This document shows, one piece after another, positions 1 to 44,777 of a DNA stretch of 44,777 nt (the first letter of the stretch is position 1; each line of letters starts with the position of its first letter). The DNA is taken from positions 1 through 44,777 of IMG/VR virus record IMGVR_UViG_3300031576_000104, one strand, 5' to 3'. Source of the stretch: a virus. Below the pieces are notes generated by a model that had not been told where the DNA came from, did not search any database, and was given only the letters and a program-made list of their open reading frames with translations. A program made the translations under genes and the position numbers.

Positions 1-127
1 GTGAGCTGGAACGCTGGGGCCGGCCGGCCCAACTGGTTCCGCTGCTGGGCGTGCCGCCGAGGCAAGGTGCGCGGCGCGGACGAGCTGGGCGTGCGGCTCA
101 CCGGCCGCGTGCGATCGCGCCGCCGCA
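1..127. repeat. Terminal direct repeat, left copy (127 bp)
   Basis: Bases 1-127 are identical to 44651-44777. The length equals a common maximum k-mer of short-read assemblers, so it most likely marks closure of a circular or circularly permuted genome and not a biological terminal repeat. Unique length is 44,650 bp. Confidence 0.95.
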
Positions 128-243
128 CGACCCTGCGCCACGGCGCGATCGTGCGCGAGTACGAGTGTCGGCGCTGCGGGCATGTGGGCTGGTCGGCGCA
201 CCAGGACCTGGCTATCCTGCCTGCGGCCCTGACGATCGAGTGA
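1..243 (+). CDS. Small zinc-ribbon protein (80 aa)
   Basis: Function unknown. The protein has two Cys pairs (CWAC at about residues 15-18 and CRRC at about 56-59), the pattern of a zinc ribbon, and a basic, Arg-rich middle, so nucleic-acid binding is possible. It starts with GTG at base 1. Because the genome is circular, that GTG is also base 44651, where it overlaps the stop of the preceding gene (GTGA). It is therefore a complete gene, the last of the long plus-strand array of small genes. A strong terminator hairpin follows at once. Confidence 0.7.
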   Translation: MSWNAGAGRPNWFRCWACRRGKVRGADELGVRLTGRVRSRRRTTLRHGAIVREYECRRCGHVGWSAHQDLAILPAALTIE

Positions 244-250
244 TGAGCTG

Positions 251-276
251 CGGGGGCGTCGCACGCGCCCCCGTTT
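251..276 (+). terminator. Rho-independent terminator
   Basis: The arms CGGGGGCG (251-258) and CGCCCCCG (266-273) form a perfect GC stem with a 7-base loop, followed by TTT. It lies eight bases after the stop of the plus-strand zinc-ribbon gene and before the convergent minus-strand gene ending at 298. It would end the right-hand plus-strand operon and protect against convergent transcription. Confidence 0.75.
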
Positions 277-297
277 CCCTACCGCCCTCGGGTTTCC

Positions 298-588
298 CTA
301 CTCCCGCTGCCACCGCTGGGCCGCGGGTGAGCCCCGCAGCACCGCGAGCGCGGGGTACTGGCCCCGCACGTCGTTGAGCACTTCCCCGCGGACGTGCTCG
401 GGTTGCGTCACGCGAAGCGCCACCAGCTCCTCGCCCCACCGTCGCAGCGCCGCGCTCACGTCGGGGTGCTCGTTCATGTCGACGCCGCGCGCGTTCAGCT
501 CGACGACGACGTTGCCCCACGCGCGCCATTCTAGCTCCATCAGGTCCAGCTCCTGCAGGATTCCCTGCGCTACCTGTTCTGGGCTCAT
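298..588 (-). CDS. Hypothetical protein (96 aa)
   Basis: No family recognised. The protein is mostly helical, with an acidic N-terminal half (residues 1-60) containing Trp and Leu heptad-like spacing and no membrane segment. I start it at the ATG at 588, right after the upstream minus-strand gene. It is the second gene of a two-gene minus-strand unit read from the promoter near 817-846, divergent from the terminase. Its placement beside the operator suggests an early or regulatory role, but nothing in the sequence proves that. Confidence 0.6.
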   Translation of the reverse strand: MSPEQVAQGILQELDLMELEWRAWGNVVVELNARGVDMNEHPDVSAALRRWGEELVALRVTQPEHVRGEVLNDVRGQYPALAVLRGSPAAQRWQRE

Positions 589-590
589 CG

Positions 591-785
591 TCAGCCCCCC
601 CTCGCGGTGCGGACCACCGAGGCCCGCGTCACCGCGTAGTCGTAGATGGCGCCCCACCCGACCGAGACTTCGCCCGAGCGCCAGGTGCCTTTCGGGCGCA
701 GCGTGACGGTTTCCTCCCGCACCGTCACCACCAGCGGGCCGCGGCGCGTCGGCGCCTCGCGGGTCATCGTCCTGAACGGTCTCAT
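591..785 (-). CDS. Hypothetical small protein (64 aa)
   Basis: No family recognised. The ATG at 785 is preceded by a perfect AGGAGG on the minus strand (complement of 791-796, 5-base spacing), which decides the start over a longer reading that runs into the operator region. The protein looks beta-rich (LVVTVREETVTL, residues 17-28) and could be a small DNA- or RNA-binding barrel, but this is only a guess. It is the first gene after the minus-strand promoter and could be expressed early. Confidence 0.65.
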   Translation of the reverse strand: MRPFRTMTREAPTRRGPLVVTVREETVTLRPKGTWRSGEVSVGWGAIYDYAVTRASVVRTARGG

Positions 786-816
786 CGCTTCCTCCTGTGG
801 GTGTGTGCAACACCCC

Positions 817-846
817 AATATAGCTCGGGGGTCCCGGTGATTTTGT
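817..846 (-). promoter_or_regulatory. Minus-strand promoter, TATATT -10
   Basis: On the minus strand GGGACCCCCGAGC leads into TATATT (complement of 817-822). The same GGACCCCC-x-GC-TATCTT context occurs at two other minus-strand promoters (35167 and 38230). The -35 region (complement of about 840-846) is poor and is overlapped by the palindrome at 844-865, as expected for a regulated promoter. Confidence 0.5.
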
Positions 847-865
847 GATATCACTTGATATCACA
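844..865. promoter_or_regulatory. Operator-like perfect palindrome
   Basis: Two half-sites TGTGATATCA face each other across a 2-base CT spacer, a perfect 22-bp inverted repeat and an AT-rich island in very GC-rich DNA. It lies in the divergent gap between the minus-strand pair (298-785) and terminase, over the -35 of the minus-strand promoter and 38 bases before the TTGACA of the plus-strand one. It could bind a dimeric regulator; the XRE protein (32230-32601) is the only obvious candidate. Confidence 0.65.
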
Positions 866-903
866 CCACGGCGCGGGCACTCCCGGCCGATCTTCGGGGG
901 GGC

Positions 904-933
904 TTGACAGACATCCCGGCCCGCGCCTACGTG
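904..933 (+). promoter_or_regulatory. Candidate late promoter before terminase
   Basis: A perfect TTGACA stands at 904-909. The -10 would be TACGTG (928-933) or CTACGT (927-932), a weak match at 17-18 bp spacing. Transcription would start near 940, so the terminase GTG at 941 would be at or next to the 5' end. No other plus-strand promoter is evident before the late module. Confidence 0.4.
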
Positions 934-940
934 GCCTGAC

Positions 941-2464
941 GTGACCGTTTCCGCCCGATCGCCCAGTGTTGGCGGGCCCGAAAAGTCGGCCCCGGTCGAT
1001 CTCGTTCGACTCATCAACCCGCTGCCGCGGCAGGGTGCGTTCATGCTCGCGGCCCACCGCTTTCGCTACCTGCTCTACGGCGGCTCGCGCGGCCCCGGCA
1101 AGAGCTACATCCTGCGCTGGGGCCTGGTGTGGCGCCTGGTCGACTGGTTCCGCCGGCTCGGGCTCCGCGGGGTTCGGGTCGGCCTCTTCTGCGAGGACTA
1201 CCCGACGCTCCGCGATCGCCAGATCAGCAAGATCAAGGACGAGTTCCCGCTCTGGCTGGGCGAGCTGAAGAGCACGTCGGCCGACGGGCTGGGCTTCCAC
1301 CTCTGGCCGGAGTACGGCTCGGGAATCGTCCTGCTGCGCAACCTGGACGAGCCCGCGCGTTACGTGGGCGCTGAGTTTGCCGGTATCGCCGTCGACGAGC
1401 TGACCCGCAACCCGATTGAGACCTTCAACATCCTGCGCGGCTCGCTGCGGTGGCCCGACCTCGCCGAGACCTTCTTCTGGGCGGCGACGATGCCGACCGG
1501 GATCGGGCTGGCCTGGGTGCGCGCGCTCTGGATCGAGCGCAAGTTCCCGCCTGAGATGCAGGCCCTCGCGCCGCAGTTCGGCTTCGTCAAGGCGTACCCA
1601 CAGGACAACTCGCACCTCACGCAAGCTTATTGGGACGACCTGCACTCCCAGCCCCCGCACATTCAACGCGCCTGGATCGAGGGGGACTGGTACGTGCCGG
1701 TGGGGATCATGTTCGACGAGCTGGACCCACAGCTCCATCAGGGCGCGGCGGGGCCGCCACCCCGCGGCTGGAGCCTGGAGATCGCGGCCGACTGGGGCTA
1801 CGATCACTTCGCGACCGCCGGCTGGTTCGCGACCGACGACGGCCAGCGCCACGGCGTGCCGCACTCGGTGATGTACCGCGAGCACGTCGTGCGCCAGACA
1901 CACCCCGCGCTCTTTGCCTCACAGGTGGTCTCGCTCTCGGAGGGCGAGGACATCCGCAAGTTCACGCTCGACTCGGCCGCGTGGGCCCGCGGCCAGGATG
2001 GCGGCGTCTCGCCAGCTGAGCAGATGCAGCCCACCCTGGAGGCCGCGGGGATCACCTTGATCCCCTCGGTCAAGGGCAAGGGCTCACGGGCGCACGGCGC
2101 CCAGCTCCTGCACACCTATCTCTACCACGGCTGGCCGGGTGGCCCACTGCTCACGTTCTCGAAGGCGTGCGGTGAGACCTGGAAGCAGCTCACGAGCTTG
2201 ATCCGCGCCGAGCCGCCGCAGGACACCGAGGACATCGCCAAGGGCCAGGTCGACGACTGCTACGCGATGCTGCGCTACTTCCTCCAGGGCCGGCCCGAGC
2301 CCGCGCTCGGGATCACGAGTGCGGTCACCGAGGTCGAACGCGCGGACGCGCGGCCGCCGGTCGGCGAGCTGCTCGTACGCGCCTACCAGAAGCGCCTGCT
2401 CGCGGTGCGCGACGTGCCGCGGAAGGCCAAGAAACGGAGTGGTCCCCCGTGGCAGAAACGCTAG
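941..2464 (+). CDS. terL: Terminase large subunit
   Basis: This is the DNA-packaging motor: its ATPase drives genome translocation into the prohead and its RNase H-like nuclease cuts the concatemer. The 507-residue protein shows Walker A GGSRGPGKS (residues 47-55), Walker B IAVDEL (149-154, D152/E153) and nuclease acidic residues at about D284 (AADWGYD), D344 (TLDSAAW) and D438/D439 (VDDCYAML). The length is typical. The start is GTG 941, with no Shine-Dalgarno; an internal ATG at 1043 would cut close to Walker A. It opens the late module, and the next gene overlaps its 3' end by 16 bases. Confidence 0.95.
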   Translation: MTVSARSPSVGGPEKSAPVDLVRLINPLPRQGAFMLAAHRFRYLLYGGSRGPGKSYILRWGLVWRLVDWFRRLGLRGVRVGLFCEDYPTLRDRQISKIKDEFPLWLGELKSTSADGLGFHLWPEYGSGIVLLRNLDEPARYVGAEFAGIAVDELTRNPIETFNILRGSLRWPDLAETFFWAATMPTGIGLAWVRALWIERKFPPEMQALAPQFGFVKAYPQDNSHLTQAYWDDLHSQPPHIQRAWIEGDWYVPVGIMFDELDPQLHQGAAGPPPRGWSLEIAADWGYDHFATAGWFATDDGQRHGVPHSVMYREHVVRQTHPALFASQVVSLSEGEDIRKFTLDSAAWARGQDGGVSPAEQMQPTLEAAGITLIPSVKGKGSRAHGAQLLHTYLYHGWPGGPLLTFSKACGETWKQLTSLIRAEPPQDTEDIAKGQVDDCYAMLRYFLQGRPEPALGITSAVTEVERADARPPVGELLVRAYQKRLLAVRDVPRKAKKRSGPPWQKR

Positions 2465-2763
2465 CCGGGCTCTTCGCCGGCCTCTCGCTTGGGCTGGCCG
2501 TGTTGTCGCTCGTGCTGTGGCGGATGCTGCGGCGGACGGGGATCGTGCCGGCCGCCCCGCGACCGCGGTCCGCGCTGCCGGTGACGTCGGGCGCCGGGGC
2601 GCCCGCCCCCGACGCCGGCTACACGCCGGCCGAACGCGGCCGGCTTCGCACGCAGCTTATAACGCGGCTCCAGTCGGAGCGGCCCGACCTCTCGACCGAG
2701 GCTCGGACGGCCGCGGCGGATGAGATTCTCGCGAAGGGACTGGCGACGCTGGCGCGCCTGTAG
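2449..2763 (+). CDS. Small membrane-anchored protein (104 aa)
   Basis: Function unknown. A hydrophobic stretch at about residues 5-24 (LAGLFAGLSLGLAVLSLVLW) is a likely N-terminal membrane segment. A proline/alanine linker and a charged helical C-terminal half follow. The start is GTG 2449, inside the end of terL, so translation is probably coupled. It pairs with the next gene, which also has an N-terminal membrane segment. A lysis or virion-assembly accessory role is possible but not shown. Confidence 0.65.
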   Translation: MAETLAGLFAGLSLGLAVLSLVLWRMLRRTGIVPAAPRPRSALPVTSGAGAPAPDAGYTPAERGRLRTQLITRLQSERPDLSTEARTAAADEILAKGLATLARL

Positions 2764-2794
2764 TAGCTTCGCACAACCTCACTTGGGCCACGGG

Positions 2795-3079
2795 ATGACC
2801 GACGCCGCGATCCTCGCGCTGCTGTCGATCGGCGTGACTCTGCTCGCCTTCGTCTTTCGCGGTCAACTCCGGCTGACAGCTCGCTTCGCGTCCCTGGAAG
2901 GGCGGGTCGAGAAGGTCCACGTCGCGCTCGTCGGCTACGATGGGGCAGGGGGGATCATGGCCGACTTGTCGAACGTCAAGGTCGAGGTGACCGACCTGGA
3001 GGGCAACGTGCAGCAGCTCGCGGGCGACATCCGACTCCTGCGACTGCGGGTAGAGGGGACTAGTGCTAGCGACGCTTAA
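2795..3079 (+). CDS. Membrane protein with coiled-coil tail (94 aa)
   Basis: The sequence shows one hydrophobic segment at residues 4-20 and then a long heptad-like region (about 28-90), the shape of small phage holin-like or DUF-type inner-membrane proteins. I start at ATG 2795; an upstream extension to 2720 would run through the end of the previous gene and add an unlikely Arg/Trp-rich stretch. The 3' end overlaps the next gene by 17 bases. Lysis control (holin or antiholin) is one possibility. Confidence 0.6.
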   Translation: MTDAAILALLSIGVTLLAFVFRGQLRLTARFASLEGRVEKVHVALVGYDGAGGIMADLSNVKVEVTDLEGNVQQLAGDIRLLRLRVEGTSASDA

Positions 3080-3305
3080 GCGGTGGTTCGCCCGGAAGCT
3101 CGCGCCTCGGGGGCCCGAGGTCGGGGACGCCGTGCGCTTCGAGGGCAAGGCCTACGTCGTGGCGATCGTCGACGGCGGCCGGGGGCGCACCACGTTCCAC
3201 CGCCCGATCGACGAGCACGCGCGCGGGTGGGTGAGCTGCGCCACAGCCGAGCTGGTCTGGGTCCAGGCGCGTGCCGCGTGGGTCCTGCCGGGGCGGGAAG
3301 GCTGA
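3063..3305 (+). CDS. Hypothetical small beta-rich protein (80 aa)
   Basis: No family recognised. After a basic N-terminal helix (residues 1-15), beta-like stretches (DAVRFEGKAYVVAIVD at about 22-37, WVSCATAELVWV at about 56-67) suggest a small SH3-like barrel. The start is GTG 3063, overlapping the previous gene's end. The context is the terminase-to-portal cluster of minor virion genes. Confidence 0.6.
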   Translation: MLATLKRWFARKLAPRGPEVGDAVRFEGKAYVVAIVDGGRGRTTFHRPIDEHARGWVSCATAELVWVQARAAWVLPGREG

Positions 3306-3312
3306 GCGCCGC

Positions 3313-3789
3313 GTGGCGAACATCGTTTACAACCGTGCGAAGAAGGAGATCATGGACGGCACCATTGATCTCCTCACCGACACGGTGCGGGCGATGTTGG
3401 TCACGTCGGTCTACGTCGCAAACCCCGACGACGACTTTGTGGACGCCGGGGGCGTGGCCGATCCGATCGACGCGGAAATCTCCGTCGTGGGCTACGTGCC
3501 CGGCTTCGGTGGCGCCGGCCGCCGGACGCTCGCGTCCAAGACGATCGTCGAGGACGATGCGAACAACCGCGCGGAGTTCTCGTGCGCCGCGCTGCTGTGG
3601 AGCGCGCTCGGGGCTGGGGCCACGATCGCGGCCTTGATCTTCTTCAAGAACGGCACCGTTGACGACACGACCTCGAAGCTGATCGGCTACGTAGACCAAC
3701 CCACCGGGGCCTCGGGCTTCCCGATTACGACCAACGGCTCGGACGTGACGATCACGCCGAACGCCGAAGGCCTGCTGCAAGGAGTCTGA
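3313..3789 (+). CDS. Putative minor structural protein (158 aa)
   Basis: The N-terminus (IVYNRAKKEIMDGTIDLLTD then AMLVTS) matches a pattern I know from small phage structural proteins that begin with YxRxKxxxxxGxIDLxxDTxKxxLV. The rest is beta-rich. The start is GTG 3313. A virion or decoration role is inferred from this pattern and from its place among structural genes; no catalytic motif is visible. Confidence 0.65.
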   Translation: MANIVYNRAKKEIMDGTIDLLTDTVRAMLVTSVYVANPDDDFVDAGGVADPIDAEISVVGYVPGFGGAGRRTLASKTIVEDDANNRAEFSCAALLWSALGAGATIAALIFFKNGTVDDTTSKLIGYVDQPTGASGFPITTNGSDVTITPNAEGLLQGV

Positions 3790-3791
3790 CG

Positions 3792-4127
3792 ATGCCGACA
3801 CTCTACGAACGCCTGCTCGGGATCAGCACGAACGATGCCATCGGGTCGAGGAAGATCGAGCTGCATCCCTTCTGCGGGCTGCTGGACGAGCTGCAGGCGG
3901 CCCGCGTGACGTCCCAGGAGATCAAGGACGCCTACCAGATGACCGCGCCCCAAGGGGGCGAGTTGAACGCGCTCGTGGGCCGGATGACGCCGCCCGTGAA
4001 CGCGATCACCGTCCAGTTCATCCGCACCTCGCTCCTGCTCGGGGAACCGAACCCCGCGCCCGGCGCGGGCGTGAACGTGGCCTCCTACCACTCGGCGGCG
4101 AAGATGCAGCAACTCTTCGGGACCTGA
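3792..4127 (+). CDS. Hypothetical protein (111 aa)
   Basis: No family recognised. It has a helical N-terminal half and a mixed C-terminal half, with no membrane segment. A good AAGGAG lies before the ATG at 3792. It sits between the minor structural protein at 3313 and the triple-repeat protein at 4129, in the same operon, so a virion role is likely by context only. Confidence 0.65.
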   Translation: MPTLYERLLGISTNDAIGSRKIELHPFCGLLDELQAARVTSQEIKDAYQMTAPQGGELNALVGRMTPPVNAITVQFIRTSLLLGEPNPAPGAGVNVASYHSAAKMQQLFGT

Positions 4128-4128
4128 C

Positions 4129-5439
4129 GTGTGGAGCCTGCTCGTGGCGCTTGAGTTCGCCGTCCGCACCCTCCAGGCGCTGTCGGCCGATCCGGTCGGC
4201 ACGACCTACACCATCTCGGGTCTGCCGTTTGCACCGAAGGCGATCATCGCCATCTCCACCAACGAGAACACGGCCGTCGACTCGCTCGGGGCCGGCACCT
4301 ACCGGGTGTGCGTGGGGTTCGCGACCTCGACCACCAATCGCCGCGCGATCGCGATCTCCGGCTCCGATGCGGCCGGTACGAGCGCCAACGATCAAGGCCG
4401 GCGCGAGGACGCGGTGCTCTTCGGTGTCGATTCCGCGAGCGCGTTCCTGAAGGTCATCGACATCGACGCCTTCCTGTCGGACGGCGTGCGCCTGATCGTC
4501 GACGTCACGGGCTCGGGCAACCATGCAATCGTCGTCATTCTGCTGGGGGGCGATGACATCCTCCAAGTCACGACGGGCGACTTCACGGAGCCCGCGGCCG
4601 CCGGCAACTTCGACGTGACAACGGTGGGCTTCGAGCCCTCGATCGTGTTCTTCATGGGCGGCCGTGCGACGGTCGATGGCCAGACCACCTGGACCCATGC
4701 CCAGCTCTCTTTCGGCGTCGGCATGAACGAGCGCGGCGGGAAGCCGGGCGACCAGTCGGGCTGTTGGCATGTGGATGGCCGGGCCGAAGACGCGGTCGGG
4801 ACGACCAACTGCGCAGGCGCCGCGGACTCGGCCAACGTGCTCCAGGTCTTGCAGCCCACGTCTGACGTGCGCGAGTACGCGCTGGAGTGGATTCAGTCGC
4901 TCGCCAACGGCTTCCGCCTGAACCAGCGGGCGGCGTCGGCGGGCGGGAAGTTCGTCGACTTCTTGGCCATCCGGGGCGGTGGCTGGAAGGTTGGGCGCGG
5001 GACGACCAAGACCACGGCCACCGCCTTCTCGCTCGCGCAGCTCGGCTTCATCCCGAAGGGCCTGATCGTGGCCTCGGTCGGCGAGGCCGAGGACGCGCCG
5101 GCTGCGGTCCATGCCCATCTGCGGATGTCCTTCGGCGCCGCGGAATCGCCGACCTCGCGGCACGCCAAAGCGGTGTTCGACCGCGACGCGCAGGCGACGA
5201 GCCAGACCTCGCGGGGCTCGGAGTTCGACGAGTGCTACTTCCGCATCTCGGACACCGACACGATCGACGCGCTGATGGACGAGACCGCCGAGAACGCGGA
5301 CGGCTCGATCGACCTCGTGATGGACGACGTCGAGACGGCCGAGCGGTTCTTCGGCTTCGTCGCCTGCGGCGACACGCCGCCCGTGCCCCAGCACATCCTG
5401 CAGCCCGCCTTGCTCATGCCTCTCTACCGGAGCGGTTGA
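4129..5439 (+). CDS. Triple-repeat structural protein A (436 aa)
   Basis: Function not known. It is built of three diverged units of about 110-120 residues (about 31-143, 163-285 and 303-414). Each opens with a phrase like F-x-P-K/S-x-I (FAPKAIIAIS, FEPSIVFFMG, FIPKGLIVAS), then a GFA/GVG/GAA strand, an I/L-D-x-x-x-x-G-x-x-L-x-V element and a hydrophobic closing strand with Gly-Gly. This suggests three copies of a beta-sandwich. The gene at 6811 is a paralog with the same three-unit plan. A head decoration, fibre or receptor-binding role is plausible from place and fold. The start is GTG 4129. Confidence 0.7.
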   Translation: MWSLLVALEFAVRTLQALSADPVGTTYTISGLPFAPKAIIAISTNENTAVDSLGAGTYRVCVGFATSTTNRRAIAISGSDAAGTSANDQGRREDAVLFGVDSASAFLKVIDIDAFLSDGVRLIVDVTGSGNHAIVVILLGGDDILQVTTGDFTEPAAAGNFDVTTVGFEPSIVFFMGGRATVDGQTTWTHAQLSFGVGMNERGGKPGDQSGCWHVDGRAEDAVGTTNCAGAADSANVLQVLQPTSDVREYALEWIQSLANGFRLNQRAASAGGKFVDFLAIRGGGWKVGRGTTKTTATAFSLAQLGFIPKGLIVASVGEAEDAPAAVHAHLRMSFGAAESPTSRHAKAVFDRDAQATSQTSRGSEFDECYFRISDTDTIDALMDETAENADGSIDLVMDDVETAERFFGFVACGDTPPVPQHILQPALLMPLYRSG

Positions 5440-5442
5440 CCA

Positions 5443-5652
5443 ATGCCCCACCTGCGCGTCATCGTCCGGGACCAGACCCAGCGCGTCGCGATCGAGTCCG
5501 ATGGCGCCGCGGTGATCCGGTGCCCGAGCTGCCACACCAACGCCCGCGGCCGCTTCCAGCGCCAGCAGGACGGGCCCGGCTACGAGGGCCGCCTCGCGTG
5601 CGAGTGCGGCTGGTCGGCCGTGTTCTCGGGCCTGACGGTCGAGGAGGAGTAG
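5443..5652 (+). CDS. Zinc-ribbon protein (69 aa)
   Basis: It has a classic two-knuckle zinc ribbon: CPSC at residues 27-30 and CECG at about 53-56, separated by a basic loop. No other domain is visible. It is set between structural genes in the late operon, three bases after the triple-repeat protein's stop. The role is unknown; nucleic-acid or protein binding is possible. Confidence 0.7.
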   Translation: MPHLRVIVRDQTQRVAIESDGAAVIRCPSCHTNARGRFQRQQDGPGYEGRLACECGWSAVFSGLTVEEE

Positions 5653-5656
5653 CCCC

Positions 5657-6115
5657 ATGCCGCGCATCTACACGGTCTACATGTCGAACGTGAACATCAC
5701 GCCGGCCAACGGCGTGCGGACGCTGGCCGAGTTCACGGCGCCCGGCACCAAGACGTGCGAGCTGCTCGCCGCGCTCGTGACCCAGCTCAACTCCGAGGTC
5801 TCAACCCAGGAGGTCCTGGAGATCGTGCGGAAGAGCGCCGCCGGCACGGGCACTGCCTTCACCGCGGTCGACTACGAGACGGGCAACACGTTCGGCGGCT
5901 CGGCGCGGACCAACATGACAGTCGAGGGCACGATCTCCGCGCTCCTCACGCCCTTCATGGGCTGGAACATCCTGAACGGGTTCCTGTGGGTGCCCAAGAC
6001 CGAGAAGGACCGCATCTTCGTGCCGGGCGCCGGCATCGTCGGCATCCGGGTCGCGCAGGCTCTGGAGGTCGCGCTCGACCTGTCGGCTGAGCTGGTGCTC
6101 GCGGAGATGGGATGA
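5657..6115 (+). CDS. Putative virion protein (152 aa)
   Basis: No family recognised with confidence. The sequence alternates beta-like stretches with Gly/Ser/Thr-rich turns and has a hydrophobic region at about 95-115 (ISALLTPFMGWNILNGFLWV). The GAGGAG overlapping the upstream stop probably serves as the ribosome binding site for ATG 5657. Its stop overlaps the next start (ATGA). A minor structural role is inferred from context. Confidence 0.6.
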   Translation: MPRIYTVYMSNVNITPANGVRTLAEFTAPGTKTCELLAALVTQLNSEVSTQEVLEIVRKSAAGTGTAFTAVDYETGNTFGGSARTNMTVEGTISALLTPFMGWNILNGFLWVPKTEKDRIFVPGAGIVGIRVAQALEVALDLSAELVLAEMG

Positions 6116-6399
6116 GGCTCTCTCCAGTTGGCCGCCGGCTGCCCCGCGCAGTGCCGTGGTGGAAGCTCGCGACGTTCGTCGCGGCGCTCGTGCCGCAGGT
6201 CACCGCGGTCACGCTCGACCCCGCAGTGCTCACGTTCACGATCCCGAACCCGACCGTCACGCTGGGCGGGCTGGCGATCACGCTCGACCCCGCGGTGCTG
6301 ACCTTCGTGATCCCCAACCCGACCGTGACGGCCGCTGTGGCCGACACGCAACCCACCCGCCGCCGCTGGGCGCGCATGACCCAGCGGAACCGAGGCTAA
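6112..6399 (+). CDS. Small protein with duplicated LDPAVLTF-IPNPTVT motif (95 aa)
   Basis: After a basic N-terminus and a hydrophobic stretch (about residues 17-32) comes a 17-residue motif TLDPAVLTFTIPNPTVT. It is repeated 23 residues later with one change (residues 34-50 and 57-73). The tail is Arg-rich. Similar DPAVLTxxIPxPT repeats occur in short phage proteins of unknown role. It overlaps the previous gene by ATGA. Confidence 0.6.
   Translation: MRLSPVGRRLPRAVPWWKLATFVAALVPQVTAVTLDPAVLTFTIPNPTVTLGGLAITLDPAVLTFVIPNPTVTAAVADTQPTRRRWARMTQRNRG
6211..6330 (+). repeat. Internal tandem repeat, 69-base period
   Basis: Two 51-base copies (6211-6261 and 6280-6330) with a 69-base period encode TLDPAVLTF-T/V-IPNPTVT. 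They differ mainly at third codon positions, so selection has kept the amino-acid sequence. Confidence 0.8.
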
Positions 6400-6404
6400 C
6401 GCAC

Positions 6405-6806
6405 ATGGGCTACGATCTCTCCTCGCTGCAGACGGTGTCACCCAATCCGCCGACCCAGGACGCCTACAGCGACGTGCCGTTCGGTGGGCCCGAGGGCGAC
6501 CAGGAAGTGCTTATCATGCCGACGTCGGGCACGCTCTCGGCTAACTGGAAGAACACGCATGGCGCGAACGCGATCGCGAGCCGCGTGCTCGGGACCAACG
6601 ACTCGCGCGCGCTTCAGCCCAGCCAGACGCTGCCGGCCGACGCCGACTGGGATGTGGTCGTGGCTGAGGCGGTGATCGCGGCCGGCGCGATGCGCCACGT
6701 CACGATCAACCCGACTGTCTACGTAGCCTACAAGTTCCAGCACAAGGCCAACGTCGCGGCGGCGCAGGGCAGCTCCTTCATCACTGCGGCGAACAAGCGC
6801 ATCTGA
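6405..6806 (+). CDS. Putative virion protein (133 aa)
   Basis: No family recognised. It is Thr/Ser/Ala-rich and beta-like in its second half, without charged helices or a membrane segment. I start at ATG 6405, five bases after the previous stop; longer readings would overlap the whole preceding gene. It sits between two structural-type genes, so a virion role is inferred from context. Confidence 0.55.
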   Translation: MGYDLSSLQTVSPNPPTQDAYSDVPFGGPEGDQEVLIMPTSGTLSANWKNTHGANAIASRVLGTNDSRALQPSQTLPADADWDVVVAEAVIAAGAMRHVTINPTVYVAYKFQHKANVAAAQGSSFITAANKRI

Positions 6807-6810
6807 TCCT

Positions 6811-8073
6811 GTGGCGCTGCCCGTCTATGCGGCCGGCACCCTGCGCTTCCTCGCCTCCGATGTCGTGGGGACGACGCGCGTGTTTTCCACGCCGTTCGCG
6901 CCCAAGGCGTTCGTCGTCCACGCCCAGGGCCTGCCAGACCTGGGCCAAGTCTCGACCACGATCAACTGGCGACCGTCGATCGGCGTCGCCTCCAGCCCGA
7001 GCAAGCGCCACGTCTCGGCCGGCATGTCGCAGGATGCGTTCGCGAGCAGTTCGTGCTGGACCCGTCAGGCGGCCGACTTCGTGGCCGCGACGGTGCCGGT
7101 CGGCGGCGCGAGCTTCAACGGTGCGATCGACCTGGACGCCATGCTCTCCAGCGGTGGCCGCTTCATCGTGGATGTCCAGCTCCCGGTCGATTTCCTGCTC
7201 TCGATCCTGGCGATCGGCGGGGATGAGGTTGAGGCCGACGTTCACACGCACACCTTCGGCGCCAGCGGCTCGGACACGAGCGCCCCGTTCGCGCCCGACG
7301 CCGCGATCCTGGTCGGCTTCGCGGGCCCGACCGCGCTGCCCTTCGGCGGGTCGAGCTTCCTCCAGAGCTTCGGCGTGGGCATCCGGGACCGGGGCGGGAT
7401 CATCACGCAGGGCTCGCTTGCCAACCTCTCGGCCGACAGCCTGGCCACGATGGACACGGGCCACTACGTGCAGCTCCTGGATTTCTGGAGCCGGCTCCAG
7501 GGTGGGCCGATCGCCGTGAATGGCCGCCACCGCCTCGACAGCTTCCTCGCTAACGGCTTCAGCTACACGGGCCGCGAGGTGCCGTTTGCCCAGATCGTCG
7601 GGGTGCTCGTGCTAAAGGGCGTGCGCGGGAAGGTTGTCGGGGTCAAGACCAAGACGGTGACTGGCGTCGCGATCCCCGTGTCGGCGGGCCTGCCGGGCGG
7701 TGCGGCGGTCGTGTTCGGCGGCCGCGTTAACTTCGAGGCCGACGACGTAGCCGGCGACAACGCGGGCTATAGCCTCGGCTTCGCGACGGCTGCCGGCCAG
7801 CAGATCGCGCAGGGCGCACTCGACGAGGACGCGGTCGCCGACTCGGCAATCACCCTAGCTGCGCTTACGGCGGATGAGGGGTGCTACGTGCAGGTCGATC
7901 CCGGTGCCGTTGGCGCCAAGGCGAAAGCGAGCCGCTGGACGCCGGATGGTCTGGAGCTGGAGATGACACAGGCCGACGGCGCAGAGACGGACGTCGCGGT
8001 CCTGGTGCTCGAAGGGGAGGCTCCCACGAGCCAGCCGGCACGCTGGCGCTACGCGCGGATGGAGGCTCGCTAA
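6811..8073 (+). CDS. Triple-repeat structural protein B (420 aa), paralog of 4129-5439
   Basis: It has the same plan as the 436-residue protein at 4129: three beta-rich units at about 24-139, 156-275 and 285-405, with matching landmarks. Examples are FAPKAFVVHA against FAPKAIIAIS, IDLDAMLSSGGRFIVDV against IDIDAFLSDGVRLIVDV, and FGVGIRDRGG against FGVGMNERGG. The two copies have diverged heavily but kept order and spacing. The start is GTG 6811; the stop overlaps the portal start (TAATG). Decoration or fibre role inferred; no enzyme motif seen. Confidence 0.7.
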   Translation: MALPVYAAGTLRFLASDVVGTTRVFSTPFAPKAFVVHAQGLPDLGQVSTTINWRPSIGVASSPSKRHVSAGMSQDAFASSSCWTRQAADFVAATVPVGGASFNGAIDLDAMLSSGGRFIVDVQLPVDFLLSILAIGGDEVEADVHTHTFGASGSDTSAPFAPDAAILVGFAGPTALPFGGSSFLQSFGVGIRDRGGIITQGSLANLSADSLATMDTGHYVQLLDFWSRLQGGPIAVNGRHRLDSFLANGFSYTGREVPFAQIVGVLVLKGVRGKVVGVKTKTVTGVAIPVSAGLPGGAAVVFGGRVNFEADDVAGDNAGYSLGFATAAGQQIAQGALDEDAVADSAITLAALTADEGCYVQVDPGAVGAKAKASRWTPDGLELEMTQADGAETDVAVLVLEGEAPTSQPARWRYARMEAR

Positions 8074-10394
8074 TGCCCCACCGAGGCGGCTATGGCCCGT
8101 CCGGCTACGCAGCCCCGCCCCTCGACGCGGACCCTGCGGAGATCGTCCGCTGGGTCAAGATCAGCTCGTGGGAGGACTGGCTCCCGGCCTACCGCCCGTG
8201 GTGGCGGCAGATCGAGGAGAACGTGCGGATGCTCTCCGGCCGGCACTGGGACGTCTTCATCGACTCGCTCGGCGACTTCGTCGACCTGTCCTCGTGGTTC
8301 GCATCGGGCGACGATCGCTGGCGCCGCTACCCCGTGTTCAACTGGGTGGCGCACTACTACAAGCTCACGCTCTCGAAGCTCACGGAGAACGTGCCGGCGA
8401 TGGGTTATGTACCGGGCTCGCCCGACGAGCTGGACGCGCGGCTCGCCCAGATCATGGAGCCCGTCTGGAAAAGCACCTGGAACCGGATCGGGATGCCGGA
8501 GCTGATGTACCAGCTCTACGGCTGGGTGATCGGCGCCGCGCGCGGGATTCCGATGTGGCGCTGGAACCCGGACCTGGGCCCCGCCGAAGAGTTCACCGGG
8601 CCCGCGGTGATCCGGCTCCTGGGCCCCGACGGCGTGCAGATTCGCGAGATCAGCGACGCGCCCTACGTGGCGTTCCCCGACATGAGCGTCTACCCACACA
8701 TCCTGAACACGATGGCGTCGGACGCCTACGGCGCCCCGCTCGTCGACCCCGAGTCCGGGGAACCGATCTTCGAGGCCGACGAAGCGGCCGAGGGCGGCCT
8801 GCGGATGGGGCCCGCGAACCGCCACCGCTTGGGCGACATCGAGGCGTCGGTCATCTCGCCCGTCTCGCTCATCACGCCCTACGGCCCCGAGCCCTTCAGC
8901 CGCAAGCCCTGGTACTGCCACATGTACCTGGAGCACGTCGACGAGATCGCCCGGCGCTTCGACGTCGACGTGGAGCCTGAGTCGCTCACGAGCGAGGACC
9001 TCCTCCAGCTCCGGCTGGAGTACGGGTCGAACTACGGGATTCCGAGCTTCGGCTTCGCGGGGAGCGGGGGCCCGTCGCAGGCCAGCCCCCGCGCGCTCGA
9101 AGGCATGGCGCGGGTCTACGAGAAGTGGTGCCGCGACGTGCCCGGCCACCCGTCGCTCGGAGAGGGCCGGGTCACCGCCGTCTGTCGGGACCAGGTGCTG
9201 CTCGACGACCGGAACCCCTACTGGACCGAGACGCACAAGCAGGTCGTGATGCCGTTTGAGGCGTTCGACCTGATCCGCTACCCGTTCCGCCAGGAGGGGA
9301 CGAGCGACCTGGAGATTCTCAACCCCCTGAACCGCGCGATCGACCGGAGGATGGGCGGGCTGATGGACGCGGTCGACTACAACGAGCAGCCGCTCACGAT
9401 CTTCAACCGCGCCGCGGGGATCGAAGAGGACCCGAGCGAGCTGAACCGGCCGGGTGCGACGACCGAGGCGTACTTCAGCCAAGGGCCGCCGGTCATGCGG
9501 CTGCCACCGGCCGAGCTACCGCGCAGCTCGCAGGAGCTGGCGAAGATTCTCCAGGACTGGATGCAGCTCCTGGGCTCGCAGCCGTTCGGCTCCGAGGGCC
9601 TGCCGGTCACAAGCGACGCCTCGGGCGAGCTGCAGCGCGAGGTCCGCTTCGACACTGACCGCGTCTGGGGCGCCACGCTCCGGCTCCACAGCTACGCCTG
9701 GGCGCGCGCGGCCGAGAAGATCATGGGCATCTACGCCGCGTGCATGTCGGACGACCGCATCTTCACACTCGCCGGCACCGACTCGGGCTGGGACTTCCTC
9801 GCGGTGAAGGCACAGATGTTCCAGGGCACGGTCCACGCCTTCCCGATGCCCGAGAGCGCGGTACTGGAGAGCCGGCAGGAGAAGCAGAACCGGCTGCTCG
9901 GGCTCCACCGCGCCGGGCTCATCCCGCCCGAGAAGGTGGTCGAGCTGCTCGGCTACCCGGACCTGACGCGCGCGATCCGGCCGGGCGGCCCGGCCTACGG
10001 GATGGCTGAGCGCGAGAACCTGGAGATCGCGCTGGGCATCCTGCCCCCGGTCTTGCCCGAGCACGACCACCAGATACATATTCTCCTCCATCGGCGTCGG
10101 ATGCAGTCCGTCGAGTTCCGTGACGCGGACCCTGGGGTCCAGCAGCGTCTGCGGATTCACGTGCGGATGCACGAGATGGCGATGACCGCGCAGCAACTCC
10201 CGCAGCTCCTGGCAGCGGCCCAACAGGCCACGGCTGCTGGACAGCCCGGCGAGGCGCCGCGTGGACCCGGTGGCGGTGCGCCCTTCGCAGGGGCGCCCGA
10301 GCCGCGGGGGCCACAGCGTCCGTCTCGCGCCCCGCGAGCCCCACCCCAAGCCGTTGTGGCACCGACCGGGCCGACCCCGGCCGGTACTCCCTGA
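8073..10394 (+). CDS. Portal protein (773 aa)
   Basis: The portal is the dodecameric ring at the head vertex through which DNA enters and leaves. Length, the Trp/Tyr-rich alpha/beta body (for example WVKISSWEDWLPAYRPWWRQ near the N-terminus), the long helical C-terminal part (about 640-740) and a Pro/Gly-rich tail fit the long P22-type portals. Its position between terminase and scaffold/coat supports this. ATG 8073 overlaps the stop of the paralogous structural gene. Confidence 0.85.
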   Translation: MPHRGGYGPSGYAAPPLDADPAEIVRWVKISSWEDWLPAYRPWWRQIEENVRMLSGRHWDVFIDSLGDFVDLSSWFASGDDRWRRYPVFNWVAHYYKLTLSKLTENVPAMGYVPGSPDELDARLAQIMEPVWKSTWNRIGMPELMYQLYGWVIGAARGIPMWRWNPDLGPAEEFTGPAVIRLLGPDGVQIREISDAPYVAFPDMSVYPHILNTMASDAYGAPLVDPESGEPIFEADEAAEGGLRMGPANRHRLGDIEASVISPVSLITPYGPEPFSRKPWYCHMYLEHVDEIARRFDVDVEPESLTSEDLLQLRLEYGSNYGIPSFGFAGSGGPSQASPRALEGMARVYEKWCRDVPGHPSLGEGRVTAVCRDQVLLDDRNPYWTETHKQVVMPFEAFDLIRYPFRQEGTSDLEILNPLNRAIDRRMGGLMDAVDYNEQPLTIFNRAAGIEEDPSELNRPGATTEAYFSQGPPVMRLPPAELPRSSQELAKILQDWMQLLGSQPFGSEGLPVTSDASGELQREVRFDTDRVWGATLRLHSYAWARAAEKIMGIYAACMSDDRIFTLAGTDSGWDFLAVKAQMFQGTVHAFPMPESAVLESRQEKQNRLLGLHRAGLIPPEKVVELLGYPDLTRAIRPGGPAYGMAERENLEIALGILPPVLPEHDHQIHILLHRRRMQSVEFRDADPGVQQRLRIHVRMHEMAMTAQQLPQLLAAAQQATAAGQPGEAPRGPGGGAPFAGAPEPRGPQRPSRAPRAPPQAVVAPTGPTPAGTP

Positions 10395-10429
10395 CTCCCG
10401 CGGCCGACCCGCGGGGATAGGAGCCGGAC

Positions 10430-11158
10430 ATGGAACGCGCAGAACGTACTGGGCTACTCACGGAGTTTGGCCGTGGCGTGATCTACGGCCTGATCTTCCG
10501 CAAGCCCACGTCAGGACTCACCGCCACGTTCGAGGGCGGCTACGCCCGAGTGGGCGTCGCCAACTCGACCACCCCGGCCGAGAAGCGTGTGGCCGCGGGC
10601 ACGATCGTCATCACGGCGTCGAAGGACGCCTATCTGTACCTGGACTCGACGGGCACGGTGGCCAAGACCGAGGTCGCTCTGGGTGCGGCCAAGCCGTCGC
10701 AGGCCGACATCGGGGTCAACTCCGAGTTCCTCGCGAAGCTCGTCACCGATGCGACCGACATCACGAGCGTCACCGACCTGCGGAACACACAGGCCGGCCA
10801 CGGCCGGATCACGACCCTCGAAGTGCCGGTCTCCTTCGAGACGGGCGAGCAGGCCGACAACCCGACTCGCATCGGCTACAACGCGCGGGTGCTCGCGATC
10901 CTCGCGTCGGTCACCAAGGCGCTGGCCGGCGTCGACGTGGGTACGGTCACGGCGTCGATCGGCGAGAACGACGTCTACACCGCGGTCACCAACGGCGTCA
11001 TCAGCCTGGCGCTCTCCTCCGCGCTCAACGCGCGCGCCGAGGCGATCCCGAGCGCGCTCCATCACATCCGCGCGGGCAACTCCCTCAAGCTGATCTCGGC
11101 CAAGACGACCGCGGGCGGCAAGGCGCTCGTGACCGTCGTGCTGGAGACCCAGCGGTAA
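10430..11158 (+). CDS. Putative structural protein after portal (242 aa)
   Basis: No family recognised with certainty. It is Thr/Ala/Val-rich and beta-like, with an N-terminal region of about 130 residues and a C-terminal repeat-like part (VTASIGENDVYTAVTNGVIS). It lies between portal and scaffold, where many phages carry a decoration, head-fibre or maturation protein. GATAGGAG lies before ATG 10430. Confidence 0.65.
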   Translation: MERAERTGLLTEFGRGVIYGLIFRKPTSGLTATFEGGYARVGVANSTTPAEKRVAAGTIVITASKDAYLYLDSTGTVAKTEVALGAAKPSQADIGVNSEFLAKLVTDATDITSVTDLRNTQAGHGRITTLEVPVSFETGEQADNPTRIGYNARVLAILASVTKALAGVDVGTVTASIGENDVYTAVTNGVISLALSSALNARAEAIPSALHHIRAGNSLKLISAKTTAGGKALVTVVLETQR

Positions 11159-11174
11159 CCCTGGAGGTCACCCG

Positions 11175-12335
11175 ATGAGTGGTCCGCTGCCCCCCGACGA
11201 CGTAGCCCCGGACGAGCTGGACGCTCAGGCGGATGCACTCCGCACGCGGCTGGCTGAGTTCCGCGGCGATCCCGCGCCCGCCGGCCGGACGGCCGTTCGA
11301 GCGGGCGAATCGGGCGTCGGTGAAGGCGAAGGCGAGGAGGACGACCTGCCGCCGGACGACGAAGTGCCGCCCGGTGAAGGGGAAGGCGAGGGCGAGGCCG
11401 AGCGCGTGCCCGGCGCCCGAACGGGCGAAGCCGCGCGCGCGCCGGCCCCCGGCGCTGTCGAGGGCGAAGGCGAGGGCGAAGCCGTCCCGCCCAAGCTCTT
11501 CAGCGTCGAGATTCCCGGTCTGGAGCTGACGGGCGAAGAGACGCGGCTCGTCATCGACGACCTGCCGCAGGAGTATCACGACCGCATCCGCCAGCACGTG
11601 CGGCGCTCGGAGATGGTCCCGGCGCTGGAGCGTGAGCTGGAGGGCGCGCGCACCGCGCAGGCGGTCGCCGACTTCTACGAAGGCCAGCCCCTGCAGGCCA
11701 TGCACCTGGTGGCCCGCGAGATGCCCGACGTGGCCGAGCAGTTCGTCCGCTCGTGGATGCGACTCAATCACGATGCGGTGCCGGCGATGATCGAGGAAAT
11801 CGGGCTGGACGGTGACCCCCGCGCGCTCAAGGCCGAACGCGATCTGGCCGCGCGCGAACAGGACGATGCCGTCAAGGAGGGCCAGCGGTTCACACGCGCG
11901 CAGGCGCAGGCCCGCGCCTACGCGGGTGAGGTGGAGCGTCATGTCCACGGGGTGATCGGCGAGCTAGGTCTCGCCGGCCCGGACGCCGACGACTTCTACC
12001 ACCTCGCCGAGCGGCGGATCAAGGACGCCGCGGGCGCGCGCCAACGGCGATACGGCGACCCGTGGTTGCCGATCGCGCAGGTCACGCAAATCCTGGAGAG
12101 CCTGGTCAAACGCTACCTGCCGCCTGCCGCGCCCCAGAAGGGGCGAGCCGGCGCCGCGGCCGGAGAGAAGCCAGCCTCCGTGATGATGGAAGAGAAGCTC
12201 CGGCGCGCCGATAAGATGCGCCGGGCCCTGGCCGGCAGTGGGGCGCTGCACGTCAAGCCTGGCACGATGGGCAAGTTCAAGAAGGGCCAGACGCTCGACG
12301 AGCGGCTGAAGCTGCTCCGCTCCGGCTCGCTCTAA
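11175..12335 (+). CDS. Scaffolding protein (386 aa)
   Basis: It would direct coat assembly and leave before DNA packaging. The N-terminal third is acidic and of low complexity (repeated GEGEGE and DD stretches at about 50-105). The middle is a long charged helical region (about 125-290) and the C-terminus is basic (about 335-386, KKGQTLDERLKLLRSGSL), the coat-binding layout known from P22-like scaffolds. It stands directly before the coat gene, with GGAGG upstream. The assignment rests on composition and context. Confidence 0.8.
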   Translation: MSGPLPPDDVAPDELDAQADALRTRLAEFRGDPAPAGRTAVRAGESGVGEGEGEEDDLPPDDEVPPGEGEGEGEAERVPGARTGEAARAPAPGAVEGEGEGEAVPPKLFSVEIPGLELTGEETRLVIDDLPQEYHDRIRQHVRRSEMVPALERELEGARTAQAVADFYEGQPLQAMHLVAREMPDVAEQFVRSWMRLNHDAVPAMIEEIGLDGDPRALKAERDLAAREQDDAVKEGQRFTRAQAQARAYAGEVERHVHGVIGELGLAGPDADDFYHLAERRIKDAAGARQRRYGDPWLPIAQVTQILESLVKRYLPPAAPQKGRAGAAAGEKPASVMMEEKLRRADKMRRALAGSGALHVKPGTMGKFKKGQTLDERLKLLRSGSL

Positions 12336-12350
12336 CCGGAGGTTTCTCCC

Positions 12351-13670
12351 GTGGCGACGTTCGACACCGTAGCCGCGGACGCGATGCTCAAGGTGGTGAC
12401 CGACGGGGCGCTGTTCGATTCCGTCGTCACGCACTCGCGGGTGATCGACCTGTTCGAGGAAAACTCGAACGTGGTCGAGGGCCCACACGGGCGTTACGTC
12501 GAGCTGGCTCACATGTTCGGCTACAACGAGGCGGTGGGGGCGCGGTCGGAAAACGCCTTCCTGCCGGTGCCGGGCATCCCGACGTTCCAAAACGGTCGGG
12601 TGAAGCTGAAGAAAACCCTCGCGGTCGCGCAGATGACGCAGACCGTGATGAAGCAGGCGATGGCCGGCAAGGCCGCGTTCGCCGACTGGGCGGACGTCGA
12701 GCTGCGCCGGACGGAGCGGGCGCTCCGCGACAACCTGGATCGCCAGGCGATCGGCTTCGGCTCGGGTGCGGTGTGCCGGATCGACGGCGCGCCGACCACC
12801 GTGCTCATCCCGATCGACGCCCCCTACGGCCTGGCGAACGACACGAAGGGCTGGCTGCCCGGTCTCCGGCGCGGTCAGACGATCGTGTCGGGGCCCACGA
12901 TTGACGGCCTGAACCTGCGGGCGAACGGGCAGTCCGCGACGATCATCTCGGTCGACAAGGACGCGAACGGTGGCGGCGGCCAGCTCACGGTCGACGCCGT
13001 GCCCTCGGGCTGGGTCAACAACGACTTCCTCTTCTTCGGGGACGATCTCGGTAACTCGGCCGCGGAGAACGGGGTCGATGTCGAGATGCAGGGCCTGGAG
13101 GGGATGATCGACGACGGCGGGGTGCTGGTCGTGTTCCAGAACATCAACCGCGACAGCTTCCCGGAGTGGGAGGCGCAGCAGATCGACGCCTCGGCGGCGC
13201 CCTACTCGGCGCTGGCCAAGGACACGCTGTTCATGCAGATGAACGACGACGCCGTCGAGCAGGGCGGCTCGGACGGGCTCACGCACTTCCTGGTGACCCG
13301 TGCCGTGTTCCGCAACGTCTACGTGCAGCTCAAGGGCGACGGTGGATTCGGCGCCACGCAGCAGCGTGCGGGGATGGAGGCGGCGACCAAGGGCATCCGG
13401 GTCTGGATCGGCGATCAGCAGGTCGAGATTCGGGCGATGCCCAAGCTCTTCCCCGGCCGTGTGTTCGGGCTCGATCGCTCGACCCTGCGGCGCTACCACC
13501 TGGAGGGCTTCGAGTGGGACGACACGACGGGCGCGATCTTCAAGCAGGTGGCCGTCGGGTCGGGCATCAAGGACGCCTTCTACGCCTACGGGCGCGTGGT
13601 GATGGAGCTGGGCAACACCGATCCGCAGAAGAACGCGAAGTCGACGGGGCTCAGCGAGACGCAGGCGTAA
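12351..13670 (+). CDS. Major capsid protein (439 aa)
   Basis: This is the shell subunit. Length, a mixed alpha/beta sequence with a helical N-terminal arm, and a place directly after the scaffold fit a P22-type coat with HK97 fold. The start is GTG 12351 after CGGAGG. Two segments recur elsewhere in the genome: the first 15 residues (MATFDTVAADAMLKV) at 15212, and residues 47-57 (GRYVELAHMFG) in a minus-strand gene at 30312-30344. A GC palindrome that may terminate or attenuate follows. Confidence 0.88.
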   Translation: MATFDTVAADAMLKVVTDGALFDSVVTHSRVIDLFEENSNVVEGPHGRYVELAHMFGYNEAVGARSENAFLPVPGIPTFQNGRVKLKKTLAVAQMTQTVMKQAMAGKAAFADWADVELRRTERALRDNLDRQAIGFGSGAVCRIDGAPTTVLIPIDAPYGLANDTKGWLPGLRRGQTIVSGPTIDGLNLRANGQSATIISVDKDANGGGGQLTVDAVPSGWVNNDFLFFGDDLGNSAAENGVDVEMQGLEGMIDDGGVLVVFQNINRDSFPEWEAQQIDASAAPYSALAKDTLFMQMNDDAVEQGGSDGLTHFLVTRAVFRNVYVQLKGDGGFGATQQRAGMEAATKGIRVWIGDQQVEIRAMPKLFPGRVFGLDRSTLRRYHLEGFEWDDTTGAIFKQVAVGSGIKDAFYAYGRVVMELGNTDPQKNAKSTGLSETQA

Positions 13671-13858
13671 GGGTGACTACCGCGGGGGCCGAGGGATAGG
13701 CGTAAGTGCCGGGGCGCAAGCCCGCCAGGCTGCCGAAGCCGGAGGCCCCGATCGCGGCAGAGAAGGGAGTAGGCCACGCAGGTTGAGGAATGGCTGAAAA
13801 GCTGGGGCGGGGCCCCGCCCCAGTTCTCCCGGTAGCCCCCTCGTTCCTGGAGGCAGCG
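13671..13858 (+). other. Non-coding gap after capsid gene
   Basis: This 188-base gap holds a strong hairpin (13802-13823) and no convincing gene. A 26-codon reading from GTG 13706 and a start at ATG 13790 for the next gene are possible but lack ribosome binding sites. Confidence 0.5.
13802..13823 (+). terminator. GC palindrome after capsid gene, possible terminator
   Basis: CTGGGGCGGGG followed at once by its reverse complement gives a perfect 22-bp palindrome (stem of about 9 bp with a tight loop). A short pyrimidine tail TTCTCCC follows. The U-run is weak, so it may attenuate or protect the 3' end of the abundant capsid message and not fully terminate. Confidence 0.5.
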
Positions 13859-14053
13859 GTGAAGGAGCTACTGAGATGGCTGGGTGGGGTCGGCGCCGGA
13901 GCGGCCTACGCGCTGTCGGACTATCTCAACAACGCGGCGGCTGGCGCTGGCGGCGGCATGGACCTGGAGACGTTGCTCAAGGCCGCGATCTTGGCGGCGA
14001 TCGTGCGCGGCGTCCAGTTCCTGACGGGCAAGCTCGGGCCACGTCCGAGCTAG
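13859..14053 (+). CDS. Small hypothetical protein (64 aa), possible membrane protein
   Basis: GTG 13859 has GGAGG five bases upstream (13849-13853). I prefer it to ATG 13790, which would put the GC palindrome inside the gene. Two moderately hydrophobic stretches (about residues 6-18 and 40-56, AAILAAIVRGVQFL) could be amphipathic or membrane helices. Role unknown; a small head-completion or membrane protein is possible. Confidence 0.5.
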   Translation: MKELLRWLGGVGAGAAYALSDYLNNAAAGAGGGMDLETLLKAAILAAIVRGVQFLTGKLGPRPS

Positions 14054-14061
14054 CCGGTGAT

Positions 14062-14133
14062 CGCGGGGTGGAGAAGCAGCATCTCGCCGGGCCCATAACC
14101 CGGAGATCGCGGGTGCAAGTCCCGCCCCCGCCA
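14062..14133 (+). tRNA. Initiator-type tRNA-Met (CAT anticodon)
   Basis: A cloverleaf folds: acceptor 14062-14068 with 14126-14132, D-stem GAGA/TCTC, anticodon stem CCGGG/CCCGG with CAT at 14094-14096, T-stem GCGGG/CCCGC and discriminator A14133. It carries the marks of bacterial initiator tRNAs: unpaired 1-72 (C x C), three G:C pairs in the anticodon stem, and A11:U24. Deviations: a 7-base D-loop without G18G19, C33 in place of U33, G at 55, and no encoded CCA. It may be functional, decayed or repurposed. The next ATG is only five bases downstream. Confidence 0.8.
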
Positions 14134-14137
14134 CTTG

Positions 14138-14743
14138 ATGGACGACGGCGGCTATCCGTCTGAGCTGCTCGGCTTCCTGCGAGGCCGGCTCCCCCCGCCC
14201 GAGCACGTGCTCCGGGGGCTGCGGGCCCTGAGCGCGCACTTCCGGGTCTCGTGGACGCCGGCCACAAAGCCGCGCGGGAAGAAGAAAGGCCGGCCGGCGC
14301 TGTGGTGGCTGCACGAGGTGCGGCCGAACGCGGGGCCAATCGACCGCGTGCGCCGCGAGGTGGGCGCGCGTAAGCGCGCCCAGATGGAGCGGTGGGCGGT
14401 CGCGGCGAAGCAGGACCGCGAGGCTGAGATGTGGCAGCGGGAAGAGCAGGCCGCGGGCTACTACGAGGTCGGGAGCTACGCCGAGGACTACTTCGGCACG
14501 CCCACGATGGTCGACGAGCTGCGCCGCGGCCAGGAGCTGTTCCGCCAGACTATGCGCCAGCTCGCGGTCGAGGCCAACCGGGACACCCAGGCGATCGAGG
14601 AGATCGTGCTGGAGGAGAAGGATAATCCCGAGTTCGCGGCCTGGATTCGGGATGTCGCCACAGACTTCTATCCGGCGGTCGCGGGGCGCCGCCAGGTCGG
14701 CTACGAGCCTCCAGCCCCCACGGGAGTCGTGAGCAATGGCTGA
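14138..14743 (+). CDS. Hypothetical protein (201 aa)
   Basis: No family recognised. The basic N-terminal half (KPRGKKKGRPALWWLHEVR at about 44-62) gives way to a long charged helical region (about 68-170), rich in Glu and Arg. The start is ATG 14138 (TTG 14135 also possible). It lacks a Shine-Dalgarno and begins just after the tRNA; if the tRNA 3' end were processed, the message would be nearly leaderless. It sits between coat and tail-adaptor genes, so a head-completion or internal-protein role is possible. Confidence 0.65.
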   Translation: MDDGGYPSELLGFLRGRLPPPEHVLRGLRALSAHFRVSWTPATKPRGKKKGRPALWWLHEVRPNAGPIDRVRREVGARKRAQMERWAVAAKQDREAEMWQREEQAAGYYEVGSYAEDYFGTPTMVDELRRGQELFRQTMRQLAVEANRDTQAIEEIVLEEKDNPEFAAWIRDVATDFYPAVAGRRQVGYEPPAPTGVVSNG

Positions 14744-15212
14744 GAACACGGGCAACGTCTGGCGGGACCCCGACACCGGGAAGCCCGCGAACCCCCAGAA
14801 CATCCTGATCGGCGACTACTATGGCCGGCCGATCATCGAGCGCCACGGGCCCGCGATCACGGGTCGACCGCGCGGGACACCGCCCGCGGCGGCCGAGGCG
14901 GTCGTCACGACGCCCGTGCCGCCGGCTGTGGGGCCTGGCATCGGTCCCGAGATGCCCGAGGCGCCACCGGCCGGGGCGGCCTATGCGTTCGGCGCTGCGG
15001 TCGAGGGTGTGGCGGTAGCGCCTGAGGTCAGCCAGCGCCTGGCCGAGCTGCGGACGCTGCGTCAGGAGTCGACCAAGGCCAAGACAGCGCCCGCGCGGCG
15101 CGCCGCGGCCGCCGCGCTCCAGACGCTCGCAACGGAGGAGTTCGCCCGCGAGACGCCGCGGCCCGACGTGCTGCGGCGGCTCAAGAGCTACGGGCTTCGG
15201 CCAAGCGGCTGA
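14736..15212 (+). CDS. Hypothetical virion-associated protein (158 aa)
   Basis: It has a short ordered N-terminus (WRDPDTGKPANPQNILIGDY, about 9-28), then a Pro/Ala/Gly-rich linker (about 45-90) and a charged helical C-terminus. There is no enzyme motif. It overlaps the previous gene by eight bases and the next by one (TGATG). The low-complexity linker and position suggest a minor virion protein; this is inference. Confidence 0.6.
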   Translation: MAENTGNVWRDPDTGKPANPQNILIGDYYGRPIIERHGPAITGRPRGTPPAAAEAVVTTPVPPAVGPGIGPEMPEAPPAGAAYAFGAAVEGVAVAPEVSQRLAELRTLRQESTKAKTAPARRAAAAALQTLATEEFARETPRPDVLRRLKSYGLRPSG

Positions 15213-15469
15213 TGGCGACGTTCGACACCGCCGCTGCGGCCGGGCTGTTGAAGGTCACCTACGGAAGGAGGCGGGCGATGCCCGAAGGCCGGCGGTACTC
15301 AGCACCTAAGCGGTTGCCGACGCGCGCCAAGGCCGGCGAGATGCTCCGGCATGGCGAGAGAGGGGGCAAGCCGCTGACGCGCAAGCAAAAGGGTCTGTTC
15401 GGCGCGATCCGCGGCGGGCAGAAGATCACGCGGCTCAAGGTCAAGGGCCGCCAACTGCGTCGGAGGTAG
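15212..15469 (+). CDS. Small basic protein with capsid-like N-terminus (85 aa)
   Basis: The first 15 residues (MATFDTAAAAGLLKV) closely match the start of the major capsid protein (MATFDTVAADAMLKV, 11 of 15), after which all likeness ends. The remainder (from about residue 23) is very basic, rich in Lys/Arg, and may bind nucleic acid. ATG 15212 overlaps the previous stop. ATG 15278, with AAGGAGG six bases upstream, is an equally good or better start, in which case 15212-15277 would be a capsid-gene relic. Confidence 0.6.
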   Translation: MATFDTAAAAGLLKVTYGRRRAMPEGRRYSAPKRLPTRAKAGEMLRHGERGGKPLTRKQKGLFGAIRGGQKITRLKVKGRQLRRR

Positions 15470-15473
15470 TGAG

Positions 15474-15716
15474 ATGCCACTACGCGAGTTCTTCGAGGGG
15501 TTCGTGAGCCGGAAGCAGGGCGGCGGTCCCCCCAAGCGGCGCCGGCTCCTGCGCGAGGCGCTAGCGGTCGAGGGACCGACGACGCCGGGCTACGAGACCC
15601 GCCTGCGCCAGCTCGAAGCGGCGCCCGGCGGCGCGGCCGGCCGCTCGGCCGAGACGGCCTTCCAGCGCCAGCGCGAAGAGCTGCGCCGTCGGCGGCGCGC
15701 GCGCTCGCAGGTCTGA
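15474..15716 (+). CDS. Small basic hypothetical protein (80 aa)
   Basis: No family recognised. It is Arg-rich, especially in the C-terminal helix (about residues 60-79), with a Gly/Pro-rich region before it. GTCGGAGG lies seven bases before ATG 15474. It is paired with the basic protein just upstream; both could be internal head or DNA-associated proteins, but I see no direct evidence. Confidence 0.55.
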   Translation: MPLREFFEGFVSRKQGGGPPKRRRLLREALAVEGPTTPGYETRLRQLEAAPGGAAGRSAETAFQRQREELRRRRRARSQV

Positions 15717-15732
15717 ACCCCGGTAACGGCTC

Positions 15733-16539
15733 ATGCCGCTCACCGCTGGTGAGGTGATTCAGCCGGCCCGCGACCTGCATCCGCAGTTCTCGCGCGACCG
15801 GCACCCGGATCGCGTCTGCCTCGACTTCATCGAGCACCGCCAGCGCACGTATTTCAAGGAGCTGGCCGACGTCTTGAAGGACCGGCTGTCGCGCGCGCGC
15901 ACGCTCGCCGACACGATCGCCGGGGCGCTCGTGGGCGTCGACGCCTCGGGGGTTGCCTACTTCGCCTCGACCGGCGGGGACGGCTTCGCCGTGGCGATCG
16001 ACGCGGGCGGTACGCCCTACCTCCTGCCCGACGTGATCTCACTCGATCCCTACGCCGACGGGTTCGTCCTGCCCGAGACCGCGCTCCAGATCGTCGACGT
16101 CTACGCCACGCTCGCCGACTCGAACCGGGTGATGCCGGTCCACTGGATGGAGCAGCGGCAGAAAGCGCGGGCGGGCTCGACGCCGGCCGAGCTAGTCGCC
16201 ACGGTCAACGGCTTCCGGCTGCTGCCCTTGAAGAATCCGCTGGACGGCAGCTCGGGCTGGGATCACGTCGAGTCGGTGACGGTGGTGTGGATTGACGAGC
16301 CTGCGCCCTTGACGAGCCTGGCGAGCCAGCTCGCGGTGCCCACGATCTACGGCCAGGTCCTGACCTGGGACCTGACGGCGATGCTCGCCCGCCGTGAGCG
16401 CACGCTCAACCCTGAGTTCCCGGCCGATCTCGGCCAGATGTACGGGGAGATGGCGTCGGCCGAGCGCCGCGATCTCGTGGTGACGGTCCCGTTCGATCAC
16501 CGCGTCGTGAAGGAACGGCGCTTCGCGAGGAACCGCTAG
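15733..16539 (+). CDS. Putative head-tail or tail-adaptor protein (268 aa)
   Basis: It is an alpha/beta protein with a helical N-terminal part (about 1-55) and beta-rich body. No motif names the family. Its size, and its place between coat and the 227-residue protein at 17242, match connector or tail-adaptor genes in P22-like phages. The next gene begins directly after its stop (ATG 16540). Confidence 0.6.
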   Translation: MPLTAGEVIQPARDLHPQFSRDRHPDRVCLDFIEHRQRTYFKELADVLKDRLSRARTLADTIAGALVGVDASGVAYFASTGGDGFAVAIDAGGTPYLLPDVISLDPYADGFVLPETALQIVDVYATLADSNRVMPVHWMEQRQKARAGSTPAELVATVNGFRLLPLKNPLDGSSGWDHVESVTVVWIDEPAPLTSLASQLAVPTIYGQVLTWDLTAMLARRERTLNPEFPADLGQMYGEMASAERRDLVVTVPFDHRVVKERRFARNR

Positions 16540-17241
16540 ATGCCTGATCCCGCCTGGCCCGGCACCGCCGGGAAGCCTGCCCTCGGGTCTCGGGCGCTCC
16601 ATAGTCGGAAATCACTGCAGCTCCCGTTTGCCACGGCTGCGGTCCCGACGGAGACGGATGCGCCCGAGATTCTCTGGGGGACGGGTTCCCCCGACGGCGT
16701 ACTGTCGGGGGACATCGGGGACAGCTACCACCAGCAGGATGGCGTGGCGCCCCGCGTGCTGTGGGTGAAGACGACCGCCGCGCCCGCGACCACGGGCTGG
16801 CGACGGGTGGCGACACTCGACACCGGGGCCAACCTCGACCAAAGCGCGGGCGGCTTCCGCTTCACGGTCGACGGGTTCAACCAGGAGAACGTCCCGATCT
16901 CGCAGACCAACGTCGAGCTGGTCCGGGCGACGGGGCGCTGGCGCGCCACTCGCGTGGGCTCGGTTGTGGGCTTGGTCATTACGACGACCGAGGCGCGGAT
17001 CGGCGGGACCTGTACGATCAAGGTGTTCAAGAACTCGGCGCTTGCGGGCGTGACAGGCATCCAGCTCGGGTCGTCCACGGTCGCGCTCGACGCCACGCGC
17101 CCCACCGGGCACGCGCTGGTGATCCCGATCGACAGCTTGATCTTCGCCGCGTTGGATGAGGTCTACCTCACCGTGACGACCGACGCTGCCTGGTCGCCCA
17201 CGACGGCCGACATCCGGTGCGCGATGGACGTCGAGACCTAG
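16540..17241 (+). CDS. Putative tail/fibre-like structural protein (233 aa)
   Basis: After a disordered N-terminus (about 1-45), the protein is beta-rich throughout, with Thr/Val strands and aromatic turns (for example VGLVITTTEARIGGTCTIKV), like small tail or head fibre domains. No catalytic residues are evident. It is abutted by genes on both sides with no gap, so it is surely co-expressed with the adaptor genes. Confidence 0.6.
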   Translation: MPDPAWPGTAGKPALGSRALHSRKSLQLPFATAAVPTETDAPEILWGTGSPDGVLSGDIGDSYHQQDGVAPRVLWVKTTAAPATTGWRRVATLDTGANLDQSAGGFRFTVDGFNQENVPISQTNVELVRATGRWRATRVGSVVGLVITTTEARIGGTCTIKVFKNSALAGVTGIQLGSSTVALDATRPTGHALVIPIDSLIFAALDEVYLTVTTDAAWSPTTADIRCAMDVET

Positions 17242-17925
17242 ATGGCCTCGACCGGCCAGGTGATTCTCGATGCGGCGATCGCCTCCAGCCTGGCAAACGA
17301 CGCCGCGCGCTCCGAGCTGGCCTCGAATTCGGTCGAGCTGTTGAACGTCTTGAACCGGAAAATCCGCCAGGTCTACACGCTCGCGGCGACGCCCAAGGCC
17401 GACGGCGGACTCTCGCGCTCAGCCGATCTCTTCCTCGATCGCGTGGCGACGACCTTGGACGGGACCACCGTCCTCGCGGAACACGCCTTCCGGCCGACCG
17501 TGTTCCGCACGTCCGACTTGGTGCGCGTGGCCGTCGTACCGCGGGCCGACATCCGGGACGGGATCGCCGAGCTGCCGCCCGCGGTCCACCTGGAGGGCAA
17601 CATCCTGAAGTCCACCGGCCGGGCGGGGGACCCTGGCACGGGTGCAGGACTCACGGTCGAGTTCGTGGCGCTGCCGGTGAACATGGCGGTCGGCACCGAG
17701 ACGATCGGGGCCACGACGGCGGGCGATCCGACCACGTCGCGCTGGCCCTCGGCGGTGGGCGATCCGTTCCTCATCTCCTGGCTCGCGCGCTATCTCGCAC
17801 TCAAGGCCGGAGACCGGGAGGCGCAGGAGTTCGGCGGGATCGAGGCCGACCTGGCCGAGAACGCGAATCAGCTCGCGACCTACCTCGGGATCGACGGGAC
17901 GCGGCTGATCGAGGCGGCCGAGTGA
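17242..17925 (+). CDS. Putative tail-adaptor/connector protein (227 aa)
   Basis: It has a helical N-terminal part (residues 1-50) and a helical C-terminal part (about 172-225, LISWLARYLALKAGDREAQE) around a beta-like middle. This layout is seen in phage head-completion and P22 gp4-type adaptor proteins. The position just before the large tail protein agrees. The assignment rests on architecture and synteny, not on a specific motif. Confidence 0.6.
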   Translation: MASTGQVILDAAIASSLANDAARSELASNSVELLNVLNRKIRQVYTLAATPKADGGLSRSADLFLDRVATTLDGTTVLAEHAFRPTVFRTSDLVRVAVVPRADIRDGIAELPPAVHLEGNILKSTGRAGDPGTGAGLTVEFVALPVNMAVGTETIGATTAGDPTTSRWPSAVGDPFLISWLARYLALKAGDREAQEFGGIEADLAENANQLATYLGIDGTRLIEAAE

Positions 17926-18071
17926 TGCACGCGCTCCCGTCGATCACCGTGATGCCGTTGATCGAGGACGACGACGATGGCTGGCACGTCGTGATCGGCG
18001 GCCAGCGAGTGGCGGGCCCGTTCACAGAGGACGAGGCGGGGCGCGTACTCGCCAGGATGCTGAGCCAATGA
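17925..18071 (+). CDS. Small acidic protein (48 aa)
   Basis: It starts at ATG 17925, overlapping the previous stop (TGATG), and ends with an ATGA overlap to the next gene. It has an acidic patch EDDDDG (about residues 14-19), then WHVVIGGQRVAGPFTEDEA, a pattern seen in many tiny phage proteins that probably form a single beta-hairpin plus helix. Function unknown. Confidence 0.6.
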   Translation: MHALPSITVMPLIEDDDDGWHVVIGGQRVAGPFTEDEAGRVLARMLSQ

Positions 18072-18238
18072 GCCACCGCGTGAAGCCGGACCAACTCCGG
18101 CGCATCAAGACACGCCACGTCGTGGTCCGGCCTGATCTCACGCGCGCCCAGGCGGTGAAGGCCGCGATGCGGAAGAGTCCCGGTGACGCGCGCGGGTTCA
18201 CCTATGACCCGAAGACGGGCCGGGCGACGCTCACATGA
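18068..18238 (+). CDS. Small basic protein (56 aa)
   Basis: ATG 18068 overlaps the previous stop. The protein is basic with a helix-like middle (LTRAQAVKAAMRKSP, about residues 24-38) and a short beta-like end. No family recognised. It is the last gene before the AT-rich palindrome at 18266. Confidence 0.55.
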   Translation: MSHRVKPDQLRRIKTRHVVVRPDLTRAQAVKAAMRKSPGDARGFTYDPKTGRATLT

Positions 18239-18265
18239 GCCGCCGCTGCGAGGCGGCCGAATAAC

Positions 18266-18290
18266 AATGGCATTTAAATGCCATTTTTAT
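18266..18290. promoter_or_regulatory. AT-rich perfect palindrome plus T-run (terminator or operator)
   Basis: AATGGCATTT is followed directly by its reverse complement (18266-18285) and then TTTAT. This island has about a quarter G+C in very GC-rich DNA. A 10-bp stem with a following T-run looks like a terminator for the capsid/adaptor operon. The ATG of the next gene (18278) lies inside the right arm, so it could also control that gene's translation or bind a regulator. Confidence 0.6.
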
Positions 18291-20149
18291 CCGTGACGCG
18301 CCGCTGGGTCCAGGCGCCGTTCCCGCCGACGGGCGGCGGCGAGGCGACCGACGCCGCGCCCGGCTTGATCGAGCCGCCGCGCCTCAAGGTGTTCCGCAAC
18401 GCGCTGCTCTCTGGGCCGGGTGCCGTGTCGCAGGTGCCCGACTGGCTGCTCGCGGACACGGCGAAGAACCTGGCCGGGACGCCGGTCGAGGGACACGCCG
18501 TCTGCGGCATCTTCCCGTTCCAACAGCAGGGTGGGGCCTCGGAGGCCACCGCGGCCATCGCCTTCAGCTTCAACTCCGACGACAACGCGATCTATCTGCA
18601 CCAGCTCGCCGAGGATGACCACGCGATCCTGCGGACCTTCGTCGCATACTCAGCCGCCACGTCGCCGCCCACGAGCTACACTGAGGCGGACCCGCCGCAG
18701 ATCACGGGTTTCGAGATGACCGGCAAGTTCTACTTCGCCGAGTACGCTCGCGAAGCCGCGTCGGCGCGCCGGGGCTATGCGTTCTTCGACCCCGCGGGTG
18801 CGGGGTCCGTCACGCATCCGACCTTCGTGTTGGGCGGCGGCCCCGCGTCGGTGCTCAAGTTCCGCGGCATTTCGCTGCACCGCGGCACGTCGGCGCTGGG
18901 CTGGGGTTACCGAGACGAGGATGTGCTCGACATCGACCAGCCGCACGTGCTCCGCTTCTCGAAGCTCACGGACGCCGAAGTGTGGGTCCCGAACATCGCC
19001 GACGGCCGGCGCTCGGCCGGCTTCATCGACGTCGGGACTCGGCTCGTGCCGATCATCGCCTGCGGGATGGCTGGCCGGCTGACGATCATCGGGAAAGAGC
19101 AGGAGGTGTTCGCCCTGGACGGCGACGACACCTCCAACTTCTACACCCCGCGGATCGGCGACCAGCACGGGCCCGTCTCGACGACGGGCCTCGTGTCGAT
19201 CCCGGACTTCGCCTGCTGGCTCTCGCTCTCGGGGCTCGTGGTCACGAATGGCCAGTCGCTGGACCTGCTGACGCCCGATCGGGTGAGCAAGCGGTTCCTG
19301 CGCTACGCCGATCTCACCAAGTGCTCGGGCGCGCACGACTCGACCCGCACGCGCGTCGTCTGGGCAGTGCGCCGCACGTCGGACGAGGATGCGAATCCCG
19401 TGGCCGATCTCTTCCCGACCGAGCTGTTCTGGTGGGACTACAAGCGCAACGAGTTCGGGGCCCAGGGGCTCCCGAGCCGCATCTTCTGCGTGGGCGTGGC
19501 GCGCGGCCCCGGCCAGACCCTGGTCGGACCGACGGGCGTCGTCTCGGGAATCACCGCCTCGCCTGTCGGCAAGACGTTCGCCACACTCACCTGGACGCCG
19601 GGCGATCCCAACCCCGACGTCAGCTTCCAGGTTGAGTACAAGCGCAACGTCGACTCGACCTTCATCGTGTCGGGCGTCACGGCATTGGGGGTCTACACCT
19701 GGAACGTCACGGGCCTCGTGGCCTCGACGCTCTATGATGTGCGGATCAAGCAGATTCGGAACGGTCAGTCGTCGGCCTACACCACCTCGACGGCGCTCTT
19801 CACCACCAGCGCGACGAGCTTCGTGCCGGCTCCCGCCAGCGTGACCGTCGAGTCCGACGATTTCTGCTACCTGTCGAAGGGGACCACCTTTCAGGAGGTG
19901 ACGGCGCACTGGACCAGCTTCATTGCGCTCGATCCAGGCGTCACGGTCAAGCTCTATCACAGCCTCAGTCCACCCACACCCACCTTCGTCGTGGTCGCTG
20001 AGGGTGGGAGCTTCCACGGCGTCCTGTCTGATCCGACGTGTCGGGCGATCGGAGAAGAGCATTTCTACAAGGTTCGCACGGAAGCGGCGGACGCGCAGTC
20101 GGTGTTCGTCAACGCGATTCCGTTCCCCATCGTGATTACGATTGCCTGA
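18278..20149 (+). CDS. Large tail protein with fibronectin III domain (623 aa)
   Basis: This is a likely tail hub or nozzle component. Residues 1-410 are beta-rich with repeated strand/turn blocks, as in propeller-like P22 gp10-type tail proteins. Residues about 418-510 form a fibronectin type III-like domain (ATLTWTPGD, then VEYKR, then LVASTLYDVRIKQI). A further beta domain ends the protein. ATG 18278 lies in the AT palindrome; GTG 18293 is the alternative. Neither has a ribosome binding site. Position after the adaptors and before the ejection proteins supports the tail assignment. Confidence 0.7.
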   Translation: MPFLSVTRRWVQAPFPPTGGGEATDAAPGLIEPPRLKVFRNALLSGPGAVSQVPDWLLADTAKNLAGTPVEGHAVCGIFPFQQQGGASEATAAIAFSFNSDDNAIYLHQLAEDDHAILRTFVAYSAATSPPTSYTEADPPQITGFEMTGKFYFAEYAREAASARRGYAFFDPAGAGSVTHPTFVLGGGPASVLKFRGISLHRGTSALGWGYRDEDVLDIDQPHVLRFSKLTDAEVWVPNIADGRRSAGFIDVGTRLVPIIACGMAGRLTIIGKEQEVFALDGDDTSNFYTPRIGDQHGPVSTTGLVSIPDFACWLSLSGLVVTNGQSLDLLTPDRVSKRFLRYADLTKCSGAHDSTRTRVVWAVRRTSDEDANPVADLFPTELFWWDYKRNEFGAQGLPSRIFCVGVARGPGQTLVGPTGVVSGITASPVGKTFATLTWTPGDPNPDVSFQVEYKRNVDSTFIVSGVTALGVYTWNVTGLVASTLYDVRIKQIRNGQSSAYTTSTALFTTSATSFVPAPASVTVESDDFCYLSKGTTFQEVTAHWTSFIALDPGVTVKLYHSLSPPTPTFVVVAEGGSFHGVLSDPTCRAIGEEHFYKVRTEAADAQSVFVNAIPFPIVITIA

Positions 20150-20631
20150 TGCCTGAGACCCTTCTCGCTGGCCAGGTCGGCGACCCGACGCTCACCCTCC
20201 CATCAGGGAAGGGTGCGAAGCTCTACAAGCTCTCGACCGGCACGTTTGGGCAACAGGTGACGTCGACCGGCGGGATCGACTCCCCGCTCCGAATCGAGGG
20301 CGACGACTACCCGCTCGTCTCGAACGTCGCGCGCGTGATCGTGCGCCGGCTCTACGTGCGCGTCGGCTACTCGACCGGCCAGGTCGTGCTGACCATCACG
20401 CCTGTGATCGACTTCTTTCAGGGGGTCGCACCCAAGAGCTTTACCCTCTCGCCCGGTACGAGTCCGCGGGTCCGGGTGCTAGAGGTCGAGATGGCCCGTG
20501 CGGCGAGCTACCTGCGGCCGCGGGTCGACGTCCTGTCGCGCGCCGGCCCGTTCGAGCTGTTGGGCTGGTGGGCGGCGCACGTCCCGCTGGAGGACCCGGC
20601 CGTGTTCGTCGCCGGGGACCAGGGCGGATGA
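20149..20631 (+). CDS. Putative tail-associated protein (160 aa)
   Basis: It is beta-rich with a jelly-roll-like alternation (VARVIVRRLYVRVGY, VVLTITPVIDFF), ending in an Asp/Gly-rich tail. It starts at ATG 20149, overlapping the stop of the large tail protein, and ends in an ATGA overlap with the next gene. Role inferred from position: a small tail or fibre subunit. Confidence 0.6.
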   Translation: MPETLLAGQVGDPTLTLPSGKGAKLYKLSTGTFGQQVTSTGGIDSPLRIEGDDYPLVSNVARVIVRRLYVRVGYSTGQVVLTITPVIDFFQGVAPKSFTLSPGTSPRVRVLEVEMARAASYLRPRVDVLSRAGPFELLGWWAAHVPLEDPAVFVAGDQGG

Positions 20632-21032
20632 CCGCGAGCCTGCCCTTCGGCCAGGTCCGGCCCGAGACGCCCCAGGATTGGGCCCGCTACATCGAGCGGC
20701 TCCAAAACGGCTCGCTCCCGTTCAGGAAGCTCCTCCTGGAGGGCCCGCTCTCCTGGCCCGTGCGTGCCGTCCTAGCCGCGACGACGGTCGACGATGTGGA
20801 CGCCACGATCACCCTCGACGCCACGGCCGGCGCCTTCACCGTCATGCTGCCCGACGCGACCACGCGGCCGGGGCAATTCCTCTGGTTCATCAAGCTCCAG
20901 GCGGCGAACACCGTTACGATCGACGCCTTCGGGGCGCAGACGATCAATGGTGCGCTCACGATCGCACTCACGGCCGCGTTCTCGGTGGCGATCCTCCAGT
21001 CGGACGGCTCAGGATGGTTGAGGTTCCTATGA
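20628..21032 (+). CDS. Putative tail/fibre protein (134 aa)
   Basis: The second half (about residues 55-134) has the regular short-strand pattern DATITLDATAGAFTVMLPDA, then NTVTIDAFGAQTINGA and SVAILQSDGSGWL. This is typical of a phage fibre or spike C-terminal beta domain (compare the many TxxxYxVxxxDxxIxxxxxA fibre domains). The N-terminus may attach to the tail. It overlaps both neighbours by four bases. Confidence 0.65.
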   Translation: MTASLPFGQVRPETPQDWARYIERLQNGSLPFRKLLLEGPLSWPVRAVLAATTVDDVDATITLDATAGAFTVMLPDATTRPGQFLWFIKLQAANTVTIDAFGAQTINGALTIALTAAFSVAILQSDGSGWLRFL

Positions 21033-21268
21033 TTCGCTACGTCGAAGTGCTGCTCGCGATGGGGGGCGCGGCGATCGCCTGCGCGTACGTGTGGGCGGTC
21101 GAGATCGCGCCCGCGTGGCGCTGCACGACGCACCAGGATCACGGGCTCCCGTGGGGTGTGGTGATCGTCGTGACGGCGATGGTGCTGCCGATGACGCTTG
21201 GCCGCGCGACGGCCGGGCAAATCTGGACGCGGCTGATGGGCCGCCTACCCGGACGGCGCGCGAAGTAG
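21029..21268 (+). CDS. Small membrane protein, holin candidate (79 aa)
   Basis: It has two hydrophobic segments, about residues 3-24 (YVEVLLAMGGAAIACAYVWA) and 44-60 (LPWGVVIVVTAMVLP), joined by a short polar loop, with a basic C-terminus. Size and shape fit a class II holin. It starts at ATG 21029, overlapping the previous stop. The endolysin-like NlpC/P60 gene lies at the end of the same operon, which agrees with a lysis role, but other two-helix membrane proteins look the same. Confidence 0.6.
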   Translation: MIRYVEVLLAMGGAAIACAYVWAVEIAPAWRCTTHQDHGLPWGVVIVVTAMVLPMTLGRATAGQIWTRLMGRLPGRRAK

Positions 21269-21304
21269 TACCTTGAAGCCGGACGCTTCCGGCTGGAGGC
21301 TGTG

Positions 21305-21964
21305 ATGCCCAACGGTGCGATTCCCTTCGTCGGTGGCCCGGTCAATGTCCGGCGCGGTGGCCCACTCTTCCAGCGCACGCGACAGCCCCCCGCGCCCCGC
21401 TTCGGCGAGCCCGGCGGTCCCGAGACTCCTTACACCGGCCTCTTCGGTTCCACGTCCCGCGCGTCGCGACGGCTGGGCCGCCAGGCCTATCGCGAGCTGC
21501 CCGGCCGTTACAAGGCGGCGCAGGAACTGCAGGAGCGAGAGACCGGCTACTTCGAGGACCCGACGCAGTTCGGTCGCCAGTTCCTGCCGTTCTTCCAAGA
21601 GGCCGCACAGGGGATCACCGACCCCGCGCTGCGCGGGTTCCAGATGCAGCTCGGCGACATCTCGGCCGACGTCTCACGTCGCTTCGGCGGCAACGTCTCG
21701 TCGGAGGAGCTGCGGCAGTCGGGCCTCGCCTCCGATGTGTTCACCCGCAACCTGACCGAGGCGCTCGCGCGCCTGGCGCCGGAGGCCGCGCAGCTCGGCG
21801 TCGGCGTCGGGGGCCAGCTCGGAGCCGCGGCCGGCCGGCGGCGCGAAGAGCAGGACCGGCTGCTCCAGTACATTCTCGCGGCCACTCAGGCCGGCCGCTC
21901 GCAGGGCGGCGGCGCGCTTGGCGTGCTGGGGACGTTGGCGCCGATCGCGGCTGCGGCCCTCTGA
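21305..21964 (+). CDS. Putative ejection/internal virion protein 1 (219 aa)
   Basis: It has a Pro/Gly-rich N-terminus (about 1-50), a helical charged middle and an Ala/Gly-rich hydrophobic C-terminus (ALGVLGTLAPIAAAAL), the sort of sequence seen in short ejected proteins such as P22 gp7. GGAGG lies six bases before ATG 21305. It is the first of three consecutive genes of this kind, rising in size to 2187 residues, which supports an ejection-protein set. Confidence 0.6.
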   Translation: MPNGAIPFVGGPVNVRRGGPLFQRTRQPPAPRFGEPGGPETPYTGLFGSTSRASRRLGRQAYRELPGRYKAAQELQERETGYFEDPTQFGRQFLPFFQEAAQGITDPALRGFQMQLGDISADVSRRFGGNVSSEELRQSGLASDVFTRNLTEALARLAPEAAQLGVGVGGQLGAAAGRRREEQDRLLQYILAATQAGRSQGGGALGVLGTLAPIAAAAL

Positions 21965-21984
21965 AGAAAACGGGAGGTTGAGCG

Positions 21985-23160
21985 ATGGGCGAACCGCTCG
22001 GATTCCGGGCGCCGGGGTTCGGGGTGCCACAGTTCAGGCAGCGGCGCCGCCCGGCCCTCGGCCGCCGCCTGCTCGACCTGGATGAGCCCGCCGCGCTGCC
22101 GCCCGTGCCTGAATTCGGCCAGGCCGCGGCCCCCGTTGCGGCCGGGTTCCCGTCCTTCGGCCAGTCCTTCCAGCCGGAGCCGCTCGGCCTCTCGCCCAAG
22201 CAGGCGATCAGCCAGGCCTCGGCCGCGGTGGAAGCCCCGGCCCGCGGACCGAACTTCGGCCAGCGGTTGCTCGCGGCGCTGCGCGATCTCGCGATCTCCG
22301 GCCAGGCGTTCCAATTCGAGCGCGGAGAGGACGTGCCGGGCGCGCTCCAGTTCGGTCAGGCGGCCCTGGCAGGGTTCGGCGGCATCGCGCGCGTGCGCGC
22401 GGAACGGGCCGACCTGGAGCGCGAGCGCCAAGTCGCGGAGACCGAGGCCGAGTACGAGCGCGGGCAACGCAAGTTCGAGGTCAGCCAGCGTCCGCTGCGC
22501 AGCCGCCTCCTGACCTCACAGGTGGCGGCCGCGGAGGACGTCGCGGCCACGCGCACGCGCCGCCAGGAGGCGACGGCCGCGGCGGCCGCGCGCCTGCGCG
22601 CCGATCCCCGCTACGCCGAGTTCCGCGACCTGCCCGACGACGAGCTGGTGCGGGCGGCGATGCAGGCGTCGCTCGCCACCCGGCGCCAGCGCGAAATCTC
22701 GCGGTTCCCGCGGCCCTCGACCGCGAGTCCGCTCGCGGGGCTCAACACCGCGATTGATGACGCCACGGCCGAGATCAACGACGCGCAGGAAGAGCTGCGG
22801 CGCGCGCAGCAGGACATCGGGCTCGGGCTCTCCAGCCAGTTCTACACGGCCGAGCAGCAGGCCGCGATCCAGCCCTACCTCGACGCGCTACAGGAGGCGC
22901 AGGAGTACCGGGACGGGCTCGTGCAGGAGCGCAATCGTCAAGGCGGCTTCCCGCGCGGGCCGGCCGCGGGCCGCCGCGGGGCCGGAGCGCCGGCCCCTGG
23001 TGGTGAACGCGAGCCCCTGGACGAGGAAGAGCTAACGATCGTCCAGGACGCGATCCGCGGCATGGAGCCCGCCGCGCAGGATGCCTACCTGCGGCGGCCG
23101 GAGTTCGGCTACACCGAGCAGGAGATTCAGCAGATCAAGGCCGCTCCCCCGAGGCGCTGA
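21985..23160 (+). CDS. Putative ejection/internal virion protein 2 (391 aa)
   Basis: Residues 1-110 are Phe/Gly/Pro/Gln-rich with repeated FGQ phrases (PEFGQ, SFGQS, FGQRL, FGQAAL). About 120-320 is long charged helix, probably coiled coil (ADLERERQVAETEAEYERGQ). The C-terminus is Gly/Pro-rich and acidic. CGGGAGG precedes ATG 21985. It overlaps the polyvalent-protein gene by one base. The middle position of a three-gene ejection set suggests a role like P22 gp20; this is inferred. Confidence 0.6.
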   Translation: MGEPLGFRAPGFGVPQFRQRRRPALGRRLLDLDEPAALPPVPEFGQAAAPVAAGFPSFGQSFQPEPLGLSPKQAISQASAAVEAPARGPNFGQRLLAALRDLAISGQAFQFERGEDVPGALQFGQAALAGFGGIARVRAERADLERERQVAETEAEYERGQRKFEVSQRPLRSRLLTSQVAAAEDVAATRTRRQEATAAAAARLRADPRYAEFRDLPDDELVRAAMQASLATRRQREISRFPRPSTASPLAGLNTAIDDATAEINDAQEELRRAQQDIGLGLSSQFYTAEQQAAIQPYLDALQEAQEYRDGLVQERNRQGGFPRGPAAGRRGAGAPAPGGEREPLDEEELTIVQDAIRGMEPAAQDAYLRRPEFGYTEQEIQQIKAAPPRR

Positions 23161-26100
23161 TGCCGAACGGCGATCAGGCGCCGCTCTCCCGCCAGGACCG
23201 GGTCGCCCGCCACCGGCGGATCGCGGCCGCGCGCGCGATCCTCACCGAGCGCGAGCGCACGCTCACCCAAGCTGGCGGCCGGGAGTTTGAGCGGGCGCGC
23301 GCGGCCTTCGGCGAGCCCCGCGCCCCGTTGCCCGCCCTCCCTGTGCCGACCGAGCGGCTCCAGATCGCCCCTGAAGCGATCGTCCAGCGGCCGAGTGCGC
23401 CGCCCGTGCCTGCGGGACTGCGCGAGCGCCGCTTCGCCGCCGCGCCACGGGAAGCCCCCGAGCTGCTCGGCCCCCCGAGTCCCGAAGAAGAGGCGGCGGC
23501 CCGCGTGCGGGTGGCCGAGATCGCGGAGGCCCGCGCGCGCGAACGGCGGTTCGGGCCGCTCGACCCCGCCTACCGCACCGCGCGTCGGATCGCGGGCGCG
23601 GCACTCGCGCGGGTCCCCGGTGGCGGGCCCGGTGGCCCGGCCGACGTCGGCCGGCGCCTCGTGGCAGGGACCGAGGAGGAAGAGGCTCAAGCGGCCGAGC
23701 TGGCGGCGACGCGCGGGATGGCCGAGAACCTGGCGCGCGGCCTGCCGTCCTTCGTGGCTGAGTTCGAGGCGGCGGCGGCCCTCCCGCTGGTGGGCTCCGT
23801 GATTCGGGCGGGCGGTGGGGCAGGGGTGCCCGCGGCGGTGACGCGCCGCGGTATCGCCGGACTCGCGCGTCCCCGCGCGCTGACGGCCTTGGGCCGCGCC
23901 GCCGTTCGCGAGGCCGGCGTCGAAGCCCGACGGTTCGGCACCTTCGAGGCGACGCGCACGGCCCTGGAGCAGCGGAGCCCCGAGGAGATCGCGCAGGCCG
24001 CGCTGACGGGCGCCGGGTTCGGCGCCCCGTTCGGGGTGATCCCGCCGATCGCGGCGCTCGGCCGCGCGGGCCGCGTCTCGGTTCACCGCGCCGCGCGCCG
24101 GCTTGCCCGGCCGTCGCTCTACCAGCGCACGCGCGAGCTGGGGCCAGCTCCCGTGCCGTTCGGGGAGCCCGAGCGGATTCGGGCGGCCCCCGTCGCGCGG
24201 CCCCCGCGCGAGATCACCCTCGCCCGGCCGACTTTCGAGCGGCGGATGACGGAGGCCGAGCGCGCAGAGTTCGCAGCCGCGGGCGCGGAGCGGCGGCTGC
24301 CGGAGCGGTTGCGCCTGCGACGGGCCGAGCCAGCCGTCGAGCCGTCAGTCGAGGCCGCCGCCCCGCCGGCCGCCGAAGTGCCGCCCGTGCGGCCGCCGCG
24401 GCCGCGGGTCCCGCGCCGCGCGCCCCGCGTCCCGCGCGCGCCGACGGTGCGTCCGCCCGAGGTCGCCGCACAGGCGGCGGCAGGCGCCGAAGCGTTCGCC
24501 CGTGGCGCCCCCCGCCGGGTTCCCGTGGAGTTGGCGGTCCGGCCCGAGCAAGCAGAAGCCTGGTACTCGGGCTGGGATCGAGCGAACCTGGCCGCCCCGG
24601 TGCCGGCCGAAGTGCGGCCGCCCGCGGCCCCACCCGCCGAAGCCCCCCGGCCCGGCGTGATCGAGCGCGTCACCGCACGCGACGGTGAGGAGTTCCGCCT
24701 GGAGTACCGGGGCCCGGAGATCGACCCGACGTCGGGCCGCCAGCTTGCTGGCCCCGGCTACGCCGTGACCTTCGTCGAACGCGGGGGCCAGGAGGGCGGC
24801 CGCCGCGGCATCGCCACTGAGGCCGAAGCGCGGGAGGTGCTCCAGGGCTTCGTCGCGCGGCGCGGTGGGGCTCGACTCCCGGAAGCGGCGGCCGCGCGGC
24901 CCGAGCTGCCGCCGCGGCGTCCAGACACGATGGTCGAGGCTGCGGCGCTCGGCGCCCCTACCGCGGGCCGGATGTCGCGGGCGGCGCGGAAGCGCGCGCA
25001 CGAGCGGTTGCGGGTTGAGCTGTTCGGGCCCGCGGGCCTGCCTGAGCCGACGGTGCCGCAGCCCTCTGAGGCTGTGGTGCTGCGCCGACGCGCGGCGGCG
25101 CTGCGGGAGCTGGCCGAGCGCGGCCAGAAGCCCCGTCTCTACCGCCGCGAGGCCGAGCGGCTCGAAGCCCAGGCCCGCGGTGAGCCGCTGCCGGTCGCAC
25201 GCCGCCGCCCCGCGGCCCCGGCGATTCCCGAAACGGCCGAGGAGCTGCACAACGAGGTCCTGCGGGCCTTCGGCGCCTACCAGCGGGCCCTCGAAACCGA
25301 GGAAGGCGCGAGTCTCCGGGCGACAATCGGAAACGCGCGCAGCTCACTCGCGCGGTTCCGGGAGCGTGGGGTCCCCGCCGATGACGCGGTGTTCCGTGAC
25401 CTGGAGCGGCTGACGGAGCGGGCCGAAACCCGACTTGGCGCGCCGGCTGCCCGTGTGCGCCGGCCGCGGGCGCCGCGGGCCGAGCGTGAAGCCTTGGCCG
25501 CCGCGGCCCAGGGCCGGCCGCCGGCCGCGCCGCCGCCGGTCGAGGCTGTGCCGGGCGCCCCGGCGCGCAATCCCAAGTACCGGAAGTTCGACGACGCCGC
25601 CCTGGAGACTCGCTGGGTCGAGCTGACCGATCGCATGTCCCGGCTCTCGGCCCAGGCGGGCGAGGTCGCGCAGTTCGCCCGCCAGCTCCCGGAGGGCGGG
25701 GTCATCACGGGCCAGGCCGTCAGTGGCCGCGCCGGCCGGGCGATGGGGGCGATCAAGGTCGCGGGCCGGCTGGCCGACGAGATCGACCTGGAGTTTCAGG
25801 CGCGCGGCATCGACTTGAACGCGGTCGTCGAACGCTACATGCGGCAGGGCGGGAGCATCTCCGAGCAGACGTTCGCCTACCAGCCGCGTCTGGTGCGCCA
25901 GCAGCTCGATCTCTTCGCCCGCCGGCCGGGGCTCGGCCGGCCGACGGAGCTGGAGCTGCGCGAGGCCGAAGAAGCCGAGATCGTCCGCCAGATCAAGGGC
26001 GCACCCCGGCCGGCCGTGCGCCGCCCGCGCGCGGCACCACCGGAAGCGGTGACCGGCCGTCTGTGGATCATGCGCGAGAATCGGGCGGGCCAGCGGTGGG

Positions 26101-29100
26101 TGGACATCCGCGACCAGCGGATCGCGCTCGGGACCCCAGAGGCCAGCGGCCAGGTCGCGCGGCTCCTGCAGTTCGCCCGCAACCCCAAGGTTGAGCAGTT
26201 CCACACGATCCTGTTGCGCGAGGGCCGGATCGTCTCGCACCACGCGGAGTCGTCGGGCGAGGTCAATACGTCGATGCTGTCCGATCGGTTCTACAGCAGC
26301 CTGGAGCGCCGCGCGAAGAAGCTCGGCGCCGACACGGTGATCCTCGGGCACAACCACCCGAGCGGGATCGCCCTGCGCTCCGACGACGATATTCGGGTCA
26401 CGCACGCGATCATCCAGCACCTGCGCGCTCGCGCGGTGCGCCGCGGCGAGACGCCACTGCGCGTCGATCGGCACATCATCATCGACGACCGGGAGTTTTC
26501 GCAACTCGTGCCCGTCGAGCGGTTCGAGGACCTGCCGGAGGCGCAACGGATCGGGCCGGGCCTCAAGCCCCAGTACGGGGGCCGGGTGCCGATCGAGGCG
26601 CAGTTTATGATCCGCACCGACCGCCTCCCGATGCCCGAGGTGCCCGAGTCGGTCTTGAACCTCGTGCGGCCGGACCTGCCGGTGATCGCGACGCCGGATG
26701 TGGCGGCCACCCTCCTGCGGCGCGCGGTCAGCGAGCAGGGCTCGCCGATCCAGGTAATGTACCTGGACAGCTCGGCCCGGCCGCTCGGGCTGGAGCCGCA
26801 CCACGCGAGCGCGTTCGAGACGATGCCCACGTGGGTCCGGGAGCGGACCCGCGGGCTCGGTGCTCGCTTCGTGATAATCGGCACCAACGACCGCGAGCTG
26901 TACGAGTCGATGGTCGAGATGCTTCGCAAGGCCCACGCCCCCTATATCGGCCGGCGCCCGTTGCCTGTCTGGGACGTGATCTACACGCCGGCCGGCGAGC
27001 AGGGCAGCGCCTTGAACCGCGGGCTGATCGAGGACCTGCGGGTGGTCGAGGAGCGGATGGCCGCCAAGGGCTTCGGGGTCGAGCCGGGCCGGATGGTGTT
27101 TGAGCGGCCGGTCCCGCCCTACGAGAAGGCCGTGCGCCAGCGGATCGGCCGCGCCGAAGAGGTAGCCCCTGAGCGCCTGAGCTTCCGGGCGCGCCGCGCG
27201 GTCGCCGATCTCTACCGCCGCGTCGTGCGCCGCACCTACCCGATCGAACGCGCGGCGGCGCAGCTCCGGGGCGAGGGGGCCAAGCTCTCCTTCGACGACG
27301 CGGGCAACGTCGCCGTGATGGCGTCGGGCTCCCCCGTGCGGGCCGAAGAGTTCCTCGAAGGCTCGCCGTTTCGGTGGACGCCCGAGGGCGAGATCACACG
27401 CACCGGGACGCCGGGCTACACGGCGATCGTCCAGGGGTCGCGCGACGTCGAGGCTCTGGACGCCTACGAGATTGCCCAGGCCGCGATCGAGCAGGCGGCG
27501 AAGCGCCCAAAGCTGGCGACCGGCGTGCCGCTGGAAGCCGCGCATCAGGTCGTTGCCAACGCGCCGCCTGAGATTCGCCGCGCCCACGAGCAGTCGGTCG
27601 CCTTCCGTCGGGACGTCGCCCGCTACTGGGCGGATGCTGGAGGCGTGGCCCCTGAGACGCTCCGCGCCTGGCAGGAGTTGCACGAGCACTACGTGCCGCT
27701 GCAGCGCATCTTCGGCGAGGGCGAGGCGGGGACAGGTACCGGCCGGCCGGGCCGGGTGCCGCAGCAGATCAAGCGCCGCGTCGGCTCCGAGCGCCGGATC
27801 ATCTCGCCCGTCGAAAGCACGATCGACCAGACTCGGCGGCTGATCCGCGCGGCCGACCTGAACCGTGTCGCCCTGCGGCTGATCGAGGCCGCCGAACGGG
27901 AGCCCGAGGCCGCCGTCGGCCTGGTCGAGCGCGTGGCGCGGCCGGCAGGCGCGCTCCGGGAGGTCGAGCAGCTCGTGGCCGCGGCGGCCGCGCGCGGCGT
28001 GACGTTGAAGCCCGAAGTTGCGCGCGACATCGTGGCCGCCATGAGCGAGCGCGGGCTGGGGATCACCGACGACGTGATCTCCGTCTGGCGGAACGGGAAG
28101 CGCGAGCACTGGCTCCTCGCGCCCGAGCTGGGCACGGCGCTCCGCTCGATGGCCCCCCAGCAGGCTAACCTCTGGGTCTCGCTCCTCTCGCTGCCGGCGC
28201 GCGGGCTCCGCACCGGCATCACGGCGGCACCGCGGTTCCCGATCTGGAACCTGATCCGAGACTCGTTCGACGCCACACTCCAGAGCCAGTACGGGTTCCG
28301 ACTCGGGATCGACAGCTTCCGGGGCTTCATGGAGTCGCTCAGGAAGGGGACCCGCTACCGCGAGTTCCGGGCGTCGGGCGCGGGCTTCGGCGGCGAGTTC
28401 TTCTCCGCCGCCGGCCGCGGCCAGGCCGAGGCCCTACGGCGCGTGACGGGCCGCGGCGCCGGGGTCTTGATGCATCCCCTGCAGGCGCTCAAGGCGTTCG
28501 GCCGGCCGTTCGAGGAAGCGGCGCGCGTGGGCGAGTTCATGCGCGCGCGCGAGAAGGGCGCGACCGTGTTCGAGGCGGGGCTCGCGGCGAAGCAGGTGAC
28601 GACCGACTTCCAGCAGGTCGGCGCTAACATGCAGGCGTTCAGCCAGATGACCGCCTTCTTGAACCCCGCGATCCAGTCGCTCGATCGCATGGTGCGAGTC
28701 ACGAAGGCCCACCCCGCGCGGGTGCTCGCGCTGGGCTTCAGCTCGATCTCGCTGCCGACGGCGATCCTCTGGGCCGCGAACCGTGGGGACGAGGAGATCG
28801 CCGAGCTGCGGAAGGGACCGGGCGGGCTGCTCTTCTGGTACGCCCGGCTGCCGAACGGCCAGCTTGTCCGCATCCCCAAGCCGTTTCTGTGGGGCCAGAT
28901 TTTCGGGACCGGCATGGAGGCCGCGCTCGACAGGGTGTTCGATCGTGACGCTGAGGCGGGTAATCGCTTCGCGACGGGCTTGCGCGAGCAGGCGTCCTCG
29001 AACGTCTTGCCGACGCTGCTCCAGACCTACGTCGGGCTCCAGACGAATCGGCATCCGATGTTCGGCACGCCGATCGTGCCCGAGGCGCTACGCGGGGTCG

Positions 29101-29723
29101 AGCCCGGCCTCCAAGCCGCGCCAGGGACGGGCGAGACGGCGCGCGCGATCGGGGCGGCGCTGGGCTTCAGCCCCGCGCGGCTGGAGTTCATCTTCAGCCA
29201 GGTCACGGGCACGCTCGGCCGCGATGCGCTCAAGGGCGTGGACGCGATCGTGCGGGAGGTCCAGGGTGAGGGTCCGGTCCCGCCCGCGCGGGGGCCGGTC
29301 GGGATTCCAGTCGTGGGCTCCTTCCTCGCGCAGTACCCGAGTGCCGGCGCCGCGTCGCTCCGCACGTTCTACGATCGGGCGGGGAAGGCCGAGGAGCTGG
29401 TGCAGACGCTGCGGCTGCGGCAGAACCGGGACCCCGCGTCAGTCGGCCCCTGGCTCCAGGGGCGCCAGGACGAGCTGGCGGTGGCGGGCCTCTACCGGAC
29501 GAGCCGCGAGCATCTGGGCGCGCTGCAGCGTCAGGTGGAGGTCGTGCGCCAGAGCCGCGGCCTCTCCGCCGACGAGAAGCGCCAGCGGATCGACGTCATC
29601 CTGCGGCGGCAGATCGCCGTCGCGCGCCAGATCAACCAAGCGGCGGACGAGATGCGCCGACGGCAGGGTGTGGTGCGTCGCGTCCGAGCTGCTCAACGGA
29701 CACGCACCGCGCCGCGAGAGTAG
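23160..29723 (+). CDS. Giant polyvalent ejected protein with two JAMM/RadC-like domains (2187 aa)
   Basis: Probably packaged and ejected with the DNA. Residues 1-900 are Ala/Arg/Pro-rich with long disordered parts. About 967-1115 is a RadC/JAB-like domain with an intact JAMM metal site: GHNHPSG at 1063-1069, then S1074 and D1077 (H-x-H-x7-S-x2-D). About 1165-1285 is a second, decayed copy with GTNDREL where the histidine motif should be. About 1375-1960 looks like the LPD38-type domain of phage polyvalent proteins (YVPLQR, then ITAAPRFPIWNLIRDSFDA). The C-terminus is charged helix. Confidence 0.75.
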   Translation: MPNGDQAPLSRQDRVARHRRIAAARAILTERERTLTQAGGREFERARAAFGEPRAPLPALPVPTERLQIAPEAIVQRPSAPPVPAGLRERRFAAAPREAPELLGPPSPEEEAAARVRVAEIAEARARERRFGPLDPAYRTARRIAGAALARVPGGGPGGPADVGRRLVAGTEEEEAQAAELAATRGMAENLARGLPSFVAEFEAAAALPLVGSVIRAGGGAGVPAAVTRRGIAGLARPRALTALGRAAVREAGVEARRFGTFEATRTALEQRSPEEIAQAALTGAGFGAPFGVIPPIAALGRAGRVSVHRAARRLARPSLYQRTRELGPAPVPFGEPERIRAAPVARPPREITLARPTFERRMTEAERAEFAAAGAERRLPERLRLRRAEPAVEPSVEAAAPPAAEVPPVRPPRPRVPRRAPRVPRAPTVRPPEVAAQAAAGAEAFARGAPRRVPVELAVRPEQAEAWYSGWDRANLAAPVPAEVRPPAAPPAEAPRPGVIERVTARDGEEFRLEYRGPEIDPTSGRQLAGPGYAVTFVERGGQEGGRRGIATEAEAREVLQGFVARRGGARLPEAAAARPELPPRRPDTMVEAAALGAPTAGRMSRAARKRAHERLRVELFGPAGLPEPTVPQPSEAVVLRRRAAALRELAERGQKPRLYRREAERLEAQARGEPLPVARRRPAAPAIPETAEELHNEVLRAFGAYQRALETEEGASLRATIGNARSSLARFRERGVPADDAVFRDLERLTERAETRLGAPAARVRRPRAPRAEREALAAAAQGRPPAAPPPVEAVPGAPARNPKYRKFDDAALETRWVELTDRMSRLSAQAGEVAQFARQLPEGGVITGQAVSGRAGRAMGAIKVAGRLADEIDLEFQARGIDLNAVVERYMRQGGSISEQTFAYQPRLVRQQLDLFARRPGLGRPTELELREAEEAEIVRQIKGAPRPAVRRPRAAPPEAVTGRLWIMRENRAGQRWVDIRDQRIALGTPEASGQVARLLQFARNPKVEQFHTILLREGRIVSHHAESSGEVNTSMLSDRFYSSLERRAKKLGADTVILGHNHPSGIALRSDDDIRVTHAIIQHLRARAVRRGETPLRVDRHIIIDDREFSQLVPVERFEDLPEAQRIGPGLKPQYGGRVPIEAQFMIRTDRLPMPEVPESVLNLVRPDLPVIATPDVAATLLRRAVSEQGSPIQVMYLDSSARPLGLEPHHASAFETMPTWVRERTRGLGARFVIIGTNDRELYESMVEMLRKAHAPYIGRRPLPVWDVIYTPAGEQGSALNRGLIEDLRVVEERMAAKGFGVEPGRMVFERPVPPYEKAVRQRIGRAEEVAPERLSFRARRAVADLYRRVVRRTYPIERAAAQLRGEGAKLSFDDAGNVAVMASGSPVRAEEFLEGSPFRWTPEGEITRTGTPGYTAIVQGSRDVEALDAYEIAQAAIEQAAKRPKLATGVPLEAAHQVVANAPPEIRRAHEQSVAFRRDVARYWADAGGVAPETLRAWQELHEHYVPLQRIFGEGEAGTGTGRPGRVPQQIKRRVGSERRIISPVESTIDQTRRLIRAADLNRVALRLIEAAEREPEAAVGLVERVARPAGALREVEQLVAAAAARGVTLKPEVARDIVAAMSERGLGITDDVISVWRNGKREHWLLAPELGTALRSMAPQQANLWVSLLSLPARGLRTGITAAPRFPIWNLIRDSFDATLQSQYGFRLGIDSFRGFMESLRKGTRYREFRASGAGFGGEFFSAAGRGQAEALRRVTGRGAGVLMHPLQALKAFGRPFEEAARVGEFMRAREKGATVFEAGLAAKQVTTDFQQVGANMQAFSQMTAFLNPAIQSLDRMVRVTKAHPARVLALGFSSISLPTAILWAANRGDEEIAELRKGPGGLLFWYARLPNGQLVRIPKPFLWGQIFGTGMEAALDRVFDRDAEAGNRFATGLREQASSNVLPTLLQTYVGLQTNRHPMFGTPIVPEALRGVEPGLQAAPGTGETARAIGAALGFSPARLEFIFSQVTGTLGRDALKGVDAIVREVQGEGPVPPARGPVGIPVVGSFLAQYPSAGAASLRTFYDRAGKAEELVQTLRLRQNRDPASVGPWLQGRQDELAVAGLYRTSREHLGALQRQVEVVRQSRGLSADEKRQRIDVILRRQIAVARQINQAADEMRRRQGVVRRVRAAQRTRTAPRE

Positions 29724-29785
29724 TCCTGCTCGCGGCCAGTGCGCTTGTCCTCACCCCGGCCCCCGCCGGGTCAGGAGCTGTGCTC

Positions 29786-30235
29786 ATGCCCGTCACGACG
29801 CCGCAGACCCCGCGCGAGATCGGCCTCCTGGTCCTGGAGCGCCAACTCGGGAAGGCCTACCTCTGGAAGGGCGACGACCCGATCACGGGCTTCGACTGCT
29901 CGGGGCTGATGATCGAGGCGCTGAAGAGCGCCGGCCGCCTGCCGAAGTCGGGCGACTGGTCGGCCGCCGTGCTGGCCACGATGTTCCCGTCCATCACGGG
30001 GAGTCCCAAGCCCGGCGACCTGCTCTTCTGGAACCGCACGAAACCCGACGGCACGGTCTACGTCGGGCACGTCGAGATGGTCGTGGCGGTGATCGGTGGG
30101 ACGGTGTTCACGATCGGCGCATCCGGTGGGGGGTCGGCGACGACGACGATCGAGGCCGCGATCCGCGAGAACGCTTTCGTGAAGCTGCGGCCGGCGACGC
30201 CGGGCTGGGTGAAGGTCGTCGACCCCTTCGCGTGA
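29786..30235 (+). CDS. NlpC/P60 peptidoglycan hydrolase (149 aa), probable endolysin
   Basis: A cysteine peptidase of the NlpC/P60 family that would cut peptide cross-links of the cell wall. The catalytic Cys is in FDCSGLM (C38) and His in YVGHVEMV (H95), with the family's GDLLFWN between. It is a single compact domain with no binding domain. ATG 29786 has AGGAG eight bases upstream. It is the last gene of the late module. It may be the endolysin or a virion-associated lysin. Its 3' end overlaps a convergent gene by 128 bases. Confidence 0.85.
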   Translation: MPVTTPQTPREIGLLVLERQLGKAYLWKGDDPITGFDCSGLMIEALKSAGRLPKSGDWSAAVLATMFPSITGSPKPGDLLFWNRTKPDGTVYVGHVEMVVAVIGGTVFTIGASGGGSATTTIEAAIRENAFVKLRPATPGWVKVVDPFA

Positions 30236-30521
30236 GGCGCGCGAGCTGCTCAGGCGTTAACTCAGCCCACTTCGCGAAGGCCGCCGGTCCGCGCCGGGCG
30301 GCCTTCTGCACGCCGAACATGTGCGCCAGCTCGATGTAGCGGCCGGGATGATCCTTCGGGATCGGCCCGCTCTCGCCGAAGAGGTCACGCATCATCCGCC
30401 GAGTCTTGTCGTCGTCTATGCGCCGCTCCGGCTCTCGCATCTGCCAGGCGATCGCCTGGAGTAAGTCGCGAATGTCGGCGAGCACCACCGCGAGGAAGTC
30501 GCGAAACTCACGCTCGGTCAC
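30108..30521 (-). CDS. Hypothetical protein carrying a capsid-like peptide (137 aa)
   Basis: Residues 1-50 are acidic/helical (FRDFLAVVLADIRDLLQAIA). Residues 60-70 are GRYIELAHMFG, matching the major capsid protein GRYVELAHMFG (residues 47-57) in 10 of 11 positions and 29 of 33 bases. The last 40 residues are Arg/Ser/Pro low complexity and overlap the NlpC gene antisense, so the true end could be different. The start is GTG 30521, overlapping the upstream stop (GTGA). It is the last gene of the long minus-strand operon. Function unknown. Confidence 0.55.
   Translation of the reverse strand: MTEREFRDFLAVVLADIRDLLQAIAWQMREPERRIDDDKTRRMMRDLFGESGPIPKDHPGRYIELAHMFGVQKAARRGPAAFAKWAELTPEQLARLTRRGRRPSPSPASPAAASRKRSRGSRPRSSSSPTPHRMRRS
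30276..30306 (+). terminator. Hairpin at convergent gene ends
   Basis: GAAGGCCGCC (30276-30285) and GGCGGCCTTC (30297-30306) form a perfect 10-bp stem with an 11-base loop. It lies 40 bases after the NlpC stop, inside the convergent minus-strand gene. No U-run follows, so it may work as a Rho-helped or bidirectional terminator, or only protect RNA 3' ends. Confidence 0.45.
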
Positions 30522-30787
30522 AATCGCCACCCCTTCACCAAGAGCACTTCCCAGCGGCGCAGGATCTCTTTCATGCGGGTCGGGGGCGTGAGGTCGGAGA
30601 GATCGGCGGCGTCGAGGAGCTTGAGATCGGCGACGCAATGGTCACACCACGCCAACCCACAGCGGCAGCGGGCGAGGCCGCCGTAAAGGGCTGTGGCCAA
30701 CACCGTCCGCAACTCCTCGGCCGTCAACGGTGAGTCTAGTGAGCGCCCGGTCACAGCGGATCGCGGCCGCGGCTTCGGGCGCTTCAC
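30518..30787 (-). CDS. Small Cys-rich protein (89 aa)
   Basis: The cluster CRCGLAWCDHC (about residues 41-51), with paired cysteines and a His, suggests a zinc-binding knuckle. Flanking regions are helical and the N-terminus is basic. It starts at ATG 30787, overlapping the upstream stop (ATGA). Probably nucleic-acid or protein binding; no family recognised. Confidence 0.65.
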   Translation of the reverse strand: MKRPKPRPRSAVTGRSLDSPLTAEELRTVLATALYGGLARCRCGLAWCDHCVADLKLLDAADLSDLTPPTRMKEILRRWEVLLVKGWRL

Positions 30788-31047
30788 CTGAGTAGGCCCG
30801 CGGCGTCGAGGCGGGCCTCAATCCGGCGCCCCATCGCCAGTGCGCCGCGCCCGTCGTCCAGCAGCCACGAGTCCGAATCGACGAGCGCCGCGGCGACGAT
30901 CAGATGTGGCTCGTTACGACTCGGCACTGTCCGCATCGTGTACTCGACGGCCAACGTATCGACCGCCTCACAGAAGTCGTGCCAGCCACGTCGGCTACAC
31001 TTCTTGGTCGGGCGGTGCCGATACTCGTCGCGCAGGAGCCGCTTCAC
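30784..31047 (-). CDS. Hypothetical protein (87 aa)
   Basis: The basic N-terminus (KRLLRDEYRHRPTKKCSRRG) is followed by a mixed alpha/beta part (VAAALVDSDSWLLDDGRGAL). There is no membrane segment or metal motif. Both ends overlap neighbours by four bases (ATGA), so it is firmly in the operon. Function unknown. Confidence 0.6.
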   Translation of the reverse strand: MKRLLRDEYRHRPTKKCSRRGWHDFCEAVDTLAVEYTMRTVPSRNEPHLIVAAALVDSDSWLLDDGRGALAMGRRIEARLDAAGLLR

Positions 31048-31928
31048 TTGAGCACCAGGATGCCGACCAACCCGGTTACGAGGACGACACTAGCCATCAC
31101 CTTTTCCAGCGGTCGCCAGCAGCCGATCCCTGCGATCCCACAGTGCTCGACCGGCCGCGCGCGAATCGCGGCTGTCAACGTATCGACGCGCGGGGCCGCG
31201 AGCGAGTCGGCGCGGCGCGTGGCCTGGGCGAGGGCGACGTGGAGCGACAGGATCGCCATCGAGTCCGCGGTGGCCTGGACGGCGCAGCCCGTGAAGCACT
31301 CGTCGAGCAGTGCCACGGCGCGCGGGGGAAGCGTCGTGTCGACCCGGACGCGCGCCTGCAACGCCCGGAGGCTGGCGCCGGCCGCCCGCGCTCGTCCCTG
31401 TGCGGCCACTGCGGAATCCTCCGCGACCCGCTGCGCCGCCCGCGACTCGGCGAGCTGAACCTGGAACACGGAGTCACGGGCGATAAGCGAATCGAGGCGT
31501 GCGGTCCAGGCTGCTGTCGCTTTGCGGAACCGCGCGCCGCTCGTGACGGTGTTCATCACAGCGAACCCGACGACCAAACCGAGCGCGATCATCAGGCCGG
31601 TCGAGGCGCGCCCAGCCAGGGCGGGCAGCACAACCCTGGGAATCTCCTGGAGCCGGTTCGGCCCGGAGACCGACGTCGTCTTGATCCGCAGTTGTACGCG
31701 CGGGCATGTGCAGCGCGCCTCGTCAAACGTCTCGCCGAAGGACTCGCAGTCGGATGCGTGGGCGATCACAGCCTTCGGCCGGCGGCCGAGCGCCCGCTCC
31801 AGCGCATCGAGCAGCGTGTGGCGATCGGCCGGGCCGCGGACGTAGTGCTCGATCACGACCGACTCGCCCCGCTTCAGGGCCGCGAGGATCGCCGGCAGGT
31901 CGGGGAGTTCAGGAAACCGCATCGTCAT
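31044..31928 (-). CDS. Two-span membrane protein with coiled coil (294 aa)
   Basis: It has an N-terminal soluble region (1-100, with a CTC Cys pair at 73-75), a membrane helix at about 110-128 (GLMIALGLVVGFAVM), a long heptad-rich segment (135-250), a Cys pair HCGIAGIGC (262-270) and a C-terminal membrane helix (277-293). GGAGG lies five bases before ATG 31928. It could be a spanin-like, superinfection-exclusion or envelope protein; its place in the early-type strand argues against a simple lysis role. Confidence 0.6.
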   Translation of the reverse strand: MTMRFPELPDLPAILAALKRGESVVIEHYVRGPADRHTLLDALERALGRRPKAVIAHASDCESFGETFDEARCTCPRVQLRIKTTSVSGPNRLQEIPRVVLPALAGRASTGLMIALGLVVGFAVMNTVTSGARFRKATAAWTARLDSLIARDSVFQVQLAESRAAQRVAEDSAVAAQGRARAAGASLRALQARVRVDTTLPPRAVALLDECFTGCAVQATADSMAILSLHVALAQATRRADSLAAPRVDTLTAAIRARPVEHCGIAGIGCWRPLEKVMASVVLVTGLVGILVLK

Positions 31929-32233
31929 CGGTGCCTCCACGGCGGGGGGTCGGGGTCTGGGTCGGCCAGTCGATCGAACGCGCGGAGCCGGTCGCGCTCG
32001 ATCGCCGCGGCGCGCTGGTGCGCCTGCGCGGCGGCGAGCTGGGCCTTCATGCCGGCCTCGTTGATCGCCGGCACCTTGGGCACCCAGCGCAGCTCGACAG
32101 GGCCTGCCGCCCAGGACAGGAACAACGGGATGTCGGGCGAGGGCCAGGGCCGGCGCCACCACCAGCGGGCGCGCCAGCCCATGCGCCAGGCCAGGACCTG
32201 CCAGGTGCCCGTGGGCCGTGCCCAACTTCTCAT
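31925..32233 (-). CDS. Trp-rich small membrane-active protein candidate (102 aa)
   Basis: The first 45 residues hold many Trp and Arg residues (WRARWWWRRPWPSPDIPLFL at about 20-39), like an amphipathic membrane-binding segment. A charged helix rich in Ala/Arg/Gln (about 60-85) and a Pro/Asp-rich end follow. It overlaps the repressor-like gene upstream and the two-span membrane protein downstream (ATGA each side). It may act with that membrane protein. Confidence 0.55.
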   Translation of the reverse strand: MRSWARPTGTWQVLAWRMGWRARWWWRRPWPSPDIPLFLSWAAGPVELRWVPKVPAINEAGMKAQLAAAQAHQRAAAIERDRLRAFDRLADPDPDPPPWRHR

Positions 32234-32601
32234 GGGACCCCCCCTTGGGCGGCAGACGGCTGATCGTGGCCTCCTGGGGCAGAGAGGGACTGTGGCGTGC
32301 GCCCTGGGGGCCGGGGCCCGCCCTTGCCTGGCAGCCACTCTAGCCTGACCTGGAGGCCGAGCCGGGCGAGCGGTTCGTGGAACCCCCGGAGCCGGCGCCT
32401 GATCGCCGGCCACAGGAGCCGCGGCAGGTTGATGTCGAGCGCGACGGCGAGCCGGCGCAGCGTCCGCACGTGCGCGCCTGTGCGACCCTGCTCCAGCCGG
32501 GTCACGTAGCTGGGGCTCACCCGCGCGCGCCGCGCGAGGCCGCGCAGCGAGAGGCCGCGGGCTTCGCGTTCCCAGCGAACGAGCTGCCCGAGCGTCGGCA
32601 T
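32230..32601 (-). CDS. XRE-family transcriptional regulator (123 aa)
   Basis: A helix-turn-helix of the Cro/C1 (XRE) type fills residues 4-60: LVRWEREARGLSLRGLARRA, then RVSPSYVTRLEQGRTGAHV, then a closing helix with LRRLAVALDI. The C-terminal half is Arg/Pro-rich without a LexA-like peptidase site, so it is not a self-cleaving repressor. It is the only recognisable DNA-binding regulator in the genome and a candidate for the palindrome at 844-865. It overlaps both neighbours. Confidence 0.85.
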   Translation of the reverse strand: MPTLGQLVRWEREARGLSLRGLARRARVSPSYVTRLEQGRTGAHVRTLRRLAVALDINLPRLLWPAIRRRLRGFHEPLARLGLQVRLEWLPGKGGPRPPGRTPQSLSAPGGHDQPSAAQGGVP

Positions 32602-32867
32602 CAGCGGGGTTTGAGCGTCGTGTGCGCCCGCAGCATCGTCCGGCAGTCGGGCCGCCCGCAGGTCTTACGAAACTCGCGCTTGGTGCGGCGCACGCCCTTC
32701 CCGTGGGAGCGACCACGCGCGGCGCCCCGACGGTACTCCAGGGTGTAGAGCTGCTGCGGGGCGCCGCAGATCGGACAACGGGGGGCGACGATCACCCGCC
32801 CGTTGGGCAGCAGGTAGCTGTCCTCGTTCTCAAAGCGTCGGGCCGGCTTGGCTCGCCTAGAAGGCAT
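32601..32867 (-). CDS. Small zinc-finger protein (88 aa)
   Basis: CPIC (about residues 31-34) and CGRPDC (about 70-75) form a four-Cys zinc site around a very basic loop (RRGAARGRSHGKGVRRTKRE). It starts at ATG 32867 and overlaps the HNH gene's 3' end and the regulator's start. A DNA- or RNA-binding role is likely; no named family recognised. Confidence 0.65.
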   Translation of the reverse strand: MPSRRAKPARRFENEDSYLLPNGRVIVAPRCPICGAPQQLYTLEYRRGAARGRSHGKGVRRTKREFRKTCGRPDCRTMLRAHTTLKPR

Positions 32868-33309
32868 ACGTCGGGTCCTCGCGTCGGTAGTTGCGCCAGT
32901 ACGTCCTGGCCATGCGGCGCAGGTTGATCTTGTACTTCCGCTGGAAGCTTCCAATGCCCATCTGGTGCAGCTCGCGGTGGTGCGCGTGATCCATCGGGAC
33001 CAAGTTCTCGACGTCGCCGTGCCGCCGCCGGCCGCCGACGTGGACGCACTCCGAGCCGCAGGGGATCGGGACGCCGTGTTTCGTTTCGCAGCACACGCCG
33101 CAGGGGTGCGAGCGAATCCAGCCCCGGTAGTCTTCCAGCACGAGCGCCGGGGCTGGCTTCGGGGCGACATAGATCGTGTCGTTCGCCATCACCGCGGCGA
33201 TGTTGCGCGGTAGGTACGCCGTTTGCGCGACCCGCTGCCCGCGCATCGCGGCCTTCACCTTCTTCGCGGTTTCGCGGTCCAAGTCCGACAACCGGATCGG
33301 GCGGCTCAT
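32857..33309 (-). CDS. HNH-type nuclease (150 aa)
   Basis: The Cys/His pattern is that of small phage nucleases of the DUF968/HNH type: C70 and C73/C74, C84, C88, H90, then H97, D108-H109, H111/H112 and H115 (in HVGGRRRHGDVENLVPMDHA). It would bind zinc and cut or nick DNA. The C-terminus is basic. Possible jobs are DNA processing before packaging, recombination or homing. It lies in the SSB operon, which favours replication or recombination. Confidence 0.75.
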   Translation of the reverse strand: MSRPIRLSDLDRETAKKVKAAMRGQRVAQTAYLPRNIAAVMANDTIYVAPKPAPALVLEDYRGWIRSHPCGVCCETKHGVPIPCGSECVHVGGRRRHGDVENLVPMDHAHHRELHQMGIGSFQRKYKINLRRMARTYWRNYRREDPTYAF

Positions 33310-33530
33310 AGGTCGGGCAGCGACAGGAAGTCCTCGAACGGCATCCGGTCGAACACGGCGAGCCGGAACACCTGCGCGCGTTGTTGGCACTCGGTCAGGC
33401 GGATGACTTCGGCTGCAAACTCCGAGGCGTACTCGCCCGCAATGACCAATCGTCCAGGCTGATTGCGGACTTCGACGATCTCGCCGAAGAAGGTGAACAC
33501 GCTGACCTCAGCAGGGGTTGGTGTGGTCAC
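33306..33530 (-). CDS. Hypothetical protein (74 aa)
   Basis: No family recognised. Alternating strands (SVFTFFGEIVEVRNQPGRLV) and a helix (AAEVIRLTECQQRAQVF) suggest a small alpha/beta fold. It starts at GTG 33530 with a weak ribosome binding site and overlaps the HNH gene downstream (ATGA-type). Function unknown. Confidence 0.6.
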   Translation of the reverse strand: MTTPTPAEVSVFTFFGEIVEVRNQPGRLVIAGEYASEFAAEVIRLTECQQRAQVFRLAVFDRMPFEDFLSLPDL

Positions 33531-33545
33531 GGTACGGGATCGGCT

Positions 33546-33761
33546 TCACGGGTTCGAGAAGACGGCGCGCAGCGCCGCACGCTTCGACTCAACGAGCAGC
33601 TGCTGTTCTGCCGCCACGATGTGCGTCGGCCGGCCCATGCTGAGGCAGTAGGCCGCGAGCTTGTTGCCGAGCGCCGAGAGCTTCGCGTCGGACAGCAGGG
33701 CGATCCGATCGTCTAGCTCATGCTGGAAGCTGCGGCATGGGCGCCTAGAACGGGAGCCCAT
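33546..33761 (-). CDS. Hypothetical small basic protein (71 aa)
   Basis: It begins at ATG 33761, 17 bases inside the end of the SSB-like gene, with GAGGA just upstream. A longer start at 33809 is possible but would overlap more. It has a basic N-terminus and then a helical body (LDDRIALLSDAKLSALGNKL). Translation is probably coupled to the SSB-like gene. Function unknown. Confidence 0.55.
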   Translation of the reverse strand: MGSRSRRPCRSFQHELDDRIALLSDAKLSALGNKLAAYCLSMGRPTHIVAAEQQLLVESKRAALRAVFSNP

Positions 33762-34602
33762 CGTCCTCGGTTTCCTCCCACGCCATCGCTTCACGTTCCA
33801 GCTCGTCATCAGTCTTGGCGAGGGAAGTGGCGCCCGCCGGTCGTGCCGCGGCAGCGGGTGCCGGTGCCGGGGCCGCAGCCGGCGTCGGTGGAGCCGTCGG
33901 CGCCGCGGGCTTGGGCGGCGCCTTCCGCACGAGCACCAGGTTCTCGCGCATCGACTGGATGAACAGGTTCGATGCCGTCTTGCCGAGGATGACCCCGTGT
34001 GTATCGGGGCTCCAGGCGTCGTGCCCAGGGACGTCGGCCACGACCTGGAGCGCAGTGTCGAAGCACAGGATCAGGTTGTCGCGAATCTGCTGGAACCGGC
34101 GCCGATGTGCCTGCTGCAACTGCTCCAGCGCCTTCGCCGCCTCGGCCGCGTTGCCGCTCTTGACCACCGCCGCGGCCGACTGCGTGGCCCCGTGCGCCGC
34201 CTGGGCGGCTGTCGGCGGGGCCGACGGGTTCACCTGCGTAGCCGGCGCCGCGCCGTTCGCCCACGTGATCGTCGTGCGCTTGCGGTTCCCGCCGATCTCC
34301 TCCTTGATGATCCGCACGGGCCGCGCGGGCGCCAGCACGGTATAGCGGGGGTTGTTGTACTTGTCGACCCCCGGCTCCTGGCGAATCAACCCGAGGTTGA
34401 TGCAGTCGAGCGCAAGCCCCGCGTTGACGTAGATGCGGCCCGCGCCGTGCGGGCCCCAGACGCCCGCGAGCCCGATCTGATCCGACCCCTGCTCCTTCTC
34501 GCCGGTGTCCTTGTTCGTGTACTCCTTGCCCGGCCAGTAGCTGACTTGGGTGAGCGTGCCCTCAATCGGGATGTTCGTCTGGAGCTTGACGGTGGCACTC
34601 AT
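33745..34602 (-). CDS. SSB-like single-stranded DNA-binding protein (285 aa)
   Basis: The N-terminal region (1-110) is beta-rich and could be an OB fold. A Pro/Ala/Gln linker and a helical part (150-215) follow. The last residues are acidic and end in DDGLPF, the tip bacterial SSBs use to recruit partner proteins (usual form DDDIPF). It is larger than a typical SSB (about 170 residues) and the OB fold is not certain. It would coat phage single-stranded DNA and recruit host enzymes. Confidence 0.65.
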   Translation of the reverse strand: MSATVKLQTNIPIEGTLTQVSYWPGKEYTNKDTGEKEQGSDQIGLAGVWGPHGAGRIYVNAGLALDCINLGLIRQEPGVDKYNNPRYTVLAPARPVRIIKEEIGGNRKRTTITWANGAAPATQVNPSAPPTAAQAAHGATQSAAAVVKSGNAAEAAKALEQLQQAHRRRFQQIRDNLILCFDTALQVVADVPGHDAWSPDTHGVILGKTASNLFIQSMRENLVLVRKAPPKPAAPTAPPTPAAAPAPAPAAAARPAGATSLAKTDDELEREAMAWEETEDDGLPF

Positions 34603-34603
34603 G

Positions 34604-35140
34604 TCAGTCCTCGCCCGTCAGCTCGGCGCTGCCGGTTGCCCGCAGGGCGGCGAGCCGCTCAGCTTCCTCGCGCTCGTGCCGTTCGCGCACGGCCTCGACG
34701 ACGCGCGACATGTCGCTGCGCCGGGGTGGCTCGGGCTCGGCCTGCGGCTGGGGCTGCGGCACCCACGGCCCCGCCCACGGATCGGGCGACGCCTGCCTCG
34801 TATCCGCCTCGACGAGTAGGCCGTTCAGGATGAAGCTCGCGACCTTCGCCTGATTCTCGGTCAGCTCCAGCTCGTGGCGCTTGTTCAGCACCTCCAGCTC
34901 GCGGTGCGGGAACGCATCGCCCGCGGCCTCCAGCGCCGCGGTCCAGCTGTAGGGCTTGCCGGTGTTTGGGTTCACCTGCTCGGTATCGACCAGCTCGCGC
35001 GCCATGCGCTTCTCAGCCTGGTCGTTGTCGAGCAGGAGCCGGCCGATCTCCAGGCGCAGGTTCGCCGCGCGCTCCAGCGCGAAGCGGTACTCGGTCAACG
35101 TCTGGGCCCAGCGGGTGGGCCAGGGGGTGGGGGCGGTCAT
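34604..35140 (-). CDS. Hypothetical helical protein (178 aa)
   Basis: It is a long charged helical region (15-115) with many Glu/Leu/Arg heptads, then a Pro/Gln-rich linker and a final charged helix. Two ATGs stand at 35146 and 35140; GGAGG fits the second (six-base spacing). It is first in the SSB operon, just after the promoter at 35167. A partner of the SSB-like protein is plausible by position only. Confidence 0.65.
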   Translation of the reverse strand: MTAPTPWPTRWAQTLTEYRFALERAANLRLEIGRLLLDNDQAEKRMARELVDTEQVNPNTGKPYSWTAALEAAGDAFPHRELEVLNKRHELELTENQAKVASFILNGLLVEADTRQASPDPWAGPWVPQPQPQAEPEPPRRSDMSRVVEAVRERHEREEAERLAALRATGSAELTGED

Positions 35141-35164
35141 CGTCATCCTCCAGAATGGGTGCCT

Positions 35165-35425
35165 CTAAGATAGCGCGGGGGTCCGAGTTGCGCCAGCCGG
35201 CTGGCAGCGTACGCAGACGAAGCCCGCTACGACCCAGACCGGGCCCCGGCCGCGGGTCTGGTGCAACTCGACCCAGCAGCGCCGCGCCATGCGCGGCCGC
35301 GCGACCTGCTCGCAGGAGCGGCAGGCCACGCTCTTGCCGTTGAGGGTCCGGGCCAGCTCCCAGCGGCCGGGCTCACTGAGCAGGATGTGCCGCAGCAGGC
35401 GGGGCGAGACGCGAAAACCGCGCAC
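35165..35425 (-). CDS. Small Cys-pair protein (86 aa)
   Basis: CRSC (about residues 35-38) and CVRC (about 70-73) make a split zinc ribbon with aromatic strands between (WVELHQ, VWVVAGFVCV). It starts at GTG 35425, overlapping the upstream stop. Its last codons contain a minus-strand -10 element that serves the next gene. Probable nucleic-acid-binding protein, family unknown. Confidence 0.65.
   Translation of the reverse strand: MRGFRVSPRLLRHILLSEPGRWELARTLNGKSVACRSCEQVARPRMARRCWVELHQTRGRGPVWVVAGFVCVRCQPAGATRTPALS
35167..35195 (-). promoter_or_regulatory. Minus-strand promoter for SSB operon
   Basis: TATCTT (complement of 35167-35172) is preceded by GGACCCCCGCGC, the shared phage context, with a poor -35 (TGGCGC, complement of 35190-35195). 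It is placed 27 bases before the start of the 178-residue gene at 35140, at the end of the upstream reading frame. Confidence 0.5.
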
Positions 35426-35712
35426 TAGTTCAGGCCCCGGAAGGCCGAGGCGTCGAGCAGCACCCCATCGGGCTTCCCGGTATCGAGCCGCAGGAACACG
35501 ACGAGCCGGAGCCCGAGCAGGGTCTCCAGGGGCTGGACCTGGTCCCTGATCGCGAGGGCGTGCAGCAGGCCGGCCCAGTGGACGGGCTGGAGGTGCAGGG
35601 TGGCTATGTCGCCCGCCCCGAGGCCGTGGCGCAGCCGCAGGTAGCCGCAGTCGCCCGCGTGATCCCTGGCGACCGCGATCACGATGCCGCTGCGGACGCG
35701 GTGCTCGGTCAC
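35425..35712 (-). CDS. Hypothetical protein (95 aa)
   Basis: It has short beta strands and two helices (VHWAGLLHALAIRDQVQPLE, about 41-60; LRLVVFLRLDTGKPDG), and looks like a small alpha/beta fold. I start at GTG 35712, just after the upstream gene; a longer frame exists but would overlap that gene fully. The stop overlaps the next GTG. No family recognised. Confidence 0.55.
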   Translation of the reverse strand: MTEHRVRSGIVIAVARDHAGDCGYLRLRHGLGAGDIATLHLQPVHWAGLLHALAIRDQVQPLETLLGLRLVVFLRLDTGKPDGVLLDASAFRGLN

Positions 35713-35713
35713 G

Positions 35714-35998
35714 TCAGGCGCTCTTGCGGGCGGCCCATCGGGCGAGCGCCTCGTCGCAGCAGTCCCGGCAGAGGTAGCACGGCTCCGTGTGGCCGTCCGC
35801 GTAGAAGATACTGGCGCCGTCGGTACCGCAGCTGGCGCACCGAGTGACCGGGACGTTGGAGTCGTAAACGACCGGGCGGCCGGCGTGCCGCGCGCGCCAA
35901 TCGTCCCAAGCCTCGACGACCGGCCGCGCGAGGATGATCGCCACGACGAAGCAGACGAAGGCGAAGGCAATCCCGAGGATCAGCTCGCCCGGATTCAT
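35714..35998 (-). CDS. Membrane-anchored zinc-ribbon protein (94 aa)
   Basis: Residues 5-25 form a single membrane helix (ELILGIAFAFVCFVVAIILA). The rest is soluble with CASC (54-57) and CYLC/CC (74-80), a four-Cys zinc site. It probably sits in the inner membrane with the ribbon inside the cell. ATG 35998 overlaps the stop of the tiny membrane peptide upstream. It could serve superinfection exclusion or anchor a complex; no family recognised. Confidence 0.65.
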   Translation of the reverse strand: MNPGELILGIAFAFVCFVVAIILARPVVEAWDDWRARHAGRPVVYDSNVPVTRCASCGTDGASIFYADGHTEPCYLCRDCCDEALARWAARKSA

Positions 35999-36072
35999 AG
36001 GCCCAGCAACGCGAGCCCGAGCACGAGCGCCCAGAAGAGCAACTCAGCCTTACGCTGCAGGGGACGGCGCAC
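35995..36072 (-). CDS. Tiny membrane peptide (25 aa)
   Basis: GTG 36072 is preceded by GGGAGG nine bases upstream. The peptide is basic at its start (MRRPLQRKAE) and then a single hydrophobic run (LLFWALVLGLALLGL). The stop overlaps the next gene's ATG. Such small membrane peptides are often missed; the overlap and ribosome binding site support it, but it overlaps the gene upstream by 23 bases. Confidence 0.45.
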   Translation of the reverse strand: MRRPLQRKAELLFWALVLGLALLGL

Positions 36073-36376
36073 GGTGCTCAGCCTCCCGGCGATCGGCCAG
36101 CGCGTTGGCCGCGTCCATCGTGAGCCCGCGCGCGATCGCCACGGGGAACCCGCCGAACCGCTCGCGCGTGCCCGGCGGGTAGGGTGGCTCGAAGGCGATC
36201 GAGTAGCGCAGGAAGGCGAGCGGCAGGTCGGCGCCCCAGTCGTAGACGACCCAGTGCGCGGCGTGCGGATCGCTCGCGAGGCGGGTCTGGTGATCGAGCA
36301 GTCGATCGGCCTCGGGACTCACGCCGGGAAGGTAGCTCGGGTAGCGGCCGCCCGGTGTGGGGGTGGGCGCGGTCAT
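36050..36376 (-). CDS. Hypothetical protein (108 aa)
   Basis: Aromatic and proline-rich in places (FEPPYPPGTRERFGGFPVAI, about 62-81), otherwise mixed. There is no metal motif or membrane helix. ATG 36376 overlaps the upstream stop (ATGA). Function unknown. Confidence 0.6.
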   Translation of the reverse strand: MTAPTPTPGGRYPSYLPGVSPEADRLLDHQTRLASDPHAAHWVVYDWGADLPLAFLRYSIAFEPPYPPGTRERFGGFPVAIARGLTMDAANALADRREAEHRAPSPAA

Positions 36377-36909
36377 GCGAGCGCCTTGAGCAGGGCTTCC
36401 TCGGCCTTGGCTGCGCCCTCGGTCGTGCGGCGGGCGTAACCCATGTCGATCTCGAAGCTCGACGCCTTAAGCGCGTCGTCGAGCGCATTGTCGGCCACCT
36501 CGGCGGCCTTCTGCGCGACCCGGTTGGCGTCGAGCAGCTCCTTGATCCGCGCGATCGCGGGGTCGCCGGCCTTGAAGAACCGCAGGCGGTGGTGTGTCAG
36601 GCTGAGCAGCTTGCCCGTGGCTAGCTTGAGCGAGACGTCGCCCGTATGCGCGTTCAGGCCGGCGAACGTGCCTTCGTACCAGGTCTCGCGGTGCGTGTGG
36701 CCGTAGCCGTCGCGGACGAGCACCACGGCCTCGAGATCGGCGGCGGCGGCGCGGCTGGAGAGCCGGCGCGAGTTGTCGATCTCCCGCTTCAGGGCGACGA
36801 GCGTCCGCGCCTCGCGCTTGTGGCTGTCGACGACGCCGTAGAAATCGCCGTCGGCGCCGACGTAGATCGCGACGCCCGCGTGGGTGGTGACCTTCGGATC
36901 GGTGGCCAT
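36373..36909 (-). CDS. Hypothetical protein (178 aa)
   Basis: The N-terminal part (about 10-65) is beta-rich with many charged turns. The middle has repeated strand/loop units and the C-terminal third is helical and acidic. It starts at ATG 36909, with GGAGA upstream, downstream of two strong hairpins that follow the DUF932 gene. Its place next to DUF932 suggests a linked job, but no family was recognised. Confidence 0.6.
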   Translation of the reverse strand: MATDPKVTTHAGVAIYVGADGDFYGVVDSHKREARTLVALKREIDNSRRLSSRAAAADLEAVVLVRDGYGHTHRETWYEGTFAGLNAHTGDVSLKLATGKLLSLTHHRLRFFKAGDPAIARIKELLDANRVAQKAAEVADNALDDALKASSFEIDMGYARRTTEGAAKAEEALLKALA

Positions 36910-36991
36910 ATGGGGTCTCCAGGTGGTGACGGGTTGGTTTAGCTCGGTCAGTCGCGCCACGAGCCGGTCGATGTTCGGGTTGCCTCGTCAG

Positions 36992-37058
36992 GCGGCGGGC
37001 ACCACCCGCCGCGACCGGCGGCGTTTGAGGGCCTTTTTCGGCCCTCAAACGCCTCCGG
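36992..37058 (-). terminator. Two tandem hairpins after DUF932 gene
   Basis: The first hairpin pairs 36992-36999 with 37005-37012 (8 bp, GC). The second pairs 37020-37033 with 37040-37053: a perfect 14-bp stem (GGCGTTTGAGGGCC arm) and 6-base loop, extended by four more pairs at 37015-37018/37055-37058. They lie just past the DUF932 stop and before the next gene, 83 bases upstream of its ATG. Likely terminator/attenuator or mRNA stabiliser. Confidence 0.6.
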
Positions 37059-37065
37059 TTTCGGC

Positions 37066-38151
37066 TCAGAACGTGATCTTCAGGATGCGGCCCGCGCCGC
37101 GGTCGATCTCCGTGCGCTGGTCGGCGTAGGGGATCGTCTGCGAGAAGCGGGTCAGGCCCTGGACGAAGCCCCAGACGGAGTTCGGGCTCCCGTCCTCGGT
37201 CGGCACCACCGCGTCGTAGCCGGCCGCGAGCACCTTCCGCGGCAGCCCGATGCGCTTGATGCCGAAGAGCTTGTCGAGCACGGCGTCCTTGTCGCCCGCG
37301 ATCACGAGCTGCTGGGCGGTGCGGATGCGCGCCTCGTCCTCAGAGGCCGCGCCGTTGACGTAGCTCGTGGCCTGGGCGATGAAGTTCGCGAACCGGCCGC
37401 GGACCCGCTCGCCCCGGTGCGCGAGGCGCAGCTCGTCCATATCCTCGGCCTCCCAGATGATATGATTCCCGCACTGGAAGCGGTAGAGGAACCGCATGAT
37501 CGCCAGCGAGCAGTCGCCCACCTCGGAGTTGGTGACGATGAACCCGCGCTTGAGCGGGTACTCCTGGCCGGCCTCGGCGATGTCCACGTCCTGGTAGCAT
37601 AGGAACGCAAACATGTCGTGATCGGAGGCGTAGAGGTCCGGCGTGTTGGACGTGGCCACGCCGTCGAGCACCAGGTCGGGCCGCGGCAGCGACGGCTTCC
37701 AGCCCGCGGCTTCGAGGTCGAGCAGCCGGTCGCACACCTCGTAGTTCCAGATGCGTTCGTAGACGTCGCCCGTGACGGCGCGCGCGACGAGGTTCTCATT
37801 CGAGTGAAAGAGCACCTTCGCGGTCGTGCGATCGGTGCGCTTGGCGAGCCCGTAGTTCAGGTTCTGGGCCGCGAGCGTCGCGGGGAGCGAGCGCAGGTAG
37901 GGGGTGGGCGCGCCGGCCCGCTCGGTGAGCTGGCCGAAGGCCCAATGCGACACGACGGCCAAGCGGCCGGCCTTGCCCGAGAGCAGCAGGTCCTTCTCTG
38001 AGGCCTCGACCCGCAGATCGGCCCACGGCGTCTCGGCCTCGGCTGCGTGCTGTGCGTAGTCGAAGCACTGGTCCCGCATGGACTGGACCGACGGGAACCG
38101 CTCGTCGGCGGGCCGGGTGGCCCACTGGTGCGCTACGCGGAAGATGTTCAC
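37066..38151 (-). CDS. DUF932 family protein (361 aa)
   Basis: The protein matches the DUF932 family common in phages and plasmids, of unknown biochemical role (linked by context to DNA replication or host takeover). Landmarks include HWAFGQLTERAGAPTPYLRS (near residue 75), a central region with FLCYQDVDI and KRGFIVTNSEVG, and a conserved-looking FLYRFQCGNHIIW. The length is typical. GTG 38151 has AAGGAG about six bases upstream. The gene has its own promoter (38230) and ends in strong hairpins, so it is probably an abundant early product. Confidence 0.8.
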   Translation of the reverse strand: MNIFRVAHQWATRPADERFPSVQSMRDQCFDYAQHAAEAETPWADLRVEASEKDLLLSGKAGRLAVVSHWAFGQLTERAGAPTPYLRSLPATLAAQNLNYGLAKRTDRTTAKVLFHSNENLVARAVTGDVYERIWNYEVCDRLLDLEAAGWKPSLPRPDLVLDGVATSNTPDLYASDHDMFAFLCYQDVDIAEAGQEYPLKRGFIVTNSEVGDCSLAIMRFLYRFQCGNHIIWEAEDMDELRLAHRGERVRGRFANFIAQATSYVNGAASEDEARIRTAQQLVIAGDKDAVLDKLFGIKRIGLPRKVLAAGYDAVVPTEDGSPNSVWGFVQGLTRFSQTIPYADQRTEIDRGAGRILKITF

Positions 38152-38229
38152 GGGGGAACTCCTTGACTGGTGGGGTCCGACGGTCGGCCGGTCGGCCGGA
38201 CGGTGGAGCCCCGATGGTGCAACGCCCCC

Positions 38230-38259
38230 AAGATAGCTCGGGGGCGCTGCGCCTGTCAA
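38230..38259 (-). promoter_or_regulatory. Sigma-70-type promoter for DUF932 gene
   Basis: A perfect TTGACA (complement of 38254-38259), 18-bp spacer and TATCTT (complement of 38230-38235), with the phage-typical CCCCCGAGC before the -10. It is the strongest promoter visible. The expected start is near 38223, giving a leader of about 70 bases before GTG 38151. Confidence 0.75.
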
Positions 38260-38274
38260 GGGGTGGGGGTCCGG

Positions 38275-38568
38275 TCAGGCGGCCGGAAGCACCCCGTGGC
38301 GCTTCCCGCGCCGCGCCCAGGCGAGCGCGTGCGGTGGGGCGTGGGCGGGCGAGAGCAACGAGCGCAGCGCCTTGAGGAGGCGCGGCCCGTGGACGCCCGA
38401 GCCCGGATAGCGTGCGGTCAAGAGATCGCGCAGCTCAGCCGCTTCCGTGGCCGTGGCCCGGAGCGTGATCTCGCCATCGCAGTTCCACCAGGCCCGCTCG
38501 GGGGCCAGGTCGTAGTCTGCGGGCGGGCGGTAGCGGGGCCCGGAGCGGGCGCCCTCGGGCCGGGTCAT
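38275..38568 (-). CDS. Hypothetical protein (97 aa)
   Basis: It looks like a small alpha/beta protein with strands (WNCDGEITLRATATEAAEL, about 27-45) and a basic C-terminus. ATG 38568 overlaps the upstream stop (ATGA). Its end lies just before the DUF932 promoter. Function unknown. Confidence 0.6.
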   Translation of the reverse strand: MTRPEGARSGPRYRPPADYDLAPERAWWNCDGEITLRATATEAAELRDLLTARYPGSGVHGPRLLKALRSLLSPAHAPPHALAWARRGKRHGVLPAA

Positions 38569-38711
38569 CGGTCCTCCAAGAGTTCGGGCTCGGCGTAGGG
38601 GGTGTTGCCGGGCTCCACGGGCCAGCCACAGAACGGGCAGGCATCTTCGTCGAGCGGCTCGATCCAGTCGGCGCAGTGGCCGCACCAGGTGGTCGGCGTC
38701 TCGTCGGGCAT
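38565..38711 (-). CDS. Zinc-ribbon miniprotein (48 aa)
   Basis: WCGHC (9-13) and CPFCGW (25-30) form a textbook two-knuckle zinc ribbon with acidic ends. GGAGG lies six bases before ATG 38711. It is the first gene after the promoter at 38737, so probably the first early product of the minus strand. Candidate regulator or host-interaction protein. Confidence 0.7.
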   Translation of the reverse strand: MPDETPTTWCGHCADWIEPLDEDACPFCGWPVEPGNTPYAEPELLEDR

Positions 38712-38736
38712 ACGGTCCTCCAGAGTGGGTGACCGT

Positions 38737-38765
38737 AACCTAGGGTGGGGGTCCGGGGCTGTCAA
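38737..38765 (-). promoter_or_regulatory. Sigma-70-type promoter of minus-strand early operon
   Basis: TTGACA (complement of 38760-38765), 17-bp spacer holding GGACCCCC, and TAGGTT (complement of 38737-38742). It is 26 bases before the ATG at 38711 and divergent from the plus-strand promoter at 38782. Confidence 0.7.
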
Positions 38766-38781
38766 GGGTGGGGGTCCAGAC

Positions 38782-38809
38782 TTGCGCGGGGCCATTTGGG
38801 GCCTATCTT
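38782..38809 (+). promoter_or_regulatory. Plus-strand promoter of right-arm operon
   Basis: TTGCGC (38782-38787), 16-bp spacer and TATCTT (38804-38809), the same -10 as the minus-strand promoters. It is placed back to back with the promoter at 38737, sixteen bases apart. It would drive the long run of small genes from 39248 on through the genome ends to 243. Confidence 0.6.
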
Positions 38810-38815
38810 GGGCCC

Positions 38816-39247
38816 ATAAAGGTCTCACCTCCTCAGAGTGGTGTGGGAGCCCAGGCGCCTGCGGCGGTTCGCGGGCGCTTGCGCTTTGCTGGACCAGCCC
38901 CCAGATTTCCCGGCGGCCGATGACAGCGGCCGGCAGTTGCAGGACAGCGCGCGCACTCCACCGTCGGGACCCCCCGGCGAATCGTTAGCCTCCCCGTCTC
39001 GCTTCTGGAGTGCGCGGCGAGCGGGACTGTCAGGCGGCGAGTCGTCCGGGGGGTTCCTCTTTTCCCCCTCCCGCCCAGGACTCCCTCAGCTTGAGCCGGC
39101 TGCCGTGGCCACCGATCGGGGCTGCGTGAAAAGAGCGGCGCTGCGGGACGAGGGATCGCTCTTTTCGCGCTCGGCCCGCGAGACGCACGGAGTGTAGGCG
39201 CGCGGGTGGAGAGAGACGAAACTACAGGTATCCCAGGGGGTGCTCCA
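38816..39247 (+). ncRNA. Structured non-coding leader, about 430 bases
   Basis: No convincing gene fills this gap. It holds several long-range inverted repeats: 38950-38960 with 39006-39016 (11 bp, GCGCACTCCA arm), 38969-38977 with 39046-39054 (ACCCCCCGG arm), which cannot form together with the first, and 39124-39137 with 39157-39170 (14 bp around GAAAAGAGCG, one G-U). It could be a leader RNA with alternative folds, a small RNA, a replication origin or a packaging site. Confidence 0.45.
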
Positions 39248-39490
39248 ATGACAGACCGCTTCGAGCAGCCACCACTGACCGTGAGAGAGCGAGCCGCACT
39301 TCGGGCCCTAGGCTACATGATCGCCGAACCGGAGCGAGCCCGAGACGCTGGAGCCGTGGCTAGGTTCACTCCCGCCGTTCCAGCACCGGGGGCCGATCCC
39401 GAGGCTGATGTGTTGCTCGGTCGAACGCTCGATATGTTCCCCGAGCCCGAGCCGTCCAGGCGGATTGCGTTCCCCGGCGAAGAGGCGTAG
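39248..39490 (+). CDS. Small hypothetical protein (80 aa)
   Basis: First gene of the right-arm operon, beginning at ATG 39248 (GTG 39206 is a longer option). It has a helical N-terminus (VRERAALRALGYMIAEPERA, about 12-31) and an acidic Pro-rich tail. No family recognised. Confidence 0.6.
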   Translation: MTDRFEQPPLTVRERAALRALGYMIAEPERARDAGAVARFTPAVPAPGADPEADVLLGRTLDMFPEPEPSRRIAFPGEEA

Positions 39491-39524
39491 CTTCGGGTTG
39501 TCCGGGCGCCCATCGGCGAATCTC

Positions 39525-39635
39525 GTGACCTATTCTCATCGCGCTCCTGGAGACGTGGCGACGTTGCTCGAAGGGCTTCGGCCCGCGGCAGATGCCGTGC
39601 GGCCGTGTCACGTCGCCGATCGGGTGCTCGGATGA
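39525..39635 (+). CDS. Possible tiny protein (36 aa)
   Basis: It starts at GTG 39525 and stops in an ATGA overlap with the next gene, the usual junction in this operon. No ribosome binding site is clear and the composition says little. The only other reading of this 140-base gap is non-coding. Confidence 0.3.
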   Translation: MTYSHRAPGDVATLLEGLRPAADAVRPCHVADRVLG

Positions 39636-39964
39636 CCCGCCCCCTGTACGAGCTGGTGAACCTCGCGCTGATCGTCGTCTGCTTCGTCGTCTGGCTCGCC
39701 GGCTGCTGGCTCTTGGGCTGCTGCCGCGACCCAGATGACGACATCACCCCCGATGCCCGGCGGCAGTTTCTAAAGCGTCAGCCCTGGCGTCCGCCTTCGC
39801 CGCCAGCGCCGCGCATCACTGGTGTCGCGCCGCCGTTCGGGCTCCCGCGCCGGCCCCCGCTGCGGCCGGTCAAGATGCTGACGATCTCCCCGATCGTGCG
39901 TCAGCTCATGGACGAACAGGACGAGCAGCTGCGGAAGTGGATCGCCCGGACCTTCGGTCGATGA
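39632..39964 (+). CDS. Membrane protein with Cys cluster (110 aa)
   Basis: Residues 8-29 form a membrane helix ending in Cys residues (NLALIVVCFVVWLAGCWLL, then GCC). A soluble Pro-rich basic tail follows. Cysteine near the membrane could be a lipid site, but no signal-peptidase II context is clear. ATG 39632 overlaps upstream and downstream neighbours. Function unknown. Confidence 0.6.
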   Translation: MTRPLYELVNLALIVVCFVVWLAGCWLLGCCRDPDDDITPDARRQFLKRQPWRPPSPPAPRITGVAPPFGLPRRPPLRPVKMLTISPIVRQLMDEQDEQLRKWIARTFGR

Positions 39965-40290
39965 CCGATCGCGCCGCCTGGATCGTGCGCTTCGCCGCGC
40001 GCGCCGACGAGCTGAAGGCGCGGGCCGTCCGCGCATCGAGCCGGGACTCGGACATGCTCCGGGTTCACGCGGTGAACGCGCACCGCCGGCTCCACGAGTT
40101 CCTCGGGACGCCGGCCGAGGACATCGAGCCCGAGTGGGCGATCCCTGGCCGTAGCCACCGCTGGAACCTGGCCAGCATGGCGAAGGCCAGGCGCAGGCTG
40201 GAAGTTCACGCGACGCCCGATCGCAAGCGCGCGCAACGGGACGCAGGCTTCGGCCGTGCGGACGAGGGCCCGGAGGCGGTCGAGCTATGA
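39961..40290 (+). CDS. Hypothetical helical protein (109 aa)
   Basis: Mostly charged helix (IVRFAARADELKARAVRASS, about 8-27; KARRRLEVHATPDRKRAQRD). It could bind nucleic acid by its positive charge. It overlaps both neighbours by ATGA. No family recognised. Confidence 0.6.
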   Translation: MTDRAAWIVRFAARADELKARAVRASSRDSDMLRVHAVNAHRRLHEFLGTPAEDIEPEWAIPGRSHRWNLASMAKARRRLEVHATPDRKRAQRDAGFGRADEGPEAVEL

Positions 40291-40460
40291 CGCCCGCCGA
40301 GGCGCACGATCTCGCCGTGCTCCACCTCTTGGAGTGGCTCAAGGTCCGTCGCGTCTACATGGAGCCAACGGTCGGGCGCTTTGGCCAGATGATCTCGCGC
40401 GAGGAGTTCGCGCGCGTGCTCGCGCCCCACGTGCGCCCCGTGTCAGACGACCACGTATGA
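40287..40460 (+). CDS. Small hypothetical protein (57 aa)
   Basis: It starts at ATG 40287 and ends in ATGA with the next gene. A single helix-rich domain (EAHDLAVLHLLEWLKVRRVY) with a turn and a second helix, possibly a minimal DNA-binding fold; no motif is decisive. Confidence 0.6.
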   Translation: MTPAEAHDLAVLHLLEWLKVRRVYMEPTVGRFGQMISREEFARVLAPHVRPVSDDHV

Positions 40461-40762
40461 CCAAACCCCTGCCGGCCTGGCTCAAACAGCAGCGCACGCG
40501 CGAGGACATCACCGCGCCCGAGGTCCTCTTCGTTGTGCCTGCCGACGACGGTGGTGATTGCACGTGCGGCCAGCCGGTCGAGCTGCATGTGCGCGTAAGC
40601 TACCATCGCCGCTACTCGCGAGGCCGAGGGACCCGCCGCTTTGCGCGCACCTATCGGCGCTGCCTCCCGTGCGGGGCGTTTCTTTGCGACAACTTCGACG
40701 GAGAACAGGCCAAGCCGTGGATGGCCCAGCGCGATCAACGACTGCGGGAGCGGGGCGCATGA
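40457..40762 (+). CDS. Zinc-binding protein (101 aa)
   Basis: CTCG (about 35-38) and CLPC (about 69-72), with a further Cys at 77, form a split zinc ribbon. A very basic loop (YHRRYSRGRGTRRFARTYRR) lies between. Likely nucleic-acid binding. ATGA junctions on both sides. Confidence 0.65.
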   Translation: MTKPLPAWLKQQRTREDITAPEVLFVVPADDGGDCTCGQPVELHVRVSYHRRYSRGRGTRRFARTYRRCLPCGAFLCDNFDGEQAKPWMAQRDQRLRERGA

Positions 40763-40995
40763 CGGTCACCAACTGCCGCTCCTGCGACGATCCGATTGTC
40801 TGGGTCGTGACCGAGAACGGGAAGCGAATGCCGGTCGATGCGGAGCCCGTGAGGGTACGCGCGGGCTTCACGCTGGATGAGCCCATCGGCGACGCGCCCC
40901 CCCTGGCGCGCTGGAAGCGATCCGACGACCGGGCTGAGCAGCTATACGTCAGCCATTTCTCGACCTGTCCGCAGGCTCGCGAGTGGCGATCGTGA
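40759..40995 (+). CDS. Zinc-ribbon protein with GKRMPVD motif (78 aa)
   Basis: CRSC (6-9), WVVTENGKRMPVDAEP (15-30) and HFSTCPQA (about 66-73) match a small phage/actinobacterial family that folds as a Cys3His zinc ribbon. Role unknown. ATG 40759 and the next GTG 40992 are both in four-base overlaps. Confidence 0.7.
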   Translation: MTVTNCRSCDDPIVWVVTENGKRMPVDAEPVRVRAGFTLDEPIGDAPPLARWKRSDDRAEQLYVSHFSTCPQAREWRS

Positions 40996-41216
40996 GCCGC
41001 TACCACAACCTCGTCGTGCGGCGCCGCGCGCCCTTCGTCACCAACGTCGCGCGCGCCTCCGAGCTGATTACCGACCTAGTGGTGCTGCGCGAGCGGCTGT
41101 TCCGCGTGGGCCTGATTCAGACGGCGCAGGCGATGGAGGCCGCTGAACGCAAGGCCGGGTTCGAGCTGGCCGATCACCTGCAGCTCGTCGAGCGCAAGCT
41201 CAAGGGACGCCGATGA
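40992..41216 (+). CDS. Hypothetical helical protein (74 aa)
   Basis: GTG 40992 overlaps the upstream stop (GTGA); GTG 40983 is a possible earlier start. The protein is a helical pair (ASELITDLVVLRERLFRVGL; ADHLQLVERKLKGRR), basic at both ends. Function unknown. Confidence 0.6.
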   Translation: MSRYHNLVVRRRAPFVTNVARASELITDLVVLRERLFRVGLIQTAQAMEAAERKAGFELADHLQLVERKLKGRR

Positions 41217-41566
41217 TCGCCCCCGCCCCGCCGACCGGCCCCGCGGCCGATGTCCCGACCGCGGCCGCGAACCGGGCCGAGGCCTACCTGGCCTGGCGGG
41301 CGACCCAGGACGGGACGCTCGTCCTGCGCTGGCTCCTGGACCGCGCGCGCGAGCGGCTCGCCGCCGGTCGGCGTCGCATCTCGGTCAACGCCCTAGTCGA
41401 GGCCGCGCGCGTGGCCTTGGGCGTGCCGATCAACAACACCTACCGGGCCTGGCTGGCCGATGAGTTGGTCATGCGCGATCCGGGACTCCTAGGCGTGATC
41501 GAGCGCCGCCGCCGAGCCAAGCCAGGCCCCACACTCGAAAGCGAGACAGCCCATGTTGGAACGTGA
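41213..41566 (+). CDS. Conserved phage hypothetical protein (117 aa)
   Basis: The segment LRWLLDRARERLAAGRRRIS, then VNALVEAARVALGVPINNTY and RAWLADELVMRDP (about 38-92), recalls a small family in phages whose members carry a RRxSxxALxExxR and NN-F/Y-R layout, perhaps a winged-helix-like DNA-binding fold. The role is not established. ATG 41213 is in an ATGA overlap. Confidence 0.6.
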   Translation: MIAPAPPTGPAADVPTAAANRAEAYLAWRATQDGTLVLRWLLDRARERLAAGRRRISVNALVEAARVALGVPINNTYRAWLADELVMRDPGLLGVIERRRRAKPGPTLESETAHVGT

Positions 41567-41882
41567 GATCGGACGCGCGGAGGTCGACGAGCGGCCCACG
41601 ATCGCGAATCAGCAGGCGCGTCTGGACGGCCAGCTCGACCGGATGCGGTCGAGCGTCTGCGATGCGCTCGAAACGCTCTGCCAGATCGCGGGCGGCGCCC
41701 AGCCCGCGAATCCCAGCAAGGCCCCCAGCGAGACGGGCGATCACATCGCGGGCGCCCTGTGTGCGCTGAACGATCGGCTCGAAACGCAGCTCGATCTCGC
41801 GGTCACGTCGATCGCCCGACTCCAGGTCTTGTTCGGCGCCGTGCCGGCGCCGACGACCCGGCCAGAGCTGCGGCGCGCATGA
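41553..41882 (+). CDS. Hypothetical helical protein (109 aa)
   Basis: Mostly helical with heptad-like spacing (LDGQLDRMRSSVCDALETLC, about 24-43; DRLETQLDLAVTSIARLQVL). Overlaps the upstream gene by 14 bases and the metallopeptidase by four. Function unknown. Confidence 0.6.
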   Translation: MLEREIGRAEVDERPTIANQQARLDGQLDRMRSSVCDALETLCQIAGGAQPANPSKAPSETGDHIAGALCALNDRLETQLDLAVTSIARLQVLFGAVPAPTTRPELRRA

Positions 41883-42430
41883 GCCTCCTCAAGGGCGTGA
41901 CCCTACCGGGTCCGCTAGAGCCGCTGCGCCCCAAGCTAGAGCGGGCCTTCGACGTCGCCGTGTTCGCGCTCTGGCCCGAGGGCGTCGATCTCCAGGAGGC
42001 CGAGCAGCCCGCGGCGCTTGGGCGCGTGCTGATCGGCGCCCTGCACACCCACCTGGCTTCGGCGAAGATCGCCTATCTCTTCAAGGCCAAGATGGCCAAG
42101 CGCGGCCAGACCAAGCTCGGAGTCGCGAGCCACGCCACGGGCAAGCTCGCGTTTCTCTCCGGGATGGACTTCGTGATCGAGTTCAATCACGCGACCTGGC
42201 GGACGCTCACGCCCCAGGCCCGGCTCGCCCTGGTCGATCACGAGTTGACACACTGCGTCACCGACGAGGACGGCGAGTATACGCTGCGACTGCACGACGT
42301 CGAAGAGTTCGGCTCGATCATCCGGCGCTGGGGGCTGTGGACGCCGGACCTGGTGGGCTTCGGGCACGCGGTCCAGGCCGCCGAGCAGCGGGACTTCTTC
42401 GAGGTGCCGGAGCCGGCGCCCGCCGCATGA
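41879..42430 (+). CDS. Putative phage metallopeptidase (183 aa)
   Basis: HELTH at 121-125 (in LVDHELTHCV) is the HExxH zinc site of metallopeptidases, with a following Glu-rich stretch (VEEFGSIIRRWG) that could give a third ligand. The overall layout matches the phage metallopeptidase family known from phage accessory regions. Substrate unknown; it may process a virion or host protein. ATGA junctions both sides. Confidence 0.75.
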   Translation: MSLLKGVTLPGPLEPLRPKLERAFDVAVFALWPEGVDLQEAEQPAALGRVLIGALHTHLASAKIAYLFKAKMAKRGQTKLGVASHATGKLAFLSGMDFVIEFNHATWRTLTPQARLALVDHELTHCVTDEDGEYTLRLHDVEEFGSIIRRWGLWTPDLVGFGHAVQAAEQRDFFEVPEPAPAA

Positions 42431-42624
42431 CGCCGGCCGAGCGGGGGCACGTGATGAAGCCCTGGGGCGGGGTCGTCTGGGTGACGCTCGGGTTGCCGCG
42501 GAGCTACGCTTTCTTCGGACTCCAACTCGGCGACCTGCTCGTTCACGTCGCCCGCTGGCGCGTGTCGTGGTGCTGGCGCCAGACGTGGCACTTCTGGCCG
42601 AGGTTGCCGCCGTGGGTGCCATGA
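42427..42624 (+). CDS. Trp-rich small protein (65 aa)
   Basis: It starts at ATG 42427. Eight Trp residues in 65 and a hydrophobic centre (VVWVTLGLPRSYAFFGLQLG, about 16-35) suggest membrane association. Overlaps both neighbours by ATGA. No family recognised. Confidence 0.55.
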   Translation: MTPAERGHVMKPWGGVVWVTLGLPRSYAFFGLQLGDLLVHVARWRVSWCWRQTWHFWPRLPPWVP

Positions 42625-42893
42625 CACGCCGCGGGCTGATCGCCGTGACCGAGCTGGACCCGCCGATTCCCTGGATTCGCCGCCGCGACGCCCTACTCGC
42701 GCGCCGGCTGAAGCACGTCGCCGTCGGGCCCTACTCAGATCCCTTTCGGATCGTGATCTCGCGCGGCGTTCGAGATGCGGATCGCGTCGAGGACTGGCTC
42801 GGCGAGCTGGGCTATAAGATCCAGCCTGGCAGTAGCCTCGACATCGGCCATCACGTGATCTGGCGCCGAGCTGTTGGGCCTCACCTCCCATGA
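42621..42893 (+). CDS. Hypothetical alpha/beta protein (90 aa)
   Basis: Compact strand-helix-strand pattern (HVAVGPYSDPFRIVISRGVR, then EDWLGELGYKIQ, then HHVIWRR). No metal site. ATG 42621 and the following ATG 42890 are ATGA junctions. Function unknown. Confidence 0.55.
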   Translation: MTRRGLIAVTELDPPIPWIRRRDALLARRLKHVAVGPYSDPFRIVISRGVRDADRVEDWLGELGYKIQPGSSLDIGHHVIWRRAVGPHLP

Positions 42894-43243
42894 CTAGACT
42901 GCCGTTCGAGATCGTGCGCCCGCGTCTGGACCTGCTCCCGATCGAGCAGCTCGTCGCGTCGTATCGCCGCCGCGGGTACGCGCTCGTCCAGGTCGAGCTG
43001 CTCACCGACCAGGTCCGTTTCGCGCCCTGGTGGCTCGCCTGGCTCTACCGGCTGGTCCCGCGCTACTGGTGCTGGAACCCACCGAGCCCGCATGGGCCCT
43101 GGCTGGCACCCGGCATCGGCGCCGCGACCTGGCACGTAGGCTACGTGCGCTCGGCACAGTCTGATCGCCCCGAGAAGGGCGGCTATCTCACGGGCCGGGC
43201 GTTCGGGCGGTTCTGGAGCTGGCCGGCGCGGGGGGAAGCCTGA
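42890..43243 (+). CDS. Trp/aromatic-rich hypothetical protein (117 aa)
   Basis: Residues 1-45 look alpha/beta. The middle (VRFAPWWLAWLYRLVPRYWC, about 42-61) is rich in Trp and Tyr and may bind membrane. The end is Gly-rich and aromatic. No family recognised. Stop and next start abut (TGATG). Confidence 0.6.
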   Translation: MTRLPFEIVRPRLDLLPIEQLVASYRRRGYALVQVELLTDQVRFAPWWLAWLYRLVPRYWCWNPPSPHGPWLAPGIGAATWHVGYVRSAQSDRPEKGGYLTGRAFGRFWSWPARGEA

Positions 43244-43461
43244 TGCGCAAGCGCGCCCGACAGCTCATGCTGCTCGACCTGCGCGATCACGCCCTGATCT
43301 CGGAGACGCTCGGCTATCTCCAAGGGCTCGCGGCGGCCTTCGAGGCGCACCACGGCCCCGGTTACGAGCCGGTCGTAACGCCGGCCGCGGACGCCTACGC
43401 GCGACTCCTCGCGGCGCGCCTGCGGACGCTGCGTGCCGCCGCGTGGCCCGTCGATGACTAA
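43243..43461 (+). CDS. Hypothetical helical protein (72 aa)
   Basis: Helices LRDHALISETLGYLQGLAAA (about 13-32) and AYARLLAARLRTLRAAAW, with a basic start. Overlaps the small-terminase candidate by eight bases. Function unknown. Confidence 0.6.
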   Translation: MRKRARQLMLLDLRDHALISETLGYLQGLAAAFEAHHGPGYEPVVTPAADAYARLLAARLRTLRAAAWPVDD

Positions 43462-43816
43462 GCGCCGAAAGTCCGCGGGAAAGTCCGCCCGGCGTGCTCG
43501 GAACCGCGGTCGTCCATTCGTGCGCGGCGATCCGCGCTCCGGCCGTGGGCCCAAGAAGGGCGCACCCAACGCCGGGCGGCCGACCAACGACTGGCTCGCG
43601 TTCCTGCGCGAGACGCGCGACAGCCCGAAGTGCCGTGCGATCATTCGGGCGATCCTCACGGGCCGGCGGGGATCGGTCGACAACTACCTGCGCGCGCTCG
43701 CCGACGTGAACAACCGGCTCGAAGGGCTGCCGACCCAGCCCGTGACGATCGACAAGCCGGTGCTCGTGGTTGGGACGCTCGACGACTGGGCGCGCGCCGC
43801 CAAAGGGGGAACGTGA
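43454..43816 (+). CDS. Candidate terminase small subunit (120 aa)
   Basis: The basic N-terminus with RGRPFVRGDPRSGRGPKKGA (about 17-36) resembles the Arg/Gly/Pro-rich lead of many small phage terminase and related DNA-recognition proteins. A helical body (WLAFLRETRDSPKCRAIIRA, about 46-65; VDNYLRALADVNNRLEGLPT) could form the oligomerisation core. It lies in the operon that ends near terL on the circular map. Supported by sequence style and place only. Confidence 0.5.
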   Translation: MTKRRKSAGKSARRARNRGRPFVRGDPRSGRGPKKGAPNAGRPTNDWLAFLRETRDSPKCRAIIRAILTGRRGSVDNYLRALADVNNRLEGLPTQPVTIDKPVLVVGTLDDWARAAKGGT

Positions 43817-44061
43817 GAGACCATTTCGACCGGCTCAAGTGCCCGGTGCCGGGCTGCCGGCGCTGGATCGCCGGCACGACGGGGCTCGACGAGATCACCA
43901 AGCTCCGCACGCACTACTGGCGCGCGCATCTGGCGCGGCTCGACACCAACGAGGCGCTGGAGCTACGGAGCCGGCTCGACGCGGAAGAGCGCGAGGCCGC
44001 GACGGCGATCTGCGATCCGGCGCTCCTCGCGGCCGTCAAGCGGGAGCGAGGTAAGCGATGA
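43813..44061 (+). CDS. C2H2-like zinc-finger protein (82 aa)
   Basis: The pattern C-x4-C with two later His (CPVPGCRRWIAGTTG, then LRTHYWRAH) fits a single classical zinc finger, rare in phages. A charged helix follows (EALELRSRLDAEEREAATAI). It starts at GTG 43813 (GTGA overlap). DNA-binding candidate. Confidence 0.65.
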   Translation: MRDHFDRLKCPVPGCRRWIAGTTGLDEITKLRTHYWRAHLARLDTNEALELRSRLDAEEREAATAICDPALLAAVKRERGKR

Positions 44062-44654
44062 CCGGGCCTCCGAGCGACGCGATCCTGGAGGGCCTCGACG
44101 GTCGGGTGTACGCGCTGGCCGTGGGCGTCGACCACCTACGTCGGCAGTACCATGAGCTGGTCCTCCAGCACGGCGATCTCGCCACGGCGCTCGTGGCGAT
44201 CGCGGCGATGCTCGATACGCCTGTGCTCGGGATCGAGATGCGCCCCGACGTCGTGCCTGGCATCCTCGAAGCGGCACGCCGGCTACGAGGGCCGGCAACC
44301 GAGCCCGAGATCATCCCGGCCGAGGGCCTCGCGCTCGCCGCTCACGAGCTGCGGCTACGCCGGCTGGAGCAGGCGCTGAGCGATCTACTCGTCGAGCTGG
44401 GCGGCCGGGCCTCCAGTGCCTCGGACATTCGGAACCTGGCCGACCGGAGCGGCGCGATCACGTGGTTCCTGCACAAACTGCCCGAGGCGCCGACGCTCCA
44501 GTGCGGGCAGGTGGGGTGCGCCGCGCCGGCCGTGGCGCGCGTGTTCTGGCCAGGTCGAGCCCCGATGGGTGTGTGTGAGCCGCATCTCGCGCGGGCGCGC
44601 GAGGTCGCGCACGAAATGGGCTTCGCGCTGCACCACGAGCTGGTCGAGCGGTGA
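44058..44654 (+). CDS. Hypothetical protein with C-terminal zinc knuckle (198 aa)
   Basis: Residues 1-140 are helical with heptads (HELRLRRLEQALSDLLVELG, about 96-115). The C-terminal part has C150, C155 and a later CEPH (about 175-178), a likely Cys3His zinc site. Overlaps both neighbours by four bases; the next gene crosses the window end and continues at base 1. Function unknown. Confidence 0.65.
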   Translation: MTGPPSDAILEGLDGRVYALAVGVDHLRRQYHELVLQHGDLATALVAIAAMLDTPVLGIEMRPDVVPGILEAARRLRGPATEPEIIPAEGLALAAHELRLRRLEQALSDLLVELGGRASSASDIRNLADRSGAITWFLHKLPEAPTLQCGQVGCAAPAVARVFWPGRAPMGVCEPHLARAREVAHEMGFALHHELVER

Positions 44655-44777
44655 GCTGGAACGCTGGGGCCGGCCGGCCCAACTGGTTCCGCTGCTGGGC
44701 GTGCCGCCGAGGCAAGGTGCGCGGCGCGGACGAGCTGGGCGTGCGGCTCACCGGCCGCGTGCGATCGCGCCGCCGCA
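44651..44777. repeat. Terminal direct repeat, right copy (partial gene copy)
   Basis: Identical to bases 1-127. It carries the first 42 codons of the zinc-ribbon gene that is complete at 1-243. On the circular map the two copies are one; GTG 44651 is the true start, overlapping the stop of the gene ending at 44654. Confidence 0.95.

Follow-up and report, generated by a model that had tools for sequence, protein, structure and literature searches.

An initiator-type tRNA with a matched A18–G55 elbow among the structural genes of a phage

Bacterial initiator tRNAs of the E. coli tRNA-fMet type combine a CAU anticodon with the absence of a strong 1–72 pair, an A11:U24 pair, G:C pairs in the anticodon stem and A73; they have G18 and Psi55 at the elbow, U33, A72 and an encoded CCA. 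Psi55 has been described as universally conserved, or as the most universally conserved modified base of tRNA (PMC4810234, PMC7912444). Initiator-type tRNA-Met genes are also carried by phages, among them the Erdmann group of mycobacteriophages, Pseudomonas phages D3 and Haboob, Gordonia phage GodonK and Stenotrophomonas phage QDWS359. A different elbow is known from the laboratory. When the Steinberg laboratory selected suppressor tRNAs in vivo by a combinatorial approach (J Mol Biol 2004), position 18 was reportedly G if position 55 was U, and A if position 55 was G. In the 'specific purine trap' of the same laboratory, purine 18 is said to lie between bases 57 and 58, paired with base 55.

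The tRNA considered here is encoded in a stretch of viral DNA of 44,777 nucleotides, the whole of which is referred to as the window. It shares with the tRNA-fMet type the five identity features given above, but has A18–G55 rather than G18–Psi55, C33 rather than U33, C72 rather than A72, and no encoded CCA. The phage tRNAs named above differ from it in being G18/U55, in the ones examined, and in lying mostly in tRNA clusters, although that of Haboob shares C33. Phage CBW1004C-Prop1 is the only named record found with A18/G55, and the tRNA is unannotated there. The window tRNA obeys the same 18/55 rule as the purine-trap suppressors, which are laboratory-selected elongators whereas it is a natural initiator. 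The A18–G55 elbow, with G19–C56 kept and with C33 in some cases, is likewise found in initiators of Patescibacteria (Giovannonibacteria, Taylorbacteria, Zambryskibacteria, Kaiserbacteria and others); these are chromosomal, however, and many have a variable loop of four bases as opposed to five. Of the openly available papers searched, none names the A18–G55 combination or deals with Patescibacteria initiator tRNAs; earlier reports are possible. We consider it likely that the window encodes a functional, phage-borne initiator tRNA of bacterial type with an alternative elbow, carried together with a small ORF as a cargo cassette in a late structural operon (Table 1).

Table 1. Coordinates of the tRNA, its parts and the neighbouring genes in the window
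Feature	Position	Strand	Basis or remark
Initiator-type tRNA-Met(CAT)	14062..14133	+	ARAGORN; Rfam RF00005; stem pairing
Acceptor stem	14062-14068/14126-14132	+	C1xC72 mismatch, six other pairs formed
D-loop A14 G15 C16 A18 G19 C20 A21	14075..14081	+	A18 at 14078, G19 at 14079
Anticodon loop CCCAUAA	14092..14098	+	C33 at 14093, CAU anticodon at 14094-14096
T-loop U54 G55 C56 A57 A58 G59 U60 (UGCAAGU)	14114..14120	+	G55 at 14115, presumed partner of A18
Major capsid protein gene	12351..13670	+	phrog_14242, E 3.9e-15; tblastn
Small ORF, 87 aa	13790..14053	+	Stop codon lies 8 bases upstream of the tRNA
Structural-module gene, 201 aa	14138..14743	+	ATG four bases after the tRNA

ARAGORN makes a single tRNA call in the window, a tRNA-Met(CAT) at 14062-14134, and Rfam scores the tRNA at 51 bits with RF00005 against a cut-off of 29 (E 3.7e-8 over the whole window). 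With a score so far above chance, this is a genuine tRNA. It has the cloverleaf fold with its CAU anticodon, and every stem pair forms except the 1–72 mismatch, where the strong Watson–Crick pair is absent as in initiators. The D stem (GAGA/UCUC) contains A11:U24, the anticodon stem (CCGGG/CCCGG) supplies the three G:C pairs G29G30G31:C39C40C41, U8 is present, the variable loop is AGAUC and the T-stem has five pairs. A73, at 14133, is followed by CTTG. The preliminary description had identified an initiator-type tRNA from the 1–72 mismatch, A11:U24 and the three G:C pairs, and had remarked on C33, G55 and the missing CCA; all of this is borne out. It had also stated that the D-loop lacks G18G19, which is right for the first base and wrong for the second: the seven bases AGCAGCA equal in length the canonical AGCGGCA and AGTGGCA and are accordingly read with A18 and G19, so that only G18 has changed. 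The G18–U55 (Psi55) contact is thus replaced by A18 and G55, whilst the remainder of the canonical elbow (G19–C56, U54–A58 and G15–C48) is kept. Single-strand folding was discarded as support for the tRNA, since the cloverleaf is not favoured: at -32.7 kcal/mol it is not the minimum-energy fold (-33.9 kcal/mol), its ensemble frequency is 0.9% (E. coli initiator, 25%), and folding is not clearly better than that of shuffled sequences (z -1.65).

The preliminary description treated the two departures at the elbow as separate items, a view that does not survive a survey of viral tRNAs. IMG/VR was scanned with one template, a match being taken as valid when all stems form. The complete scan for A18/G55 initiators yielded 40 valid copies (30 unique), and the complete scans for the mixed combinations yielded none, from 30 raw matches for A18/U55 and 15 for G18/G55; valid canonical G18/U55 initiators numbered at least 84 unique sequences from the first 117 new loci. 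The association of the two positions reaches 3e-28 in Fisher's exact test, a strength which is overstated because related sequences were counted as independent; the 33 viral A18/G55 sequences fall into 31 clusters at 90% identity. When the T-loop was left free and A18 and C33 were named, 15 stretches were returned, six of them already seen, and all nine new ones have G55. Elongators behave in the same way: the 13 viral and four cellular tRNAs that were classed by script as elongators with G55 all have A18 (one of the 13, L170, being a mis-framed initiator), as against 500 viral elongators with G18/U55. Three apparent exceptions in a wider tally of initiators were dismissed by eye, two of them as mis-framed T-loops (L486, and L300, which runs into a contig end) and L161 as a match that is not a tRNA. 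Among the valid tRNAs of these surveys, then, A18 occurs with G55 and not with U55, as in the purine trap, and these counts indicate that G18 to A18 and U55 to G55 is one coordinated change.

This result weighs on the possibility that the window tRNA is the decaying remnant of a captured initiator, no longer in use. Early decay could account for C33 and for the lack of CCA, and both the poor cloverleaf frequency and the absence of the tRNA in relatives (see below) would agree with it. Decay would not, however, produce matched pairs, and the elbow changes are matched here, as the wider tally shows them to be in 40 unique initiators of viruses and 21 of cells; the stems, too, are intact apart from the initiator-type mismatch. 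We regard decay as improbable and retain the reading as a functional initiator.

The other features of the window tRNA recur in the class to varying degrees. G19–C56, U54–A58 and G15–C48 are kept in 33 of 33 viral members, the scan patterns having prescribed U54, C56, A58, G19 and, of G15–C48, only G15. None of the 33 has a G-C or C-G pair at 1–72, and seven have GGG/CCC at 29–31:39–41; GAG was required by the collection scans, so the frequency of A11:U24 in the class is not informative. C33 is present in 8 of 33 A18/G55 as against 6 of 130 G18/U55 viral initiators (p 0.0016) and is therefore not private to the window tRNA. In stretches of at least 4 kb the class tRNA is mostly the sole tRNA (33 of 41). 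Larger sets were also observed: phage contig L157 (IMGVR_UViG_3300050821_004749) packs 29 tRNAs plus a tmRNA into some 9 kb, with A18/G55 in the initiator only. Elongators with A18/G55 occur in phages L120, L147 and L487, the first two having several of differing specificity (Phe, Ile, Pro, Val, Thr; Gly, Met, Thr, His, Leu). A different departure from U55 is seen in phage L085 (IMGVR_UViG_3300031718_000001), in which 12 tRNAs bear C55 (TCCRA) with G18 kept. As to initiator-type tRNAs in general, the preliminary description had called them rare in phages. They are not: 167 GenBank phage records, 125 of them from mycobacteriophages, match the window tRNA, the ones examined being initiator-type and mostly in tRNA clusters, and at least 120 IMG/VR stretches match an initiator 5' end, although these may include host genes at prophage edges.

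In cellular genomes, 15 of the 17 valid A18/G55 tRNAs among the matches listed belong to Patescibacteria. One of the other two is in a prophage stretch of Mesorhizobium, alongside a CII-like activator and members of further phage families, and there the host's own two initiators are canonical whilst the prophage copy is A18/G55. The other lies in a Chloroflexi MAG (L334), where an array of 17 tRNAs (19-2106) beside an ABC transporter gene contains several with A18/G55, canonical initiators being found elsewhere in the genome. Strict patterns applied to 145 Patescibacteria genomes found A18/G55 initiators in 8, G18/U55 in 25 and neither in the rest, with no A18/U55 initiator in any of the 145. 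In ten Patescibacteria genomes with an A18/G55 initiator no canonical initiator was found, from which it follows that the A18/G55 form probably works as the sole one. In three Patescibacteria genomes the elongators are G18/U55 almost throughout, a tRNA-Tyr being among the few exceptions. Loss of TruB, the Psi55 enzyme, is not required as a cause: of 12 Patescibacteria genomes with the A18/G55 form, 8 have a TruB domain, and those in which none was found may be incomplete.

G55 cannot become Psi55 and A18 cannot become Gm18, and C33 alters the anticodon loop, where VapC-type nucleases cut. These properties would suit a tRNA that draws off modifying enzymes or tRNA-targeting nucleases as a decoy or sponge, or that is put to some use outside translation, rather than an initiator. 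Phage tRNAs with changes in the anticodon loop have been proposed to escape such nucleases, yet phages generally avoid tRNA-fMet where the target of the nuclease is the anticodon itself (PMC10264068). The elbow is, moreover, compatible with initiation, as in what is apparently the only initiator of some Patescibacteria, and a non-initiator role appears very unlikely.

A tree of initiator tRNAs was built from 64 columns, leaving out the D-loop and position 55. Neighbours in this tree differ at positions 18 and 55 together, and a minimum of 6 switches from one state to the other is needed to explain its well-supported branches; simple parsimony gives 34 changes, on a poorly resolved tree. The nearest row to the window tRNA is a canonical G18/U55 initiator from Patescibacteria (L411, 92% over the 64 columns), so that both positions appear to have switched at once between close relatives. 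Placement of a donor by the tree was abandoned, 64 columns being too few.

The tRNA is tightly packed between its neighbours. The capsid gene has tblastn matches to proteins of Arthrobacter, Microbacterium and Cellulosimicrobium phages, mostly annotated as capsid, at 23-28% identity. Close relatives that might have named the host were not found; this distant similarity to actinobacterial phages, together with a window G+C of 70.6%, nevertheless makes Actinomycetota the probable host. The small ORF has no match in Pfam, PHROG or tblastn searches, nor in the four capsid relatives (L002-L005). The gene downstream of the tRNA is, on comparative grounds, a real one: in L002 (35% identity, E 7e-31) and in L004 (30%, E 1e-18) a homologue is the gene next to follow the capsid gene. 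When the downstream ORF itself was used as a synteny query, no relative was found. Elsewhere in the window, a Hammerhead type II ribozyme-like element on the minus strand (36974-37066) has the core CTGACGA, GAAA and GTC and scores 33.4 bits where the cut-off is 37 (E 0.0043, whole-Rfam scan); it begins at the stop codon of a minus-strand phrog_1362 ORF (37066-38259). A 2187-aa polyvalent protein (23160-29723) combines a RadC-like JAB domain (998-1092) with an LPD38 domain (1892-2036), and 41759-42430 encodes a PhageMetallopep domain (PF18894), the PHROGs match being labelled transposase.

The preliminary description had proposed a search for a syntenic copy in relatives, and none came to light: the four capsid relatives have no tRNA near the capsid gene. 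L004 has a tRNA-Ile(UAU) elsewhere, and no initiator tRNA was seen on the L002-L005 contigs, some of which are fragments. The same description held that a pseudogene-like score without conservation in relatives would speak against the tRNA. The second half of this is partly realised in the four nearest relatives, but the score is good and a class of intact phage tRNAs exists. As the relatives lack the tRNA and, in L002 and L004, the gene after the capsid gene is homologous to 14138-14743, the small ORF and the tRNA would most simply be an insertion separating these two genes, made here or in an ancestor, and the tRNA would be dispensable, the four nearest capsid relatives doing without it.

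The junction downstream of the tRNA is as first described, without a Shine–Dalgarno sequence and with the ATG (14138-14140) starting at the fifth base after A73; an in-frame TTG lies ahead of it at 14135. Several other genes of the window, those at 5657, 11175, 12351, 15474 and 21985 among them, have GGAGG-type sites. A cut after A73 would leave a nearly leaderless mRNA beginning CUUGAUG, which is possibly compatible with initiation of the leaderless type. Leaderless translation is common in Actinomycetota, the probable host phylum. The anatomy thus agrees with the message processing suggested in the preliminary description, and the tRNA might then be chiefly a message-processing element, a cutting site in the late transcript which gives the downstream gene its nearly leaderless mRNA (CUUG before AUG, or C before UUG), all the more since the folded tRNA would cover the usual upstream footprint of the ribosome. 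This is unlikely to be its main use, however. The L002 homologue is also without a Shine–Dalgarno sequence, its GTG abutting the capsid stop codon with no tRNA between them, whilst in L004 the next gene follows a short gap and has a GGGAGG site. Nor is an abutting start codon a trait of the class, since the distance from a viral A18/G55 initiator to the next ORF start ranges from 0 to 295 bases. Finally, a mere cutting site would need neither the initiator marks nor the matched 18/55 pair.

The natural tRNAs surveyed here obey the purine-trap rule for positions 18 and 55, and for this reason the window tRNA is read as a working initiator with an alternative but equivalent elbow. We infer from the co-occurrence of the two bases, and from the selection experiments, that A18 would pair with G55 and lie where G18 otherwise does, between bases 57 and 58, the L shape presumably surviving the absence of Psi55 and Gm18. 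Excision from the late transcript would fall to RNase P and RNase Z (or exonucleases) of the host, and CCA addition, charging with Met and formylation to other host enzymes, after which the tRNA would start translation on late mRNA. The phage would probably benefit from a larger supply of start tRNA in late infection, and this supply may be poorly recognised by host enzymes that target tRNAs; the CUUGAUG message is a possible by-product.

More tentatively, A18–G55 may represent a second natural form of the elbow in place of G18–Psi55, arising as a recurrent double change, concentrated in phage and some Patescibacteria initiators, and adaptive through escape from modification of the T- and D-loops by the host or from its surveillance; we hold this broader proposal to be possible rather than probable. 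Natural tRNAs that have dropped Psi55 by changing both partners would offer a direct test of the roles of Psi55, Gm18 and TruB, and the A18/G55 set would also test what lets initiators accept the swap and in what respects the tRNAs of phages depart from those of their hosts. For annotation, tRNA searches and pseudogene calls which expect G18 and U55 would undervalue real tRNAs.
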